A stretch of DNA of 64,000 nucleotides from an uncultured Alphaproteobacteria bacterium. Its GTDB lineage: Bacteria > Pseudomonadota > Alphaproteobacteria > Geminicoccales > Geminicoccaceae. Position numbers and translations under genes: made by a program. Location of the stretch: NCBI GenBank assembly GCA_937926445.1, contig CALBAK010000046.1, positions 1 through 64,000 of the forward strand, read 5' to 3'. The notes below the pieces were generated by a model. It searched no databases, was not told the DNA's origin, and worked only from the letters and a program-made list of their open reading frames with translations. Positions 1 to 64,000 of this stretch are shown here, piece by piece (position 1 is the first letter of the stretch; each line of letters starts with the position of its first letter).

Positions 1-1046
1 CGCACGGCGTGCTGGGCCTGGGCGACCGCCATCCCGTAGCCCGGCACGACGATGACCTTTTGTGCGTTCTCCATGATGAACGCCGCGTCCTCGGCGGAGC
101 CGGCCTTGACCGTCTTGTCGCCGCTGTCCGCCGCCGCCGCACCCGTCTCCCCGAAGCCCCCCAGGATGACCGAGACGAAGGAGCGGTTCATCGCCCGGCA
201 CATGATGTAGGAGAGAATGGCACCCGAAGAGCCGACCAGGGCACCCGTGATGATCAACATCGGGTTCTGCAGCGTGAAGCCGATGCCGGCTGCGGCCCAT
301 CCCGAATAGCTGTTGAGCATCGAGACCACCACCGGCATGTCGGCACCGCCGATCGGGATGATGAGAAGCGCGCCGACGGCGAGAGCCAACAGCGTCATGA
401 GGAGGAAGGCGAGCCCGCTCTGGCTCACCATGAAGAGGAAGAGGAGGAACAGAATCGCGCCACCGATCGCGATATTGATCGCGTGGCGCGAGGGCAGGAG
501 GATCGGCCGGCTCGACATGGCGGCCGCGACGACGGGTTTGGCGAAACCCGGAATCAGCGCCTCGATGTTCGGCGGAAACTTGGCCTGGAGTTTGCCGAAG
601 GCGATCACCGAGCCCGTGAAGGTGATCGCACCGATGATCGTCCCGAGTCCCATCTCAAGAAGCGAGAGGGGCTTGATCGAGCCGTCCGGCCGCGTGATAC
701 CGAAGTCCTGCGGCTCGAGGAAAGCGCCCGCCGCCACGAAGACGGCCGCGAGGCCGACGAGCGAGTGGAACGCCGCCACGAGCTGCGGCATCGCAGTCAT
801 CTGGATGCGCTGGGCGATCGTGTAGCCCGTGGCACCGCCGAGGGCGATCGCGACCAGGATCGCCGCGTAGCCGCCCACGTTCGCCTGCGGCAGGGCCAGG
901 AGCGTGGTGAGGACGGCGAGCAGCATCCCGGCCATGCCGTAGCGATTGCCCATCCGGCTCGAGGCCGGCGAGGACAGACCGCGAAGGGCCAGGATGAAGC
1001 AGACGGCAGCGACGAGATAGCCGATCGCGGCGAGGTTCGCGGTCAT
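1..1046 (-). CDS. pntB: NAD(P) transhydrogenase subunit beta, C-terminus outside window
   Basis: Beta subunit of the proton-translocating transhydrogenase, which uses the proton gradient to reduce NADP+ with NADH at the inner membrane. The minus frame starts at the ATG complement at 1044-1046 and reads MTANLAAIGYLVAAVCFILA. About 348 residues are present, mostly alternating membrane helices, and the frame runs toward the NADP-binding domain III with the family segment VIVVPGYGMAVAQAQHAV at the window edge. The C-terminal ~115 residues expected for the family lie beyond position 1. It follows pntAB by 13 bases, so the three pnt genes form one operon. Identification is secure; the truncation is only the window border. 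Confidence 0.95.
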   Translation of the reverse strand, partial: MTANLAAIGYLVAAVCFILALRGLSSPASSRMGNRYGMAGMLLAVLTTLLALPQANVGGYAAILVAIALGGATGYTIAQRIQMTAMPQLVAAFHSLVGLAAVFVAAGAFLEPQDFGITRPDGSIKPLSLLEMGLGTIIGAITFTGSVIAFGKLQAKFPPNIEALIPGFAKPVVAAAMSSRPILLPSRHAINIAIGGAILFLLFLFMVSQSGLAFLLMTLLALAVGALLIIPIGGADMPVVVSMLNSYSGWAAAGIGFTLQNPMLIITGALVGSSGAILSYIMCRAMNRSFVSVILGGFGETGAAAADSGDKTVKAGSAEDAAFIMENAQKVIVVPGYGMAVAQAQHAV

Positions 1047-1059
1047 CGCTCCGCCTCCC

Positions 1060-1344
1060 TCAACCGCGCTTCTTGAACATCGCGAGCATTCGCTCGGTGA
1101 CGGCGAACCCGCCGAAGATGTTCACCGCCGCCAAGAGCGAAGCGAGAAACCCGAAGACGGCGGCGAGCCCACCCGCACCCGTGGCGATCAGCGCGCCCAC
1201 AATGATCACCGAGCTGATCGCGTTGGTGACCGACATGAGCGGCGTGTGCAAGGCGGGGGTGACCGACCAGACCACGTAGTAACCTACGAAGATAGCCAGC
1301 ACGAACACGATGAGATTGAAGATTGCCGGGTCGATGGCGGCCAT
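1060..1344 (-). CDS. pntAB: NAD(P) transhydrogenase subunit alpha part 2
   Basis: Small membrane part of the alpha subunit (94 residues), which in many alphaproteobacteria is a separate gene instead of being fused to the NAD-binding part. Three to four hydrophobic helices are visible (residues about 8-28, 35-58 and 60-80), with the family segments [19 protein letters not shown] and [16 protein letters not shown]. Together with PntB it forms the proton channel. It sits 14 bases after pntAA and 13 bases before pntB on the same strand, giving the order pntAA-pntAB-pntB. The split arrangement supports an alphaproteobacterial origin. Confidence 0.95.
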
Positions 1345-1358
1345 TGCTCGCTCCTCCC

Positions 1359-2480
1359 TCAGCTCTGCCCGACGAAGTTCGGATGCACGATCTCGCCGGC
1401 TCGAGTGAGGAGCGTGCCTTTGACCAAATCATCCTCGAGATTGATCGCGAGTTCGCCCTTCTTGCCGACGATGAGCTGAACGAAATTCATCAGGTTCTTA
1501 GCGTAGAGCAGCGAGGCGGCCGGCGCGAGCTTGGCCGGCAGGTTGCGGGCCCCGATCACCTGAACCCCGCCGATCTCGACCACCTCACCGGGCCGGCTGC
1601 CCTCGACGTTGCCGCCCGTCTCGGCCGCCATGTCGAGGATCACCGAGCCCGGCTTCATCGCTGCGACCATGGCCGCGGTCACGATCCGGGGCGCCTTGCG
1701 GCCCGGCACCTGAGCGGTCGTCACGACGATGTCCTGGCTCTTGAGGTGCTCCGCCACGATCCGGGCCTGCTCGGCCTGCTCTTCGGGCGTGAGCGGGCGG
1801 GCGTAGCCGCCCGCGGTCGCCGCGTCTTTCGGAATGAAGCCGACGAATTTGGCGCCAAGGCTCTCGATCTCCTCCTTGGCGGCCGGCCGCACGTCGGTCG
1901 CCGTGACGACGGCCCCCATCCGCTTGGCCGTCGCGATCGCCTGTAGCCCGGCCACACCCGCACCGATGACGAACACCTTGGCCGGCGTCACGGTCCCGGC
2001 CGCCGTCATCATCATGGGCAAGACCCTGCTGTAGGCCGCCATCGCTTCGACCATCGCTCGGTAGCCCGCGAGGTTCGCCTGGCTCGAGAGCACGTCCATC
2101 GCCTGAGCCCGGGTCGTCCGCGGCAGGAGCTCCAGGGCGAACGCGGTGATTCTACGCTCGGCGTAGGCTCGGACCTGGTCGCCGTTCATGTAGGGATCGA
2201 GCATCCCGATCAGGACCCTCTCTGGCCCTAGGGCCGCGAGCTCCTCGTCGAGCGGGCGCTGCACCTTGAGCAGGATCTCGGCGGCCAGCGCCTCGCCGGG
2301 GCCGTCCACCAGCCGAGCGCCGGCCTGCTCGTAGAGCTCGTCGGGAATGGCTGCACCCAGGCCCGCGCCGCGCTCGACCACGGGCTCGAGGCCCATGGCC
2401 TTGTAGCGTTTGACCGTCTCGGGCGTGGCCGCGACGCGCCGCTCGTGCTCCCGGCGCTCCTTGACGATGCCGATCCGCAT
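1359..2480 (-). CDS. pntAA: NAD(P) transhydrogenase subunit alpha part 1
   Basis: Soluble NAD(H)-binding domain I of the transhydrogenase, 373 residues. The start [20 protein letters not shown] matches the family N-terminus; the open frame continues 60 codons upstream but that part has no family character, so the ATG complement at 2478-2480 is chosen. The AlaDh/PNT N-terminal domain covers roughly residues 1-140 and the Rossmann domain follows, with [20 protein letters not shown] as the dinucleotide motif and [17 protein letters not shown] after it. It is the first gene of the pnt operon and is divergent from the RHH gene across about 180 bases that should hold the promoter. Confidence 0.95.
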
Positions 2481-2658
2481 GGGCGCTCCGTTCCCGTCCT
2501 CGACCCCGCTTCCGCTGCGGCGGCCGTGTGCCCCACGCTGCTTAGGCAAGGAGGCGGCGCTCTGCAAGGCGACGGGTTGGCAGGCCGAACGGGCCGCCGC
2601 TAGACTGCGGTCGATTGGGATCGCAGAAGCCGTCGGCTGCGGGGTGAAGGGAGGGCCC

Positions 2659-2979
2659 ATGTGCCGGATCTACGCCGGGACGGACCCCAGGGACTACGAG
2701 CCCGTGACCCGCTCCGTCCGGCTGCACGGTGCCGTCACCAGCATCCGTCTCGAGGCGCGCTTCTGGGCCATCCTCGACCGGATGGCGGAGCTCGAAGGTG
2801 TGTCGACCCCTCGCTTCGTGGCGACCCTCTACGACGAGGTGCTGGAGCTCAACGGCGAGGTCCGGAACTTCGCCTCGCTGCTGCGTGTCGCCTGCGCGAC
2901 CTTTCTCGATCGCAACTCCCGCGGCGCCGGCGCGGAGGGGACCGGCCGGCGGGTCGATGCCGCGGCCGAGATGGTGTAG
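2659..2979 (+). CDS. ribbon-helix-helix (RHH_4) domain protein
   Basis: A 106-residue protein with the RHH_4 (PF13467) signature: TRSVRLHGAVTSIRLEARFW followed by ILDRMAELEGVSTPRFVATL. This family has the fold of MetJ/Arc-type DNA-binding proteins but its targets are generally unknown. The ATG at 2659 is chosen because the conserved block begins about 20 residues later and a GAAGGGAGG ribosome site lies just upstream. The gene is divergent from pntAA. It ends 79 bases before gloA, so it may be cotranscribed. A regulatory role is inferred from fold only. Confidence 0.82.
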   Translation: MCRIYAGTDPRDYEPVTRSVRLHGAVTSIRLEARFWAILDRMAELEGVSTPRFVATLYDEVLELNGEVRNFASLLRVACATFLDRNSRGAGAEGTGRRVDAAAEMV

Positions 2980-3058
2980 TAGCGCGCTAATACCACCGGC
3001 GCGACGCGGGCGTGTAAGGATTCCCTCCGTTCCAGACGCAGCGGCGGGAGCAAAGGCA

Positions 3059-3454
3059 ATGGCCAAGGCGATCCACATGATGATCCGGGTCCTCGATCTG
3101 GATCGCTCGATCGCGTTCTATCGGACCGCGCTCGGTCTCGAGCCCGCCGAAACCCTGGATTTCGAGACCTTCACCCTCGTCTACTTGCGCAACCCGGAGG
3201 CGGATTTCGAGGTCGAGCTCACGTTGAACAAGGGCCGAGCCGAACCCTACACGCACGGCGACGGTTACGGCCACATCGCCTTCTGTGTCGACGACCTCGA
3301 CCGCGAGCACCGGCGTCTGACCGAAGCGGGATTGGCACCGCAGCCGATCAAAGAATTCTTCCGCGACGGCGCGCTGCTCGCCAGGTTTTTCTTCGTTCAG
3401 GACCCTGACGGGTACAAGATCGAGGTCCTGCAACGTCACGGCCGCTACCGCTGA
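3059..3454 (+). CDS. gloA: lactoylglutathione lyase (glyoxalase I)
   Basis: Converts the methylglyoxal-glutathione hemithioacetal to S-lactoylglutathione in the cytoplasm. The 131-residue VOC protein carries the four expected metal ligands of the class: His in AIHMMIRVLDLDRSIAFY, Glu in FEVELTLN, His in YGHIAF and Glu in YKIEVLQ. The length matches bacterial nickel-type glyoxalase I. The ATG at 3059 follows a GGGAG site. It is a stand-alone detoxification gene between the RHH protein and the Tat/GMC pair, with 27 bases to the next start. Confidence 0.92.
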   Translation: MAKAIHMMIRVLDLDRSIAFYRTALGLEPAETLDFETFTLVYLRNPEADFEVELTLNKGRAEPYTHGDGYGHIAFCVDDLDREHRRLTEAGLAPQPIKEFFRDGALLARFFFVQDPDGYKIEVLQRHGRYR

Positions 3455-3481
3455 GCGGCCCTCGGATGGGGAGGCTCGCCA

Positions 3482-4036
3482 ATGAAGAAGATCCTGGATC
3501 GGCGGCTGTTCCTTCGAACGACCGCGACTGCCGCCGCGACCGTCGCCGCGGCCGGCGGGACCACGGTCATCGCCGCGAGCAACGGTGCTTGGGCGATGAC
3601 GCTCTCGTCGTTCGACGCCGCGACCGCTCGCGTCCTCCTGGTCATGACGCGCGACCTCTTCCCCCACGACATGTTGGGCGACGTCTACTACGCCGAGGTG
3701 GTCGAGAGCCTCGACAAGAAGGCCGAGGCCGATCCCGGCTTGGCCAAGACGATCGAGACGGGTGTGGCCGCCCTCGACCGGGCGACCGGGGTCCCCTGGC
3801 TGCAGCTCTCCCCCGGTGGTCGGACCGAGGTCCTGAAGTCGATAGAGAAGACGCCCTTCTTCCAAGCGGTCAAGGGCGAGACCGTCGTCGGGCTCTACAA
3901 CAACAAGCTGGTCTGGCACCATTTCGGCTATCAGGGGAGCTCGGCCGAGTTCGGCGGCTATCTGCACCGGGGCTTCCAGGACGCGGGCTGGACGCTAGAG
4001 CCGGACGCCGAAGCGAGCCCGCCGCCACCCGCCTGA
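3482..4036 (+). CDS. Tat-exported gluconate 2-dehydrogenase subunit 3-like protein
   Basis: A 184-residue protein with a twin-arginine signal (Arg7-Arg8 in LDRRLFLRT, then a hydrophobic stretch to about residue 38) and a body resembling the small subunit of membrane FAD dehydrogenases of the gluconate/sorbitol type (PF13618). In such complexes the small subunit carries the folded flavoprotein partner through the Tat pathway. The next gene, 43 bases downstream, is a GMC flavoprotein without its own signal, which fits that hitchhiking model. I see no cytochrome c subunit nearby, so the electron acceptor is unknown. Confidence 0.8.
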   Translation: MKKILDRRLFLRTTATAAATVAAAGGTTVIAASNGAWAMTLSSFDAATARVLLVMTRDLFPHDMLGDVYYAEVVESLDKKAEADPGLAKTIETGVAALDRATGVPWLQLSPGGRTEVLKSIEKTPFFQAVKGETVVGLYNNKLVWHHFGYQGSSAEFGGYLHRGFQDAGWTLEPDAEASPPPPA

Positions 4037-4079
4037 CGGCTCGTCGGCGAACCGAACGACACGAAGGGAGGCACGGAAG

Positions 4080-5648
4080 ATGGCACGGTACGAGCTGAGC
4101 GACGATTCGGTCGTCGTCGTGATCGGCAGCGGGGCGGGCGGTGGCACGCTCGCCAACGAGCTCTGCCAGAAGGGGATCAAGGTCATCCTTCTCGAAGCTG
4201 GCAAGCGGCTCTCGCCCGAGGAATTCGTCAACGACGAGTGGGCCGCCTTCGTCCAGACGGCTTGGCTCGACAAGCGCACGACGAGCGGCAGCTGGCGCGT
4301 GGCGCGCGATTTCCCGAACCTTCCCGCTTGGATCTGCAAGACCGTCGGCGGCTCCACCGTGCACTGGGCCGGAGCCTCGCTCCGGTTTCAGCCGCACGAA
4401 TTCAAGACCCGCACTGTCTACGGCGAGATCCCGGGGGCCACGCTCCTCGACTGGCCGATCGGCTACGAAGATCTCGAGCCTTATTACGATCGAGCCGAGA
4501 AAAAGATGGGGGTGACCCGTACGAACGGCATTCCCGGGTTGCCCGGCAACAACAATTTCCGCGTTATGTACACGGGCGCCAAGCGGCTCGGCTACAAGAC
4601 CGTTCACACCGGTCGGATGGCGATCAACAGTCGGGCCCGCGACGGTCGTTCGCACTGCCTGCAGATCGGCTTCTGCTTCCAGGGCTGCAAGTCGGCCGCC
4701 AAGTGGTCCACCCTCTACACCGAGATCCCGGCCGCCGAGGCGACCGGCAAGCTGGATCTGCGTACCGAGTGCCAGGCCCTGCAGATCCAACACGACGCCG
4801 CGGGCAAGATCACGGGCGTGCTATACGCCGACAAGGACGGTCGCCAGCACCTCCAGAAGGCTCGTATCGTCTGCATCGCCTGTAATTCGATCGAAAGCCC
4901 CCGCCTCCTCCTCAACTCTGCGTCGAGCAAATATCCGGACGGCCTCGCCAACTCGTCGGGTCAGGTCGGCCGCAACTACATGCGGCACACCACCGGGTCG
5001 GTCTACGCGACTTTCGACCGTCCGGTGTACATGTTCCGCGGCACGACCATGGCCGGCATCATCCAGGACGAGGCCGGTCACGACCCGAAGCGGGGCTTCG
5101 CCGGTGGCTACGAGCTCGAGACGCTCTCCTTGGGTCTGCCGTTTTTGGCCGCCTTCCTAGACCCGGGCGCGTGGGGCCGCGAATTCAGCCGCAAGCTCGA
5201 GGGCTATGCGCACATGGCCGGGATGTGGATCGTCGGCGAGGACATGCCGCAGGCCAGCAATCGGGTGACCCTGCATCCGACCGAGAAGGACCGCTTCGGG
5301 CTGCCGATCCCGAACGTCCATTTCGACGATCACCCGAACGACATCGCGATGCGGGCCCATGCCTATCGGCAAGGGGCGGCGGTCTACCTCGCTGCCGGGG
5401 CACGCGAGATTTACGAGGTGCCGCCCTACCCGAGCACCCACAATCTCGGCACGAACCGGATGAGCGCCCGGCCGCAGGACGGCGTCTGCAACGCCTTCGG
5501 CCAGACCTGGGACCACAAAAACCTGTTCATCTCGGACGGCAGCCAGTTCACGACCGGTGCCGCGGAGAACCCGACGCTCACCATCGTGGCGCTGGCGATC
5601 CGCCAGGCCGACTATCTCGCCGACCAGATGGCGAAGAACGCGATCTGA
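4080..5648 (+). CDS. GMC family FAD-dependent oxidoreductase
   Basis: A 522-residue flavoprotein of the glucose-methanol-choline family, related to the large subunit of periplasmic sugar/alcohol dehydrogenases. The FAD motif GSGAGGGTLANELCQKGIKV lies near residues 16-35. The C-terminal active-site region shows THNLGTNRMS (around residue 453) and AENPTLTIVALA (around 495), where the family has its catalytic His and Asn. It lacks a signal peptide and probably travels with the preceding Tat protein. The substrate cannot be read from the sequence. The start ATG at 4080 follows GAAGGGAGG. Confidence 0.88.
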   Translation: MARYELSDDSVVVVIGSGAGGGTLANELCQKGIKVILLEAGKRLSPEEFVNDEWAAFVQTAWLDKRTTSGSWRVARDFPNLPAWICKTVGGSTVHWAGASLRFQPHEFKTRTVYGEIPGATLLDWPIGYEDLEPYYDRAEKKMGVTRTNGIPGLPGNNNFRVMYTGAKRLGYKTVHTGRMAINSRARDGRSHCLQIGFCFQGCKSAAKWSTLYTEIPAAEATGKLDLRTECQALQIQHDAAGKITGVLYADKDGRQHLQKARIVCIACNSIESPRLLLNSASSKYPDGLANSSGQVGRNYMRHTTGSVYATFDRPVYMFRGTTMAGIIQDEAGHDPKRGFAGGYELETLSLGLPFLAAFLDPGAWGREFSRKLEGYAHMAGMWIVGEDMPQASNRVTLHPTEKDRFGLPIPNVHFDDHPNDIAMRAHAYRQGAAVYLAAGAREIYEVPPYPSTHNLGTNRMSARPQDGVCNAFGQTWDHKNLFISDGSQFTTGAAENPTLTIVALAIRQADYLADQMAKNAI

Positions 5649-5660
5649 CGCGGGGTGTAC

Positions 5661-5691
5661 GGGCCGGCGCCGCAGAGTGCCGGCTCGGCCC
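5661..5691 (+). terminator. possible terminator hairpin after the GMC gene
   Basis: GCCGGC arms at 5663-5668 and 5679-5684, with flanking GGGCC/GGCCC that can pair around a bulge. It lies between the GMC stop and the riboswitch. No T-run follows, so this is a weak call. Confidence 0.3.
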
Positions 5692-5749
5692 CGAACTCCC
5701 TCTCGCGGCTTGACCCGGCGAGCCGGTGCTCTACTCTCCCGTTCGGCCG

Positions 5750-5957
5750 AGGATCGCGCGTGGGAGAGTCCGCGCCGGGGTGACCCGAGCCGCGCGGCGC
5801 CGAAGGAGCAACCGCCCCGGAAACTCTCAGGCCGAAGGACCGCGCGCGAGCTGGCCCTCTGGAGAGCGGGTGCACCCGCACCCCACCGAAGGGGACATTC
5901 CGGGCCGGTGACGGCTTGGGATGGAATCTCTCAGGTCGTGGACAGAGGGGGCGAGCG
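5750..5957 (+). promoter_or_regulatory. tandem glycine riboswitch (two aptamers)
   Basis: Two consecutive glycine aptamers precede gcvT. Aptamer 1 has the core blocks GGAGAG (5762-5767), GCCGAAGGAGCAA (5799-5811) and CTCTCAGG (5824-5831), closed by a CGCGCG-rich P1 stem. Aptamer 2 has GGAGAG (5861-5866), ACCGAAGGGG (5885-5894) and CTCTCAGG (5928-5935), closed by CCCTCT with AGAGGG, and carries an extended P3b stem around 5896-5923. In this RNA class glycine binding normally turns on the glycine cleavage operon. Here it directly leads gcvT-gcvH-gcvP, so feed-forward induction by glycine is the expected role. Confidence 0.95.
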
Positions 5958-5958
5958 A

Positions 5959-5977
5959 CGCGACCGCTGTGGTCGCG
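5959..5977 (+). promoter_or_regulatory. hairpin between glycine riboswitch and gcvT (putative expression platform)
   Basis: Perfect 7-bp stem CGCGACC / GGTCGCG with loop GCTGT. There is no following T-run, so it is not a classic intrinsic terminator. The GGTCG arm (5971-5975) could instead pair with CGACC at 6000-6004, immediately before the gcvT GTG start. That alternative pairing suggests control of translation start rather than transcription, but this is inference. Confidence 0.5.
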
Positions 5978-6005
5978 CCGTTCGGGCTTCTGGAGGCCAC
6001 GACCG

Positions 6006-7100
6006 GTGAGCGATCTGCTCCGCACGCCCCTCTTCGACCTGCACCGCGAGCTCGGCGCCAAGCTCGTCGCCTTCGCCGGCTACGAGATGCCGGTGCAGTA
6101 CCGCGAAGGGATCGTCGCCGAGCACCGCTGGTGCCGCGAGCACGCGGCACTGTTCGACGTGTCGCACATGGGACAGATCGCGATCCGCGGCAAAGACGCG
6201 GCCATCGCGCTCGAGCGTCTGGTCCCTGCCGAGATCGCCGGCGTCGCCGAAGGTCGAGCGCGTTACACGGTCATGACAGCCGAGAACGGCGGGATCCTCG
6301 ATGATCTCATCCTCTCCAACGCTGGCGATCATCTTTTCCTGGTCGTGAACGCCGCCTGCAAGCGCGGCGATCTCGTGCACCTTCGTGCGCACCTCGAACC
6401 AGGCTGCGAGGTCGTCGAGCTCGCCGATCGTGCCCTGATCGCCCTCCAGGGACCGGAGGCCGAACGGGCTCTCTCCCGCCTGGCTCCGGGCTGCACGCGT
6501 CTCCGGTTCATGCAGACTGCGGAGATGCCGCTCCGCGGCGTCCGCTGTCGCGTCTCGCGGCTCGGCTACACCGGGGAGGACGGTTTCGAGATCTCCGTGC
6601 CCTCCGCCGAGGCGACCGGCCTCGCCCGAGCCCTCTTGGACAATCCGGAGGTGCGTCCGGCCGGGCTCGGTGCGCGCGATTCGCTGCGTTTGGAGGCCGG
6701 GCTCTGCCTCTACGGTCACGACATCGACCGGAGCACGACGCCCGTCGAGGCGGGCCTCGCCTGGACGATCGGCAAGCGCCGACGGGAGCGGGGCGGCTTC
6801 CCCGGTGCCCCGATCATCCTTCGCCAACTCGTCGAAGGTCCTCCGCGCAAGCTCGTGGGTATCCGGCCCGAGGGAAGGGCGCCCGCGCGGGAGGGCACGG
6901 AGATCGTCCAAGGCGGGGTCGTGGTCGGCCGCATCACGAGCGGCGGGTTCGGGCCGACCGTGGGAGGCCCGCTCGCCATGGGCTACGTTCCGACCGCCCT
7001 CGCGAACCCCGGAACGCCGCTCGGGCTCCGCATCCGCGGCCGCGACGAGCCCGCTCGGGTCACAGCTCTTCCCTTCGTGCCGCATCGCTACCACCGCTGA
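6006..7100 (+). CDS. gcvT: glycine cleavage system T protein (aminomethyltransferase)
   Basis: Transfers the methylene group from the aminomethyl-lipoyl arm of GcvH to tetrahydrofolate and releases ammonia. The 364-residue protein starts at GTG ([20 protein letters not shown]), 7 bases after a TGGAGG ribosome site; longer in-frame starts would run into the riboswitch. The family blocks [28 protein letters not shown] and [10 protein letters not shown] are present, followed by the GcvT C-terminal barrel ending in FVPHRYHR. It is the first gene of the riboswitch-controlled operon, with 22 bases to gcvH. Confidence 0.95.
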
Positions 7101-7122
7101 GTTTTTTGCGAGGAGAAACAGG

Positions 7123-7497
7123 ATGCCGGTCTTCTACACGCGCGATCACGAATGGATTCGCGTCGAGAACGGGCTCGGCACGGTGGGCGTGTCGGAGCAT
7201 GCCCAGGAGCAGCTCGGCGACGTGGTCTATGTCGAGTTGCCGGAAGTCGGCCGGGTGGTGAAGGCGCACGAGCAGGTGGCCGTTGTCGAGAGCGTGAAGG
7301 CGGCCTCGGAAGTCTACAGCCCGGTGTCCGGCAAGGTGGTCGCCGTGAACACTGCACTGGCCGACAATCCCGCCCTGGTCAACGACGACGCCGAAGGTGC
7401 GGCCTGGTTCTACCGGATCGAGATCGGCGATCCTTCGGAGCTCTCCAGCCTCATGACCCCCGAGGCTTACGCAGACTATCTCGCCACGCTCGGCTGA
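7123..7497 (+). CDS. gcvH: glycine cleavage system H protein
   Basis: The 124-residue lipoyl carrier that shuttles the aminomethyl group between the P, T and L proteins. The lipoylation site is the Lys in [17 protein letters not shown]. The N-terminus [17 protein letters not shown] is typical and an AGGAG site lies 7 bases before the ATG. The gene is full length and 20 bases precede gcvP. Confidence 0.96.
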
Positions 7498-7517
7498 CCG
7501 AACCACCGGAGCGCACC

Positions 7518-10412
<2,895 letters not shown>

Positions 10413-10422
10413 TCGGCCGCTC

Positions 10423-11046
10423 CGGTGCGGGGGTCGCTCGCTGCGCCGGTAGCTCCGGGCCGGATCTCGAGTCGGACCCCGCGATCACGCCGGCGTGCTG
10501 ACCCGGCCCATGGTAGCGGCCTCCGTAGCCCACAGTCGAGCCGAACTGCGCCGAGCGTGCCGTCGAGCTCCCCGAGCAGGTGCAATCAGCCGGCGCCGTC
10601 GGCACGATGTCTTGGGCACTTCGACGCCTGTCCACCGCATCGGGTCACCGGCCGCCGATCTTCCTTTGAGCACGCCGCCCGAAACCGCATCGCGCGGACG
10701 GCCCTGTATCGTCCAGCCATTTTTCCTTCGGAGCCGCCCGGGGGCTACGCCGGTGCGATGCGCGCTTTCCCAGCTCCGTCTCGCACCCTCGCCCTTCGAC
10801 CTTCCGATCGCGCGCGGCCCTTGCGCCGATCCGGCGACCATAGGCCAGACGTGCCTCTATGTGGTCGGCGTTCGACGGTCGCGCATTTCCGGGACCACAT
10901 ATGTCGGTCGGGGCCTCTGCTTCGAGATTTCTGGTCGATCCGCGATCGCACGCTTCTCCTCCAGGCCGAGCCGGCACCCCGCGACGTCTTCGGATCGACA
11001 TTTCCGACGAGGGCGCGTTCCGCGTGTCAGCGTCGCACCGGCTCGA
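10423..11046. other. 624-base stretch with no recognisable gene
   Basis: Between the gcvP hairpin and the convergent 5'-nucleotidase I see no reading frame on either strand with family-like sequence. The open frames there have the Arg/Pro/Ser-rich look of non-coding GC-rich DNA. An inverted repeat ATGTGGTC (around 10859-10866) and GACCACAT (around 10897-10904) is present. It may be gene debris too old to recognise. Confidence 0.5.
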
Positions 11047-12564
11047 TCATTGAACGCGGCGGATCCGGCCCTCTACCGCGGGTGCGGCCTTGCCGCCCAG
11101 TGCCGTGATGTAGTCCATCACGGTCGAGGCCAACAGCGTGGCGCCCGAGGCGTCGACGACGACCCTGCCACGACCGAGTGCGGCGTAACCGTCGCCGCCA
11201 GCCAGCATGTAGTCGTTGGTGGCGACGCGATAGATCCGCCCGAGCTCAAGCGGCGCCCCGCCGACCCGGACCTCGACCACCCGCTGGCCCGGCGGCCGGC
11301 TCGGGTCGTAGGAAAAGGTGAGCCCCGAGACCTGCGGAAAGCGCCCGGCCTTCTGCTCGACCTGCGAGACGCCGTTCTCGAGCGCGGAAAGAAGGTCCTT
11401 ACCCTCGAGCTCGACGAGCACCGTGACGTTCCCGAACGGCAGCTCGGTCAGGACGTCCTTGCGGGTCAGTACCGTACCCGCCGCGTAGGTGCGATCGCCC
11501 CGGATACCGCCTCCGTTGGTGATCGCGACATCGGCTTTCATCGCCAGACGCATCGCATCCGCGATCAGGTTGCCGATCGCCGCCTCGGTCGTTCGGACGA
11601 CGTCGCGCCGACTGTCGAGCGGCACCGCGAGCTCGCCGATCGCCACCCCGAGCTCCTCGTCGAGCCGCCGATTCCAACGCTGGACGATCGGCTTTATCTC
11701 CGGGTGTGGAGCGATGCCGGCGTTGGCGACGTAACGCCAGGACGGAGTCCACTGGACCACCTCCCGGTCGCCCTGCTTCACGCGCTCGACGGAAAGATCG
11801 ATCACCGCGAGCCAATGCGCGTCGGAGCCGGCCTTGAGGATCAGCTTGCCGTTCTCGAAAAAGGTTATCGGCTCGTGGTCGTGGCCGCCGAGAACGAGGT
11901 CGATCCCCTCGACCTTGGCGGCGATCGCCCGATCCTGGGCGATCCCGAGATGGGTGAGCGCGATCACGAGATCGGCGCCCTGCTCCCGCAGGCGCTTGGT
12001 GGCACTCTCGGCGGTCGCGAGAGGATCGGCGAAGGCGATGCCCGGACCGGGCGAGGACAGCACCCGCGTCTCGGGCTCGACGAGGCCGAACAGGCCGATC
12101 TTGACGCCCCCGCGCTCGACGACGTGCAGATCCTTCGTGCCGACCGCTGGCCGTCCCTCGTGGTCGCGCAGGTTGGTGCCGAGCCACGGGAAGGTCGAGG
12201 CCCGGATCCGCGCTTCCGCGATCTCCGGGCCGAAGTCGAACTCGTGGTTGCCGGGCACCGCGACGTCGGTCCGCAGTGCATTGTACAGCTCGATCATCGG
12301 CTCGCCTTTGGTGAGCCCCGAGAGCACCGAAGGCGAGAGCAGATCGCCGCCGAACGTCGTCAGATGGTGGGGCGAGCGGGCGCGCTCGCGCTCGAGCAGT
12401 GTCATGAGCTCGGCGAGGCCCCCGCGACCGCGTTTCGGCGCGATCTCGTAGACGTCGTTGGTGTGGAGGATGGTGATCGTGACGGGCTCGGCCCGGCTCG
12501 GGGCAGATAGCAGAGCGAGACCGGCCCCGAGCGCTGCGGCGAGGATCAAGCGGCGGGCGAGCAT
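11047..12564 (-). CDS. periplasmic 5'-nucleotidase / bifunctional metallophosphatase (UshA-like)
   Basis: A 505-residue secreted protein with a signal peptide (residues about 1-27, MLARRLILAAALGAGLALLS). The metallophosphatase domain shows ITILHTNDVYEI, GGDLLSPSVLSG, VPGNHEFDFG, LTHLGI and GGHDHEP, which carry the metal ligands. The C-terminal 5_nucleotid_C domain contains ITNGGGIRGD and the NDYMLAGGDGY substrate region. Family members hydrolyse extracellular nucleotides or nucleotide sugars in the periplasm. The open frame extends 181 codons further upstream without homology, so the ATG before the signal peptide is chosen. The rhodanese gene ends 47 bases upstream on the same strand. Confidence 0.9.
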   Translation of the reverse strand: MLARRLILAAALGAGLALLSAPSRAEPVTITILHTNDVYEIAPKRGRGGLAELMTLLERERARSPHHLTTFGGDLLSPSVLSGLTKGEPMIELYNALRTDVAVPGNHEFDFGPEIAEARIRASTFPWLGTNLRDHEGRPAVGTKDLHVVERGGVKIGLFGLVEPETRVLSSPGPGIAFADPLATAESATKRLREQGADLVIALTHLGIAQDRAIAAKVEGIDLVLGGHDHEPITFFENGKLILKAGSDAHWLAVIDLSVERVKQGDREVVQWTPSWRYVANAGIAPHPEIKPIVQRWNRRLDEELGVAIGELAVPLDSRRDVVRTTEAAIGNLIADAMRLAMKADVAITNGGGIRGDRTYAAGTVLTRKDVLTELPFGNVTVLVELEGKDLLSALENGVSQVEQKAGRFPQVSGLTFSYDPSRPPGQRVVEVRVGGAPLELGRIYRVATNDYMLAGGDGYAALGRGRVVVDASGATLLASTVMDYITALGGKAAPAVEGRIRRVQ

Positions 12565-12611
12565 CGCGGGCGAACTCCCTTGCGGCCACGGTTGGGGCGT
12601 GAGAGGCCCCT

Positions 12612-13073
12612 CTAGAACGTCAACGCGACGGGACCGTGACGGTCGGATCGGGGGCCCTCGGCCGGCGGCCAGGGAGCCACCGGCAGCCCGCGCGCGAGCC
12701 AGCCGGGCCCAAACGCGCTGCCGGCCATGCCCTCGGCGATGTCGAGGATCCGGGAGAAACCCTCGCCGAGGAGAAGCCGGCGGGCGAACGCCGTCCGCCC
12801 ACCCGATCGGCAGATCAGCGCGACGGGTCGACCCTGCGCGGCTTCGACGATCCGGGCGATGTCGGCGACGAAACCCGCCCGGACAGCTTGCGGCGCTTCG
12901 GTCAGGGGTGCGAGTTCGGCGCCTGCCGGAACGCCGGTTTGGGCCCATTCGGCGGGGGTGCGGATGTCGACGAGAACCAGCCGGCCTTCGCGCGCCAGCG
13001 CCGCCGCCCGATCGGCCGAGATCCGGCCCGCCGCATCGCCGAGCTCCTCGAGTTCTTCCCCGTCCTCCGTCAT
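12612..13073 (-). CDS. rhodanese-like domain protein
   Basis: A 153-residue single rhodanese domain: GRLVLVDIRTPAEWAQTGVP is the N-terminal signature and ALICRSGGRTAFARRLL carries the candidate catalytic Cys in a CRSGGR loop. Such proteins move sulfane sulfur or serve in sulfur relay. There is no signal peptide, so it should be cytoplasmic. The start ATG follows GGGAGGTGAGG. It lies between gapR and the nucleotidase gene on the same strand, possibly cotranscribed with the latter. The true sulfur donor is unknown. Confidence 0.88.
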   Translation of the reverse strand: MTEDGEELEELGDAAGRISADRAAALAREGRLVLVDIRTPAEWAQTGVPAGAELAPLTEAPQAVRAGFVADIARIVEAAQGRPVALICRSGGRTAFARRLLLGEGFSRILDIAEGMAGSAFGPGWLARGLPVAPWPPAEGPRSDRHGPVALTF

Positions 13074-13130
13074 CCTCACCTCCCGACCCGACTGGCCGCG
13101 CCGGCAACCGTCCTCCGCCTGCACCCGGGC

Positions 13131-13376
13131 TCAGGCCATACCGAGCGCCGCTTTGTAGAGCTCGAGCAGCTCCTCCTGCTCGCTCCGATCGTGCGGTTTC
13201 ATGCGCCGCAACCGCAAGACATGGCGCAACGTCCTCACATCGAAGCCTTCACTCTTGGCTTCGGCGAACACCTCCTTGATCTGCTCGGCGACCTCGCGTT
13301 TCTCCTCCTCGAGACGTTCCACCTTCTCGACGATCTGCTTGAGCCGGTCGGCGGCAATCCCCTGAGCGTCGGCCAT
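13131..13376 (-). CDS. gapR: GapR-family nucleoid-associated protein (DUF2312)
   Basis: An 81-residue protein with a long coiled coil, RLKQIVEKVERLEEEKREVA, followed by IKEVFAEAKSEGFDVRTLRH and RRMKPHDRSEQEELLELYK. This is the full DUF2312 domain (PF10073). In Caulobacter, GapR binds overtwisted AT-rich DNA ahead of replication and transcription. It is almost confined to alphaproteobacteria, so it is a good lineage marker. The chosen ATG has an AGGGAG site 5 bases upstream; the longer frame upstream is Arg-rich and unconvincing. It is divergent from metY. Confidence 0.93.
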   Translation of the reverse strand: MADAQGIAADRLKQIVEKVERLEEEKREVAEQIKEVFAEAKSEGFDVRTLRHVLRLRRMKPHDRSEQEELLELYKAALGMA

Positions 13377-13522
13377 GCTCTCCCTCGCATCGAACAGCGC
13401 GCCCGCGCTTCTAGGCCGGGCCGGACGCCGCCGCCAGAGCCGACTCCGGCGCCCCCGGCACTCGCCTCGACGGCGCGGTGTGCAGGCGCTAGCGTCCACC
13501 CGTCGCGATCGCGGAGACATCG

Positions 13523-14818
13523 ATGCGTACGAAGAGCAGGAATCCGGAGACCATCGTTCTCCACGCCGGCTATAGGAGCGATCCCACCACGACGGCGGTC
13601 GCGGTGCCGATCTACCAAACGACCTCTTACCAGTTCCATTCGCCCGAGCACGCGCGGCGCCTGTTCGCGCTCGAAGAGCTCGGCAACATCTACACCCGGA
13701 TCATGAACCCTACCCAGGCGGTGCTCGAGGAACGCGTCGCCCAGCTTGAGGGTGGCGTGGCGGCGCTCGCGCTCGCCTCGGGACAGGCAGCCTCGCTCTT
13801 CGCGGTCCAGAACATCTGCCACGCCGGCGACAACTTCGTCTCCTCGACCGACCTCTACGGCGGCACCTGGAACCTGTTCCAGAACACGATGATGAAGACG
13901 ATGGGGATCGAGGTCCGCTTCGTCGATCCCTCCGATCCCGAGAATTTCCGGCGGGCGACCGATGCCCGCACACGCTGCTATTATGCGGAGACGCTTCCCA
14001 ACCCCAAGCTCAACGTGTTCCCGATCGCCGAGGTGGCACGGATCGGCCGCGAAATGGGCGTACCGCTCATCGTGGACAACACGGCAGCCCCGGTGATCTG
14101 CCGGCCGATCGAGCACGGTGCCGCCATCGTCATGCACTCGACGACCAAGTACATCGGCGGGCACGGGACCTCGATCGGCGGAATCATCGTCGACGGCGGC
14201 AATTTCGACTGGGAGAAACACGCCGACCGCTTCCCCATGCCCAACCAGCCCGACCCCTCCTAGCACGGCGCGATCTGGACCCAGGCGGTGAAGCCGCTCG
14301 GCCCGATCGCCTACATCGTCAAGGCGCGTGTCACGCTCTTGCGCGACATAGGAGCCGCGATGTCGCCGTTCAACGCGTTCATGTTCATTCAGGGCCTCGA
14401 GACCCTGCCGCTGCGGATGCGGATCCATTGCGAGAACGCCACACGGGTCGCCGAGTGGCTCAGCCGCCACCCCAAGGTCGAGCGGGTCATTCATCCCTCG
14501 CTCCAGACCGGCGAGCTCAGGCGCCGCGCCGACCAGCATCTGCGGGGCGGCTACGGCGCCCTGGTCGGCATGGAGCTCAAGGGCGGTCGCGAGGCAGGTC
14601 GTCGGTTCATCGACGCGCTGCAGATGTTCTACCACGTCGCCAACATCGGCGACGTCCGCTCGCTCGCCATCCACCCGGCGACCACCACTCACAGCCAGCT
14701 CGGCCCCGAGGAGCAGCTCGCGACCGGGGTCTCGGAGGGCTATGTCCGATTGTCGATCGGGATCGAGCACATCGACGACATCCTGGCCGACCTCGACCAA
14801 GCGTTGGCGGCCGCGTGA
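13523..14818 (+). pseudogene. metY: O-acetylhomoserine sulfhydrylase-type enzyme with in-frame amber stop
   Basis: Reading through, this is a complete PLP Cys/Met-metabolism enzyme of 430 residues: VLHAGYRSDPTTTAVAVPIY, GNIYTRIMNPTQAVLEERVA, the PLP lysine in HSTTKYIGGHGTSIGG, and the C-terminal IHPATTTHSQLGPEEQLATG. A TAG at 14261-14263 interrupts PDPS*HGAIW; homologues have Tyr there (SYHG), so TAC or TAT to TAG is one base change. The frame is the same on both sides and no other lesion is visible. The 246-residue N-terminal product would keep the PLP lysine but lose the C-terminal domain. Either a recent nonsense mutation or a sequence error. Confidence 0.88.
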
Positions 14819-15189
14819 GCCCGCTCGGCTGCCGCGCCGCGTTGCTCGCGCTCGCCCTTTCGGCTTGCGCGTCGCAGCTCGAGCCCGAGGCGGTGCGATG
14901 GACGGCGGCGGCGAGCGCGACGGTCGAGACCGCGTCCGCTGGCCCCGACGTCGCACTCGGCCGGGAGATCGCGACCCGGGTCTGCAGTCGATGTCACGCT
15001 CTCGAGGGGGAAGGCCCGAGCCCGCATCCCGCGGCTCCGGCTTTCCCGCTCCTCGCTCGCAGGCTGCCGGGCGACGTCCTCTTGCCTCGGCTGGAGGAAG
15101 GGATCAGGGCGAGCCACCCGGACATGCCGGAGGTGCGCCTCGCCCCCGCCGAGATCGATTCGTTCCTGGCCTTTTGGTCGACCCTCTGA
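14815..15189 (+). CDS. small c-type cytochrome, probable lipoprotein
   Basis: A 124-residue protein starting at GTG in a GTGA overlap with the metY stop. A short hydrophobic leader ends in the lipobox LALALSAC, so the mature protein is probably lipid-anchored. One haem c motif CSRCH lies in IATRVCSRCHALEGEGPSP, and a Met in SHPDMPEVRL could be the sixth ligand. The C-terminus AEIDSFLAFWSTL matches class I cytochrome helices. It should carry electrons in the periplasm. The translational overlap with the broken metY is odd because the two functions have no obvious link. Confidence 0.82.
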   Translation: MSPLGCRAALLALALSACASQLEPEAVRWTAAASATVETASAGPDVALGREIATRVCSRCHALEGEGPSPHPAAPAFPLLARRLPGDVLLPRLEEGIRASHPDMPEVRLAPAEIDSFLAFWSTL

Positions 15190-15210
15190 GCCCGAGGCCG
15201 CGGGCAGCGA

Positions 15211-15945
15211 TCAGCGCTGCACGAGGACCTGGTTGGTGACCTCGTCGACCCCGAACAGGGTCCAAACATTGGCCTCGGCCATACGCCGCTTCCCTTCGCT
15301 CGGCACGACGCCGGCGAGCGTCACCCGCCCGTCTCGCACCGTGACGTGGATCCGGCTCGCGTCGAGGAAAGGGTCTTTCTCGAGCGCAAGCCGACAGGCA
15401 TCGGCAATGGCTCCGTCCTCGTCCTCTTCCGGTGGATCGACGGCGATACCGTCGACAACGTCACGAACGCCCGGGACCCGCCAGGCGAGCAGCCCCGCCG
15501 GTCGCTTGTAGTCGAGCCCGGGAGCGGTGCCGCCGAGGGTCGAGATACCGTCGCGAACCTCGATCTCCAGCCGGCCGCGGACATCGATCGGTGAAGCGCA
15601 GATCGGTTTCGCTTACTCCCATCTGCGTGCGAAGAGTGTGACCTCTGCGAACGCGGGCTCGGCAATCGACGCTCGGGCCACGTGATCGCGGATCTCCCGG
15701 TCGCCCATGACGACGGCCGGTCGTACGTGCAGCCGGTCGACGATGGCGCGCACCTCGGGCACCGAGGCCACGGCCCGAAGTACGCGCTTCTTGGTCGCGA
15801 CACCGTCGACCTCGCCTTCGATCGTGAGCGTGCCACGGTCCCAGGCCGATTGGATCTCGGGGTGCCGAGCCTCCCGACCGGGTACACTCTGCAGCCAGGC
15901 GCGGGCCTCCTCGAGGATCTCCGAGACGAGTCGCTTACTCGTGAT
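15211..15945 (-). pseudogene. tandem BON-domain stress protein, lost start and internal stop
   Basis: Read as one frame of 244 codons this gives two or more BON (PF04972) domains: RGTLTIEGEVDGVATKKRVL with VASVPEVRAIVDRLHV, then RGRLEIEVRDGISTLGGTAP with VPGVRDVVDGIAVDPPEEDE, then IHVTVRDGRVTLAGVVPSEG. A TAA stop sits at 15613-15615 (codon 111), between domains. The expected start is ATC at 15943-15945, next to a GAGG site; ATG to ATC would be one change, and no other start precedes the first domain. BON proteins bind membranes or are osmotic/stress induced. It lies directly after the broken DUF2267 gene. Confidence 0.82.
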
Positions 15946-15975
15946 CGCCCTCGAATACGAGTAGCGGGGTGCGGC

Positions 15976-16427
15976 CTAGATCGCCGCACGCCGCGCCCAT
16001 TCCGGGAAGAGTGCGCGCAGCTCGGGGGTAGGGCGTGGATGACTTTGCTCACCTGTCCCGGGTCGATCCGGGCGGCGAGTACCTCGAGGACGCCCTGCAC
16101 GACCGCCTCGAGATCGGCCGGCGGCTCGCGGGCGAAAACCTTCGCCACCTTCTCCAGGAACTCTTCGACGTGCCGTTCGCGGCTCGGGGTGCCGGCAGGG
16201 TGCCACTCTTCGTAGTAGAAGCCACGGATCAGCATCGGCAGCTGCGCGCCCAGATGGACGGCGAGCTCGGCCGGGAGCCGATCGCGGAGCGCATGCAGCG
16301 TCCCCCGCAGGGCCAAATAGGCGAAGTGGCGATCGTCGCTGTTCAGCCGGTCCTGAATCGCCTTCAGCCAGAGATTGGTCTGCTGGACGGTCGTGTCGAA
16401 AACCTCGAGCCCGGTCGCGGACATCAT
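15976..16427 (-). pseudogene. DUF2267 protein with a frameshift near the C-terminus
   Basis: About 150 codons of the DUF2267 family (PF10025): VFDTTVQQTNLWLKAIQDRL, YLALRGTLHALRDRLPAELA, HLGAQLPMLIRGFYYEEWHP and VSKVIHALP. Then a run of five G on the plus strand (16024-16028) is one base short, and the family ending PELRALFPEWARRAAI continues in another frame to the TAG at 15976. Without the shift the protein would be complete. AGGAGACG precedes ATGATG. An FNR/FixK-type box lies 52 bases upstream of the start. Because the lesion is in a homopolymer, a sequencing error is possible here. Confidence 0.82.
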
Positions 16428-16478
16428 CGTCTCCTCCGATTTCCCACGCCAGGCTAGCCGAGATCCGCGGGGGCGCGC

Positions 16479-16492
16479 TTGATGCAGATCAA
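16479..16492 (-). promoter_or_regulatory. FNR/FixK-type binding site upstream of the DUF2267-BON operon
   Basis: TTGATGCAGATCAA is a perfect match to the FNR/Anr/FixK consensus TTGAT-N4-ATCAA. Its centre is about 60 bases from the DUF2267 start, compatible with a class II activator position for a leader of about 17 bases. It implies low-oxygen control of an operon that now looks broken. Confidence 0.7.
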
Positions 16493-16581
16493 AGCGCCGA
16501 GAGAACCGACCGGGAGACGGACCGGGCAGCCGCCACGGTCCTCCGGCGAGCGGGCGAGCCGCCCGCGGGGTCCCGCCGGTT

Positions 16582-17088
16582 TCACCAGCTCTCGTCGCCG
16601 ATATCCATCTCGAGGGCCTCCTCCTCCGCCGGCTGCGGCTCCTCGGCGGGCGGCACCGCGGCCTCGGCCGGCGGCGCCAGGAGAGAGCCCAGGAGCGAGC
16701 CGAGCAGGAACCCGCCGGCGAGCGCCGTCAAGGTGCCGGCGGCGCCGCCCAGGAAGCCGCCCGGCTGCTGGAACATGCCGGGACGGTAACCCGGCGCATG
16801 GACCGGGGCCGGAGGCGGGGCTGTCCGGCCACCGCCAAACAGACCGCCGAAGAGCCCGCCTCCCGAGCGCTGCTGCTCGAGTGCGTGTTCGAGCTCCCGG
16901 ATCCGATTCTGCGCCTCGGCCTGCGCGTGCTCGAGGAAGAACGCCATCTGAGTGACGTAGTACTTGGTCTGCGGATGGCGCTCCATGAGTTGGTGGATGA
17001 GCCGCTCGGCCTCCGGATCGCGCTCGCTCTGGAGCGACTTCAACCGATCGAAGAAGCCCGTGATCGCATCGCGGTCCTCGGGGGTCAT
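16582..17088 (-). CDS. DUF2076 domain protein
   Basis: A 168-residue DUF2076 (PF09849) protein. Residues 1-75 form a helical domain (MTPEDRDAITGFFDRLKSLQ, then LMERHPQTKYYVTQMAFFLE and AQNRIRELEHAL), followed by a Gly-rich GGGLFGGLFGGG segment, a Pro-rich part and a hydrophobic LTALAGGFLLGSLLGSLLAP stretch. The tail is acidic (EEPQPAEEEALEMDIGDES). The family is described only as a putative periplasmic ligand-binding sensor. The ATG at 17086-17088 has GGAGG six bases upstream; an in-frame ATG four codons earlier is possible. Confidence 0.85.
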   Translation of the reverse strand: MTPEDRDAITGFFDRLKSLQSERDPEAERLIHQLMERHPQTKYYVTQMAFFLEHAQAEAQNRIRELEHALEQQRSGGGLFGGLFGGGRTAPPPAPVHAPGYRPGMFQQPGGFLGGAAGTLTALAGGFLLGSLLGSLLAPPAEAAVPPAEEPQPAEEEALEMDIGDESW

Positions 17089-17203
17089 GAGCGCCTCCAT
17101 GCGGTGTCCCACGGGGCGCCAGGTGGGGTCGCGCGCCGGCCCCAGCAAGGAGCGCGGCTCACGTCCGAATGACCGCCCGGTTAAACCCTCGTCAGCCTCG
17201 GGA

Positions 17204-17494
17204 TCAGCGGAACAGGCGATCGCCCTGCTCGTCGATCACTTGGCGCGCCTTGTGGATCGCGAAGGCCTTGGCGTCGTCCGGGCTCGCGTGGGTGTCGGCA
17301 CGGATCAGCTCGTGTCGCCGCGGGCCGTCCGGGAACTCCTTCTCGATCAGAGCGCAGGTCAGGTACTGCCCCCTCTGGGCACGGACCATCGGGAGGATCC
17401 GATAGCCCTTGTACTCGACGGCAGACGCCGGATCCGCCGCGCCGGTTGCTCCCTCGCCGCCGAACAGACGCTTGAGAAAACCGCCGAGCCCCAC
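17204..17494 (-). CDS. HlyU-family protein
   Basis: A 96-residue protein of the HlyU family (PF10115), which in alphaproteobacteria is distinct from the ArsR-type Vibrio HlyU despite the name. It has the typical N-terminus GLGGFLKRLFGGEG, then YKGYRILPMVRAQRGQYLTC, and HASPDDAKAFAIHKARQVID. The start is GTG with GGAGG seven bases upstream. A transcription-regulator role is only annotated by name in the family, so function is open. The DUF4332 gene ends 18 bases upstream on the same strand, so these two are probably one operon. Confidence 0.85.
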   Translation of the reverse strand: MGLGGFLKRLFGGEGATGAADPASAVEYKGYRILPMVRAQRGQYLTCALIEKEFPDGPRRHELIRADTHASPDDAKAFAIHKARQVIDEQGDRLFR

Positions 17495-17512
17495 GAAGCT
17501 GCCTCCGCGGTA

Positions 17513-17923
17513 CTAATAAGACAGCATGGGCGGCAGGTTCTTGGCCTGCTCGATCCAGCCCGCCACCATCTTCTCGGCCGGCACAGCGCGCGCGAGCTTC
17601 CGTGCGGCGTTGACTTCGGCCATTTTGGCCGCGAGATTGCGAGCGACCCTCTGCTTCAACTCCTTGACCGTGTCGACACCGGCCGCCTCGAGCAGTTCGG
17701 CATATTGCTTGCCGACCCCTTTGATCCGCATGAGGTCGGCCATGTTGGCCCACTTGAGAAGGCGCGCCTCGTCGATGCCCGTGCTCTGCGCCAGGACCTT
17801 GCGACCCTTCGGATCGGCGCAGGCCTTCAAAAGATCGGCCGTGGTCGCGATCTGCGCTTCTTGTAACTTTGCCGCATAGGTGGGTCCGATACCCTCGATC
17901 TCTGCGATCTTGTAATTCGCCAT
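17513..17923 (-). CDS. DUF4332 helix-hairpin-helix protein
   Basis: A 136-residue DUF4332 (PF14229) protein with two helix-hairpin-helix segments: KIAEIEGIGPTYAAKLQEAQ and ADLMRIKGVGKQYAELLEAA. Such segments bind DNA non-specifically in repair and topology proteins, and here they form most of the protein. The C-terminal part (NAARKLARAVPAEKMVAGWI) is helical. Start ATG at 17923. It is upstream of the HlyU-family gene. DNA binding is inferred from the motif; no specific partner is visible. Confidence 0.85.
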   Translation of the reverse strand: MANYKIAEIEGIGPTYAAKLQEAQIATTADLLKACADPKGRKVLAQSTGIDEARLLKWANMADLMRIKGVGKQYAELLEAAGVDTVKELKQRVARNLAAKMAEVNAARKLARAVPAEKMVAGWIEQAKNLPPMLSY

Positions 17924-18018
17924 CGGATCCCCCAGACTCGCCCGGTCGATGCGCCCAGCTCCCGCGTTTTGCGACCAAAGCCGGCGCCGTGCAAGGTGGA
18001 CACGCCAAGAGCAGGAGA

Positions 18019-18823
18019 GTGACCCCGCGTCCCGACGTCGAGCTTCGCACCGATGCGTCGACCGGCATTCTCCTGTCGCTCGTCGCTTACGCCCTCTTCA
18101 CGCTCGTGGACTCGGCCATCAAGACTCTGGGCGGACGCTACCACGTCGTCCAGTTCGTTTTCTTCAACGCGCTGTTCGCTTTCACGACGGTCACCCTGAT
18201 CGCGCTCTTCCGCGGGCGGCTCGCCGGGATCGCCAGCCCGCAATGGCGGCTCCATTTGTTGCGTTGGGCCATCGTATTGCCCGGCGGGCTCGCGATCTTC
18301 CGGGCCTATCCGCGCACGCCTCTAGCCGATGTCTATGCCATTCTTCCGCTCTTCATGACCGCACTCGCGGTTCCCATCCTCGGCGAGCGGGTCGGCTGAC
18401 GCCGCTGGTCCGCCGTGCTCGTGGGGTTCTTCGGCGTCCTGATCATGCTGCGACCGGGCTCCGGGCTATTCGGCGCAGCGGCCCTCGCGGCTCTGTTCGG
18501 CGCCCTTGTCCACGCCTGCAACATGCTCCTCCTGCGCCGTATGCGCGGGGTCGATCCGCCCGAGGTCTTCGGCATCTGGGGCAACGGTTTGACGCTGCTC
18601 GCTACCACGCTCGCCCTGCCGCGGCTCTGGCGGACCCCCTCGCCGGATGATCTGGCCCTGCACGCTTTCGCCGGGATCGTGGCAGACAGCGGGTTCCTGC
18701 TCCTCGTCGCGGCCTATGGCCGCGACCATGGTCGGTCCCGCCGTCGTCGTGGCGAGCGGCCTCTACATCTGCCTCTACATCTTCCACCGCGAAGCCGTAC
18801 GCCGACAGGAAGCGAGGTGGTGA
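18019..18823 (+). pseudogene. EamA/DMT-family transporter remnant
   Basis: Starts at GTG after AGGAGA. The first EamA half is well kept (GILLSLVAYALFTLVDSAIK, DVYAILPLFMTALAVPILGE) up to RVG, where TGA at 18397-18399 replaces the Trp that homologues have in GWRRWSAVL. The frame then continues as RRWSAVLVGFFGVLIMLRPG and LLRRMRGVDPPEVFGIWGNG. After VAAYGR (about 18723) the frame changes and only the family end ATMVGPAVVVASGLYIC remains, ending in TGA at 18821. About 30-40 codons of the second half are missing. Three lesions make this a clear pseudogene. Confidence 0.88.
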
Positions 18824-20010
18824 GCGGCAGAACACCGCCTGCGGAGGATCCCGTTCTCGGCCCCGTCCTACTCCCAGCGGTGGCCCAGCTCGTCTCCCGG
18901 GGTTCGCTCCACTACGCCTTCGCCCTGGTGATCGGCCCGCTCGAGCTGAACTCGGCTGGTCGCTGACCGAGCTCACGGATGCTCCGCCCCCGGGGCTTCC
19001 AACCACGGCCGCGGCCCCGCCCCTGGCCGGTCGAGCGATTGACCGGTTCGGTGGTCGGCTGCCGATGAACGGAGGCTCGCTCGGCGCCACGCTCCTGTTG
19101 CTCGCCTGGGCCGCGGTCTACCGCCTCCAGCTCTTCTGTTTCGTGTAGATAGGCTTCGGCGCGACCACGTCGTTCGTCCTCTACGACGCGATCTTCGCGC
19201 TACTCGCCCGAGCGCCGGTTGCGACCTACCGGCGGGCGGTCACGGTCGCCACACTCGTGGCCCGCTTCGCGAGCACCGTCTTCTTTGCCGTGGTGCACAT
19301 CGCGATCGAGGCGCTCGGCTGGTGCGGTGCGCTCGTCCTCTCGGCTTTCCTCGACCTCGCGATCTCCGGTTCCGTTCACATTCTCGTGCCGCCCCGGCTC
19401 CGCCGGGCAGGGCGGCGAGCCGCCGAGGCGCTCGCGCCGGCGCCCACGACCGTGTGCGAGACGGCACGCGGCCCGGCCTTCTGGGGCATTCTCGTGGCCG
19501 TGTTTGCGGACGCGACGTTGTTCTGTAGAATTGTGTCCACATCGTGCCGAATTCTCCTGGGACGCGGCTTCGCGCTCGAGACGATCGTGACGGTGGCCGC
19601 CCTGGTCGGGCCCGTACAGGCCGGGGTACGGCTTCTGTGTCTGCCTCGAGAGCAGGCTCTCGTTGCGCGGGTCGGCGCCGATCGCGGCCGCCCTCTCGGT
19701 CCCGGGTATGGTGGCACTCGCCCGAGCCGAGCCCGGCTCAATCCTCTTCCGGCTCTTCCCGTTCGACGACGCCGGCGACGGTACGACGACGATCGTCCGG
19801 GCCGTCGCGATCGCCGAGCTCGTGAGCCACGTCTGCCTCGGCACCGTGAACGGTTCGATCGCGCCGCCGCCCCTTGCCGGAACGGCCCTGGTGCCCGTCG
19901 CCGCCGCCCGGCTCCAAGGGGGGGGGTCTCCGGCCATTGCGGCGCCGTGCCGGCCGTGCTCTTCCTGCCGGCCCTCGCGAGCCTCGCGGGGCTGGCCCGG
20001 ACGGCCTCTC
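18820..20010 (+). pseudogene. MFS transporter remnant with several frameshifts
   Basis: Begins with GTG in a GTGA overlap with the end of the EamA remnant, so the two were probably one operon. Fragments of a 12-helix MFS carrier appear in shifting frames: VSRGSLHYAFALVIGPL, then ELGWSLTEL (shift near 18945), PLAGRAIDRFGGRL, FV stop (TAG at 19156-19158), GFGATTSFVLYDAIFALLAR, VTVATLVARFASTVFFAVVH, GRGFALETIVTVAALVGPVQ, TTIVRAVAIAELVSHVCLGT, and after a run of nine G (19918-19926) GAVPAVLFLPALASLAGLAR. It is the most decayed gene of the window. Boundaries are approximate. Confidence 0.8.
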
Positions 20011-20169
20011 GACCGTGCTCTTGCCGATCGACCGGGGTGAGCGGCACGTGGCCGCCCACCCCGGTTCCCGCAGCAGATCCGATCCAAAGCGTCACGCGCC
20101 AGGAATCTGAATTGCCGGACCGACCCATCACCGTGCATCAATGCTGCGCGTATTACACGGATAGCGGCT

Positions 20170-20197
20170 GCCGCCTGTGATCGGCGTCACAGGCGGC
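20170..20197 (+). terminator. perfect 11-bp hairpin downstream of the transporter remnants
   Basis: GCCGCCTGTGA (20170-20180) and TCACAGGCGGC (20187-20197) pair over 11 of 11 bases with a 6-base loop. No T-run follows. It probably ended the former EamA-MFS operon, but could also sit in the leader of the acetyltransferase gene that starts at 20240. Confidence 0.5.
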
Positions 20198-20239
20198 CGG
20201 GGCTGTCCGGCTCGACCGACCCGGCGAGGGGGGTGGGGC

Positions 20240-21415
20240 ATGGACCTCGAGGATCTCGTAGAGGTCGAGGAGCCGGCGGATGTCCACCGGCACCACATGC
20301 CGTGGCGTCTCGAGGTCGAGATCGGCCCGGCGCCCGCACCGGACGCTCTCGAGGCGGAGTGGCGTGCCTTGCTCGACCGCTCGAACGCCTCCTTCTTCCT
20401 CTCCTGGCCCTGGATCGGAACCTGGCTCGCGCGCGCAAGGGTGCCCGTGCGCCTCGCCCGCATTGCGCGAGAGGGCGAGACCGTGGGCCTCGCCCTTCTC
20501 GGCGTGAGCGGGCCGCGCCTCGCTCCGTTCGGAGCCCGCACCCATCACTTGCACGCCACCGGCGATGCCGACGCCGACCGCATCGCGATCGAATACAACG
20601 ACGTACTCGCCGTGCGGGGCCACGAAGGCGCCGTCCGGATCACGCTCCTCGAGCGATTGCTCTCGGGTCCGTGGCGGGAACGGGCGCGGGCGGTTCGCCT
20701 GCCCATGGTCGACCCGGTCGTCGAGGCGGCCGCCGCCTCGGCCGGGTTCCACACACGCCGCCGCGCGGAGAGCCGCTGTGCGATCGTCGACCTAGAGGCC
20801 ATCCGGCTCTGGGGTGACGGCTATCTCGGCCGCCTGAGCGCGGGAACCCGCGCCCAGATCCGCCGGGCGGCCCGGCTCTACGGCGAGCGGGGGCCGCTGC
20901 GGATCGAGGCCGCGGGCTGCCTGGCCGAGGCCGCGGCCTGGCTCGAGCCGCTCGCAACCCTGCACGAGGCGCGGTTCCGAGCGAAGAAGGGTCACGGGGC
21001 TTTCGCCGTCCCCGGCTTCCTGCACTTCCATCGCGAGCTGTTGGCCCGCGCCTGGCCGGAAGGAACGGTCGAGCTTCTCCGCGTGCGAGCCGGCGAGACG
21101 GTGATCGGCTATTTGTACAATTTTCTCTGGCGCGGCTGGGTCGGCTATTACACGAGCGGCTTCGTCTACGAAGTCGACAACCGGCTCAAGCCGGGCCTCG
21201 TCGCGCATTGCCTCGCCATCGAGCGCTACTTGGCTTCGGGCGCCCGGATCTACGACTTCATGGCGGGGGAGAGCCGCTACAAAACGAGTCTCGCCGAGCC
21301 CGGGCCCGTCCTCGTCGACCTCGTAGTCGAGCCGGACGACCTGCTCGCTCGACTGACCGCGGCGGCACGCCACCTGCGCGAGCGGTTCCGTCGGCGAGCG
21401 GCGGGTTCCTCCTGA
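20240..21415 (+). CDS. GNAT-fold acetyltransferase (Acetyltransf_6, BioF2-like)
   Basis: A 391-residue protein of the Acetyltransf_6 / BioF2-like group (PF13480), which in polysaccharide clusters (CelD/BcsL-type) is annotated as N-acyltransferase. Recognisable blocks are FFLSWPWIGTWLARARVPVR near the N-terminus, LSAGTRAQIRRAARLYGERG in the middle and ARIYDFMAGESRYKTSLAEP near the C-terminus, the last being the most diagnostic. Start ATG at 20240 follows GAGGGGGGTGGGG. No exopolysaccharide genes are adjacent, so the acceptor is unknown. Possible alternative start at MPWRLEVEI, 19 codons later. Confidence 0.82.
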   Translation: MDLEDLVEVEEPADVHRHHMPWRLEVEIGPAPAPDALEAEWRALLDRSNASFFLSWPWIGTWLARARVPVRLARIAREGETVGLALLGVSGPRLAPFGARTHHLHATGDADADRIAIEYNDVLAVRGHEGAVRITLLERLLSGPWRERARAVRLPMVDPVVEAAAASAGFHTRRRAESRCAIVDLEAIRLWGDGYLGRLSAGTRAQIRRAARLYGERGPLRIEAAGCLAEAAAWLEPLATLHEARFRAKKGHGAFAVPGFLHFHRELLARAWPEGTVELLRVRAGETVIGYLYNFLWRGWVGYYTSGFVYEVDNRLKPGLVAHCLAIERYLASGARIYDFMAGESRYKTSLAEPGPVLVDLVVEPDDLLARLTAAARHLRERFRRRAAGSS

Positions 21416-22588
<1,173 letters not shown>

Positions 22589-22589
22589 G

Positions 22590-22904
22590 ATGCCGAAGAT
22601 CCGGGTGATCGATCGCCACGGCGAGCTGCACGAGCTCGAGGCTCCGGTCGGCTGGTCGGTCATGGAGGCGATCCGCGAGGCGAGGCTGCCGATCGAGGCG
22701 GCGTGCGGCGGCTGTTGCGCGTGTGCCACCTGTCACGTCTACGTCGATCCGGCCTGGCTGGCTCGACTCGAGCCGCCGCACGCCGACGAAACGATGATGC
22801 TCGACGAGGCGCTCCAGGTGCGGGACGAATCGCGTCTCTCCTGTCAGATCAAGATCACCCCGGAGCTCGACGGCCTCACCGTAACGCTCGCCCCGGAGTT
22901 CTAG
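22590..22904 (+). CDS. 2Fe-2S ferredoxin, adrenodoxin type
   Basis: A 104-residue ferredoxin with the ligand set Cys39, Cys45, Cys48 (in AACGGCCACATCHVYVD) and Cys85 (in SRLSCQIKI), the C-x5-C-x2-C...C pattern of adrenodoxin/putidaredoxin types. Two extra Cys (42, 43) lie inside the loop. The family segments PHADETMMLDEALQVRDESR and ELDGLTVTLAPEF are present. Such ferredoxins feed iron-sulfur assembly or cytochrome P450. It directly follows its reductase, and its TAG stop overlaps the opposing fliJ stop in the palindrome CTAG. Confidence 0.93.
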   Translation: MPKIRVIDRHGELHELEAPVGWSVMEAIREARLPIEAACGGCCACATCHVYVDPAWLARLEPPHADETMMLDEALQVRDESRLSCQIKITPELDGLTVTLAPEF

Positions 22905-23335
22905 GTCCCCGCTTCCTCGCTCCGGCAGTGGCGCAGGACCGCGAGCTCGTCGAGCTCCTTGCGGGCCCGGATCTCGACGGACGCCCGCCACTCCGCCTCC
23001 GCCCGGTCGAGAAGCACCTCCTGGCGCCGCTTGGCTGCCCGCTGGGCTCCCAAAGCCGCCATCGCCTGCTCGCGCCGGGCCGAGAGCTCCTCGATCTCGC
23101 GGGCGAGCGCGCGATCGCGCGCCCGGGCCGCTGCGAGCCAGGTTCCGAGCGGACCGGGGCCGCCGGGCAAGGCCCATCCGGCTGCCATTTGCGCGTGGCC
23201 GGAGCGGCGCAGGTGCTCTTGCTCTTCGCGCAGCGCGGCGAGCCGGGCTTCGAGGGCCAGAAGTTCGCGCCGCCGGCGGTCGAGCTCCTCTTGTTCGAGG
23301 CGAACGAGTTTGGAGAGCAAACGGATCCTGCGCAT
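22901..23335 (-). CDS. fliJ: flagellar export protein FliJ
   Basis: A 144-residue coiled-coil protein beginning MRRIRLLSKLVRLEQEELDR, with long Glu/Arg/Ala-rich helices to the end (EIEELSARREQAMAALGAQR, EVLLDRAEAEWRASVEIRAR). Size and helical pattern match FliJ, the central stalk and chaperone-escort factor of the flagellar type III export ATPase. It lies 32 bases downstream of fliI on the same strand, the usual order. Sequence conservation in this family is weak, so the call rests on size, coil pattern and context. Confidence 0.85.
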   Translation of the reverse strand: MRRIRLLSKLVRLEQEELDRRRRELLALEARLAALREEQEHLRRSGHAQMAAGWALPGGPGPLGTWLAAARARDRALAREIEELSARREQAMAALGAQRAAKRRQEVLLDRAEAEWRASVEIRARKELDELAVLRHCRSEEAGT

Positions 23336-23367
23336 GTTCGACCCTCGGCTTCGCAGCGAGGACGGCC

Positions 23368-24825
23368 TCAGCGGCCCACGGACGGCGGAGTGCTCAGGAT
23401 ACGAGCCAGCGCCGCGAAGGGCGATTCGGACCCGATCTCGTCGTCCGGCGCCTGGGCGAGGAGGGCCTCGAGGGCCGGGCGCACGCGGATCGCTTCGTCC
23501 AGCTCGGGATCGCTGCCCGGCCGATAGGCACCGAGCCGGACGAGTTCGGCCATCTCGGACCAGCGGGCGAGGAGCGCACGGGCGCGAGCGATCAGGGCGC
23601 GCTCGTCGGGCGTGTAGCATGCCGGGGCCACGCGTGACACGCTCTTGAGCACGTCCACGGCCGGGAACCGACCCCCTTCCGCGATCCGCCGGTCGAGCAC
23701 CACGTGCCCGTCCAGAATGCCGCGCACCGCGTCGGCGATCGGCTCGTTCGTGTCGTCGCCTTCCACGAGCACGGAGATCAGCGCCGTGACGCTTCCCCGC
23801 GAGGCGCCCGGCCCGGCCCGCTCGAGCAGCCGCGGGAGCTCGGCGAACACTCCGGGCGGGTACCCCTTCGTCGTCGGGGGTTCGCCGGCGGCCAGATAGA
23901 TCTCGCGCAGCGCGAGCGCGAACCGGGTGACGCTGTCGATCAGCAAAAGAACAGAGAGGCCTTGATCGCGCAGCGCCTCGGCCACGGTCACGGCGAGATA
24001 GGCGGCGCGCCGGCGCATCATGGCCGGCTGGTCGGAGGTCGCGACGACGACGGTGCTGCGTGCCCGCCCCTCCGGTCCGAGCGTGTGTTCGAGGAGCTCG
24101 TTGAGCTCGCGACCGCGCTCGCCCACGAGCGCGATCACGAGGGCTTGGGCACTCGTCCGCCGTGCGATCATCGCGAGCATGGTGGACTTTCCGACCCCGG
24201 ACCCCGCGAAGATGCCGAGCCGCTGGCCCTCCCTGCACGGCACAAACAGATCCAGGGCCTTGACCCCGAGCGACAGGCGCGGTCCGAGGAGGGAGCGGCG
24301 CTGCGCCTCGAGGGCACGCGCGAGAACGGGGTAGGGCCGGCTGCCGGCGGGCAGCGGCCCGCGCCCGTCGAGCGGTGCGCCGAGCGCATCGACGACCCGC
24401 CCGAGCCAACGCACGTCCGGGGCGATGGTCGGCAAATCCGGCTCGAGCGCGACCCGCGATCGGAAGCCGATCCCGGTCGGCTCCTCGTAGGGCAGTAGCC
24501 GGACCCCGTCGGGGCCGAACCCCACCACCTCGGCGAGGATGGACCCCGTCGGGTCGAACGGTCGCACCGCTTCCGCCGGCGCCGGGCCGGTGCGCTCGAT
24601 CCGCACGGCATCGCCGATCCCGATCCGGCCAAGGATCCCCTCGGCGCGGATCAGCGTCCCCGAGCAGCTCGCCACCCGACCACCGATCCGGGGCCTCACG
24701 AGGCGCCGCAGTTCGGCGCGGAGTCGATCGAGCGGAACCGAGAGGAGGACTTCCGAAGCGCTTCCCTCGATGTCATCACAACTCTTGCGAGTGTATGTTG
24801 TGCGTTTGTCGCTATCTGGTTGCAA
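23368..24825 (-). CDS. fliI: flagellum-specific ATP synthase / export ATPase FliI
   Basis: ATPase that energises unfolding and export of flagellar subunits at the inner membrane. The Walker A is GIFAGSGVGKSTMLAMIARR, Walker B is LSVLLLIDSVTRFALALREI, and YPPGVFAELPRLLERAG is diagnostic for type III ATPases. The frame is open to a GTG at 24906 (512 residues). No ATG is present, and a TTG at 24823-24825 with GGGAG upstream gives 485 residues, nearer the usual 430-460, so I prefer it with doubt. It is divergent from ctrA over a short palindrome-rich region, which fits CtrA control of flagellar genes. Confidence 0.93.
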   Translation of the reverse strand: MQPDSDKRTTYTRKSCDDIEGSASEVLLSVPLDRLRAELRRLVRPRIGGRVASCSGTLIRAEGILGRIGIGDAVRIERTGPAPAEAVRPFDPTGSILAEVVGFGPDGVRLLPYEEPTGIGFRSRVALEPDLPTIAPDVRWLGRVVDALGAPLDGRGPLPAGSRPYPVLARALEAQRRSLLGPRLSLGVKALDLFVPCREGQRLGIFAGSGVGKSTMLAMIARRTSAQALVIALVGERGRELNELLEHTLGPEGRARSTVVVATSDQPAMMRRRAAYLAVTVAEALRDQGLSVLLLIDSVTRFALALREIYLAAGEPPTTKGYPPGVFAELPRLLERAGPGASRGSVTALISVLVEGDDTNEPIADAVRGILDGHVVLDRRIAEGGRFPAVDVLKSVSRVAPACYTPDERALIARARALLARWSEMAELVRLGAYRPGSDPELDEAIRVRPALEALLAQAPDDEIGSESPFAALARILSTPPSVGR

Positions 24826-24862
24826 GCAATGCTCTCCCTCGGTTGCATGCGGGCGAGGCCGA

Positions 24863-24886
24863 TACCCGGTGATGCACGACCGGGTA
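24863..24886. promoter_or_regulatory. 8-8-8 inverted repeat in the fliI-ctrA spacer
   Basis: TACCCGGT (24863-24870) and ACCGGGTA (24879-24886) are perfect inverted copies separated by 8 bases. Spacing of centres is 16 bases, which would put both arms roughly one and a half helical turns apart. It could be an operator for a dimeric regulator of fliI or ctrA. Confidence 0.45.
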
Positions 24887-24912
24887 CGCCACGGAGAAAA
24901 CCACACGACCCG

Positions 24913-24942
24913 CTAACGAAAGCTTAAGGATCGGGACCTTAA
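24913..24942. promoter_or_regulatory. candidate CtrA sites upstream of ctrA
   Basis: On the minus strand TTAA-GCTTTCG-TTAG (24913-24927) matches the CtrA consensus TTAA-N7-TTAA with one change. A second TTAA half-site at 24939-24942 lies in the palindrome CTTAAGG-N7-CCTTAAGG. Autoregulation of ctrA and control of fliIJ by CtrA are known in the class; the sites here are inferred. Confidence 0.55.
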
Positions 24943-24981
24943 GGTTACGTGCGGGTCGCGTCGGGCAGGAAAGGAAGAGCG

Positions 24982-25716
24982 ATGCGTGCGCTCGTGATCG
25001 AGGACGATCCGGTTTCCACCAAGCTGATCGAGACCGCGCTACGGAGCGAGAACATCGTGTTCGAGCCGACCGAGCGCGGCGAGGAGGGGATCGAGCTCGC
25101 CAAACTGTACGACTTCGACATCATCGTGCTCGATCTCAGTCTGCCCGACATCGACGGCTACGAGGTCGTCCGTCGTCTGCGGGCGACTCGGGTCCGGACA
25201 CCCGTCCTGATCCTTTCCGGCCGCTCCGATCCGCTGGACAAGGTCAAGGGCCTCACCACCGGCGCCGACGATTTCCTGACGAAGCCCTTCAACAAGATGG
25301 AGCTCGTCGCCCGGATCCAGGCGATCGTCCGGCGCTCCAAGGGGCACTCCGAATCGATCATCCGCACGGGCAAGATGGTCGTCAACATGGACGCCCGATC
25401 GGTCGAGATCGATGGCCGCAGACTTCACGTCACTGGCAAGGAATACAGCATTCTCGAGCTGTTGTCGCTCCGTAAGGGCACCACGCTCACCAAGGAAATG
25501 TTTCTCGACCACCTGTACGGCGGAATCGACGAGCCCGAGCTCAAGATCATCGACGTGTTCATCTGTAAGCTCCGCAAGAAGATCGCGGCGCTCACCGGCG
25601 GCGATCACTACATCGAAACGGTCTGGGGCCGGGGCTATGTCCTCAAGGACCCCGACGGCGCACCGGCGGAGGTGCCCGCTGGGCCCGAGGTCGGAGAGCA
25701 GCGGGCGGTCGCCTGA
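24982..25716 (+). CDS. ctrA: cell-cycle response regulator CtrA
   Basis: A 244-residue OmpR-type response regulator nearly identical in plan to Caulobacter CtrA. Receiver: acidic pocket Glu7-Asp8-Asp9, phospho-acceptor Asp51 ([20 protein letters not shown]) and KPF lysine in [13 protein letters not shown]. The DNA-binding domain includes [40 protein letters not shown] and [11 protein letters not shown]. CtrA controls cell-cycle, motility and, in some species, gene transfer agent genes. The ATG at 24982 follows AGGAAAGGAAG. Candidate CtrA boxes lie 40-70 bases upstream, and the divergent neighbours are flagellar. Confidence 0.97.
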
Positions 25717-25747
25717 GCGAACGCCCGATACCAACCGAGAGCTCGCC

Positions 25748-26725
25748 CTAAGGAAGGAGCAAGGTGGAACCCGTGGTCGCCCGGCCTTCGAGAGCCCGAT
25801 GGGCCGCGGCCGCCTCGGCGATCGGGAAGCGTTGGTTGATCTCGATCCGGACCGCGCCACGCCGCACCACGTCGAACAGGTCGTTCGCGCAGGCGAGGAG
25901 CTGCTCGCGGGTCGCCGTATAGGTCACGAGCGTGGGTCGGGTCACGTAGAGCGATCCCTTTGCCGCGAGGATGCCGAGGTTCACACCCTCGACCAGCCCG
26001 CTGGCATTGCCGAAACTCACGAGCAGCCCGCGCGGCTTCAGGCAGTCGAGGGAAGTCATGAAGGTGCTCTTGCCCACACCGTCGTAGACTACCGGCACGC
26101 CGACACCCTTCGTGATCTCCTTCACTCGCGCGACGACGTCCTCACGGTCGTAGAGGATCACGTGGTCGCAGCCGTGCGCGCGGGCGAGCGCCGCCTTCTC
26201 CGGGCTGCCGACCGTCCCGATGACGGTCGCACCCAGGTGCTTCGCCCACTGGCAGGCGATCAGCCCGACCCCCCCGGCGGCGGCGTGAATCAACACCGTG
26301 TCGCCCGGGCAGACCACGTAGGTCTGTCGCAACAGATACTGGGCGGTCATCCCCTTGAGCATCATGGCCGCCGCCGTGGCCGTGTCGATCTCGTCTGGCA
26401 GCGGCACCAGCAGGCGAGCGGCGATGATCCGATGCGTCGTGTAGCTGCCGGGCCCCGCCGCATACGCGACCCGCTGGCCCGGCGTTACTTCGGCGACCCC
26501 CTCGCCCACCGCCTCGACCACGCCCGCCGCCTCGTTGCCGAGTACGAAGGGCAGTCCCCCAGGAGGTGGATAGAGGCCGGTCCGGAAATAGGTGTCGATG
26601 TAGTTGACGCCGATCGCCTCCTGGCGGACCAGGGCCTCGCCGGGCCCGGGGCGGCCCGGTTCGAAGCTGTCCAGCTCGAGGACCTCGGGACCGCCGTGGC
26701 GACGAACCAGGATCCGCAGGCCCAT
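25748..26725 (-). CDS. NADPH:quinone oxidoreductase (zeta-crystallin type)
   Basis: A 325-residue zinc-free medium-chain dehydrogenase/reductase: VLELDSFEPGRPGPGEALVR, EAIGVNYIDTYFRTGLYPPP, LPFVLGNEAAGVVEAVGEGV, and the NADPH motif AAAGGVGLIACQWAKHLGAT. The structural-zinc cysteines of alcohol dehydrogenases are absent, as in QOR proteins that reduce quinones by NADPH. The start MGLRILVRRHGGPEVLEL has GGGGAGGAAAGG upstream. It follows the DUF255 gene on the same strand after a 29-base gap and may be cotranscribed. Confidence 0.92.
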   Translation of the reverse strand: MGLRILVRRHGGPEVLELDSFEPGRPGPGEALVRQEAIGVNYIDTYFRTGLYPPPGGLPFVLGNEAAGVVEAVGEGVAEVTPGQRVAYAAGPGSYTTHRIIAARLLVPLPDEIDTATAAAMMLKGMTAQYLLRQTYVVCPGDTVLIHAAAGGVGLIACQWAKHLGATVIGTVGSPEKAALARAHGCDHVILYDREDVVARVKEITKGVGVPVVYDGVGKSTFMTSLDCLKPRGLLVSFGNASGLVEGVNLGILAAKGSLYVTRPTLVTYTATREQLLACANDLFDVVRRGAVRIEINQRFPIAEAAAAHRALEGRATTGSTLLLP

Positions 26726-26754
26726 CCTTTCCTCCCCTTCCGATGCTCGGCAGT

Positions 26755-28776
26755 TCAAACGAGGCGGCGCCGGGCTTGCCGCAGCCGGTCGGCAAGATCG
26801 GCCGCAGAGACGGCGGGCGCAAGGCAGGTCGTGCCGACACAGACATGCGCGAGCACGCCCTGTTCACCCCTCGCGTCCGGCGCCACCGGATGGCCGGGAG
26901 GCAGGGGCCGATCGGGCGTGCGGACGGTCAGCACCCGTCCCGGTATCGCCGTGCGGCCCACGACCTCGAGCAGGGTCGCGAGCTCGGGCGCGCCCTCGGG
27001 GCCGGAGAGCAAGACCCGGATCGACCGCTCGAGGAGGAGTGCCGCCGAAAGAAGGGTCGCGTGCGCGAAGGGATGACGCCGGGCTTCGCCCCCGTTCGCG
27101 GCGAGGATGGCCTCGGCCCGCTCCCGATGGCGCGGCTCGCCGGTCAGGGCGTGCAGCCGTGCCGATTCGAGCGCGATGGTCCCGAGGGCCGCCGGGGTCG
27201 GCCCGTCGCTCGCGCTTCGCGGACGCACCGGCAGGTCCGGATCGGGCTCGGCGAGGAACCAGGATCCCGACCCGTCGGCGAAGGTCGCAGCGGCGCGATC
27301 GAGCCAAGCCTCCGCCCGTCGCACGAGTTCCGGGTCGCCGCTGGCCTCGTGGAGCGCGAGGGCCGCGCGTGTCATCTGGGCGTAGTCGTCGAGATAGGCC
27401 CGCCGCGTGCGCTGCCCGGCACGCGTGGCGTGGAAAAGGCGGTCGCCTTCGCCGAGCTTTTCACACAGGGTCCGGAACACTTCCCGGGCGAGTTCGATCC
27501 ACGCCTCCTTCGCGAACCGGAGGCCGCAGCGGGCGAGGGCCGCCACGGCGAGGCCGTTCCAGTCGGCGAGCACTTTGTCGTCGCGAGCTGGGCGTGGGCG
27601 CCGGGCGCGCGCCTCGCGCAGGATCGCCCGGCAGCGGGCGAGCCGAGCCTCGGTCTCGGGGTCGGCGAGGCCCGGCTCGTGCAGTCGGTTCAGGATGTTG
27701 CGATGCTCGAAGTTGCCGCTTCGGGTGACCCCGTAGGCGAGCTCGAAGAGCGGCGCCTCGGCGCCGAGCAGCGCGCGGATCTCTGCCTGGTCCCAGAGAT
27801 AATAACGTCCCTCCTCGCCCTCGCTGTCGGCATCGAGGGAGGCCGCGAACGCTCCCTCGACCATCATCTCGGAGCGGAGCCAGTCGATCGTCTCGGCGAT
27901 GCGCGCGGCGAACAGCGGATCACCGCTCATCGCCCAGGCCTCGCCCAGGAGCTCGAGGAGCTGGGCGTTGTCGTACAGCATCTTCTCGAAATGTGGCACG
28001 AGCCAGAAGGCGTCGACGCTGTAGCGTGCGAAGCCACCTCCCAAGTGGTCGTAGATGCCACCCTGGCAGATCCGGCGGAGTGTGTGAACGAGGCGTGCGC
28101 GAAGCCGCTCGTCCTCGGTGATCAGGGCGACCTGGACGAGAAAGGCGAGCGCAGGTGCTTGCGGAAACTTGGGTGCGCCCGCGAAGCCGCCGTGCACGGG
28201 GTCGAGCTCCTCGCCGATCGTCCGGCCCGCCTCGAGGGCGAAGGCGGCGTCGGGTGGTGCTCCCGGCTTCGGCTCGGCGAGGCCGCGCAGCGCGCGGGCG
28301 AGCGAGGCGCGGCTGGCCTCGATGCGGCCCCGTTCGTCACGCCACACCTTGGCGACCTGCTCGAGGACCTGCTTGAAGGACGGGCGACCCCAGCGCGGCT
28401 CCGGCGGGAAGTAGGTGCCGCCCCAGAACGGCGTTCCGTCGGGTGCGAGGAACATGGTGAGCGGCCAGCCGCCCTGCTCACCAAGCAGAGCCAGGGCCTG
28501 CTGATAGACGACGTCGAGGTCGGGCCGCTCCTCTCGATCGACCTTCACGTTCACGAACCAGCGGTTCATGAGCGCCGCGGTCTCCGGATCCTCGAAGCTC
28601 TCGTGGGCCATGACATGGCACCAGTGGCATGCGGCGTAGCCGATCGAGAGCAGGATCGGCCGGTCCGTCGCCCGCGCGACGGCGAAAGCTTCCGGTCCCC
28701 ATTCCCGCCAATCGACGGGATTGTCACGATGCTGTCGAAGGTAGGGACTGAGCGCCCCGGCCAGGGCGTTCGCCAT
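26755..28776 (-). CDS. thioredoxin-domain protein of the DUF255/YyaL family
   Basis: A 673-residue protein. Residues 1-160 are the DUF255 thioredoxin-like domain (LSPYLRQHRDNPVDWREWGP, then the CHWC active-site motif in SIGYAACHWCHVMAHESFED). The rest is an alpha/alpha six-hairpin domain (GGIYDHLGGGFARYSVDAFW, VPHFEKMLYDNAQLLELLGE, DDKVLADWNGLAVAALARCG), as in N-acylglucosamine epimerase-like folds. It has no signal peptide. The family is widespread but its reaction is not established. Start ATG at 28776 follows GGGAGGG. Confidence 0.92.
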   Translation of the reverse strand: MANALAGALSPYLRQHRDNPVDWREWGPEAFAVARATDRPILLSIGYAACHWCHVMAHESFEDPETAALMNRWFVNVKVDREERPDLDVVYQQALALLGEQGGWPLTMFLAPDGTPFWGGTYFPPEPRWGRPSFKQVLEQVAKVWRDERGRIEASRASLARALRGLAEPKPGAPPDAAFALEAGRTIGEELDPVHGGFAGAPKFPQAPALAFLVQVALITEDERLRARLVHTLRRICQGGIYDHLGGGFARYSVDAFWLVPHFEKMLYDNAQLLELLGEAWAMSGDPLFAARIAETIDWLRSEMMVEGAFAASLDADSEGEEGRYYLWDQAEIRALLGAEAPLFELAYGVTRSGNFEHRNILNRLHEPGLADPETEARLARCRAILREARARRPRPARDDKVLADWNGLAVAALARCGLRFAKEAWIELAREVFRTLCEKLGEGDRLFHATRAGQRTRRAYLDDYAQMTRAALALHEASGDPELVRRAEAWLDRAAATFADGSGSWFLAEPDPDLPVRPRSASDGPTPAALGTIALESARLHALTGEPRHRERAEAILAANGGEARRHPFAHATLLSAALLLERSIRVLLSGPEGAPELATLLEVVGRTAIPGRVLTVRTPDRPLPPGHPVAPDARGEQGVLAHVCVGTTCLAPAVSAADLADRLRQARRRLV

Positions 28777-28868
28777 GACGGCCCTCCCGATATCGCGCAC
28801 GCCCCTGACGCGAGCGCTCGCGGCTCTTATAGTGGTGCCGCGGAAGGGGCGAAGCCAGCGGGGCCGAG

Positions 28869-29138
28869 ATGAAGTTCAACATCGAGATCGACTGCACGCC
28901 GGAGGAGGCGCGTGCCTTTCTCGGCCTTCCCGATGTGGGCCCAATGCAGCGGACCCTCCTGAGCGTCGCGGAGGAGCGTCTCCTCGAGGCGATCAAGGCC
29001 ATGGACGCCAAAGCGCTCATGGACCAATGGCTGCCGCTCTCGCTGCGCAATCTCGAGCAATGGCAGGGCCTCTGGGCACAAATGGCGGCCACCGCGGCGG
29101 GCGCGGCCAGGCGGCCGCGGGGCGAGGGCAAGAGCTGA
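28869..29138 (+). CDS. DUF6489 family protein
   Basis: An 89-residue protein starting MKFNIEIDCTPEEARAFLGL, then PDVGPMQRTLLSVAEERLLE and AMDAKALMDQWLPLSLRNLE. This matches DUF6489, a small alphaproteobacterial family of unknown role. The residue pattern resembles phasin-like or small helical cytosolic proteins. It precedes mnmE with an overlap of its TGA and the presumed CTG start of mnmE, so translation of the two is probably coupled. Confidence 0.85.
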   Translation: MKFNIEIDCTPEEARAFLGLPDVGPMQRTLLSVAEERLLEAIKAMDAKALMDQWLPLSLRNLEQWQGLWAQMAATAAGAARRPRGEGKS

Positions 29139-30490
29139 GCCGGCTCGAGCGGGCCGGCACGATTTGGGCGTGGGGCACGGCCCCCGGCCGTGCCGCGATA
29201 GCCGTTCTGCGCCTCTCGGGGCCAGCTACCGCTCCGGCGGTCCGCGCCCTGACCGGCCGGCCCGTGCCGGAGCCGCGGCGAGCAACCCTTCGCACCTTGC
29301 GGGACCCGGGCTCGGGCGAGCCCCTCGACCGCGGGCTCGTGCTCTGGTTCCCCGCGCCCGCGAGTTACACGGGCGAGGATGTCGCCGAGATCCACCATCA
29401 CGGCGGATCGGGAATCGCAGCTGCGCTCGCGCGGGCGCTCCGTTCCCTGCCGGATCTGCGTCCGGCCGAGCCCGGGGAGTTCACCCGCCGAGCCTTCTGC
29501 AACGGCAAGGTCGACCTCGCCGCGGCCGAAGCCGTCGACGATCTCGTTACGGCTTCGGCGCGGGCGCAGCTGCGCCAGGCGCTCGAGCAGGCCGGCGGCG
29601 TGCTCGGGAAGCGGTGCGATGCGTGGCGGGCGACGCTGGTCGACGCGCTCGCGCTCCTCGAGGCCGAACTCGATTTCGCGGAAGAGGAGGCGGACGTCGC
29701 CCCTGGCCGTCTCGAGGCGGTGCGGCCGGCTCTGGAGGCGGTTCGGGCGGAGATCGCCGGGGCGCTCGCCGAGGCCGTGGTCGGCGAGCGGCTCCGGCAG
29801 GGTCTCACGATCGCGGTGATCGGACCGCCGAACGCGGGAAAGTCGAGCTTGGTCAATCGGTTGGCGGGCCGGGAGGCGGCGATCGTGACGCCCCATCCGG
29901 GTACCACCCGAGACGTGATCGAGGTGGCCCTGGAGCTCGACGGGTTGCCGGTCACGGTCCTGGATACGGCCGGCCTGCGCGAGGCCACCGACCCGGTCGA
30001 GGCGATCGGGGTGGCGCGGGCCCGCGAGCGGGCCGAGCGGGCGGACCTCGTCCTTCTGGTGCTCGACGCCGCGGCGGACCCGGAGCCGCCGGAAGGCTTC
30101 CCCGGCCGCGCCGCGGATCGCCTCGTCCTCCTCAACAAGCGCGATCTCGCCCCACCGCCCGCCTGGTCGCTCGACCGGCCGGACGTCGTGGCGATCTCCT
30201 GTCGAACCGGGGAAGGTCTCGAAGAGCTGCTCGGGAGGCTCGCGGCGATGACGCGGGAGCGGCTCGCCGGTGGGGAAGGGGCTTTGGTCACCCGTGAGCG
30301 GCATCGTCTGGAGCTCGTCGAAGCGCGTGCGGCCCTCGAGCGGCTCCTCGGTGCCCCGCGCGGGCGGGAGCTCGTTTTGCTCGCCGAGGAACTCCGGATC
30401 GCCGTCCAGGCGCTCGACCGCATCACGGGCCGCACCGGTGTCGACGCGCTCCTCGATCGGATCTTCGCCCGCTTCTGCATCGGCAAATGA
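29135..30490 (+). CDS. mnmE: tRNA modification GTPase MnmE, apparent CTG start
   Basis: With MnmG it makes 5-(carboxymethyl)aminomethyluridine at the wobble base of several tRNAs. The 451-residue protein has the folate-binding N-domain (TAPGRAAIAVLRLSGPAT), helical domain, G domain with GPPNAGKSSLVNRLAG, DTAGLREATDPVE and NKRD, and the invariant C-terminal FCIGK. No ATG, GTG or TTG lies in frame near the homologous start: only CTG at 29135-29137, in a CTGA overlap with the preceding stop and with GAGG seven bases upstream. The frame stays open far upstream through DUF6489 but without homology. Length with CTG equals the family norm (about 454). Confidence 0.93.
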   Translation: MSRLERAGTIWAWGTAPGRAAIAVLRLSGPATAPAVRALTGRPVPEPRRATLRTLRDPGSGEPLDRGLVLWFPAPASYTGEDVAEIHHHGGSGIAAALARALRSLPDLRPAEPGEFTRRAFCNGKVDLAAAEAVDDLVTASARAQLRQALEQAGGVLGKRCDAWRATLVDALALLEAELDFAEEEADVAPGRLEAVRPALEAVRAEIAGALAEAVVGERLRQGLTIAVIGPPNAGKSSLVNRLAGREAAIVTPHPGTTRDVIEVALELDGLPVTVLDTAGLREATDPVEAIGVARARERAERADLVLLVLDAAADPEPPEGFPGRAADRLVLLNKRDLAPPPAWSLDRPDVVAISCRTGEGLEELLGRLAAMTRERLAGGEGALVTRERHRLELVEARAALERLLGAPRGRELVLLAEELRIAVQALDRITGRTGVDALLDRIFARFCIGK

Positions 30491-30570
30491 AGAGCTCGGC
30501 GCCTCGCTGCACGTCCGCGTCGCTGCCGACGGGCGCGCGGCCGGCGATTGCGGCAGATGGCATCGGACCC

Positions 30571-30586
30571 TGTTTCACGTGAAACG
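30571..30586. other. parS site 1 (ParB binding)
   Basis: TGTTTCACGTGAAACG matches the 16-bp bacterial parS consensus TGTTTCACGTGAAACA at 15 of 16 positions. It overlaps the stop codon of the antiporter gene on the minus strand (TGA complement at 30575-30577) and lies 81 bases after mnmE. It is 5.9 kb from parB. Confidence 0.93.
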
Positions 30587-33118
30587 CCCGGCACTCGGCG
30601 CCCGGTCGGCACGGACCCCGGCGGAGGCGTGATCTCGCGCCCTGGTCCCGGCGGAACCGAGTCGGGCCCCCGCTATCCCCCGCAACTGCTCGACGAGCTC
30701 GGGATGCCCCCGCAGGAACCGGCGGAAGGAGTCCCGGGGCAGCACGAGGAGGCGGCAGTAGCCGAGCGCCGTCACGGCCGCGCGCCGCGGCTGGCGCAGC
30801 AAAAGCGCCATTTCGCCGAACACGTCGCCCGTGCCGAGCCGCACTGGCCCCTCCTCGAGGTCCACCTCCACGGCACCCGAGGCGATGAAATAGATCGCGT
30901 CGCCGCGCGTGCCCCGCCGCACGATGAGCTCGCCCGGCAGCGCGAGGCGCGGGCGGAGCAGACGACGGAGTTCCCGTCGGCGCTCCTCCGGCAGATCGGC
31001 CAAGAGCGGCACCCGCGCGATCAGACTGTCCGGGTCGAGCCCGAGATCCAGTCTCGGCGTCCGCTCCAACGCCCGGCGACGGGCACGCAAGTCGGTCTCG
31101 AGGTTTCGGAAGAGTTCCGGGGACAGGAGACGTTCGGTGTACAGCCGCTCGTAGTCTTCCTCCTCGAGCTGCAGGGCCACCCGAGCCAGATAGTGCCCCG
31201 CGGCAACGTCCCAGTGCTTCGGGAACTGGAGACGCAGCGCGTCGAGCTGTCGTTCCACACCCTCGAGCCGCTCCTCCAGCACCTGCGCCGTGGTGGCGGC
31301 GATCCGCTCGCCGAACACGCGCCGGATCCGGTTGCGCGTGAACCCCAGGAGTTCCTCCAGGACCCGCCGCCGAACCAGAAGCTTTTCGAGGCGAAGCCCG
31401 AGCTGACGCGCGAGAAGCCCGGTGAAGCCGACCCGCAGGTGCAGCCAGGCGGCGAACCGGGTCGCGGCATCGAGCTCGTCCTGGCGCCGGGCAACATGGC
31501 GGTAGCCGTGCACACCCTCTTGCCGCAGCGCGTCGAGCAGAGCGTCGGCGCGGCGCACCAAAAGCGCACCCGTCGAGCGTGCGATCATCCGCTCCGCCAA
31601 CTCACGCACATAGAGTTCGCTCTCCCGCCCGGTGACGGTGGCCAGCGCCGCCACGAGTTGTTCGCGCGAGATGTCTCCGCCCGGCTTCACGCTCGCACCG
31701 GGCGAGAGCGTCGGGACGACGGCCGAGGGCATCGCGTCGAGCTCCACACCGTGGCGGATCGCCGCGGCCGAAAGGCGATCCCGCAGCTCGGCGCGAGTGA
31801 GCTCGAGCACGCGTTCGCGCAGGATCCGTTCGACCGGGCTCAGGCGATCGAGACCGAGCCAGCGGAGCAGCGGCCGCAGCGTCGTCGCCTGCACGAGCAG
31901 CGTGAAGAGCACGAAACCGGTCGCCAGGACCGAGACGAGATGTTGGACTTCCGCCGGAACGCGCCGGTTCTCGGTCACCGAGAGAGCGAGCGCCAAGGTG
32001 ACCGCCCCGCGCAGGCCTCCCCAGAGAATGACGAGACTGTAGCGCCGGTCGATTGGCGCGCCGCCCCCCAGCCGCGTCACGAGTGGCATCACGCCGTAGA
32101 GGACCGCCCAGCGTGCCAGCAGCGCTCCGAGGATCAGTGCCGCCAGACCGACCAGGTCGAGCATCCGCGCCGCTGCCAGGGTGCTCGGGACGAGTGCCGC
32201 CGCCAGAACGAACACGAGCGAACTCGCCCAAAAGCCGAGCTGGGCCCAGATCGCCCGCATGCGCTCCCATTCGGCACCGGCCAGCCGACCCCGGACCGTG
32301 GTACCGAAGACGAGTCCGGCCACCACGGTCGCCACGACACCCGATACCCCGAGATAGAGGTCGCTCACCGCATAAGCGAGGTAGGCGAGGGCGAGGCTAG
32401 CCGTCGCCTCGGCCGGCCCGCCCCGGTCGAGCCGGCCGATCGCACCGGCCGCGAGCCGACCGAGCACGATGCCGGTCGCCCCCCCGCCGAGGAAGCTCAG
32501 CACGAAGGCGATCGCCGCCTCCGTGGCGTTGAACCCCCCGGGACGCAGCACGACGGCGAGCACGAGCCCGAACAGGGCGATCGCCGCGGCGTCGTTCAGC
32601 AGGCTCTCGCCCTCGACCAGCGTGGTGAGACGGCGCGGTGCGCCGACCTCCCGAAAAATCGAGACGACGGCACTCGGATCCGTCGTGGCGATGATCGCGG
32701 CAACGAGCAAGCACGCCGGGAGGCCGTAGCCGGTCGCCCACCAGACCGCGAGACCCGCCCCGAGCGTGCACACCAGCACCGCGAGCACCGTGAGGACCAG
32801 GACGGGTCCGAGCTCCTCAAGCAACTCCCGACCGTCGAGCGCGAGCGCCGTCTCGAAGAGCAGAATCGGCAAGAATACCCAGAGGAACAGTTCGGAGGTG
32901 ACCGTGAGCTCGCCGAAGCCACGCAGGAAATCGAGGAAGGGATCCGGAAGGCCTTCACCGCCCGGTCCGGCCAGGTTGGTCGCCACCGCGAGCGCACAGC
33001 CCAGGGCGGCGAGCAGGACCGTCGCGGGTAGCCCAAGCGCCCGCGCTGCCGGGGGCAGCAAGGCCACGAGTGCAAGCAAGCCCCCTATCTCGAACACGAT
33101 CGCCGCGATCTCGACCAT
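30575..33118 (-). CDS. Na+/H+ antiporter (CPA1/NhaP type) with cyclic-nucleotide-binding tail
   Basis: An 847-residue protein. Residues 1-420 hold about 12 membrane helices of a Na_H_Exchanger domain, with ATTDPSAVVSIFREV and LVEGESLLNDAAAIALFGLV as the ion-binding signature and ILWGGLRGAVTLALALS. A long cytoplasmic helical region follows. Near the C-terminus a cNMP-binding domain is visible: LADLPEERRRELRRLLRPRL, GELIVRRGTRGDAIYFIASG and GDVFGEMALLLRQPRRAAVT. Cyclic-nucleotide gating of ion exchange is inferred from this architecture. It lies antisense between mnmE and mnmG, which are adjacent in many alphaproteobacteria. Its stop lies inside parS. Confidence 0.9.
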   Translation of the reverse strand: MVEIAAIVFEIGGLLALVALLPPAARALGLPATVLLAALGCALAVATNLAGPGGEGLPDPFLDFLRGFGELTVTSELFLWVFLPILLFETALALDGRELLEELGPVLVLTVLAVLVCTLGAGLAVWWATGYGLPACLLVAAIIATTDPSAVVSIFREVGAPRRLTTLVEGESLLNDAAAIALFGLVLAVVLRPGGFNATEAAIAFVLSFLGGGATGIVLGRLAAGAIGRLDRGGPAEATASLALAYLAYAVSDLYLGVSGVVATVVAGLVFGTTVRGRLAGAEWERMRAIWAQLGFWASSLVFVLAAALVPSTLAAARMLDLVGLAALILGALLARWAVLYGVMPLVTRLGGGAPIDRRYSLVILWGGLRGAVTLALALSVTENRRVPAEVQHLVSVLATGFVLFTLLVQATTLRPLLRWLGLDRLSPVERILRERVLELTRAELRDRLSAAAIRHGVELDAMPSAVVPTLSPGASVKPGGDISREQLVAALATVTGRESELYVRELAERMIARSTGALLVRRADALLDALRQEGVHGYRHVARRQDELDAATRFAAWLHLRVGFTGLLARQLGLRLEKLLVRRRVLEELLGFTRNRIRRVFGERIAATTAQVLEERLEGVERQLDALRLQFPKHWDVAAGHYLARVALQLEEEDYERLYTERLLSPELFRNLETDLRARRRALERTPRLDLGLDPDSLIARVPLLADLPEERRRELRRLLRPRLALPGELIVRRGTRGDAIYFIASGAVEVDLEEGPVRLGTGDVFGEMALLLRQPRRAAVTALGYCRLLVLPRDSFRRFLRGHPELVEQLRGIAGARLGSAGTRARDHASAGVRADRAPSAGRFT

Positions 33119-33217
33119 CCCGCCGTCCCGCCGTCCCGCTCCTGGCTGCCCTAGCACGGTGGGCGGCAGTGGTCCCGGCCCTTGACGCCCTCCCGCAGCC
33201 TCCGCAGAACCCCCGCC

Positions 33218-35065
33218 GTGCAAACGGTCGATGTTGTCGTTGTCGGGGGTGGCCATGCGGGGACCGAGGCGGCCGCCGCGGCGGCGCGGCTCGGGGCCCG
33301 CACCCTTCTCTTGACGCAGAGCGCCGGGACGATCGGCGCCATGTCCTGCAACCCGGCGATCGGTGGGCTCGGCCGGGGCCAGCTCGTCCGCGAGATCGAC
33401 GCGCTCGACGGGCTCATGGGGCGCGCGATCGACACCGCCGGCATCCAGTTCCGCGTGCTCGCGGCCGGCAAGGGCGCGGCGGCGCGCGGGCCGCGGGCCC
33501 AGGCCGACCGGCGGCTCTACGCTCGGGCCATTCGCGACCTTCTCGCGGAGCAGCCCGGTCTCGAGATCCGCGCAGGCGAGGCGGCTGAGCTCCTCGTCGC
33601 GGAGGGCCGCTGTTGCGGTGTCGAGACCGCCGCAAAAGAGCGCATCCGGGCGGGGGCCGTGGTCCTCGCCACCGGAACCTTCCTGCGCGGCGAGATCCAT
33701 CTCGGTGCGCGCCGCTGGCCGGCGGGCCGCTTCGGCGAGCCCGCCGCCCGCCGCCTCTCTGCTAGCCTCTTGCGGCAAGGCCTCACCCTCGCGCGCCTCA
33801 AGACCGGTACGCCGCCGCGCCTCGCCCGTGACAGCGTCGATTTCGCCGGCCTCGAACCGCAGATCGGCGACGATCCGCCGCAGCCCTTCTCCTTTCTCAC
33901 CGATCGGATCGAGCGGCGGCAGGTCCCCTGCTGGATCACCTGGACGACCGAGCGGACTCATCGCCTGATCCGCGAGCGCCTTCACGAGGCGCCGATCCAC
34001 AACGGCCAGATCCGAGCGGTGGGCGTGCGCTATTGTCCTTCGCTCGAGGACAAGGTGGTCCGTTTCCCGGATCGCAGGCGCCACCACATCTTCCTCGAGC
34101 CCGAGGGGCTGGACGATCCCCTCCTCTACCCGAACGGTATCTCGACGGCCCTCCCGGAGGAGCTCCAACGGGCGCTCCTCGCCACGATCCCCGGCCTCGA
34201 GCGGGCCGAAATCGTCCGTCCCGGCTACGCGATCGAGTACGATCACGTCGACCCGCGCCAGCTCCGGCCCACCCTCGAGCTCGAAGCTCTGCCCGGTCTC
34301 TTCCTGGCCGGCCAGATCAACGGCACCACGGGCTACGAGGAGGCGGCGGCTCAGGGCCTGCTCGCCGGGCTCAACGCCGCTCTCGCTGCGGGCGGACGCG
34401 ATGGGCTGGTCCTCGACCGGGCCCGCGCCATGATCGGCGTCATGGTCGACGACTTGGTCACGCAGGGCGCCAGCGAGCCCTACCGGATGTTCACTTCCCG
34501 CTCCGAGTATCGCCTCCTCCTCCGGGCGGACAATGCCGACCGCCGGCTCACCCCGATCGGCGTGGCACTCGGCTGTGTCGGCCCGGGCCGGGCCGCCCGG
34601 TTCGCCCGCAAGGAGGCGAAGATCCGGGAAGTCGAGGCGCGGCTCGGGGACCTCTCGCTCACCCCCGACGAGGCGGCCGCGCACGGCATAGAGGTTAATC
34701 GCGACGGCCGCAGGCGGAGCGGCCGCGAGCTCCTCGCCCTGCCGGGGGTCGATCTCCGCCGCCTCGCCGCCATTTGGCCTGAGCTCGCGGACGTGCCGCG
34801 GGAGGTCGCCGAACAGATCGAGATCGAGGCCCGCTACACGCCCTATCTGCGCCGCCTCGAGGGGGAGATCGAGGCGCTGCGGCGCGACGAGAGCCTCGCC
34901 TTGCCGCGCGACCTCGATTATCGCAGCCTCGACGGACTCAGCCTCGAGCTGCGCGAGAAGCTCGCGCGCACGCGTCCCGCCACGCTCGGGGCGGCCGGCC
35001 GCGTGCCCGGGATCACACCCGCCGCCTTGGCCCTCCTCTGGCGCCATGCTCGCCGGGCCGCATGA
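33218..35065 (+). CDS. mnmG: tRNA uridine-5-carboxymethylaminomethyl modification enzyme MnmG
   Basis: FAD partner of MnmE in wobble-uridine modification. The FAD motif [20 protein letters not shown] opens the protein; [60 protein letters not shown] and [20 protein letters not shown] are family hallmarks, and the C-terminal helical domain is complete. The GTG at 33218 gives 615 residues and the usual short N-terminus. A TTG at 33182 would add 12 residues; neither has a strong ribosome site. It overlaps rsmG by four bases (ATGA). Confidence 0.94.
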
Positions 35066-35718
35066 GCCATCCGCCACCGCTGGACCCCGCCGGGTTCGCT
35101 CGCATCCTTCCCGTTTCACGTGAAACGCTCGACCGGCTCGAGCGCTGGCTCGCCGACCTCCGCCGCTGGAAGGCCCGAATCAACCTCGTCGGCGCCTCGA
35201 CCCTCGACGATCCCTGGCGCCGGCACATCCTCGACTCCGCCCAACTCCTGCGCTTCCTGCCGCCCGAGACCCGGCGCCTCGTCGACCTCGGCAGCGGTGC
35301 CGGCTTGCCCGGCCTGATCCTCGCCATTCTCGGCGTTCCCGAGGTCCATCTGATCGAGAGCGACGGGCGCAAGGCCGCCTTCCTCCTGCACTGCAAGGGC
35401 AGCCTCGGTCTTCCCGGCGTGACCGTGCACGTCGCCCGGGCCGAGGATGTCCGCCTCCCGCCCGCCGACGTCGTGACCGCCCGCGCCCTCGCCCCGCTCG
35501 AGCGCCTCCTGCCCTTGGCACGCCGCTTCGCGGACGAACGGACACGGTTCCTCTTTCTCAAAGGCCGCGAGGTCGAGGGCGAGTTGACCCGCGCCCGACG
35601 CTCCTGGAAGATCGGCGTGCATCTCCACCCGAGCCTCGCCTCGACCGATGGCCGCGTCCTCGAGATCGAGCGGGCGAGCCCTCTCGGGACCGAGCCGGAC
35701 GAGCACCATGCCCCGTGA
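35062..35718 (+). CDS. rsmG: 16S rRNA (guanine-527 N7)-methyltransferase RsmG
   Basis: A 218-residue SAM methyltransferase that modifies G527 of 16S r[23 protein letters not shown] and [13 protein letters not shown] precede the SAM loop [39 protein letters not shown] follows. The ATG overlaps the mnmG stop (ATGA) and the 3' end overlaps the parA start by 11 bases, so mnmG-rsmG-parA-parB is one tightly packed operon. A parS site lies within codons 17-22 (PVSRETL). Confidence 0.95.
35112..35127. other. parS site 2 inside rsmG
   Basis: CGTTTCACGTGAAACG is a perfect 16-bp palindrome with the 14-bp parS core GTTTCACGTGAAAC. It encodes Val-Ser-Arg-Glu-Thr in RsmG. It is 4.5 kb from site 1 and 1.4 kb upstream of parB. 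Confidence 0.93.
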
Positions 35719-36496
35719 GCGGATCGTCGCGATCGCCAACCAGAAAGGCGGCGTCGGCAAGACCACCACCGCCATCAACCTCGGCACGGCCATCGCCGCC
35801 ACCGGGCGGAGAACCCTGATCCTCGACCTCGACCCGCAGGGCAACGCCTCGACGGGGCTCGGCATCGAGCGCGCCGCTCGCCGGGTCACGAGCTACGAGC
35901 TCCTGCTCGGCCGCGCGCCGATCGCCGACGCCATCCTGCCGACCCGCGTGCCGAACCTCTCGATCGTTCCGGCGACGGTCGATCTCTCCGCCGCCGAGGT
36001 CGAGCTCGTCACCGACCCGCGCCGGGTCTACCGGCTCAAGGACGCCGTAGCGGCCCTCGCCGGCGGCTTCGAGCTCACCCTCGTCGACTGCCCGCCCTCC
36101 CTCGGCCTCCTTACCGTCAACGCGCTGGTCGCCGCGCATGCCGTCCTCGTGCCGCTCCAGTGCGAGTTCTTCGCCCTCGAGGGCCTGAGTCTCCTCCTCC
36201 GCACGATCGAGCGGGTTCGCCGGAGCTACAATCCGGTGTTGCAGATGGAAGGGGTCGTGCTCACCATGTTCGACCGGCGCAACAACCTCTCGGGCCAGGT
36301 CGAGACCGACGTCCGCAGCTTCTTGGGCGAGCGCGTGTTCGAGACCGTGATCCCGCGCAACGTCCGGATCTCCGAGGCGCCGAGCCATGGTCTGCCTGTG
36401 CTCCTCTACGACCTCGCCTGTCCCGGTTCGAAGGCCTATGCCAGGCTCGCAGGCGAGCTCCTGCGCCGGACGCCCGAGCCGGCACGGGCGGCCTGA
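35708..36496 (+). CDS. parA: chromosome partitioning ATPase ParA
   Basis: A 262-residue ParA/Soj ATPase that moves ParB-parS complexes along the nucleoid. The deviant Walker A KGGVGKTTTAINL lies at residues 13-25, Walker A' is LILDLDPQGNASTGLGIERA, and Walker B is LTLVDCPPSLGLLTVNALVA. The short N-terminus without a helix-turn-helix marks the chromosomal (small) type. The ATG at 35708 overlaps rsmG by 11 bases; parB starts 11 bases after its stop. Confidence 0.96.
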   Translation: MPRERIVAIANQKGGVGKTTTAINLGTAIAATGRRTLILDLDPQGNASTGLGIERAARRVTSYELLLGRAPIADAILPTRVPNLSIVPATVDLSAAEVELVTDPRRVYRLKDAVAALAGGFELTLVDCPPSLGLLTVNALVAAHAVLVPLQCEFFALEGLSLLLRTIERVRRSYNPVLQMEGVVLTMFDRRNNLSGQVETDVRSFLGERVFETVIPRNVRISEAPSHGLPVLLYDLACPGSKAYARLAGELLRRTPEPARAA

Positions 36497-36507
36497 GGCG
36501 CATCGCC

Positions 36508-37392
36508 GTGGCCGAGGAGGGACCGGGAGGCGGGCGGCGACGGAGCCTCGGCATGGGCCTCGCGGCCCTGCTCGGCGGCGAGCGCGATCTCCTCGGCCCG
36601 ACCGCCGACCGACCGCCTCCGACCGAGACCGTCCCCATCGAGTTCCTTCGACCATCGCCCCTCCAGCCACGCCGGATCTTCGACGAGGAGGACCTCGAGG
36701 CCCTCGCCCGCTCGCTGCGCGAGAAGGGCGTGCTGCAGCCACTCCTGGTCCGCCCCGCACCGGCCGGGGCACCCGGCTACGAGATCGTTGCCGGCGAGCG
36801 CCGCTGGCGCGCCGCCCAGCGCGCCGGGCTGCACGAGCTCCCGGTCGTCGTCCGCGAGCTCGATGATCGAGCCGTCCTCGAGCTCGCCCTAGTCGAAAAC
36901 CTCCAGCGGGCCGATCTCGGGCCGCTCGAAGAGGCCCGCGCGTACCGCCGCCTGATCGACGAGTTCGGCCACGATCAAGAGGCGATCAGCGAGCTCGTCG
37001 GCAAGAGCCGCAGCCACGTCGCCAACACCTTGCGGCTCCTGGCGCTGCCCGAGCCGGTCGCGGCCCTGCTCGAAGCGGGCCGGATAACTGCCGGCCACGC
37101 CCGCGCTCTCTTGGCCGCCGACGACCCCGCGGCTCTGGCCGCCGAAGTGGTCCGCCGCGACCTTTCCGTCCGCGAGACCGAAGCCCTCGTCCGCAGCCGC
37201 GCTCGGCCGCACACCGAGCCACGCGGCGGTCGCCGGCGGGATCCGAACCTCGTCGCCTTCGAGGAACGGATCTCGGCCCGCCTCGGCCTCCCCGTCGCCA
37301 TCCAGCCATCGGCCAAAGGGGGTCGCGTCAGCATCCGCTATTCGAGCCTCGACCAGCTCGAGGCGCTCTTACGCCGGCTCGTTCCCGACTAA
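36508..37392 (+). CDS. parB: chromosome partitioning protein ParB
   Basis: A 294-residue ParB/Spo0J protein that loads at parS and spreads as a CTP-dependent clamp. The start GTG gives AEEGPGGGRRRSLGMGLAAL, a typical N-terminus. The clamp domain contains IEFLRPSPLQPRRIFDEEDL, YEIVAGERRWRAAQRAGLHE and LALVENLQRADLGPLEEARA; the central helix-turn-helix includes ISELVGKSRSHVANTLRLLA. The C-terminal dimer domain ends at LEALLRRLVPD. Two parS sites lie within 6 kb upstream. Confidence 0.95.
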   Translation: MAEEGPGGGRRRSLGMGLAALLGGERDLLGPTADRPPPTETVPIEFLRPSPLQPRRIFDEEDLEALARSLREKGVLQPLLVRPAPAGAPGYEIVAGERRWRAAQRAGLHELPVVVRELDDRAVLELALVENLQRADLGPLEEARAYRRLIDEFGHDQEAISELVGKSRSHVANTLRLLALPEPVAALLEAGRITAGHARALLAADDPAALAAEVVRRDLSVRETEALVRSRARPHTEPRGGRRRDPNLVAFEERISARLGLPVAIQPSAKGGRVSIRYSSLDQLEALLRRLVPD

Positions 37393-37464
37393 GCCGCGCT
37401 CTCGGCCTGCGCGTTCTCCCTCGCGGGCGGGATTCTCGCTTCTTGAAAGCCTCTTCTCGCGAGA

Positions 37465-38378
37465 TTGTCCAGGATCGAGCTCCCCTCCCGCGTGCCGGCG
37501 ACCGCCGCGGACGTGCTCGCGCTCTTCGACGCCCGCCGCCTCGCCGAGGCGGAGCCCGCGGCCGCACCGCTCCTCGACCGCGCGGTCGACGGGCTCCTTC
37601 CCTCGACCTCCTGGCCACCCGGCCCCCTTCCTCGAGGCGACCCTGGTCGAGCCCACCATGGCGCCCGAGGACCATCCGGAGGGCCTGCACGGGCCCCTGA
37701 TCCGTCTGCCCGACGCTTTCCAGCCCGGCTACCGCCAGCCGATCGCTGCCGAGACCCCGTCACGGGAAGCCTGCGGCCTGCCGGCGAACGGGCCCGTGCT
37801 CTGCGCCTTCAACAACCCGCTCAAGATCGACGCGGCCACGCTCGACCTCTGGTGCGCGATCCTGCGCGAGGTCCCGACCGCCACGCTCTGGCTCTCCGAG
37901 GGCCCCGGCGATCGACCGCTCGAGGCCCTGCGGGCCGCCGCCGCCGCACGCGGCGTGGCGGGCCATCGCCTCGTCTTCGCCCCCCGTCTTGCCGACCGGT
38001 CGCGCCATCTCACCCGTCAGCGCCTGGCCGCCCTCTATCTCGACACCCTGCCCTTCGGCGGGGCCACCTCCGCGATGGACGCGCTCCTGGCGGGCCTACC
38101 CCTCCTCACCTGTCGGGGCGCCCAGGCCTATGGTCGGGTCGGTGCGAGCTTCGATGCCGTCCTCGACCTCGACGAGCTCGTGGCCGACCGGCCCGAGACG
38201 TACCTCGCCACGGCCGTGCGGCTTCTGCGCGACGGCGATGCGCTCGCAATCCTGCGCGCGCGTCATCCAAGGCGTCGAGCGCGGCCCGCTCTACGACGCG
38301 GCCCGCTTCGCCCGCGCGCTCGAGGCGATCTTCGCCCGGCTCGTGGCCGAGGCCGCCGCGCGTCAGCGAGCGCTGTAG
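37465..38378 (+). pseudogene. SPINDLY/OGT-like glycosyltransferase (Glyco_transf_41) remnant
   Basis: An N-terminal fragment resembling a TPR-type region (VLALFDARRLAEAEPAAAPL) is followed, in another frame from about 37658, by the C-terminal half of a Glyco_transf_41 domain (PF13844): ACGLPANGPVLCAFNNPLKI, LYLDTLPFGGATSAMDALLA and GLPLLTCRGAQAYGRVGASF. A second shift in a CG repeat near 38252 is needed to reach GPLYDAARFARALEAIFARL and the stop at 38376-38378. Most of the catalytic N-half is missing. It overlaps the end of the opposing permease gene by 16 bases. Confidence 0.83.
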
Positions 38379-39550
38379 GGATCGGCCGCATCGCGCAGCC
38401 CGTCGCCCAGGAAATTGAAGGCGAGCACGACCAGGATCACCGGGACGACGGGCAGCAGCAGCCAGGGATAGAGCGCCACGACGTTGACGTTCTGGGCGTC
38501 GTTCAGGAGCACGCCCCAGCTCACCATGGGGGCCCGCACCCCGAGCCCGAGAAAGGAGAGCGCGGTCTCACCCAGGATCATCCCGGGGATGGAGAGCGTG
38601 GCCGAAGCGATCAGATGGCTCATGAACGAGGGCACGAGATGCCGGCCGATGATCCGTGCCGGCCGTGCCCCCATGAGCCGGGCCGCCTGGGCGAACTCCT
38701 CCTCGCGCAGCGCCAGCACCTTCGAACGTACCGCCCGGGCCAGACCCGTCCAGTCGATCAGCCCGAGGATCACCGTGATGCCGAAATAGACCCAGAGCGG
38801 ATCCCAATGCACCGGCATCGCCGCCGACAAGGAAAGCCAGAGCGGGATCGTCGGGAAGCTGCGGATCACCTCGATGAGCCGCTGGATCAGATTGTCGATC
38901 CAGCCGCCGTAATAGCCCGAGATGCCGCCGAGCGTGATGCCGAGGACGAAGCTCACCGTGATCCCGACGAGCCCCACGGTGAGCGAGACGCGGGCCCCGT
39001 AGAGGATGCGGGAGAGCAGGTCGCGCCCGAGCCGGTCGGTGCCCATGAGGAAGAGCGTGCCCCGCTCGGCCGGGCAGACCAGGTGCACATCGCCGGGGAT
39101 CAGCCCCAGCAGACGGTAGGGTTCGCCCCGGCAGAAGAACCGCAAGGGTTGGATCTTGGCCGGATCGGGAGCGTATTCGCGGCGCAGCGTCGCCCGGTCG
39201 AGGCGGAAGCTGTAGCCGTAGACGAAGGGCCCGATCAGCCGGCCCTCGTTGAACAGGTGGACCCGCTGCGGCGGTGCGTTGATGAACTGCGGGTTGCGGG
39301 TGTGCGGACCGTAGGGAGCGAGGAACTCGGTGACGAGCGTGCTCAGATAGAGCACGGCCAGGAACACCGCCGAGACCACGGCCAGCCGGTGCCGGCGGAA
39401 GCGCCACCACATCAGCCGCCATTGCGAGGCCGTGTAGAAGCGCTGCTGTTCGGGTGTGACCGTCCGCTCGCCCTCTTCGGGATCGAACGGCGCCGGATCG
39501 ACCCAGTGCTCGACGGCCGAGGGCTCTTCGCGTGCACGGACGGCGCTCAT
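38363..39550 (-). CDS. ABC transporter permease, OppC/DppC type
   Basis: A 395-residue permease with an N-terminal OppC_N segment (SQWRLMWWRFRRHRLAVVSA) and a BPD_transp_1 domain in the C-terminal half: MGTDRLGRDLLSRILYGARV, the coupling (EAA) region EEEFAQAARLMGARPARIIG, and SFLGLGVRAPMVSWGVLLND. A periplasmic insertion of about 110 residues after the first helix resembles YejE-like members. Substrate is probably a peptide or glycoside. Its ATG overlaps the stop of the OppB-type gene by four bases. No binding protein or ATPase gene is adjacent. Confidence 0.9.
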   Translation of the reverse strand: MSAVRAREEPSAVEHWVDPAPFDPEEGERTVTPEQQRFYTASQWRLMWWRFRRHRLAVVSAVFLAVLYLSTLVTEFLAPYGPHTRNPQFINAPPQRVHLFNEGRLIGPFVYGYSFRLDRATLRREYAPDPAKIQPLRFFCRGEPYRLLGLIPGDVHLVCPAERGTLFLMGTDRLGRDLLSRILYGARVSLTVGLVGITVSFVLGITLGGISGYYGGWIDNLIQRLIEVIRSFPTIPLWLSLSAAMPVHWDPLWVYFGITVILGLIDWTGLARAVRSKVLALREEEFAQAARLMGARPARIIGRHLVPSFMSHLIASATLSIPGMILGETALSFLGLGVRAPMVSWGVLLNDAQNVNVVALYPWLLLPVVPVILVVLAFNFLGDGLRDAADPYSAR

Positions 39551-40545
39551 CGCGCCTGGCCCGCGCCGAAGCGGATCCGCGGGTCGAGCCAGGCGAGCAG
39601 CAGATCGGATACGAGTACCCCCAGGACGACGAGGAACGATTCGAGCATCAGGAACGAGCCGGCCAAGTACATGTCCTGCGTCTGCAGCGCCCGCACCAGG
39701 ACCGGGCCGGTGGTCGGCAACGACAGCACCACCGAAACCAGGGCCGAGCCCGAGATGAACTCGGGCAAGAGGCTGCCGATGTCGGCGATGAACGGGTTGA
39801 GCGCCATGCGCAACGGATACTTGACGAGCGCCCGACCCGGTGGACAGCCCTTCGCGCGGGCCGTGACCACATAGGGCTTCTGCAGCTCGTCCAACAGGTT
39901 GGCACGCAGCCGGCGGATCATCGCGGCGGTTCCGGAAGTGCCGATGATGACCACCGGGATCCACAGATGCTCGAGTACCGAGAGGAACTTGGCGAGGCTC
40001 ATCGGCTGGTCGAGATATTGTGGATCGACGAGCCCACCGATCGAGGTGCCGAACCACACGTTGGCGAAGTAGAGGAGAACGAGCGCGAGAAGGAAGTTCG
40101 GCGTCGCGAGTCCGAGAAAGCCCAGGAAGGTCAGGCCGTGATCGCCCCAGCTGTATTGATGGGTCGCGCTGTAGATGCCGATCGGAAACGCGATCGCCCA
40201 GGTGAACAGGACCGTGGCGAACGAAACGACGAAGGTGAGAAAGATCCGGTCCCCGATCACCTCGGTCACCGGCCGATCGTATTCGAACGACCAGCCGAGA
40301 TCGCCGTGCAGAAGGCCCCAAAGCCAACGCAGATACTGGATCCACATCGGCTGATCGAGGCCATAGAGCTTGCGCAGATGCTCGATCTTTTCTTGTTGCA
40401 GGGTCTCTCCCTGGGCCTGCAATTCCGCGAGCTGAGTGGAGAGGAAGTCGCCCGGCGGCAGCTGGATGATCACGAAGGTGATCAGGCTGATCGCGAGCAG
40501 CGTCGGTACCATCACGAGCAGGCGATGGACTACGTAGCGCAGCAC
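39547..40545 (-). CDS. ABC transporter permease, OppB/DppB type
   Basis: A 332-residue permease starting MLRYVVHRLLVMVPTLLAIS, the standard OppB opening, then IIQLPPGDFLSTQLAELQAQ and KLYGLDQPMWIQYLRWLWGL. The BPD_transp_1 domain with coupling segment LLDELQKPYVVTARAKGCPP and IADIGSLLPEFISGSALVSV follows. It is the first of two overlapping permease genes. Upstream lies a dead MATE gene, downstream a dead glycosyltransferase, so the remaining ABC subunits must be encoded elsewhere or are lost. Confidence 0.9.
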   Translation of the reverse strand: MLRYVVHRLLVMVPTLLAISLITFVIIQLPPGDFLSTQLAELQAQGETLQQEKIEHLRKLYGLDQPMWIQYLRWLWGLLHGDLGWSFEYDRPVTEVIGDRIFLTFVVSFATVLFTWAIAFPIGIYSATHQYSWGDHGLTFLGFLGLATPNFLLALVLLYFANVWFGTSIGGLVDPQYLDQPMSLAKFLSVLEHLWIPVVIIGTSGTAAMIRRLRANLLDELQKPYVVTARAKGCPPGRALVKYPLRMALNPFIADIGSLLPEFISGSALVSVVLSLPTTGPVLVRALQTQDMYLAGSFLMLESFLVVLGVLVSDLLLAWLDPRIRFGAGQAR

Positions 40546-40632
40546 GGTGCGGAGCCTCCCGAGGTACCCGAGCCCATCTTAGCAACCGGGCGCGGTCCGG
40601 GAAGCCGCGCCGCCGCCGCGGCCGGCTTCGCG

Positions 40633-41752
40633 TGAGCCCTCCGCGCCAGGCGGGCCCTCGCCCGGCCGCCGATCCTCTCCGATCTCTCGGTGCCGCTGGT
40701 AGGCTTGGGCGATCTCGCGACGATCGGCCCCTTCGGCACCACCGCCGAGCTCGCCGCCGGGGGCCTCGGCGCCGAGCTCGCGAGCGTGCTCTCCTTCCTC
40801 CTGGGCTTCCTGCGCCTCGGCACGACCGCCCTCGCCGTTTTCGCCGGGGCCGTTCCGTGCTTCAGCTCGCAGGATGCTCGCCGCCCGCTCCCGCTCGCGA
40901 TCGTCACGAACCTGTCGAACGCCGCGCCGACCCTCCTGCTCGTGACCGAGTTCGGTCTCGGCATCCGCGGTGCGGCGATCGCCACCGTGTTCGCCGCGCT
41001 CCTGGGGACGGCACTCCTCCCCCCGGTCCTCTTGCCGCTCTTCCGGCGTTCGGGCGCCGGCCGTCCGAGCGTCGCCCGCCTCCTCGACCGCCTCCGGGTC
41101 GCGGCCCGCTCGCGCCTCGGCCGCGACCAGTTCTCGCGCAGCCTCCTCCTCGAGGCCGCATTCTTGAGGTTCGCCGCCGTCGGCAGCCGCCGGGAAAAGG
41201 TCGTACTCGCCGCCGACGCCGTGCCCAAACGATCCTTAACGCTCTCTTTACATTTTCGGCCTACCGTCTCGACGGGTTCGCGCATGCCACCCGGGCCCTG
41301 TTCGGCAAGGCGGTCGGTGCGCGCGACCCGGCGGCGGTCCGGGCCGTGGTGGCGGCCGGCCTCGGCAACGGAGCCTTCGTCGCGGTGACGATGACCCTGG
41401 CCTTCCTGCTCCTGGGCGACGGGCTCGTCCGCCTGCTCACCGAACTCGAGGAGGTCGGTGCGGCGGCCGACCGGCAGCACGTCTTGGCTGGACTGCTGCC
41501 GCTCGTCTCGCTCTGGGCCTTCCTCCTCGTCGGTGTCTTCTTCGGCGCGGCTTCGACCCGCGAGCTGCGCGATTCCAGGTCATTCGCCCTCGTCCCGTTC
41601 CTCCTCGTGCCGCTGCCGTTGCAGGCGAGCTTCGGGAATACCGGTCTCTGGCTCGCCTTTCCGGGTTCCTCGCCGCCCGCGGCGCCGCGCTCGCCCTCCT
41701 CTGGCAGCATCTCGGGGCCGAGCGGCTGGCGGCCCCGGGCGGACGGCCTTGA
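40633..41752 (+). pseudogene. MATE (DinF-type) efflux transporter remnant
   Basis: Fragments of a DinF-like MATE carrier in three frames: LSVPLVGLGDLATIGPFGTT and LGFLRLGTTALA, after which one or more helices are missing; LGIRGAAIATVFAALLGTAL and EKVVLAADAV; then, after a one-base shift near 41225, ILNALFTFSAYRLDGFAHAT, ALFGKAVGARDPAAVRAVVA and PLVSLWAFLLVGVFFGA; and after another shift near 41660 GFLAARGAALALLWQHLGAE to TGA at 41750. No start is evident for the first fragment. Clearly non-functional. Confidence 0.83.
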
Positions 41753-41873
41753 CCGCCCGCGCCGCCTGCCCACATCGATTGCCGGCGGGTGCCGTTCGGG
41801 CCCGCCGCTCGGAAAGGGCACGCCGCGCCGTCCCGGCGAGGCGCGGTTCGACCCTGTCGCTCGAACGAGGACG

Positions 41874-42326
41874 ATGAGCATGCGCAGCCTGGATCTCTCA
41901 CCCCTGTTCCGCTCGACCATCGGCTTCGAGCGGCTCGACAAGCTTTTCGAGGCGGCGTTGCGCGAGGCCCAGCGCGACACCTCCTACCCACCCTACAACA
42001 TCGTAAAGCAAGGGCCCGACCACTACCGGATCACCATGGCGGTCGCCGGCTTCGGCGAAGAGGACCTGGACATCACGGTCCACGACAACCTCCTTACGGT
42101 GAAGGGGCAGATCCGCGAGCCCGAGAAGGACGTCGAATATCTCCACCGCGGCATCGCCCAGCGCGCCTTCGAGCATCGCTTCCAGCTCGCCGACCATGTC
42201 CGCGTGGTGGGGGCGAGCCTCAAGAAGGGCCTTCTCGACATTCGCCTCGAGCGGGTGGTCCCGGAGGCGATGCGGCCGCGCAAAATCCCCATCGCTTCGG
42301 CTCCCGACGGCGGCGGGGCGGGCTGA
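41874..42326 (+). CDS. small heat shock protein (Hsp20/IbpA type)
   Basis: A 150-residue alpha-crystallin chaperone that holds unfolding proteins. N-terminus MSMRSLDLSPLFRSTIGFER and PYNIVKQGPDHYRITMAVAG are typical of alphaproteobacterial IbpA-like class A proteins. The alpha-crystallin domain covers residues about 40-130, with the conserved LKKGLLDIRLERVVPEAMRP end. An ACGAGG site precedes the ATG. The C26 peptidase gene begins five bases after its stop, so they are cotranscribed. Confidence 0.92.
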   Translation: MSMRSLDLSPLFRSTIGFERLDKLFEAALREAQRDTSYPPYNIVKQGPDHYRITMAVAGFGEEDLDITVHDNLLTVKGQIREPEKDVEYLHRGIAQRAFEHRFQLADHVRVVGASLKKGLLDIRLERVVPEAMRPRKIPIASAPDGGGAG

Positions 42327-42331
42327 GCACC

Positions 42332-43165
42332 ATGGACTTCACCGGCGGCGTGCCCCTCGATCCGCCCCCCACCGCGCGGCCGGAGCCGGGCGGGCCCGAG
42401 GGCGAGCCGCCGGTCGTCGGGGTTTCGGCCTGCCTCAAGCAGGGTGAGCACGCGCCCTACCATTCCGTCGTCGACCGCTATGTCGAGGCGGTCCGCCTCG
42501 GTGCGGGCGCGCTGCCGCTGATCGTTCCGGCGCTCGGTGCGGTCGGCGCGCTCGATGCGCTTTTGGGGAGGCTCGACGGCCTCCTGTTCACCGGCAGCCC
42601 GTCCAACGTCTGCCCGAGCCATTATGGCGGGTCGCCGCCCCGGGAGGGGAACTTGGCCGATCCGCGGCGTGACGCGACCACCTTGCCCTTGATGCGACGC
42701 GCGATCGCGCTCGGTTTGCCCTTCCTCGCCATCTGCCGCGGCATCCAAGAGCTCAACGTCGCGCTCGGCGGCAGCCTGCACCAGCATCTCCACGAGGTGC
42801 CGGGGAGGATCGACCACCGCTCCGACAAGAGCCGCCCCTGGGCCGAGCGCTACGAGCCGCGCCACACGGTCCGGTTGCGGCCGGGCGGGCTGCTCCAGCG
42901 GCTGCTCGACGGGGCCGAGGTAGTGCTCGTCAACTCGCTGCACGGGCAGGGCATCGACCGGCTCGCCCCCGGCCTCGTGGTCGAGGCCCTGGCCGAGGAC
43001 GGCACGATCGAGGCGGTGAGCGTGGAAGGGGTCACGACATTCGCCCTCGGCGTGCAGTGGCATCCCGAATGGCGGGTGCTGGAAGATCCCGTTTCGCGTC
43101 GGCTGTTCGCCGCGTTCGGCGCGGCGGTACGGGCCCGCCAGCGAGCCCGCATCGCGGCCGGCTGA
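42332..43165 (+). CDS. class I glutamine amidotransferase-like peptidase C26 (PuuD-like)
   Basis: A 277-residue protein of the gamma-glutamyl-gamma-aminobutyrate hydrolase group. GLLFTGSPSNVCPSHYGG contains the oxyanion region, LPFLAICRGIQELNVALGGS carries the nucleophile Cys, and FALGVQWHPEWRVLEDP supplies the catalytic His-Glu pair. VNSLHGQGIDRLAPGLVVEA is also conserved. Members cleave gamma-glutamyl amides such as gamma-glutamyl-GABA or folate polyglutamates. The Hsp20 gene is five bases upstream, an unusual operon partner. Confidence 0.88.
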   Translation: MDFTGGVPLDPPPTARPEPGGPEGEPPVVGVSACLKQGEHAPYHSVVDRYVEAVRLGAGALPLIVPALGAVGALDALLGRLDGLLFTGSPSNVCPSHYGGSPPREGNLADPRRDATTLPLMRRAIALGLPFLAICRGIQELNVALGGSLHQHLHEVPGRIDHRSDKSRPWAERYEPRHTVRLRPGGLLQRLLDGAEVVLVNSLHGQGIDRLAPGLVVEALAEDGTIEAVSVEGVTTFALGVQWHPEWRVLEDPVSRRLFAAFGAAVRARQRARIAAG

Positions 43166-43446
43166 GAGGCCGTCGGATTTTTCCCTCGCCCGGACCGCGC
43201 CGCTCGCTTATACTTCTGTCGGAAGTCAGAGCCCGTAGGGGATCGAGACGTCTCCTCCCACCGCCTCCCTGCTTCGAACGTCGGCGTGATGGCCTGCTGC
43301 GGTCCGGTATGCGAGTTCCTCGCTTCGCCCATCCTCGGGGCACGTCCTGACCACGATATCAGGGACATCGTGGAACTTTCGGATCGGATCGGTTCGTTTC
43401 GGGTCCTCTGTCTTCCCCTGTCGTCAACGTGCCCTGGACCCAGTCG
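43166..43446 (+). promoter_or_regulatory. long upstream region of the RRM gene with -10-like box and hairpin
   Basis: This 281-base gap holds TATACT at 43209-43214 (a good -10; no clear -35) and a perfect 7-bp hairpin CCACGAT / ATCGTGG at 43351-43373 with a 9-base loop. If transcription starts near 43221 the leader is over 200 bases, as seen for cold-shock RNA-binding proteins. No strong ribosome site precedes the ATG. Confidence 0.4.
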
Positions 43447-43896
43447 ATGTCACGCAAGCTTTTCGTCGCCAACTTCCCCTTCACCACCACCGTCGAACAG
43501 CTGACGAGCCTGTTCAGCGCCCACGGCGATGTCGTCTACGCCAAGATCGCGACCGATCGGGAGACCGGAAAGTCGCGCGGCTTCGGCTTCATCGAGATGG
43601 GCACGCCCGAGCAGGCGGAGACCGCGATTCGCGAGCTCGACGGTTACCAGATGAACGGCCGCAGCATCGCCGTCCGTCTCGCCGAGGAGCGCGGCGGGCC
43701 CGGCGGGCCGAGCGGTGGCCCGCGTGGGCCTCGCGGTCCGCGGCCCAGCGGGCCCGGCGGTGGTTACGGTGCACCGCGTGGCGGCTTCGGCGATCGTGGC
43801 GGGCCCGGCGGCGGCTTCGGTGGGCCGCGTGGGCCCCGCGGTCCGCGGCCGGGCGGTGGCGGCTACGGCGGACCTCGCGGCGGCGGCGATTATTGA
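43447..43896 (+). CDS. glycine-rich RNA-binding protein (RRM plus RGG tail)
   Basis: A 149-residue protein with one RRM (residues about 1-80): RNP2 is KLFVANFPF and RNP1 is KSRGFGFIEM. The tail (about 85-149) is a Gly/Arg/Pro low-complexity region with the near-repeat GGPRGPRGPRP twice. This plan is shared by bacterial cold-induced Rbp proteins and plant GRPs. It probably acts as an RNA chaperone. A GTG six codons upstream is an alternative start; no good ribosome site is visible for either. Confidence 0.9.
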   Translation: MSRKLFVANFPFTTTVEQLTSLFSAHGDVVYAKIATDRETGKSRGFGFIEMGTPEQAETAIRELDGYQMNGRSIAVRLAEERGGPGGPSGGPRGPRGPRPSGPGGGYGAPRGGFGDRGGPGGGFGGPRGPRGPRPGGGGYGGPRGGGDY

Positions 43897-43920
43897 GCCG
43901 ACCGGCTCGTCCGAAGCGGA

Positions 43921-43940
43921 GGGCGGCCCCCGGGCCGCCC
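43921..43940. terminator. perfect 9-bp hairpin between convergent genes
   Basis: GGGCGGCCC (43921-43929) and GGGCCGCCC (43932-43940) pair completely with a 2-base spacer, so the real loop takes one or two stem pairs. It lies between the RRM gene and the convergent enolase-family gene and could serve both strands. T-runs are weak. Confidence 0.6.
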
Positions 43941-43948
43941 TGCCTCGT

Positions 43949-45052
43949 TCAGCGTACCACCAGGATCGGGGGGCCCAGCGCTGCCTCCTCGACCTCGAGA
44001 CCGAGCCCCGGCGCCGTCCCCGACCGGATCCGGCCGTCTTCGCGGCGCGGTGGGTCGAGTGCCACCGAGCGGCCGACGTAATCGTTGAAGTCGGTCGAGG
44101 AGAAGCGGAACGCCTCGGGCGTGCTGTGCGCCAGGTGCGCGATCGCCGCGGTCACCACATCGCCACCCCAGCTGTCCTCGATCGTCATCGCAATGCCGAG
44201 TTCGACGCAGAGATCCCGGGCGAGCCGGGTCGGTCGCAGGCCGCCGAACTTGGCGATCTTGAGGTTGACAACATCCGCGGCACCCGCCCGCCAGACCGCG
44301 AGCAAGGCCGCCGGACTGTCGACGATCTCGTCGAGCACCATCGGATGGTCGCTCGCCCGCCGCACGATCAGGCATTCCTCGAGGCTCGCGCAGGGCTGCT
44401 CGATGTAGAGGTCGAGCTCGCGGACGGCCCGCACGACCCGCAGCGCCTCGTGCGGCAGCCAGCCGGTGTTGGCATCCGCCACCAGCACCTCGCCGCGATC
44501 GAGCACGGAACGCACCGCCCGGATCCGCTCGATGTCGAGATCGGGGTCGCCCCCCACCTTGAGCTGGAAGCGGCGGTAGCCTTCGGCCCGCCAGCGGCCG
44601 ACCGCGGCCGCCATCGCCTCGGGCGTGTCCTGCGAGATCGCCCGATAGAGCTCCACGGCCTCGCCGTCGGGGCCACCGAGCAAGGTGGAGAGGGGGACGC
44701 CTTGGGCCCGAGCGGAGAGATCGTGGCAGGCCATGTCGAGCGCCGACTTCACGAACGGGTGCCCTTTGAGGGCCCGCTCCATCCGTTCCTGGATCCGGTC
44801 CACGGCGCGCGGATCGCAGCCCAGAAGGGCCGGCGCCACGCGGGCGATCCCCGCGCGCGCGCCCTCGGCGTGCGCCGGCAGATAGGCGGGGCCCAAGGGA
44901 CACACCTCGCCCCAGCCCACGAGCCCCTCTTCGCTCGCCACCGCGACGAGCGTGCTGTCGAAGCGCTCGACCATGCGGCCGTCGGCCCAGGCGTAGCGGT
45001 CCTCGAGCAGCGGCAGCTCGACGGCGAACACGCGGATCTCACGGATGCGCAA
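43949..45052 (-). CDS. enolase-superfamily dehydratase, probable cis-3-hydroxy-L-proline dehydratase type
   Basis: A 367-residue MR/MLE-type enzyme. The opening RIREIRVFAVELPLLEDRYA with WGEVCPLGPAYLPAHAEGAR resembles cis-3-hydroxy-L-proline dehydratases. The barrel shows FQLKVGG (base Lys), metal ligands in VADANTGWL, IEQPC and VLDEIVDS, KIAKFGGLRPT (second Lys) and EDSWGGD. The start is TTG at 45050-45052, six bases after AAGGAGG; no ATG is near. The exact substrate is inferred from resemblance only. It is divergent from hrcA. Confidence 0.8.
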   Translation of the reverse strand: MRIREIRVFAVELPLLEDRYAWADGRMVERFDSTLVAVASEEGLVGWGEVCPLGPAYLPAHAEGARAGIARVAPALLGCDPRAVDRIQERMERALKGHPFVKSALDMACHDLSARAQGVPLSTLLGGPDGEAVELYRAISQDTPEAMAAAVGRWRAEGYRRFQLKVGGDPDLDIERIRAVRSVLDRGEVLVADANTGWLPHEALRVVRAVRELDLYIEQPCASLEECLIVRRASDHPMVLDEIVDSPAALLAVWRAGAADVVNLKIAKFGGLRPTRLARDLCVELGIAMTIEDSWGGDVVTAAIAHLAHSTPEAFRFSSTDFNDYVGRSVALDPPRREDGRIRSGTAPGLGLEVEEAALGPPILVVR

Positions 45053-45098
45053 GGCCTGCCTCCTTCCCGAAGTCCGGCAGCCAGTAGCGTCGTTTGCG

Positions 45099-45127
45099 TT
45101 GACCGGGCCCGAACCGCTCCCTACATA
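45099..45127 (+). promoter_or_regulatory. putative sigma-70-type promoter of hrcA
   Basis: TTGACC (45099-45104), a 17-base spacer and TACATA (45122-45127) form a good housekeeping promoter 37 bases before the hrcA ATG. I see no CIRCE inverted repeat in the spacer. Confidence 0.5.
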
Positions 45128-45163
45128 CCGGCGGCTGCCGGACCGCGCACCCATCGTGACCGC

Positions 45164-46234
45164 ATGATCGTAGAGCTCAACGCCCGCTCCCGGGAGATCT
45201 TCCGGAGGATCGTCGACACCTATGTCGAGACCGGCGAGCCGGTCGGCTCGCGCACCATCTCGCGCCGCCTCGAGGAGCATCTGAGCCCGGCCACGATCCG
45301 CAACGTGATGGCCGACCTCGAGGAGGCGGGCCTGCTCTTCGCACCGCACACCTCGGCCGGGCGGCTGCCGACCGAGCTAGGCCTCAGGCTCTACGTCGAC
45401 GGCCTGCTCGAATCTGCACCGCTGCCCGAATCCGAGCGGCGCGCCATCGAGAGCAGGCTCGCCGGCTCCGGCCGGAGCGTCGAGTCGGTGCTCCGCGAGG
45501 CGACCGAGACGCTCTCCTCCCTCGCCCGCTGCGCCGGCCTCGTGGCGGCACCGGCTGCCGACCGACCCTTCAAGCACGTCGAGTTCGTGCCGCTCTCGCC
45601 GGGCCGCGCGCTCGTCATCCTCGTGACCGACAACGGCCTCGTCGAGAATCGGGTCATCGAGGTGCCGGTCGGCATGCCGATCTCGACCCTGGTCGAAGCG
45701 GGCAACTACCTCACGACCCGCCTCGCCGGCCGCAGCTTCGAAGAAGCCTGCCGGCTGATTCGGACCGAGATCGAGGAGCGTCGCACGCAGCTCGACGAGC
45801 TCTCTCAGCGTCTCGTCGCGAGCGGCCTCGCCACCTGGGCCGAGGACATCCAGCGCGAGGGCGGCATCCTGCTCGTCCGCGGCCAGGCTCATCTCCTCGA
45901 GGACGTCACCAACCTGGTCGAGCTCGAGCGGATCCGCACGCTTTTCGAGCAGATCGAAGCCAAGAAGAACGTGCTGAAGTTGGTCGAGCTCACCCAGCGG
46001 GCGCGCGGCGTGCAGATCTTCATCGGCCGAGAGAACGAGCTCTTCGGGCTGTCCGGTTGCTCGACGATCGTGGCGCCCTATCGGGCCGGTGACGGCCGCC
46101 GCTCGACAGTGGTCGGGGCGATCGGCGTGATCGGCCCGACCCGGCTGGACTATGCTCGTGTGATCCCGGTCGTCGACTACACCGCGCGTGTCGTGAGCCG
46201 CATGTTGGGAACCCCGGAGAGCGAGCTCGAATGA
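45164..46234 (+). CDS. hrcA: heat-inducible transcription repressor HrcA
   Basis: A 356-residue repressor that binds CIRCE elements upstream of groE/dnaK operons. Winged-helix N-domain: [40 protein letters not shown] and [20 protein letters not shown]. The C-terminal GAF-like domain ends with [20 protein letters not shown]-type sequence (here [20 protein letters not shown]). Its stop overlaps grpE by four bases. No CIRCE site is visible in front of the operon, so autoregulation through CIRCE is not supported here. Confidence 0.95.
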
Positions 46235-46851
46235 TGCAGGACAGCAAGCCACAGGATCAGGAGCCGGTCGCCCCGGTCGCCGAGGTCGGCGCCACCGAGA
46301 CTGCGGCCGCAACGGCCGACCCGGGCGAGCGGATCGCGGCGCTCACGGCCGAGATCGCCTCCCTCAACGATCGCCTCATGCGGGCGCTCGCCGAGGTCGA
46401 GAACGTCCGTCGGCAGAAGGAGCGCGAGCTCGAGGAAGCCCGCAAATACGCGATCACGGGCTTCGCCCGCGGCCTGCTCGAGGTCGCCGACAATCTGCGC
46501 CGGGCGCTCGCGGCCGTGCCGGACGGCGGCGAGGGCCGCGACCCTCTCCTCCAGACGCTCGTGACGGGCGTCGAGATGACCGAGCGTACCCTCCTGTCGC
46601 TCTTCGAGAAGCACCGCATCCGCAAGATCCAGCCCGAGCGCGGCGAGCGTTTCGATCCCGGCCTGCATCAGGCGATGTTCGAGGTGCCGACCGCCGACTT
46701 GCCGGCCGGCTCGGTTGCCGAGGTCCTGCAGCCCGGCTATGTGCTGGCCGACCGGCTGCTGCGGCCGGCGCTCGTCGGCGTGGCCAAGGCGGTCGCGAAA
46801 CCGGCCGAGCCCGAGCCCGCACCCGGTGCGGTCGTCGACACCGAGGTCTGA
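46231..46851 (+). CDS. grpE: nucleotide exchange factor GrpE
   Basis: Exchange factor for DnaK (206 residues). A charged N-terminal tail leads into the long coiled coil ([20 protein letters not shown], then [20 protein letters not shown]), followed by [16 protein letters not shown] and the C-terminal beta domain with [20 protein letters not shown] and [20 protein letters not shown]. It overlaps hrcA by ATGA, the usual arrangement; dnaK is not in the window. Confidence 0.95.
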
Positions 46852-46910
46852 GGTTCGATCGAGGACCGGCGGCGGGCCGTGTGGCCCTCACCGTCCGGCG
46901 GGGTGCTTCC

Positions 46911-48119
46911 ATGCAGAGCGACGTCCGCAAGGTGGTGCTCGCCTATTCGGGCGGGCTCGACACCTCGGTTATCCTCCGCTGGCTCAAGGAACGCTACAGC
47001 TGCGAGGTGGTGACCTTCACCGCCGATCTCGGCCAGGGCGAGGAGCTCGAGCCGGCCCGCGCCAAGGCCGAGATGATGGGCGCTTCGCAGATCTTCGTCG
47101 AGGATCTGCAAGAAGAGTTCGTCCGCGACTACGTCTTTCCGATGTTCCGGGCAAACGCTCTCTACGAGGGCGCCTATCTCCTCGGCACCTCGATCGCCCG
47201 GCCGCTCATCGCCAAGCGGCTGATCGAGATCGCAGCCGCGGTCGGCGCCGATGCCGTGGCGCACGGTGCCACCGGCAAAGGCAACGACCAGGTCCGCTTC
47301 GAGCTCACCTGCTACGCCCTCAACCCGCACATCAAGGTGATCGCGCCCTGGCGCGAATGGGACCTCGATTCCCGTGACAAGCTCGTCGAGTACGCCGAGC
47401 GGCACCAGATCCCGATCCCGCGCGGCAAGCGCGGCGAGCCGCCCTACAGTACCGACGCCAATCTCCTCCACATCTCCTACGAGGGCCGCGCCCTCGAGGA
47501 TCCCTGGGTCGAGCCCGAGGAGGAGATGTTCACCCGCACTATCGCCCCGGAGCTCGCCCCCGACAAGCCCACCTATGTCGAGATCGGCTTCGAGAAGGGT
47601 GATCCGGTCACGATCGACGGCGAACGGCTCTCGCCCGCCAATCTCCTCCGTCGGCTGAACGATCTGGCTGGCGCCAATGGCATCGGTCGGCTCGACCTGG
47701 TCGAGAACCGCTATGTCGGCATGAAGTCCCGCGGCGTCTACGAGACCCCGGGCGGCACCGTGCTGCTCCTCGCGCATCGCGCGGTGGAGAGCCTGACGCT
47801 CGACCGGGGTGCCGCGCACCTCAAGGACGAGCTCATGCCGCGCTACGCCGAGCTCGTCTACAATGGCTACTGGTTCAGCCCCGAGCGGCAGATGCTCCAG
47901 GCCCTGATCGACAAGAGCCAGGAGAACGTCACGGGGACCGTGCGGATGAAGCTCTTCAAGGGCCAAGCGAGCGTGGTCGGCCGCAAGAGCCCGGTGAGCC
48001 TCTACCGCCAGGAATTCGCCACCTTCGAGGCCGACACCGTCTATAACCAGCGCGACGCCGAAGGCTTCATCAAGCTCAACGCGCTGCGGCTCCGGATCCT
48101 GGGCCTGCGCGGCCGCTGA
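46911..48119 (+). CDS. argG: argininosuccinate synthase
   Basis: Joins citrulline and aspartate with ATP in arginine biosynthesis. The 402-residue protein has the pyrophosphatase loop [20 protein letters not shown], then [40 protein letters not shown] and [20 protein letters not shown]. Length is normal. The ATG at 46911 is chosen; a GTG ten codons earlier exists. It stands 59 bases after grpE and converges with the sugar-permease operon 15 bases downstream. Confidence 0.96.
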
Positions 48120-48134
48120 GCTTGTGCGGTCGAC

Positions 48135-49049
48135 TCAGCCCTTCGTCGCTCCGGCCGTCAAGCCGGCGATATAGTAGTCCATGAGAAACGCGTAGATCAG
48201 GACGGGTGGTGCTGCCGTTAGCAGCGCCCCAGCCATGATCTGCCCCCAGTTGAACACGTCGCCTTTGATTAGATTGGTGACGATCCCGACCGGCAGTACG
48301 AGCTGGTCGATCGACGTCGTGAAGGCGAGCGGATAGAGGAACTGGGCCCAGGACACGGTGAAGGCGAAAATCGTGGCGGCGATCAGACCCGGCAGGGCCA
48401 CCGGCAGGAAGACCTTGAAGAGGATCTGCAGAGTGGAGGCGCCATCCACGATCGCTGCTTCGTCGAGCTCCTTGGGGATCGAGGAAAAGTAGCCGATCAG
48501 GATCCAGGTGCAGAACGGCACCGTGAGCGTCGGATAGACGATGCAGAGGATCCACCATCGGTTGATGAACTCGATCCCGGTGACGTCCCGCAGCCAGGTG
48601 AAGATCTGGAACATCGGGATGAAGAGCAGCGTCTCCGGAATCAGGTAGGTGAGGAACACCCCGGTCGCGAGCACCGTCGAGCCCAGGAATCGCATCCGGG
48701 CGAGCGAGAAGGCGGCGAGAGTGCTGATCACCATCGTGACCGAGACCACGATGATCGCCACCATGAACGAGTTCTTGAAGAAATTGAGGAAGGTCGGGGA
48801 GCCGAGCAGTGCCGCGTAGTTGGCGAGCGTCGGCTCGCGGATCAGCCAGGGGCTGCCCTCGAGGGCCGCGATCTCCTGGCTCGTCTTCAAGGACGTGACG
48901 AGCATGTAGACCGGCGGGGCGAGGAAGAAGACGCAGAACAGACCGAGGAAGAAGTAGGCCGACCAGAGCGCCCAGTGCCGCCGCCGAAGCAGATCGCTCG
49001 CCACCGGCACGAAGGCCGCGGGCGCCGCGGTGGCCTCAGCCCGTGACAC
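48135..49049 (-). CDS. sugar ABC transporter permease, MalG type
   Basis: A 304-residue CUT1-family permease with six membrane helices. The coupling motif is DEAAIVDGASTLQILFKVFL followed by PVALPGLIAATIFAFTVSWA, and the C-terminus AFLMDYYIAGLTAGATKG is typical of MalG/UgpE types. It overlaps the upstream MalF-type gene by 14 bases and is the last gene of the minus-strand operon. Confidence 0.92.
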   Translation of the reverse strand: MSRAEATAAPAAFVPVASDLLRRRHWALWSAYFFLGLFCVFFLAPPVYMLVTSLKTSQEIAALEGSPWLIREPTLANYAALLGSPTFLNFFKNSFMVAIIVVSVTMVISTLAAFSLARMRFLGSTVLATGVFLTYLIPETLLFIPMFQIFTWLRDVTGIEFINRWWILCIVYPTLTVPFCTWILIGYFSSIPKELDEAAIVDGASTLQILFKVFLPVALPGLIAATIFAFTVSWAQFLYPLAFTTSIDQLVLPVGIVTNLIKGDVFNWGQIMAGALLTAAPPVLIYAFLMDYYIAGLTAGATKG

Positions 49050-49971
49050 CGGCGAGTTCCCGCGAGCGGCGATGCACGTCGCGCAGGATGAAAATCGCGG
49101 CCGCCCCCAAGATCGGGAACATGAAAAGCGAAACGCAGGCGCCGAGTGGGATGTCGTTCGACTCGATCCCGAGCTTGAAGGCCCAGGTCGCGAAGACGTG
49201 GGTCATGTCGCGCGGACCGCCGGCTGTCAGGATGCGGACGATGTCGAAATTGGCGAAGGTCACGATCAGCGAGAACAGCACCGTGACCGCGATGATGTTC
49301 CGCAGCATCGGCAGGGTGACGTAGATCAGCTTCTGGAAGGCGTTGGCGCCGTCGATGTCCGCCGCCTCGTAGAGCTCGGCCGGCACCGATTTGAGCGCCG
49401 CCAGATACATGATCATGAAGAAGGGCGCACCGTACCAGACGTTGACCAATATCACGGAGAACCGCGCCCAATAGGGATCGCCGAGCCAAGGCACGGCCTC
49501 GAGACCGACCGACCGCAAGAGCCAGTTCAGAGCGCTGTAGGAGGGCTCGTACATCCACCACCAGACGAGCGTGCTCATGGCCGGTGGGATGACCCAGGGC
49601 ACGAGCAGCATGCCGCGCCATTTGCGCTGGCCCTTGTCCGGCAGCCGATGTACCAGATGGGCGAGCAGGAAGCCGATGAGCGCTTTGAAGATCACCGCGC
49701 TCACCGCGAAGATCACCGACTGCTCGACAACCATCCAGAAGGTTTCGCGCTTGAAAAGAAAGGTGAAGTTCGCGAGACCGACGAACCTCGTCATGCTCTT
49801 GTTCAGCGTGGCGAGGTGCAGCGAGTAGAATGCAGGGTAGACGACGAGGGCGAGGACGAGGAGGATGAGTGGCAGGCAGAGGAAGAACGCGATCCAGGCC
49901 CGACGTCGCGCCAGACTGCCGCCGCGCGCCACGACGCGTTCCCGATACGCGCCGCCCGCCGCCTGCGCCAT
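49036..49971 (-). CDS. sugar ABC transporter permease, MalF/UgpA type
   Basis: A 311-residue CUT1-family permease. The opening RRRAWIAFFLCLPLILLVLA is the first helix; the coupling region is YEAADIDGANAFQKLIYVTL followed by PMLRNIIAVTVLFSLIVTFA. The ATG at 49971 is preceded by a G-rich ribosome site (GGGGGGACGGCGG); an ATG 37 codons upstream is open but that stretch has no family character. It lies between the binding-protein gene (52 bases away) and the MalG-type gene. The ATPase is not encoded here. Confidence 0.92.
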   Translation of the reverse strand: MAQAAGGAYRERVVARGGSLARRRAWIAFFLCLPLILLVLALVVYPAFYSLHLATLNKSMTRFVGLANFTFLFKRETFWMVVEQSVIFAVSAVIFKALIGFLLAHLVHRLPDKGQRKWRGMLLVPWVIPPAMSTLVWWWMYEPSYSALNWLLRSVGLEAVPWLGDPYWARFSVILVNVWYGAPFFMIMYLAALKSVPAELYEAADIDGANAFQKLIYVTLPMLRNIIAVTVLFSLIVTFANFDIVRILTAGGPRDMTHVFATWAFKLGIESNDIPLGACVSLFMFPILGAAAIFILRDVHRRSRELAGVTG

Positions 49972-50023
49972 CCGCCGTCCCCCCGACGAGACCGCCGCAG
50001 CGGACCCCGACGGTCCGCCCGTC

Positions 50024-51373
50024 TCAACCGCGCATGAAGCCCTCGAGTTCGCGCTCGGCCCAGGCGATCGCCTTGTCGGCACTCTCCCCGCCCTGGACCA
50101 TCCGCGCGATCATCTTAGTGATCGTCGCCTGATTGTAGATCTGCTCGGCGATCTTGTGCGGCGCCGGCGCCGCTGCGATCGACAGGATCTGATCGCCGGA
50201 ATTCGGATAGTGGCGCAGCGTGCCCTTGGGCGGTCCCTCCTCGAGCCACGTCTTGAAGTCGTTGAAGGAGGTGTAGCCCGGAATGTCGTAGCCCTGGCTC
50301 GCCGCCACGAGCTGCTCCGCCGCCGAGCGGGTCGAGAGATGGGCCAGCAGACTCTTGGCCGCCGACTTGTTCGGGCTGAAGGCCCAGATCCCCCAATAAT
50401 AGGGCAGATACGGCCCGAAGCGTCCCTTGGGCCCGGCCGGCGCCGGATGGTGCCAGATCTTCTCCGCCACCTGCGGCGCGTCGCGCTTGGCCACCGCCCA
50501 GGCCGAGGGCGGGTTGAAGATCAGCGCACCCTTGCCCGAGATCAGCCAGCGATTGTTCGAGCCGTCGTCCCAGGCGATCGCATCCGCCGGCAAGAAGGCG
50601 GCGAGCCGCTTGGAGAAGTCGAGCGCCGCCCGGGTCGCATCCGAACTCACGACGATGTTGCCCTGTTCGTCGACGAGACGAGCACCGTAGGCCTGGAACA
50701 GCGAGCCCCAAGTATCGACGCTGTCGGAAGTGGTGCCGAGCCCGATACCGAACGGATAGCCGGCCTTGTGGCACTTTTCGGCGGCGGCGAGGAGCGCGTC
50801 CCAGGTCCACTTCGCGGCCTCGGCCGCGTTCGCCGGACCGTCGGGCGGGTACATCGCGAGGAGATCGATCCCGGCATGCTCCTTCATGAGATCGAGCCGC
50901 GAGGCCGGGCCCTTCATCTGCGAGCCGGGTGTGGCCGGCACCGCCCGCCAATGGCCGTCCGGTTTGCCCAGATACTCGACGACGGGGTTGGTTGGCCCGT
51001 TGTTGGCGAGGATCTCCTTCATGAGATCGTCGACCGGCTCGAGCCGTTCGGCGTGGCTGCCCGGCAGCCAGGTGTTCATCGCCAGGATGTCGTGGCCGGA
51101 GCGGGCCTGGGCTTCCGCCGCGATCGTCAAAAGGAGCTTGTTCCCCTGCGAGGGGATGTAGTCGATCTTGAGATCGACCTTCTCCTTCTCCGCCCATTCC
51201 CGGCACAGCCTGGTCAACGTGTCGTTGGCACCCGGCACCCAATGGTCCCAGAAGCCGACCGAGAGCTTGCCCGCGGCGTACGCGCCCCGCGCCCGGCCGA
51301 GCGTCGTCCCGGCCACGACCGTACCCGAGGCTCCGGCGAGCAGGCTCCGCCTGGAGAGATGCCACCTTGTCAT
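50024..51373 (-). CDS. sugar-type ABC transporter substrate-binding protein, Tat signal
   Basis: A 449-residue extracellular solute-binding protein (family 1). It has a twin-arginine signal LSRRSLLAGASGTVVAGTTL and then VGFWDHWVPGANDTLTRLCR at the mature start. AYGARLVDEQGNIVVSSDAT, NPPSAWAVAKRDAPQVAEKI and PYYWGIWAFSPNKSAAKSLL belong to the periplasmic two-lobe fold. The bound sugar cannot be deduced. It is first of a three-gene operon with the two permeases and divergent from the glutamate dehydrogenase gene. Confidence 0.92.
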   Translation of the reverse strand: MTRWHLSRRSLLAGASGTVVAGTTLGRARGAYAAGKLSVGFWDHWVPGANDTLTRLCREWAEKEKVDLKIDYIPSQGNKLLLTIAAEAQARSGHDILAMNTWLPGSHAERLEPVDDLMKEILANNGPTNPVVEYLGKPDGHWRAVPATPGSQMKGPASRLDLMKEHAGIDLLAMYPPDGPANAAEAAKWTWDALLAAAEKCHKAGYPFGIGLGTTSDSVDTWGSLFQAYGARLVDEQGNIVVSSDATRAALDFSKRLAAFLPADAIAWDDGSNNRWLISGKGALIFNPPSAWAVAKRDAPQVAEKIWHHPAPAGPKGRFGPYLPYYWGIWAFSPNKSAAKSLLAHLSTRSAAEQLVAASQGYDIPGYTSFNDFKTWLEEGPPKGTLRHYPNSGDQILSIAAAPAPHKIAEQIYNQATITKMIARMVQGGESADKAIAWAERELEGFMRG

Positions 51374-51540
51374 GCCGACGCCCCCCTTCTTTGTCGTCGC
51401 CGCCGGTCGTTCCATGAGCCGGCCGGCCGTCTTCGACGTCTCTCCTCATAAACGGCCGCCGGACGCCCGACAACGGCCCGACGCGTGATGATTCGTTAAC
51501 CTTCCTGTGCTTTAAGGCGTAGGCCAGAAAGGAACGCGTT

Positions 51541-54500
51541 GTGGAGCCGACCATGACCACGACCATCGACCCGCGCGCGTCGGAGCTCGTGGCCACCGTG
51601 GTCGCGACCGTCGAGGAGCGGTTCGATCCGGCCGAACGCGCCCTCGCCCGGGCCTTCTGCCTCCGCTGGCTCAAGGACGTGCCGACGGCCGACCTCCTGG
51701 GCCAGGACCCCCTCGATCTCTACGGGGCCGCGCTCGCCCACCTGCGCTTCGGCAGCCGTCGCGATCCGGGCACCGCCCTGGTCCGCGTCTACAACCCCGA
51801 GATCGACCGGCACGGCTGGCAGTCGACCCACACGATCGTCGAGATCGTCAACGACGACATGCCCTTCCTGGTCGACAGCGTGGCCATGGAGCTGGCCCGC
51901 CACGGCCTCGGTGTCCACCTCACGGTCCACCCCGTCGTGCCCGTCCGGCGCGACCCGGCCGGTCGGCTCCTGGCCGTTCCGGACGAGCGGGAGGCCGACG
52001 GTGCGGCCGAGAGCTTCATCCACGTTGAGGTCGACCGGCTGAGCGATCCCGCCCGGCTCGCGGCGCTCGAGGCCGATCTCGTGCGCGTACTCGGCGACGT
52101 GCGGGCCGCCGTGCGCGACTGGCGGGCCATGCGGGCGCTCCTCGAACGGGCGGCCGAGGAGTGTCGGCCGCCGGCCGAGGCCGTGCCCGCCGAGGACCTC
52201 GCCGAGATCCGCGCCTTCCTGCGCTGGCTCGCCGACGACCATCTCGTGCTCTTGGGCGCCGCCACCTACCGGCTGGTCCGCGAGTCGGACGGGCCCCAGC
52301 TCCTGCGCGAGGCCGAAAGCGCCCTCGGCATCCTCTCCCGCCACCGCGAGGCCGGCCGATCGACGAGCTTCGCGGCCCTGCCCGTGGCCCTGCGCGAGGC
52401 GGCGATGGCCGCCTCGGCCCCGCTCACCCTCACCAAGGCCAATTCGCGCTCGACGGTGCACCGCGCCGCCTGGCTCGATTTCATCGGCGTCAAACGTTAC
52501 GACGAGCGGGGCGCGGTGATCGGCGAGCACCGCTTCCTGGGGCTCTTGACCTCGGTCGCCTATAGCAAGAGCCCGCGCGAGATCCCGCTCCTGCGTCGCA
52601 AGTTCGAGGCCGTGATGCGGCGGGCCGGCTTACCACCCGGCGGGCACGCGGCCAAGGCGCTAGCCCACATCCTCGAGACCTTCCCGCGCGACGAGCTGGT
52701 CCAGATGGACGAGGACCGGCTCTACGCCACGGCGATCGAGATCCTCCACCTGCAGGACCGCGCCCGGGTGCGGATGTTCGTCCGCCCCGATCCGTTCGGC
52801 CGCTTCGTCTCTTGCCTCCTGTTCGTGCCGCGCGAGCAGTACAACACCGCCCTGCGCGAACGCATCCAGCGCCTGCTCGAGCGCGAGCTCGGCGGCGGCG
52901 AGAGCGAGTTCCAGGCCCTCCTCTCCGAAGCCCGTTTGGCCCGCATCCTGCTCACGGTGCGCACGCCTTTGGGCCTCCCCGCCGAGCTCGATCCGAGCCG
53001 GCTCGAGCGGCTCGTCGCCGAGGCGTCGCAGAGTTGGACCGAGCAGTTCGCCCAGGCGCTCGTCCGCGAGTTCGGCGAGGAGGAGGGCAACCGCCTCTTC
53101 CGCCTCTACGGCGCGGGCTTCCCGGCGGCTTACCGAGAGAGCGTACCGGCGCGGGCAGCGGTGCCCGATGTGCGCGCCGTCGACCGTCTCGCCCGCGGCG
53201 AGATCGGCGCCCTCGCCGTACGCCTCTACCGCCGACTCGAGGACCGCGAGCTCGTCCGGGTCAAGGTGATCCGCCCCGACGGGCCGCTGCCACTCGCCCA
53301 GGCCCTGCCGATCCTCGAGAGCCTGGGCCTCGAGGTCCTCGCCGAGGAGCCCGCCCTCCTGCACGACGCCGACGGCCGGATCTTCGCGATCCACGACTTC
53401 GGCGCCCGGCCGGTCGTCGAAGGCGAAATCGACGCCGATCGGGTCCGTGCGGTGTTCGAGACCGCCTTCCTCGACGTCTACACGGGGCGGGTCGAGAACG
53501 ACCGCTTCAACCGCCTCGTGCTCGCCCGCGGGCTCGAGGCGCGCGAGGTGGCGATCCTGCGCACCTACTGCAAATACTGGCTCCAGCTCGGCGTGCCCTT
53601 CTCGCAGAGCTACATCGAGAGCGTGCTCGTCGCCAACGCCGAGCCGGCGGCTCTCCTCGTCGCCCTCTTCCGCTCCCGCTTCGATCCCGCCCGGGCCGAC
53701 CGCGAGGCCGAGTGTGCCCGGCTCGAGGCGGCGATCGCCACGTGCCTCGACCGTGTCGGCTCGCTCGACGAGGATCGCATCCTGCGCGCCTTCCTCGCGA
53801 TGATCCGGGCGACGACGCGGACCAACTGGTTCCAGCGCGACGCGGCGACCGGCGGTCCCAAAGGCCACCTCTCGATCAAGCTCGACCCGGCCCGGGTGCC
53901 TGGCATGCCGCGGCCACGCCCGGCGTTCGAGATTTTCGTGTGCGCTCCCTGGATGGAGGGGGTCCATCTGCGCGGCGGCAAGGTCGCCCGCGGCGGCATC
54001 CGCTGGTCCGACCGGCGGGAGGATTTCCGCACCGAGATCCTCGGCCTCGTGAAGGCGCAGATGGTCAAGAACGCGGTCATCGTCCCGGTCGGTGCCAAGG
54101 GCGGCTTCGTCATCAAGCGGCCGCCGCCGGCGGGCGACAGGCAGCCACTCCAGGACGAGGGCATCCGTTGCTACCAGACCCTGCTCCGGGGACTTCTCGA
54201 CCTCACCGACAACCGAGTCGGCGAGACCGTGGTGCCACCGCCCGAAGTGGTCCGCTACGACGACGACGATCCCTATCTCGTGGTCGCCGCCGACAAGGGC
54301 ACGGCCACCTTCTCTGACATCGCCAACGCCGTGGCCCGCGAGTATGGCTTCTGGCTCGACGACGCCTTCGCTTCAGGCGGCTCGGCCGGCTACGACCACA
54401 AGGCGATGGGCATCACCGCCCGCGGCGCCTGGGAATCGCTCCGCCGCCATTTCCGCGAGCTCGGGCTCGACCCCGACCGCGATCCGTTCACCTGCGTCGG

Positions 54501-56460
54501 CATCGGCGACATGTCGGGCGACGTGTTCGGCAACGGCATGCTGCTGTCGGACAAGATCCGCTTGATCGCGGCGTTCGACCACCGCCACGTCTTCCTCGAC
54601 CCGGACCCCGACCCGGCCCGGAGCTTCGCCGAGCGCAAGCGGCTCTTCGCCCTGCCGCGCTCCTCCTGGGACGATTACGACCGGGCGGCGTTGAGCCCGG
54701 GTGGCGGGGTCTGGCCGCGCAGCGTCAAGAGCGTGCCGATCTCGCCGGAAGCGCGCCGTGCGCTGGGTCTGTCCCCCGAGGTGACCGCCCTCGCCCCCAA
54801 CGAGCTCGTCCGGGCGATCCTCCTCGCACCGGTCGACCTCCTCTGGAACGGTGGCATCGGGACCTTCGTGAAGGCCCGCGCCGAGAGCCACGCCGATGCC
54901 GCCGACCGCGCCAACGACGCGGTCCGGGTGGACGGCGAGGATCTCCGCTGCCGTGTCGTCGTCGAGGGCGGCAATCTCGGCTTCACCCAGCGCGGACGGA
55001 TCGCCTTCGCCCGCAAGGGTGGTCGGATCGGCACCGACTTCATCGACAATTCAGCCGGCGTCGACTGCTCGGACCACGAGGTCAACATCAAGATCCTGCT
55101 CGGCAGGGCAGTCGCCGAGGGCGAGCTCACCCTGCGCCAGCGCGACGAGCTCCTGCGCGCCATGACCGAGGAGGTGGCGGAACTCGTCCTGCGCGACAAC
55201 ATCCTGCAGAACCTCGCCTTGAGCACGGGTCAGGTGGTCGCCGCCGAGCTCCTCGACGCGCAGGCCCGACTCCTCCGCAAGCTCGAACGCTCGGGCCGGC
55301 TCGACCGCGCTCTGGAACATCTGCCCGACGAAGCCGAGATCGCCCGAAGGCGCGAGGTCGGCGAGGGCCTCACCCGCCCGGAGCGGGCGGTGCTGCTGGC
55401 CTACGCCAAGTCGAGCCTCTACACCGACCTCCTGGCGAGCAGCCTGCCCGATCGAGCCTATTTCGCGGCCGATCTCGCCGAGTATTTCCCGCGACCCTTG
55501 CGGGAGCGCTTCGCCGGGTACATCGCCGGCCACCGGTTGCGGCGCGAGATCGTCGCTACCCGGCTCGCCAACAGCCTTGTCAACCACGGGCTCGAGGTCT
55601 TCGCAAGCGAGCTCGAAGATCTCACGGGCGCCGGACTCGAGGATCTGGCGGTGGGCTTCGTCGTGGCACGCGACGCCTTCGGCCTGCTCGCCCTCGGCGC
55701 CGAGATCGAGCGGCTGGCTCCGCCCGTGCCGGCGGCCCTCCAGCTCGAGCTCCTGGTCGCGGTGCGCAAGGTGCTCGTCGACGGGACCCGCTGGTTCCTC
55801 GCCAACATGCCGCGGCCGCTCGTCATCCGCGACATCGTGCCCGCCTATCGACCGCTCGTGCAGCGCGTCGTCGGCGCCCTCGACACCGTTCTGCCGGCGG
55901 GTGCCGCTGCCCGCCTCGCCGAGCGGGTCGAAGCGCTGCGGGTGGTCGGGATCGGCCCGGACCTCGCCCGCCGAGCCGCCGCCCTGCCCTATCTCCCGCT
56001 GGCCGGCGATGCCGCCATGGTGGCCCTCGACCCGACCGTGGCGGTCACCGGGAGCGCCCCCGAGCCGCTCTTGGCCGCCCGAGTGCTCGCCGCGCTCGAT
56101 GCCGCACTCGCTGTGGGTGAGCTGCGCGCCCGGCTCGCCGCCGTGCCCTGCCGCTCGGCCTGGGACCGGATGGCGATCGCTGGGCTCGACGACCGGCTCG
56201 CGGCCGAGCTGCGCCGACTCGCGACCGCCGCCCTCGCCCGCGGTTTTCGGGCCGAGTCGGCGGCGACCGCCGAAGCCGAGGTCGCTCGCTTCCTGGCCGA
56301 CGGACTCGCCGGACTCGGCCGCTGGCAGGGCCTGGTCGGCGAGCTGCGCACCGCCGCCGGACCGGAGCTCGCCATGTTCGTCGTCGCGGCCCGCGCGCTC
56401 GCCGATCTCGTGCCGCTCGGCCTGCGGCAATCGGAGGGCGGCACCGTGACCGCTCGGTGA
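51541..56460 (+). CDS. NAD-specific glutamate dehydrogenase, large (180 kDa) type
   Basis: A 1639-residue Bac_GDH family enzyme (PF05088) that deaminates glutamate to 2-oxoglutarate, mostly for catabolism. The N-terminal third includes regulatory ACT-like modules (IVNDDMPFLVDSVAMELARH). The catalytic core shows HLRGGKVARGGIRWSDRRED (as VHLRGGKVARGGIRWSDRRE), VPVGAKGGFVIKRPPPAGDR, CVGIGDMSGDVFGNGMLLSD and CRVVVEGGNLGFTQRGRIAF. The start may be GTG 51541 (AAGGA seven bases upstream) or ATG 51553 (GGAG six bases upstream). It is divergent from the sugar-binding-protein gene. Confidence 0.95.
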   Translation: MEPTMTTTIDPRASELVATVVATVEERFDPAERALARAFCLRWLKDVPTADLLGQDPLDLYGAALAHLRFGSRRDPGTALVRVYNPEIDRHGWQSTHTIVEIVNDDMPFLVDSVAMELARHGLGVHLTVHPVVPVRRDPAGRLLAVPDEREADGAAESFIHVEVDRLSDPARLAALEADLVRVLGDVRAAVRDWRAMRALLERAAEECRPPAEAVPAEDLAEIRAFLRWLADDHLVLLGAATYRLVRESDGPQLLREAESALGILSRHREAGRSTSFAALPVALREAAMAASAPLTLTKANSRSTVHRAAWLDFIGVKRYDERGAVIGEHRFLGLLTSVAYSKSPREIPLLRRKFEAVMRRAGLPPGGHAAKALAHILETFPRDELVQMDEDRLYATAIEILHLQDRARVRMFVRPDPFGRFVSCLLFVPREQYNTALRERIQRLLERELGGGESEFQALLSEARLARILLTVRTPLGLPAELDPSRLERLVAEASQSWTEQFAQALVREFGEEEGNRLFRLYGAGFPAAYRESVPARAAVPDVRAVDRLARGEIGALAVRLYRRLEDRELVRVKVIRPDGPLPLAQALPILESLGLEVLAEEPALLHDADGRIFAIHDFGARPVVEGEIDADRVRAVFETAFLDVYTGRVENDRFNRLVLARGLEAREVAILRTYCKYWLQLGVPFSQSYIESVLVANAEPAALLVALFRSRFDPARADREAECARLEAAIATCLDRVGSLDEDRILRAFLAMIRATTRTNWFQRDAATGGPKGHLSIKLDPARVPGMPRPRPAFEIFVCAPWMEGVHLRGGKVARGGIRWSDRREDFRTEILGLVKAQMVKNAVIVPVGAKGGFVIKRPPPAGDRQPLQDEGIRCYQTLLRGLLDLTDNRVGETVVPPPEVVRYDDDDPYLVVAADKGTATFSDIANAVAREYGFWLDDAFASGGSAGYDHKAMGITARGAWESLRRHFRELGLDPDRDPFTCVGIGDMSGDVFGNGMLLSDKIRLIAAFDHRHVFLDPDPDPARSFAERKRLFALPRSSWDDYDRAALSPGGGVWPRSVKSVPISPEARRALGLSPEVTALAPNELVRAILLAPVDLLWNGGIGTFVKARAESHADAADRANDAVRVDGEDLRCRVVVEGGNLGFTQRGRIAFARKGGRIGTDFIDNSAGVDCSDHEVNIKILLGRAVAEGELTLRQRDELLRAMTEEVAELVLRDNILQNLALSTGQVVAAELLDAQARLLRKLERSGRLDRALEHLPDEAEIARRREVGEGLTRPERAVLLAYAKSSLYTDLLASSLPDRAYFAADLAEYFPRPLRERFAGYIAGHRLRREIVATRLANSLVNHGLEVFASELEDLTGAGLEDLAVGFVVARDAFGLLALGAEIERLAPPVPAALQLELLVAVRKVLVDGTRWFLANMPRPLVIRDIVPAYRPLVQRVVGALDTVLPAGAAARLAERVEALRVVGIGPDLARRAAALPYLPLAGDAAMVALDPTVAVTGSAPEPLLAARVLAALDAALAVGELRARLAAVPCRSAWDRMAIAGLDDRLAAELRRLATAALARGFRAESAATAEAEVARFLADGLAGLGRWQGLVGELRTAAGPELAMFVVAARALADLVPLGLRQSEGGTVTAR

Positions 56461-56615
56461 TATCTGCGCGCTTGCGGTGGTCGACCGCGGGCGATATCCA
56501 CCGGCAACGCCCGCCGTCGCGCCCTCCGCCGGGCGCCGGCGTCGTGGATCGGAGGGCCATCGCCGCCGCCTCGCCCCGTGACGTCGGCCGGCCCGCGCCC
56601 GTCGGGGACGTGACC

Positions 56616-57197
56616 ATGCACCAAGCCGAGATCGTCAAGGAGAGCGAGCTCTTCTTCCGGCAGTGGTTGCGATCGCCGCGTTCGATGGGCTCGATCAAGC
56701 CCTCCTCGCCGGCGCTCGCCCGGGCGATCGCCGAGGCGGTGATCTGGCAGCCCGGCCGATACGTGGTCGAACTCGGTGGCGGCACCGGCGCCATCACCCA
56801 GGGCCTGATCGAGCGCGGCATCCCGCGCGACCGCATCGTCGTCGTCGAGCTCGACCGCGAGCTCGCTGCCTTTCTCGGCCGCCGTCTGCCCGGTTGCCTC
56901 GTCGTCCGGGGCGACGCGACCAAGCTCGACCGGATCCTCGCCGAGCTCGGCGTCGAGGACGTCGCCACCGTGGTCTCCGGTCTACCGATGGTCCGGATGC
57001 CCTTCACGTTCCAGAAGGCGATCGTCGAGCAGGGTCTGGCGACCCTGCGCGAGCCCGGCACGATGCTCCAGTACAGCTATTCCCCCGTCCCGCCGATTCC
57101 CGCGCGCAAGCTCGGCATCCGCGCCGAGCTCGTACGCTACGTGCTCCGCAACCTGCCGCCGGCGACCGTCTGGCGCTATCGCCGTGCGAGCCGCTGA
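56616..57197 (+). CDS. SAM-dependent methyltransferase, phospholipid N-methyltransferase (PmtA) type
   Basis: A 193-residue class I methyltransferase: HQAEIVKESELFFRQWLRSP, RSMGSIKPSSPALARAIAEA, the SAM loop YVVELGGGTGAITQGLIERG, and VVSGLPMVRMPFTFQKAIVE. The pattern is that of Rhodobacter-type PmtA and the related rRNA-dimethylase-like group; methylation of phosphatidylethanolamine to phosphatidylcholine is therefore likely but not certain. The ATG at 56616 is two codons after an in-frame GTG. It is followed by a 225-base gap before the acyl-CoA ligase. Confidence 0.82.
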   Translation: MHQAEIVKESELFFRQWLRSPRSMGSIKPSSPALARAIAEAVIWQPGRYVVELGGGTGAITQGLIERGIPRDRIVVVELDRELAAFLGRRLPGCLVVRGDATKLDRILAELGVEDVATVVSGLPMVRMPFTFQKAIVEQGLATLREPGTMLQYSYSPVPPIPARKLGIRAELVRYVLRNLPPATVWRYRRASR

Positions 57198-57422
57198 GCG
57201 TCGGGCTTTCAGCGGGCGACTGCGGCACCCTACCGTACCCGTCGTCGCAACCCTGCTATGCGCCGGTCGCCGCGGCTGATATAGCCCGAGCGGGGTTGCG
57301 ATGGACGACGCGACCGGAGCCGGGGGAGGCGGCTGCATGGAAGGATTCCTGACCGATCGGGTTCGCGAGGCACCGGGCGCGGCGACGGGCCGCCCGGCCG
57401 CGTAGGATCCAGGGAGCGGACG

Positions 57423-59336
57423 ATGAACGACACCGCTCTCGACACCTTCCCCAAGCTCCTCCTACTCAACGCCGCCCGTTGGCCAGACCGGCCGGCCATG
57501 CGGGAGAAGGAGTTCGGCATCTGGAACGTCTACACCTGGCGCGACTACCGCGACCGGGTGCGCGAGATCGCCCTTGGCCTCGCCGCGCTCGGCATCCGCC
57601 GTGGCGAGGTGGTGGCGCTGCTCGGCCGCAACCGGCCCAACTGGGTCTGGAGCGAGCTCGCGGCGCACGCGCTCGGCTGCATGAGCCTCGGCATCTACGA
57701 GGACGTGCTCGCCGCCGAGGCCGGCTATCTCCTGGGCTATGCCGAGGCCGCGGCGATCGTCTGCGAAGACGAGGAGCAGGTCGACAAGATCCTCCAGCTC
57801 GGTCCCGCCGCTTCGAGCCTGCGGGCGATCGTCTACCACGACGACCGCGGCATGCGGAAATACGCCGATCCCCGGCTAGTCGCCTGGGCCGATCTGATCG
57901 AGCGCGGCCGGGCCTTGGACCGCGCCGAGCCCGACCGCTTCGAGCGCGAGGTGGCGGCCGGCCGCGGCAGCGACGTGGCGATCCTCTGCACGACCTCCGG
58001 CACCACCTCGAGTCCCAAGCTCGCGATGCTCCAGCACGAGCCCTTCCTGCGCCACATCCGCGCCTATCTTGAGGTCGACCCGAGGGGGCCCGAGGACGAG
58101 TACGTCTCGATCCTGCCGCTGCCCTGGATCATGGAGCAGGTCTACACCGTGGCGATGCCGCTGCTTTGCGGCATTCGGGCGAACTTCCCGGAGAGCGCCG
58201 AGACGGCGATGCGGGATCTGCGGGAGATCGGCCCGACCCATCTGCTCTTGGCACCACGGGTGTGGGAGCAGACCGCGGCCGATCTCAGAGCCCGGATCAT
58301 GGATGCGGACCCGCTCACCCGGGCTCTCTTCGAGTGGGCGGTCCGGACCGGTACCGCGGCCCTCGAGCGCAGGCGCCGCGACCCGCTCGCCGAGCTTCTG
58401 GTGTTCGGCGCGCTCAAGGACCGGCTCGGCTTCTCGCGGGTCAAGTCGGCCGCCACGGGCGGTGCCGCGCTCGGCCCCGACACCTTCAAATTCTTCCTCG
58501 CCATGGGCGTGCCCCTGCGCCAGCTCTACGGACAGACCGAGCTCTCCGGCGCCTATACGCTCCAGGTCCACGACGAGATCGACACCGAGAGTTCCGGTGT
58601 TCCCTTTCCCGACACCCAAGTGCGGATCGAGGATCCGGACGAGAACGGGGTCGGCGAGATCGTGACCCGTCACCCCGGCATGTTCGCGGGCTATTTCAAG
58701 AACGAGCAGGCAACCCGCGAGGCGCTCACCCCTGACGGCTGGATGCGGACGGGCGATGCCGGTTATCTCGACGCCAAGGGCCGCCTCGTCGTGATCGACC
58801 GGGTGAAGGACATCGCCCGCACCTCCTCGGGCGTTCGCTTCAGCCCGCAATTCATCGAGAACAAGCTCAAATTTTCGCCCTACATCGGTGAGGCCGTGGT
58901 TCTCGGCAACCGCCGGCCCTTCGTGACCGCCATTCTCTGCATCCGCTATTCCATGGTCTCGAAATGGGCCGAGAGCCGAAGGATCGGCTTCACGACCTAC
59001 CAGAATCTGGCCGCCAACCCGCGGGTGATCGAGCTCCTCGCGGGCGAGGTCGAGAAGGTCAACGCCGCCCTGCCCGAGAGCCAGCGCATCCGCCGCTTCG
59101 TCGTCCTCTACAAGGAGCTCGACCCCGACGACGGCGAGGTCACCCGCACCCGCAAGGTCCGCCGTGGCGTGATCGACGAGCGCTACGCCGGCATCATCGA
59201 CGCCATGTACGCCGGCCGCGACCGGGTCCACGTCGACACCGTCGTCACCTTCGAGGACGGCCGCACCGGCCGGATCGAGGCCGACCTCGAGATCCGCGAC
59301 ACGAGCGCCCACGCGGCGCTCGCCCGGGCCACCTGA
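57423..59336 (+). CDS. long-chain fatty acid-CoA ligase (AMP-forming)
   Basis: A 637-residue AMP-binding enzyme. The ATP loop is AILCTTSGTTSSPKLAMLQH, the adenylate region YGQTELSGAYTLQVHDE and the hinge DGWMRTGDAGYLDAKGRLVV followed by IDRVKDIARTSSGVRFSPQF. Overall plan matches FadD15/LACS-like ligases that lack an obvious signal. Its TGA overlaps the ATG of livG (TGATG), so it is translationally coupled to the importer. An AGGGAG site precedes the ATG. A substrate brought in by the linked importer may be its acyl acid. Confidence 0.92.
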   Translation: MNDTALDTFPKLLLLNAARWPDRPAMREKEFGIWNVYTWRDYRDRVREIALGLAALGIRRGEVVALLGRNRPNWVWSELAAHALGCMSLGIYEDVLAAEAGYLLGYAEAAAIVCEDEEQVDKILQLGPAASSLRAIVYHDDRGMRKYADPRLVAWADLIERGRALDRAEPDRFEREVAAGRGSDVAILCTTSGTTSSPKLAMLQHEPFLRHIRAYLEVDPRGPEDEYVSILPLPWIMEQVYTVAMPLLCGIRANFPESAETAMRDLREIGPTHLLLAPRVWEQTAADLRARIMDADPLTRALFEWAVRTGTAALERRRRDPLAELLVFGALKDRLGFSRVKSAATGGAALGPDTFKFFLAMGVPLRQLYGQTELSGAYTLQVHDEIDTESSGVPFPDTQVRIEDPDENGVGEIVTRHPGMFAGYFKNEQATREALTPDGWMRTGDAGYLDAKGRLVVIDRVKDIARTSSGVRFSPQFIENKLKFSPYIGEAVVLGNRRPFVTAILCIRYSMVSKWAESRRIGFTTYQNLAANPRVIELLAGEVEKVNAALPESQRIRRFVVLYKELDPDDGEVTRTRKVRRGVIDERYAGIIDAMYAGRDRVHVDTVVTFEDGRTGRIEADLEIRDTSAHAALARAT

Positions 59337-60166
59337 TGCTCGCCGCCGCCACGGCGCCGGCCCAGGCGCCGACCGCGCAGCGCCGCCGGGCGATCGGCGA
59401 GGTCCTCCTCGCGGTCGAGAACATCTCGCTCCGCTTCGGCGGCGTGCGCGCGCTCTCCGGCGTCTCCTTCGACATCCGCAAGGGCGAGATCCGCGCCATC
59501 ATCGGCCCGAACGGCGCCGGCAAATCCTCGATGCTCAACGTCATCAACGGCTTCTACCATCCGCAGGAGGGCCGGATCGTCTGGAAGGGAGAAGCCCGGC
59601 CGCGGATGCGGCCGCACGAGGCGGCCAAGGGCGGAATCGCCCGCACCTTCCAGAACATCGCCCTCTTCAAGGGCATGAGCACGCTCGACAACATCATGAC
59701 CGGCCGCATCCTCAAGATGCGCGCGTCTTTCCTCGAGCAGGCGTTCTGGATCGGCCGCGGCCGCAGCGAGGAGCTCCGCGAGCGCGCTTTCGTCGAGCGG
59801 ATCATCGACTTCCTCGAGATTCAGCACATCCGCCACACACCGGTGGGCAAACTGCCCTACGGTCTCCAGAAGCGGGTCGAGTTCGCGCGCGCGCTCGCCA
59901 TGGAGCCCGAGCTCCTCTTGCTCGACGAGCCCATGGCCGGCATGAACCTAGAGGAGAAGGAGGACATGTGCCGCTTCATCCTCGACGTGAACGAGGAGTT
60001 CGGCACCACGGTGGCGCTGATCGAGCACGACATGAGCGTCGTCATGGACATCTCCGATCGGGTCGTCGTGCTCGACTACGGCCGGCTCCTGGCCGACGGC
60101 ACCCCCGACCAGGTCCGCAACGACCCGGCCGTGATCGAGGCCTATCTGGGCGTCGCCCATGGCTGA
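59336..60166 (+). CDS. livG: branched-chain-type ABC transporter ATP-binding protein LivG
   Basis: A 276-residue ATPase. Walker A is IIGPNGAGKSSMLNVINGFY, the signature is LPYGLQKRVEFARALAMEPE (the LivG form that replaces LSGGQ) and Walker B is LLLLDEPMAGMNLEEKEDMC. IARTFQNIALFKGMSTLDNI and VALIEHDMSVVMDISDRVVV are LivG hallmarks. The N-terminal 25 residues before LLAVENISLRFGGVRAL are extra. It overlaps the ligase gene upstream and livH downstream by 8 bases. Confidence 0.93.
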   Translation: MLAAATAPAQAPTAQRRRAIGEVLLAVENISLRFGGVRALSGVSFDIRKGEIRAIIGPNGAGKSSMLNVINGFYHPQEGRIVWKGEARPRMRPHEAAKGGIARTFQNIALFKGMSTLDNIMTGRILKMRASFLEQAFWIGRGRSEELRERAFVERIIDFLEIQHIRHTPVGKLPYGLQKRVEFARALAMEPELLLLDEPMAGMNLEEKEDMCRFILDVNEEFGTTVALIEHDMSVVMDISDRVVVLDYGRLLADGTPDQVRNDPAVIEAYLGVAHG

Positions 60167-61064
60167 GCTCGGCCCGGTCCTCGAGGTCCTCTTGGGTGGC
60201 CTCATGAGCGGGGTGCTCTACTCGCTCGTGGCGCTCGGCTTCGTCCTCATCTTCAAGGCTTCGGGCGTCTTCAACTTCGCCCAGGGGGCGATGGTCCTCT
60301 TCGCCGCGCTTTCCCTCGTTCGCCTCGCCGAGTGGCTCCCCTTCCCGCTCGCCCTCCTGGTCACGGTCCTGATCATGATCGCGGTCGCTTGGACCGTGGA
60401 GCGGCTCGTGCTGCGACCGCTCGTGGGCCAGCACGGCCTGATCCTTTTCATGGCCACGATCGGCGTCACCTTCTTCCTCGACGGCTTCGGCCAGACGATC
60501 TGGGGCTCGAACGTCTATCAGCTCGACCTCGGCATTCCCTCGACACCCTGGTTCCTTTTCGAGAGCCTGTTCCCGGGCGGCATTCTCGTGAGCCCGGTCG
60601 ACGTCTTCGCCACCGTGATCGCCGGCAGCCTGGTCCTCGCGCTCTCGATCTTTTTCCACGGCACCCGGATCGGTCGGGCGCTGCGCGCGGTGGCCGACGA
60701 CCATCAGGCGGCCCAGTCGGTCGGCATTCCCTTGAACCAGATCTGGCTCATCGTCTGGTCGACCGCCGGCATCGTGGCGCTGGTGGCCGGCATGGCCTGG
60801 GGCTCTAAGCTCGGTGTCCAGTTCTCCCTCTCGCTCGTGGCCTTGAAGGCGCTGCCCGTCTTGATCCTGGGCGGCCTCACCTCGATCCCGGGGGCGATCG
60901 TGGGCGGGCTCGTCGTCGGCGCCGGCGAGAAGCTCGCCGAGCTCTACATCGGACCCCTGATCGGCGGCGGTATCGAGTACTGGTTCGCTTACGTCCTGGC
61001 ACTGGCCGTGCTCCTCGTCCGGCCCCAGGGTCTGTTCGGCGAGAAGATCATCGAGCGGGTGTGA
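60159..61064 (+). CDS. livH: branched-chain-type ABC transporter permease LivH
   Basis: A 301-residue permease with about eight membrane helices, beginning VLEVLLGGLMSGVLYSLVAL and GFVLIFKASGVFNFAQGAMV, the LivH signature. RALRAVADDHQAAQSVGIPL and LPVLILGGLTSIPGAIVGGL are conserved. Starts inside the livG end. It precedes livM by 4 bases. Confidence 0.94.
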   Translation: MAELGPVLEVLLGGLMSGVLYSLVALGFVLIFKASGVFNFAQGAMVLFAALSLVRLAEWLPFPLALLVTVLIMIAVAWTVERLVLRPLVGQHGLILFMATIGVTFFLDGFGQTIWGSNVYQLDLGIPSTPWFLFESLFPGGILVSPVDVFATVIAGSLVLALSIFFHGTRIGRALRAVADDHQAAQSVGIPLNQIWLIVWSTAGIVALVAGMAWGSKLGVQFSLSLVALKALPVLILGGLTSIPGAIVGGLVVGAGEKLAELYIGPLIGGGIEYWFAYVLALAVLLVRPQGLFGEKIIERV

Positions 61065-61068
61065 GTCC

Positions 61069-62133
61069 TTGATCTACCGCGAGACCGGCCAGTTCCGTAC
61101 ATCTTACGCCGAAGACCAGGCGATCTTCCGCCTGCGCCAAGATAGGGCCGGCATCGCCGTGATCCTGGCGGTGGCCTGGATCGGCATCCCGCTCCTCGCC
61201 GACGACTATTTGCTGCGGGCGATCCTCGTCCCGTTCCTGATCCTCGCCGTTGCGGCGATCGGCCTCAACCTGCTGCTCGGCTATTGCGGCCAGATCTCGC
61301 TCGGGACCGGTGCCTTCATGGCGATCGGCGCCTACGCCGCCTACAACCTCGCCCTTCGCCTGCCGGGGCTGCCGCTTCTCCTCGACTTCTTCCTGGCCGG
61401 GCTCGTGGCCGCCGGCATCGGCGTGCTCTTCGGCCTGCCCTCGGTCCGCATCAAGGGCCTCTATCTCGCGGTCGCCACGCTCGCCGCCCAGTTCTTCGCG
61501 GACTGGGCGTTCCTCCGCGTCGGCTGGTTCACCAACTACACGCCCTCGGGGTCGGTCACCGCACCGCCCCTCGACATCTTCGGCTGGCTGATCGACACCC
61601 CGCTCGAGAAATACTGGCTCTGCCTCGCCTTCGCCTGCCTCACGGCGATCCTGGCCAAGAACCTCGTGCGCTCGCGCATCGGCCGGTCCTGGATGGCGAT
61701 CCGGGACATGGACATCGCGGCCGAGATCATCGGCATCCGGCCCACCACCGCCAAGCTCTCGGCCTTCGCCGTGTCGAGCTTCGTAGCGGGCGGGGCCGGT
61801 GTGCTCTGGGCCTTCGTCCATCTCGGATCCTGGGAGCCGCTCGCCTTCTCGATCGACATGAGCTTCCGGCTCCTCTTCATGGTGATCATCGGCGGAATGG
61901 GTTCGATCCTGGGCTCCTTTTTGGGCGCGGCCTTCATCACCGTCTTGCCGATCTTCCTCAACCAGGCACCCGCCATGGTCGGCATCCAGCTCTCCACGGC
62001 GATGGTGAGCCATCTCGAGTTCATGATCTTCGGGGCGCTGATCGTCCTCTTCCTGATCTGGGAGCCGCACGGCCTCGCCCGGCTCTGGCAGATCGGCAAG
62101 GAGAAGATGCGCCTGTGGCCGTTTCCGTACTGA
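61069..62133 (+). CDS. livM: branched-chain-type ABC transporter permease LivM
   Basis: A 354-residue permease starting at TTG (IYRETGQFRTSYAEDQAIFR), four bases after the livH stop. IGLNLLLGYCGQISLGTGAF, MAIGAYAAYNLALRLPG and DMDIAAEIIGIRPTTAKLSA are LivM marks; MVIIGGMGSILGSFLGAAFI is the conserved late loop. The C-terminus is short, with no fused ATPase. Confidence 0.93.
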   Translation: MIYRETGQFRTSYAEDQAIFRLRQDRAGIAVILAVAWIGIPLLADDYLLRAILVPFLILAVAAIGLNLLLGYCGQISLGTGAFMAIGAYAAYNLALRLPGLPLLLDFFLAGLVAAGIGVLFGLPSVRIKGLYLAVATLAAQFFADWAFLRVGWFTNYTPSGSVTAPPLDIFGWLIDTPLEKYWLCLAFACLTAILAKNLVRSRIGRSWMAIRDMDIAAEIIGIRPTTAKLSAFAVSSFVAGGAGVLWAFVHLGSWEPLAFSIDMSFRLLFMVIIGGMGSILGSFLGAAFITVLPIFLNQAPAMVGIQLSTAMVSHLEFMIFGALIVLFLIWEPHGLARLWQIGKEKMRLWPFPY

Positions 62134-62174
62134 CCGGGGCGACCCAGCGGGTCGCGAACAAGGGAGGTTCGACC

Positions 62175-63479
62175 ATGAGGGCTCCTCGTTCGGCAGCGCT
62201 GCTCGCGACCACCGCGGCACTGGCACTCCTGGCCGCCCAGCCCGCCGCCGCGGCCGACACGATCTTCTACCCGTCGCTCGTCTACCGCTCGGGCGCCTAC
62301 GCGCCGAACGGCATCCCCTTCGCCAACGGCGTGGCCGACTACGTGGCGATGATCAACGCCCGCGACGGCGGCGTCGGTGGGGTGAAGATCGAATTCGAGG
62401 AGTGCGAGACCGGCTACGCCACCGACCGCGGCGTCGAATGCTACGAACGCCTCAAGACCAAAGGCGCCGGCGCCGTCGCCTTCTCGCCCTTGTCGACCGG
62501 CATCACCTTTGCCCTGACCGAGAAGGCGCCGGTCGACAAGATCCCGCTCCAGACCACGGGCTACGGTCGCTCGGAATCGGCCGACGGCCGGGTCTTCCAG
62601 TGGAACTTCCCGCTCCTCGGCACCTACTGGAGCGCGGCCGACATCCTGATCCAACACACCGCCAAGATCTCGGGCGGCCTCAAGGGCAAGAAGATCACCC
62701 TCGTCTATCACGACAGCCCCTACGGCAAGGAGCCGATCCCGGTGCTCCAGGACCACGCCGCCAAGCACGGCTACACCTTCGAGGCCATTCCCGTGACCCA
62801 TCCCGGTGTCGAGCAGAAGGCCGCCTGGCTCAAGATTCGCCAGACCCGGCCTGACTTCGTCTTCCTGTGGGGCTGGGGCGTGATGAACTCGACCGCGATC
62901 AAGGAGGCGGTGGCGGTCGGCTACCCGCGCGAGAAGATGTACGGCGTGTGGTGGGCAGCGGCCGAGCCCGACGTCCGCCCGGCCGGCGACGACGCCAAGG
63001 GCTACAACGGCCTCGCGCTTCATCCCGCCGGCGCCGACTACCCGGTCCACAAAGACATCCTCAAATATGTCTACGATGCCGGCAAAGGCGCCGGCAAGCG
63101 CGAGGAAGTCGGCGAGGTCCTCTACAATCGCGGCGTGATCGACGCGATGCTCAAGCTCGAGGCGGTCCGCACCGCCCAGAAGATCTACAACAAGAAGGTT
63201 GTCACTGGTTCTGAGGTCCGCGACGGCTTCGAGCGGCTCGAGCTCACCGCCGAGCGGATCAAAGAGCTGGGCTTCGAAGGCCTCGTCACCCCGCTCAAGG
63301 TCTCCTGCCTCGACCACGAGGGTGCCAGGAAGGCGCGGATCCACCAGTGGGACGGCCAGAAGTGGGTGTTCGTCTCCGACTGGATCGAGGCGGACACCAA
63401 CTATCTGCGGCCGAAGATGGAGGCGGCGGCCGCCGCTTACGCCAAGGAGAAGGGCATCACGCCCGCGAGCTGCTCTTGA
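62175..63479 (+). CDS. branched-chain-type ABC transporter substrate-binding protein
   Basis: A 434-residue periplasmic protein with a Sec signal (MRAPRSAALLATTAALALLA, cut near residue 27). The two-lobe Peripla_BP_6 fold is seen in GIPFANGVADYVAMINARDG, GVGGVKIEFEECETGYATDR, KKITLVYHDSPYGKEPIPVL and GVWWAAAEPDVRPAGDDAKG. It probably binds an aromatic or branched carboxylate rather than only amino acids, since the operon starts with an acyl-CoA ligase; this is inference. AGGGAGG precedes the ATG. A strong hairpin follows its stop. Confidence 0.92.
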   Translation: MRAPRSAALLATTAALALLAAQPAAAADTIFYPSLVYRSGAYAPNGIPFANGVADYVAMINARDGGVGGVKIEFEECETGYATDRGVECYERLKTKGAGAVAFSPLSTGITFALTEKAPVDKIPLQTTGYGRSESADGRVFQWNFPLLGTYWSAADILIQHTAKISGGLKGKKITLVYHDSPYGKEPIPVLQDHAAKHGYTFEAIPVTHPGVEQKAAWLKIRQTRPDFVFLWGWGVMNSTAIKEAVAVGYPREKMYGVWWAAAEPDVRPAGDDAKGYNGLALHPAGADYPVHKDILKYVYDAGKGAGKREEVGEVLYNRGVIDAMLKLEAVRTAQKIYNKKVVTGSEVRDGFERLELTAERIKELGFEGLVTPLKVSCLDHEGARKARIHQWDGQKWVFVSDWIEADTNYLRPKMEAAAAAYAKEKGITPASCS

Positions 63480-63486
63480 GGCCCAT

Positions 63487-63517
63487 CCGGCCGGGGCGGT
63501 CCGACCGCCCCGGCCGG
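63487..63517 (+). terminator. perfect 14-bp hairpin between the binding-protein gene and livF
   Basis: CCGGCCGGGGCGGT (63487-63500) and ACCGCCCCGGCCGG (63504-63517) pair over 14 of 14 bases around a 3-base loop. It begins 8 bases after the binding-protein stop and ends 19 bases before livF. It may protect the upstream mRNA end or partly stop transcription, giving binding protein in excess over livF. Confidence 0.65.
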
Positions 63518-63536
63518 CCGCGAACGGAACGCCGCC

Positions 63537-64000
63537 TTGACCGCCGCCGCTGCGAGCTCCGAACCGAGTCCCGCTCGGGCCGCCCTTGAGGTTAACAACA
63601 TCGAGGTGGTCTACGACCACGTCGTGCTAGTCCTCAAAGGCGTCAGTCTCGCCGTCCCGGAGGGTTCGATCGTCGCGCTGCTAGGTGCCAACGGGGCGGG
63701 CAAGACCACGACCTTGAAGGCGATCTCGAACCTCCTGCACGCCGAACGGGGCGAGGTGACCAAGGGCTCGATCACGTTCTACGGCGAGGAGGTCCACCGG
63801 CTCTCGCCGAACGAGCTCGTCCGGCGGGGATGCATCCAGGTCATGGAGGGGCGTCACTGCTTCGCCCACTTGACCGTGGAAGAGAACCTGCTCACGGGCG
63901 CCTTCACCCGCAAGGACGGGCGGGCCGCGATCCAACGCGACCTCGAGATGGTCTACGCCTACTTTCCGCGCCTCAAGGAGCGCCGCAAATCGCTCGCCGG
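63537..64000 (+). CDS. livF: branched-chain-type ABC transporter ATP-binding protein LivF, cut by window end
   Basis: The first 154 residues of the second ATPase are present. Starts at TTG (TAAAASSEPSPARAALEVNN), followed by IEVVYDHVVLVLKGVSLAVP and Walker A ALLGANGAGKTTTLKAISNL; CIQVMEGRHCFAHLTVEENL is the LivF Q-loop region. The signature and Walker B lie beyond 64000. The N-terminal 14 residues before ALEVNNIEVVYD are unconserved, so a later start is possible. Confidence 0.9.
   Translation, partial: MTAAAASSEPSPARAALEVNNIEVVYDHVVLVLKGVSLAVPEGSIVALLGANGAGKTTTLKAISNLLHAERGEVTKGSITFYGEEVHRLSPNELVRRGCIQVMEGRHCFAHLTVEENLLTGAFTRKDGRAAIQRDLEMVYAYFPRLKERRKSLA

Follow-up and report, generated by a model that had tools for sequence, protein, structure and literature searches.

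The question raised by this locus is why a perfect FNR-type box should stand in front of two genes that both carry lesions. The window (the whole stretch of 64,000 nucleotides that was analysed) lies on contig 46 of a 3.71 Mb draft genome (120 contigs, 98.6% complete), termed G000 here, which was compared with five congeners (G001 to G005), giving six genomes. The initial annotation had described a dead BON/DUF2267 stress operon and had read the surviving box as a sign either of the recent loss of a low-oxygen or dormancy response or of another role of the transcript. The answer is probably a small operon of a Geminicoccaceae genus, comprising box, -10 element, DUF2267 and BON and likely to be controlled by FnrL, which is decaying in this one genome. 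Judged from the sequences, a probable FnrL regulon seems here to be undergoing gene loss that is recent and of the ordinary kind.

On the minus strand, the elements follow one another in the order FNR box, 22 nt, TAGCCT, GGAGGA and ATGATG. The box (TTGATGCAGATCAA, 16479 to 16492), recovered by pattern scan, is the intact palindrome TTGAT-N4-ATCAA that had been reported. The -10-like hexamer TAGCCT, a putative promoter element, occupies positions 16451 to 16456, and GGAGGA, as read from the sequence the likely ribosome-binding site, positions 16432 to 16437. In class II FNR-activated promoters the -10 element lies about 22 nt after the box; here, the palindrome is present and so is the 'TA' of a -10 element approximately 22 nt past it. 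Within the window, the box is the sole match to the FNR pattern at up to one mismatch (0.35 expected), and at least one such match was found in 30 of 100 shuffles, so that the bare count in the window is unremarkable. In the whole genome, five perfect sites were found, compared to none for the reversed control pattern. The box stands above chance because of its conservation rather than because of the window count: all ten specified bases are invariant in the six genomes, as is the 'TA' of the hexamer at the same spacing, compared to 2 of 82 flanking columns in an ungapped comparison. The remaining four bases of the hexamer vary among the six genomes. A second FNR-like pattern at about 17721 to 17734, which is included in the genome-wide box tallies, was set aside as probably a false site; its bases are codons for LMRIK within DUF4332, and it is perfect in G002, G004 and G005, with two mismatches in G000.

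Comparison of the orthologous loci showed that the relatives have kept what is damaged here. A perfect FNR box precedes an intact DUF2267 gene in all five congeners, and an open BON gene lies beside DUF2267 in four of them, where it would be read through downstream of DUF2267. The fifth, the single-contig genome G005, yielded no BON match anywhere, while box and DUF2267 are kept (L013, L049). In an unrooted tree of 11 genes with the topology G000, ((G001,G003),G002), (G004,G005) and support values of 99 to 100, G005 is the sister of G004, which has an open BON; the losses of BON in G000 and G005 are therefore independent. DUF2267 was matched in 24 of the 60 genomes searched (G000 included), among them G000 and all five congeners. 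The pairing with BON had been taken for a general operon type, which was not supported: a homologue of the window BON was found in none of 15 other loci from the DUF2267 search, with flanks of at most 1.5 kb, some of them cut by contig ends. Within the genus, DUF2267 thus emerges as a probable target of FnrL that is conserved together with its box, in G005 even in the absence of BON, and hence as a candidate low-oxygen effector. The Pfam entry of the family names no function.

A matching regulator is encoded in the genome. The initial annotation depended on an FNR/FixK protein, and one of the FNR class was found (L036, G000:C65:86240-86458), with FnrL as its best NCBIfam match at 181.9 bits, below the equivalog cut-off of 300 of that model. 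Its N-terminal cysteines align with those of an FNR of known structure, and it has an E..SR helix, which we take to be the FNR signature. Targets of FnrL/FNR in alphaproteobacteria comprise ccoN, hemN and a peroxidase, and these regulons use the same palindrome and spacing as the box described here. Two of the four other perfect boxes in the genome fit this pattern, one located between ccoN (TIGR00780) and a DUF2189 gene and one before hemN (TIGR00538); in the congener G002 a box adjoins a di-haem peroxidase gene. The third (G000:C105:1910-1923, L053 at 1910) is situated at the start of a 269-aa gene, possibly encoding a lipoprotein, for which no Pfam or NCBIfam match was obtained at E 0.001, and the fourth lies inside reading frames of unclear meaning. 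DUF2267 as a target sets this locus apart from the known FnrL/FNR regulons; the literature listings and abstract openings consulted contained no paper on it. The claim of frequent low-oxygen induction for such operons likewise found no backing in these listings and openings. It would be predicted for the genus that an oxygen-labile FnrL-type regulator occupies the box, at about -41.5, and thereby switches on DUF2267.

The BON gene, identified by profile search, extends from 15211 to 15975 on the minus strand. Like the BON-domain proteins of PF04972 it contains BON-like stretches, three in number, of which one passes the cut-off alone, one only together with its neighbours and one remains below it; unlike them, it is interrupted and has no start. 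Translation and alignment with the congeners confirmed the internal TAA (15615-15613) in the frame 15975-15211, and all four congener copies are open and free of the disabling lesions. Going upstream from the first conserved residues, no in-frame ATG, GTG or TTG is encountered before the next stop. The loss of a usable start was thus borne out, but the ATC at 15943 to 15945, previously named as the former ATG, is a plausible old start that alignment cannot prove, since the first seven to nine residues differ between the congeners. On sequence grounds, BON appears to be a true pseudogene of recent origin.

The damage to DUF2267 is of a different kind. The open frame begins at 16427/16424, and the part before the break (16029 to 16427, minus strand) scores 111.9 bits with the PF10025 profile, compared to a gathering score of 29.8, which places the protein in this family. 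As had been noted, the frame is lost in a G-run, which is C5 on the coding strand (G5 on the plus strand) at 16024 to 16028. The run is one base shorter than in G002; the comparison of this homopolymer covered five of the six genomes, G003 not fitting the search pattern. At the break, 15 codons of the expected gene are still to come, and these last 15 residues (ELRALFPEWARRAAI) with their TAG stop (15978-15976) are still present out of frame at 15976 to 16023. A profile of the six DUF2267 proteins of the genus matched the solved family member TTHA1432 (PDB 2ysk) over 142 positions (E 6.3e-47); the window protein differs from it in losing the frame 15 residues before the end.

These observations bear on whether the DUF2267 product might still function despite the break, so that the box would still drive a working gene and the loss would be confined to BON. 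This is a tentative possibility, compatible with the decay of the operon as such. The Pfam profile is covered from position 2 to 116 of 122, and in the structure predicted for the G002 protein (mean pLDDT 71.7; 43 to 72 over five models) the break and what follows it take in no more than two short helices, 134-137 and 141-147. DUF2267 also shows no relaxed constraint, as described below, and G005 retains box and DUF2267 without BON. However, the shifted frame stays open for 368 aa, and a foreign tail of more than 200 residues would usually destabilise a small protein, and the C-terminal end missing here is largely common to the congeners. The break could also be real and bypassed, if polymerase or ribosome slipped on the C5 run and full-length DUF2267 were still made from the FnrL promoter, with only BON lost; this is scarcely credible. 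From the sequence, the break either arose very recently or results from faulty assembly, and for DUF2267 alone such an error is quite possible; the domain may still work in this genome.

The two genes had been regarded as equally dead, a view that the substitution patterns do not support. Private amino-acid changes amount to 23 of 150 in BON of G000, compared to 5 to 8 of 132 to 135 in each of four congeners; for DUF2267, they number 4 of 106 in G000 and 0 to 4 of 102 to 106 in each of the five congeners. With branch lengths shared from ten control genes, omega of BON was 0.126 on the G000 branch and 0.064 elsewhere (LR 15.5), while that of DUF2267 was 0.029 on both. The shared-branch-length model was adopted after models with free branch lengths had given no signal for BON (LR 0.00). 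The p-values of these models are loose, since synonymous sites are saturated and since control genes deviate on the G000 branch as well (g7518 upwards with LR 22.7; DUF2076 and g21557 downwards with LR 18.0 and 11.9), and other lineages deviate too, both in BON and in DUF2267. A clearly broken EamA gene had no raised omega either (0.056 on the G000 branch, 0.069 elsewhere), and the missing signal is therefore no proof that DUF2267 is alive. If omega equals 1 after loss, the shared-branch fit leaves BON free of constraint for about 7% of the branch, or approximately 0.07 substitutions per site, in support of the recent loss proposed earlier.

Over such a span, the 12 promoter sites would survive unchanged without selection with a probability of about 0.43, falling to 0.09 at 0.2 substitutions per site. 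The intact box is consequently weak evidence for a new role, because it would often survive by chance over the inferred neutral time, and it calls for no special explanation. It is very improbable that the transcript now serves another purpose, for instance as a regulatory RNA or as the 368-aa fusion protein, and keeps the box under selection. The intact box and -10 element, the long shifted frame and the low survival at 0.2 substitutions per site would agree with such a role; against it, long chance frames are common in the window sequence and in the congeners, and survival is far from rare at the shorter time derived from BON. In the decaying operon preferred here, BON without start and with its in-frame TAA would have drifted over a short part of the history of the lineage, and the box would persist for having served DUF2267 until just now, or for still doing so. 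What stands of the earlier interpretation is the conserved FNR-type site, the FNR-class regulator, the dead BON and the recent loss; no support was obtained for equal death of both genes, for the need of a special explanation of the box or for the general operon type. Over short times, a promoter site can be expected to outlast some of the genes it serves, and its survival does not by itself indicate a new function.

Several neighbouring genes are broken as well. An O-acetylhomoserine sulfhydrylase-like gene (13508 to 14818) carries one in-frame TAG (14261 to 14263), across which it is 91% identical to G002, the sole match among the congener stretches compared; a frameshift considered for this MetY-like gene was rejected in favour of the stop. 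In the region from 17990 to 20100, an EamA-like transporter gene with a TGA at 18397 to 18399 and a damaged 3' part is followed by a heavily broken transporter gene at about 18.9 to 20 kb, both of which are open in G004 and G005.

An assembly or binning error, with both operon genes intact in the living cell, would account for the lesions in another way and is considered unlikely. The genome is a draft, and what disrupts DUF2267 is one base of a homopolymer, in a gene that shows no relaxed constraint and has a preserved tail. In BON, by contrast, the stop is of the substitution type, a start is lacking, and changes are in excess at positions that the congeners conserve. Earlier stop scans had been swamped by wrong-frame ORFs. 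A scan of 58 conserved segments (62,292 of 84,000 bases) detected 15 in-frame stops in G000, six of them with an identity of 0.6 or more to either side. Three of the six (43348, 46670 and 60958) fall within the first 28 query columns and were discounted as probable 5' extensions; the remaining three (14261, 15615 and 18397) all lie within 4.2 kb. The controls were not clean: the filter was passed by two of seven stops in G005, of which one lay past the 5' end of the G005 ORF itself and the other close to the end of a query, and by three of 19 in G003, where the queries were weak or in the wrong frame. A frame-break scan gave nine rows for G000, three for G003 and six for G005, mostly at gene edges, and missed the DUF2267 break. 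DUF2076, the gene at 17.2 kb and DUF4332 are open between the broken genes. Local clustering of breaks with open genes between them fits decay better than scattered error, with the reservation that the controls were not clean.

Outside the genus, boxes were sought at 22 loci, in 21 of which a match placed the start of DUF2267 (L018 had none). In three of the 21 (L014, L016 and L017), a near box was equalled by at most one of 300 shuffles, and the other 18 fell below that. These three loci belong to three other genera of the family and have near-perfect FNR-like boxes 60 to 81 bp before DUF2267.
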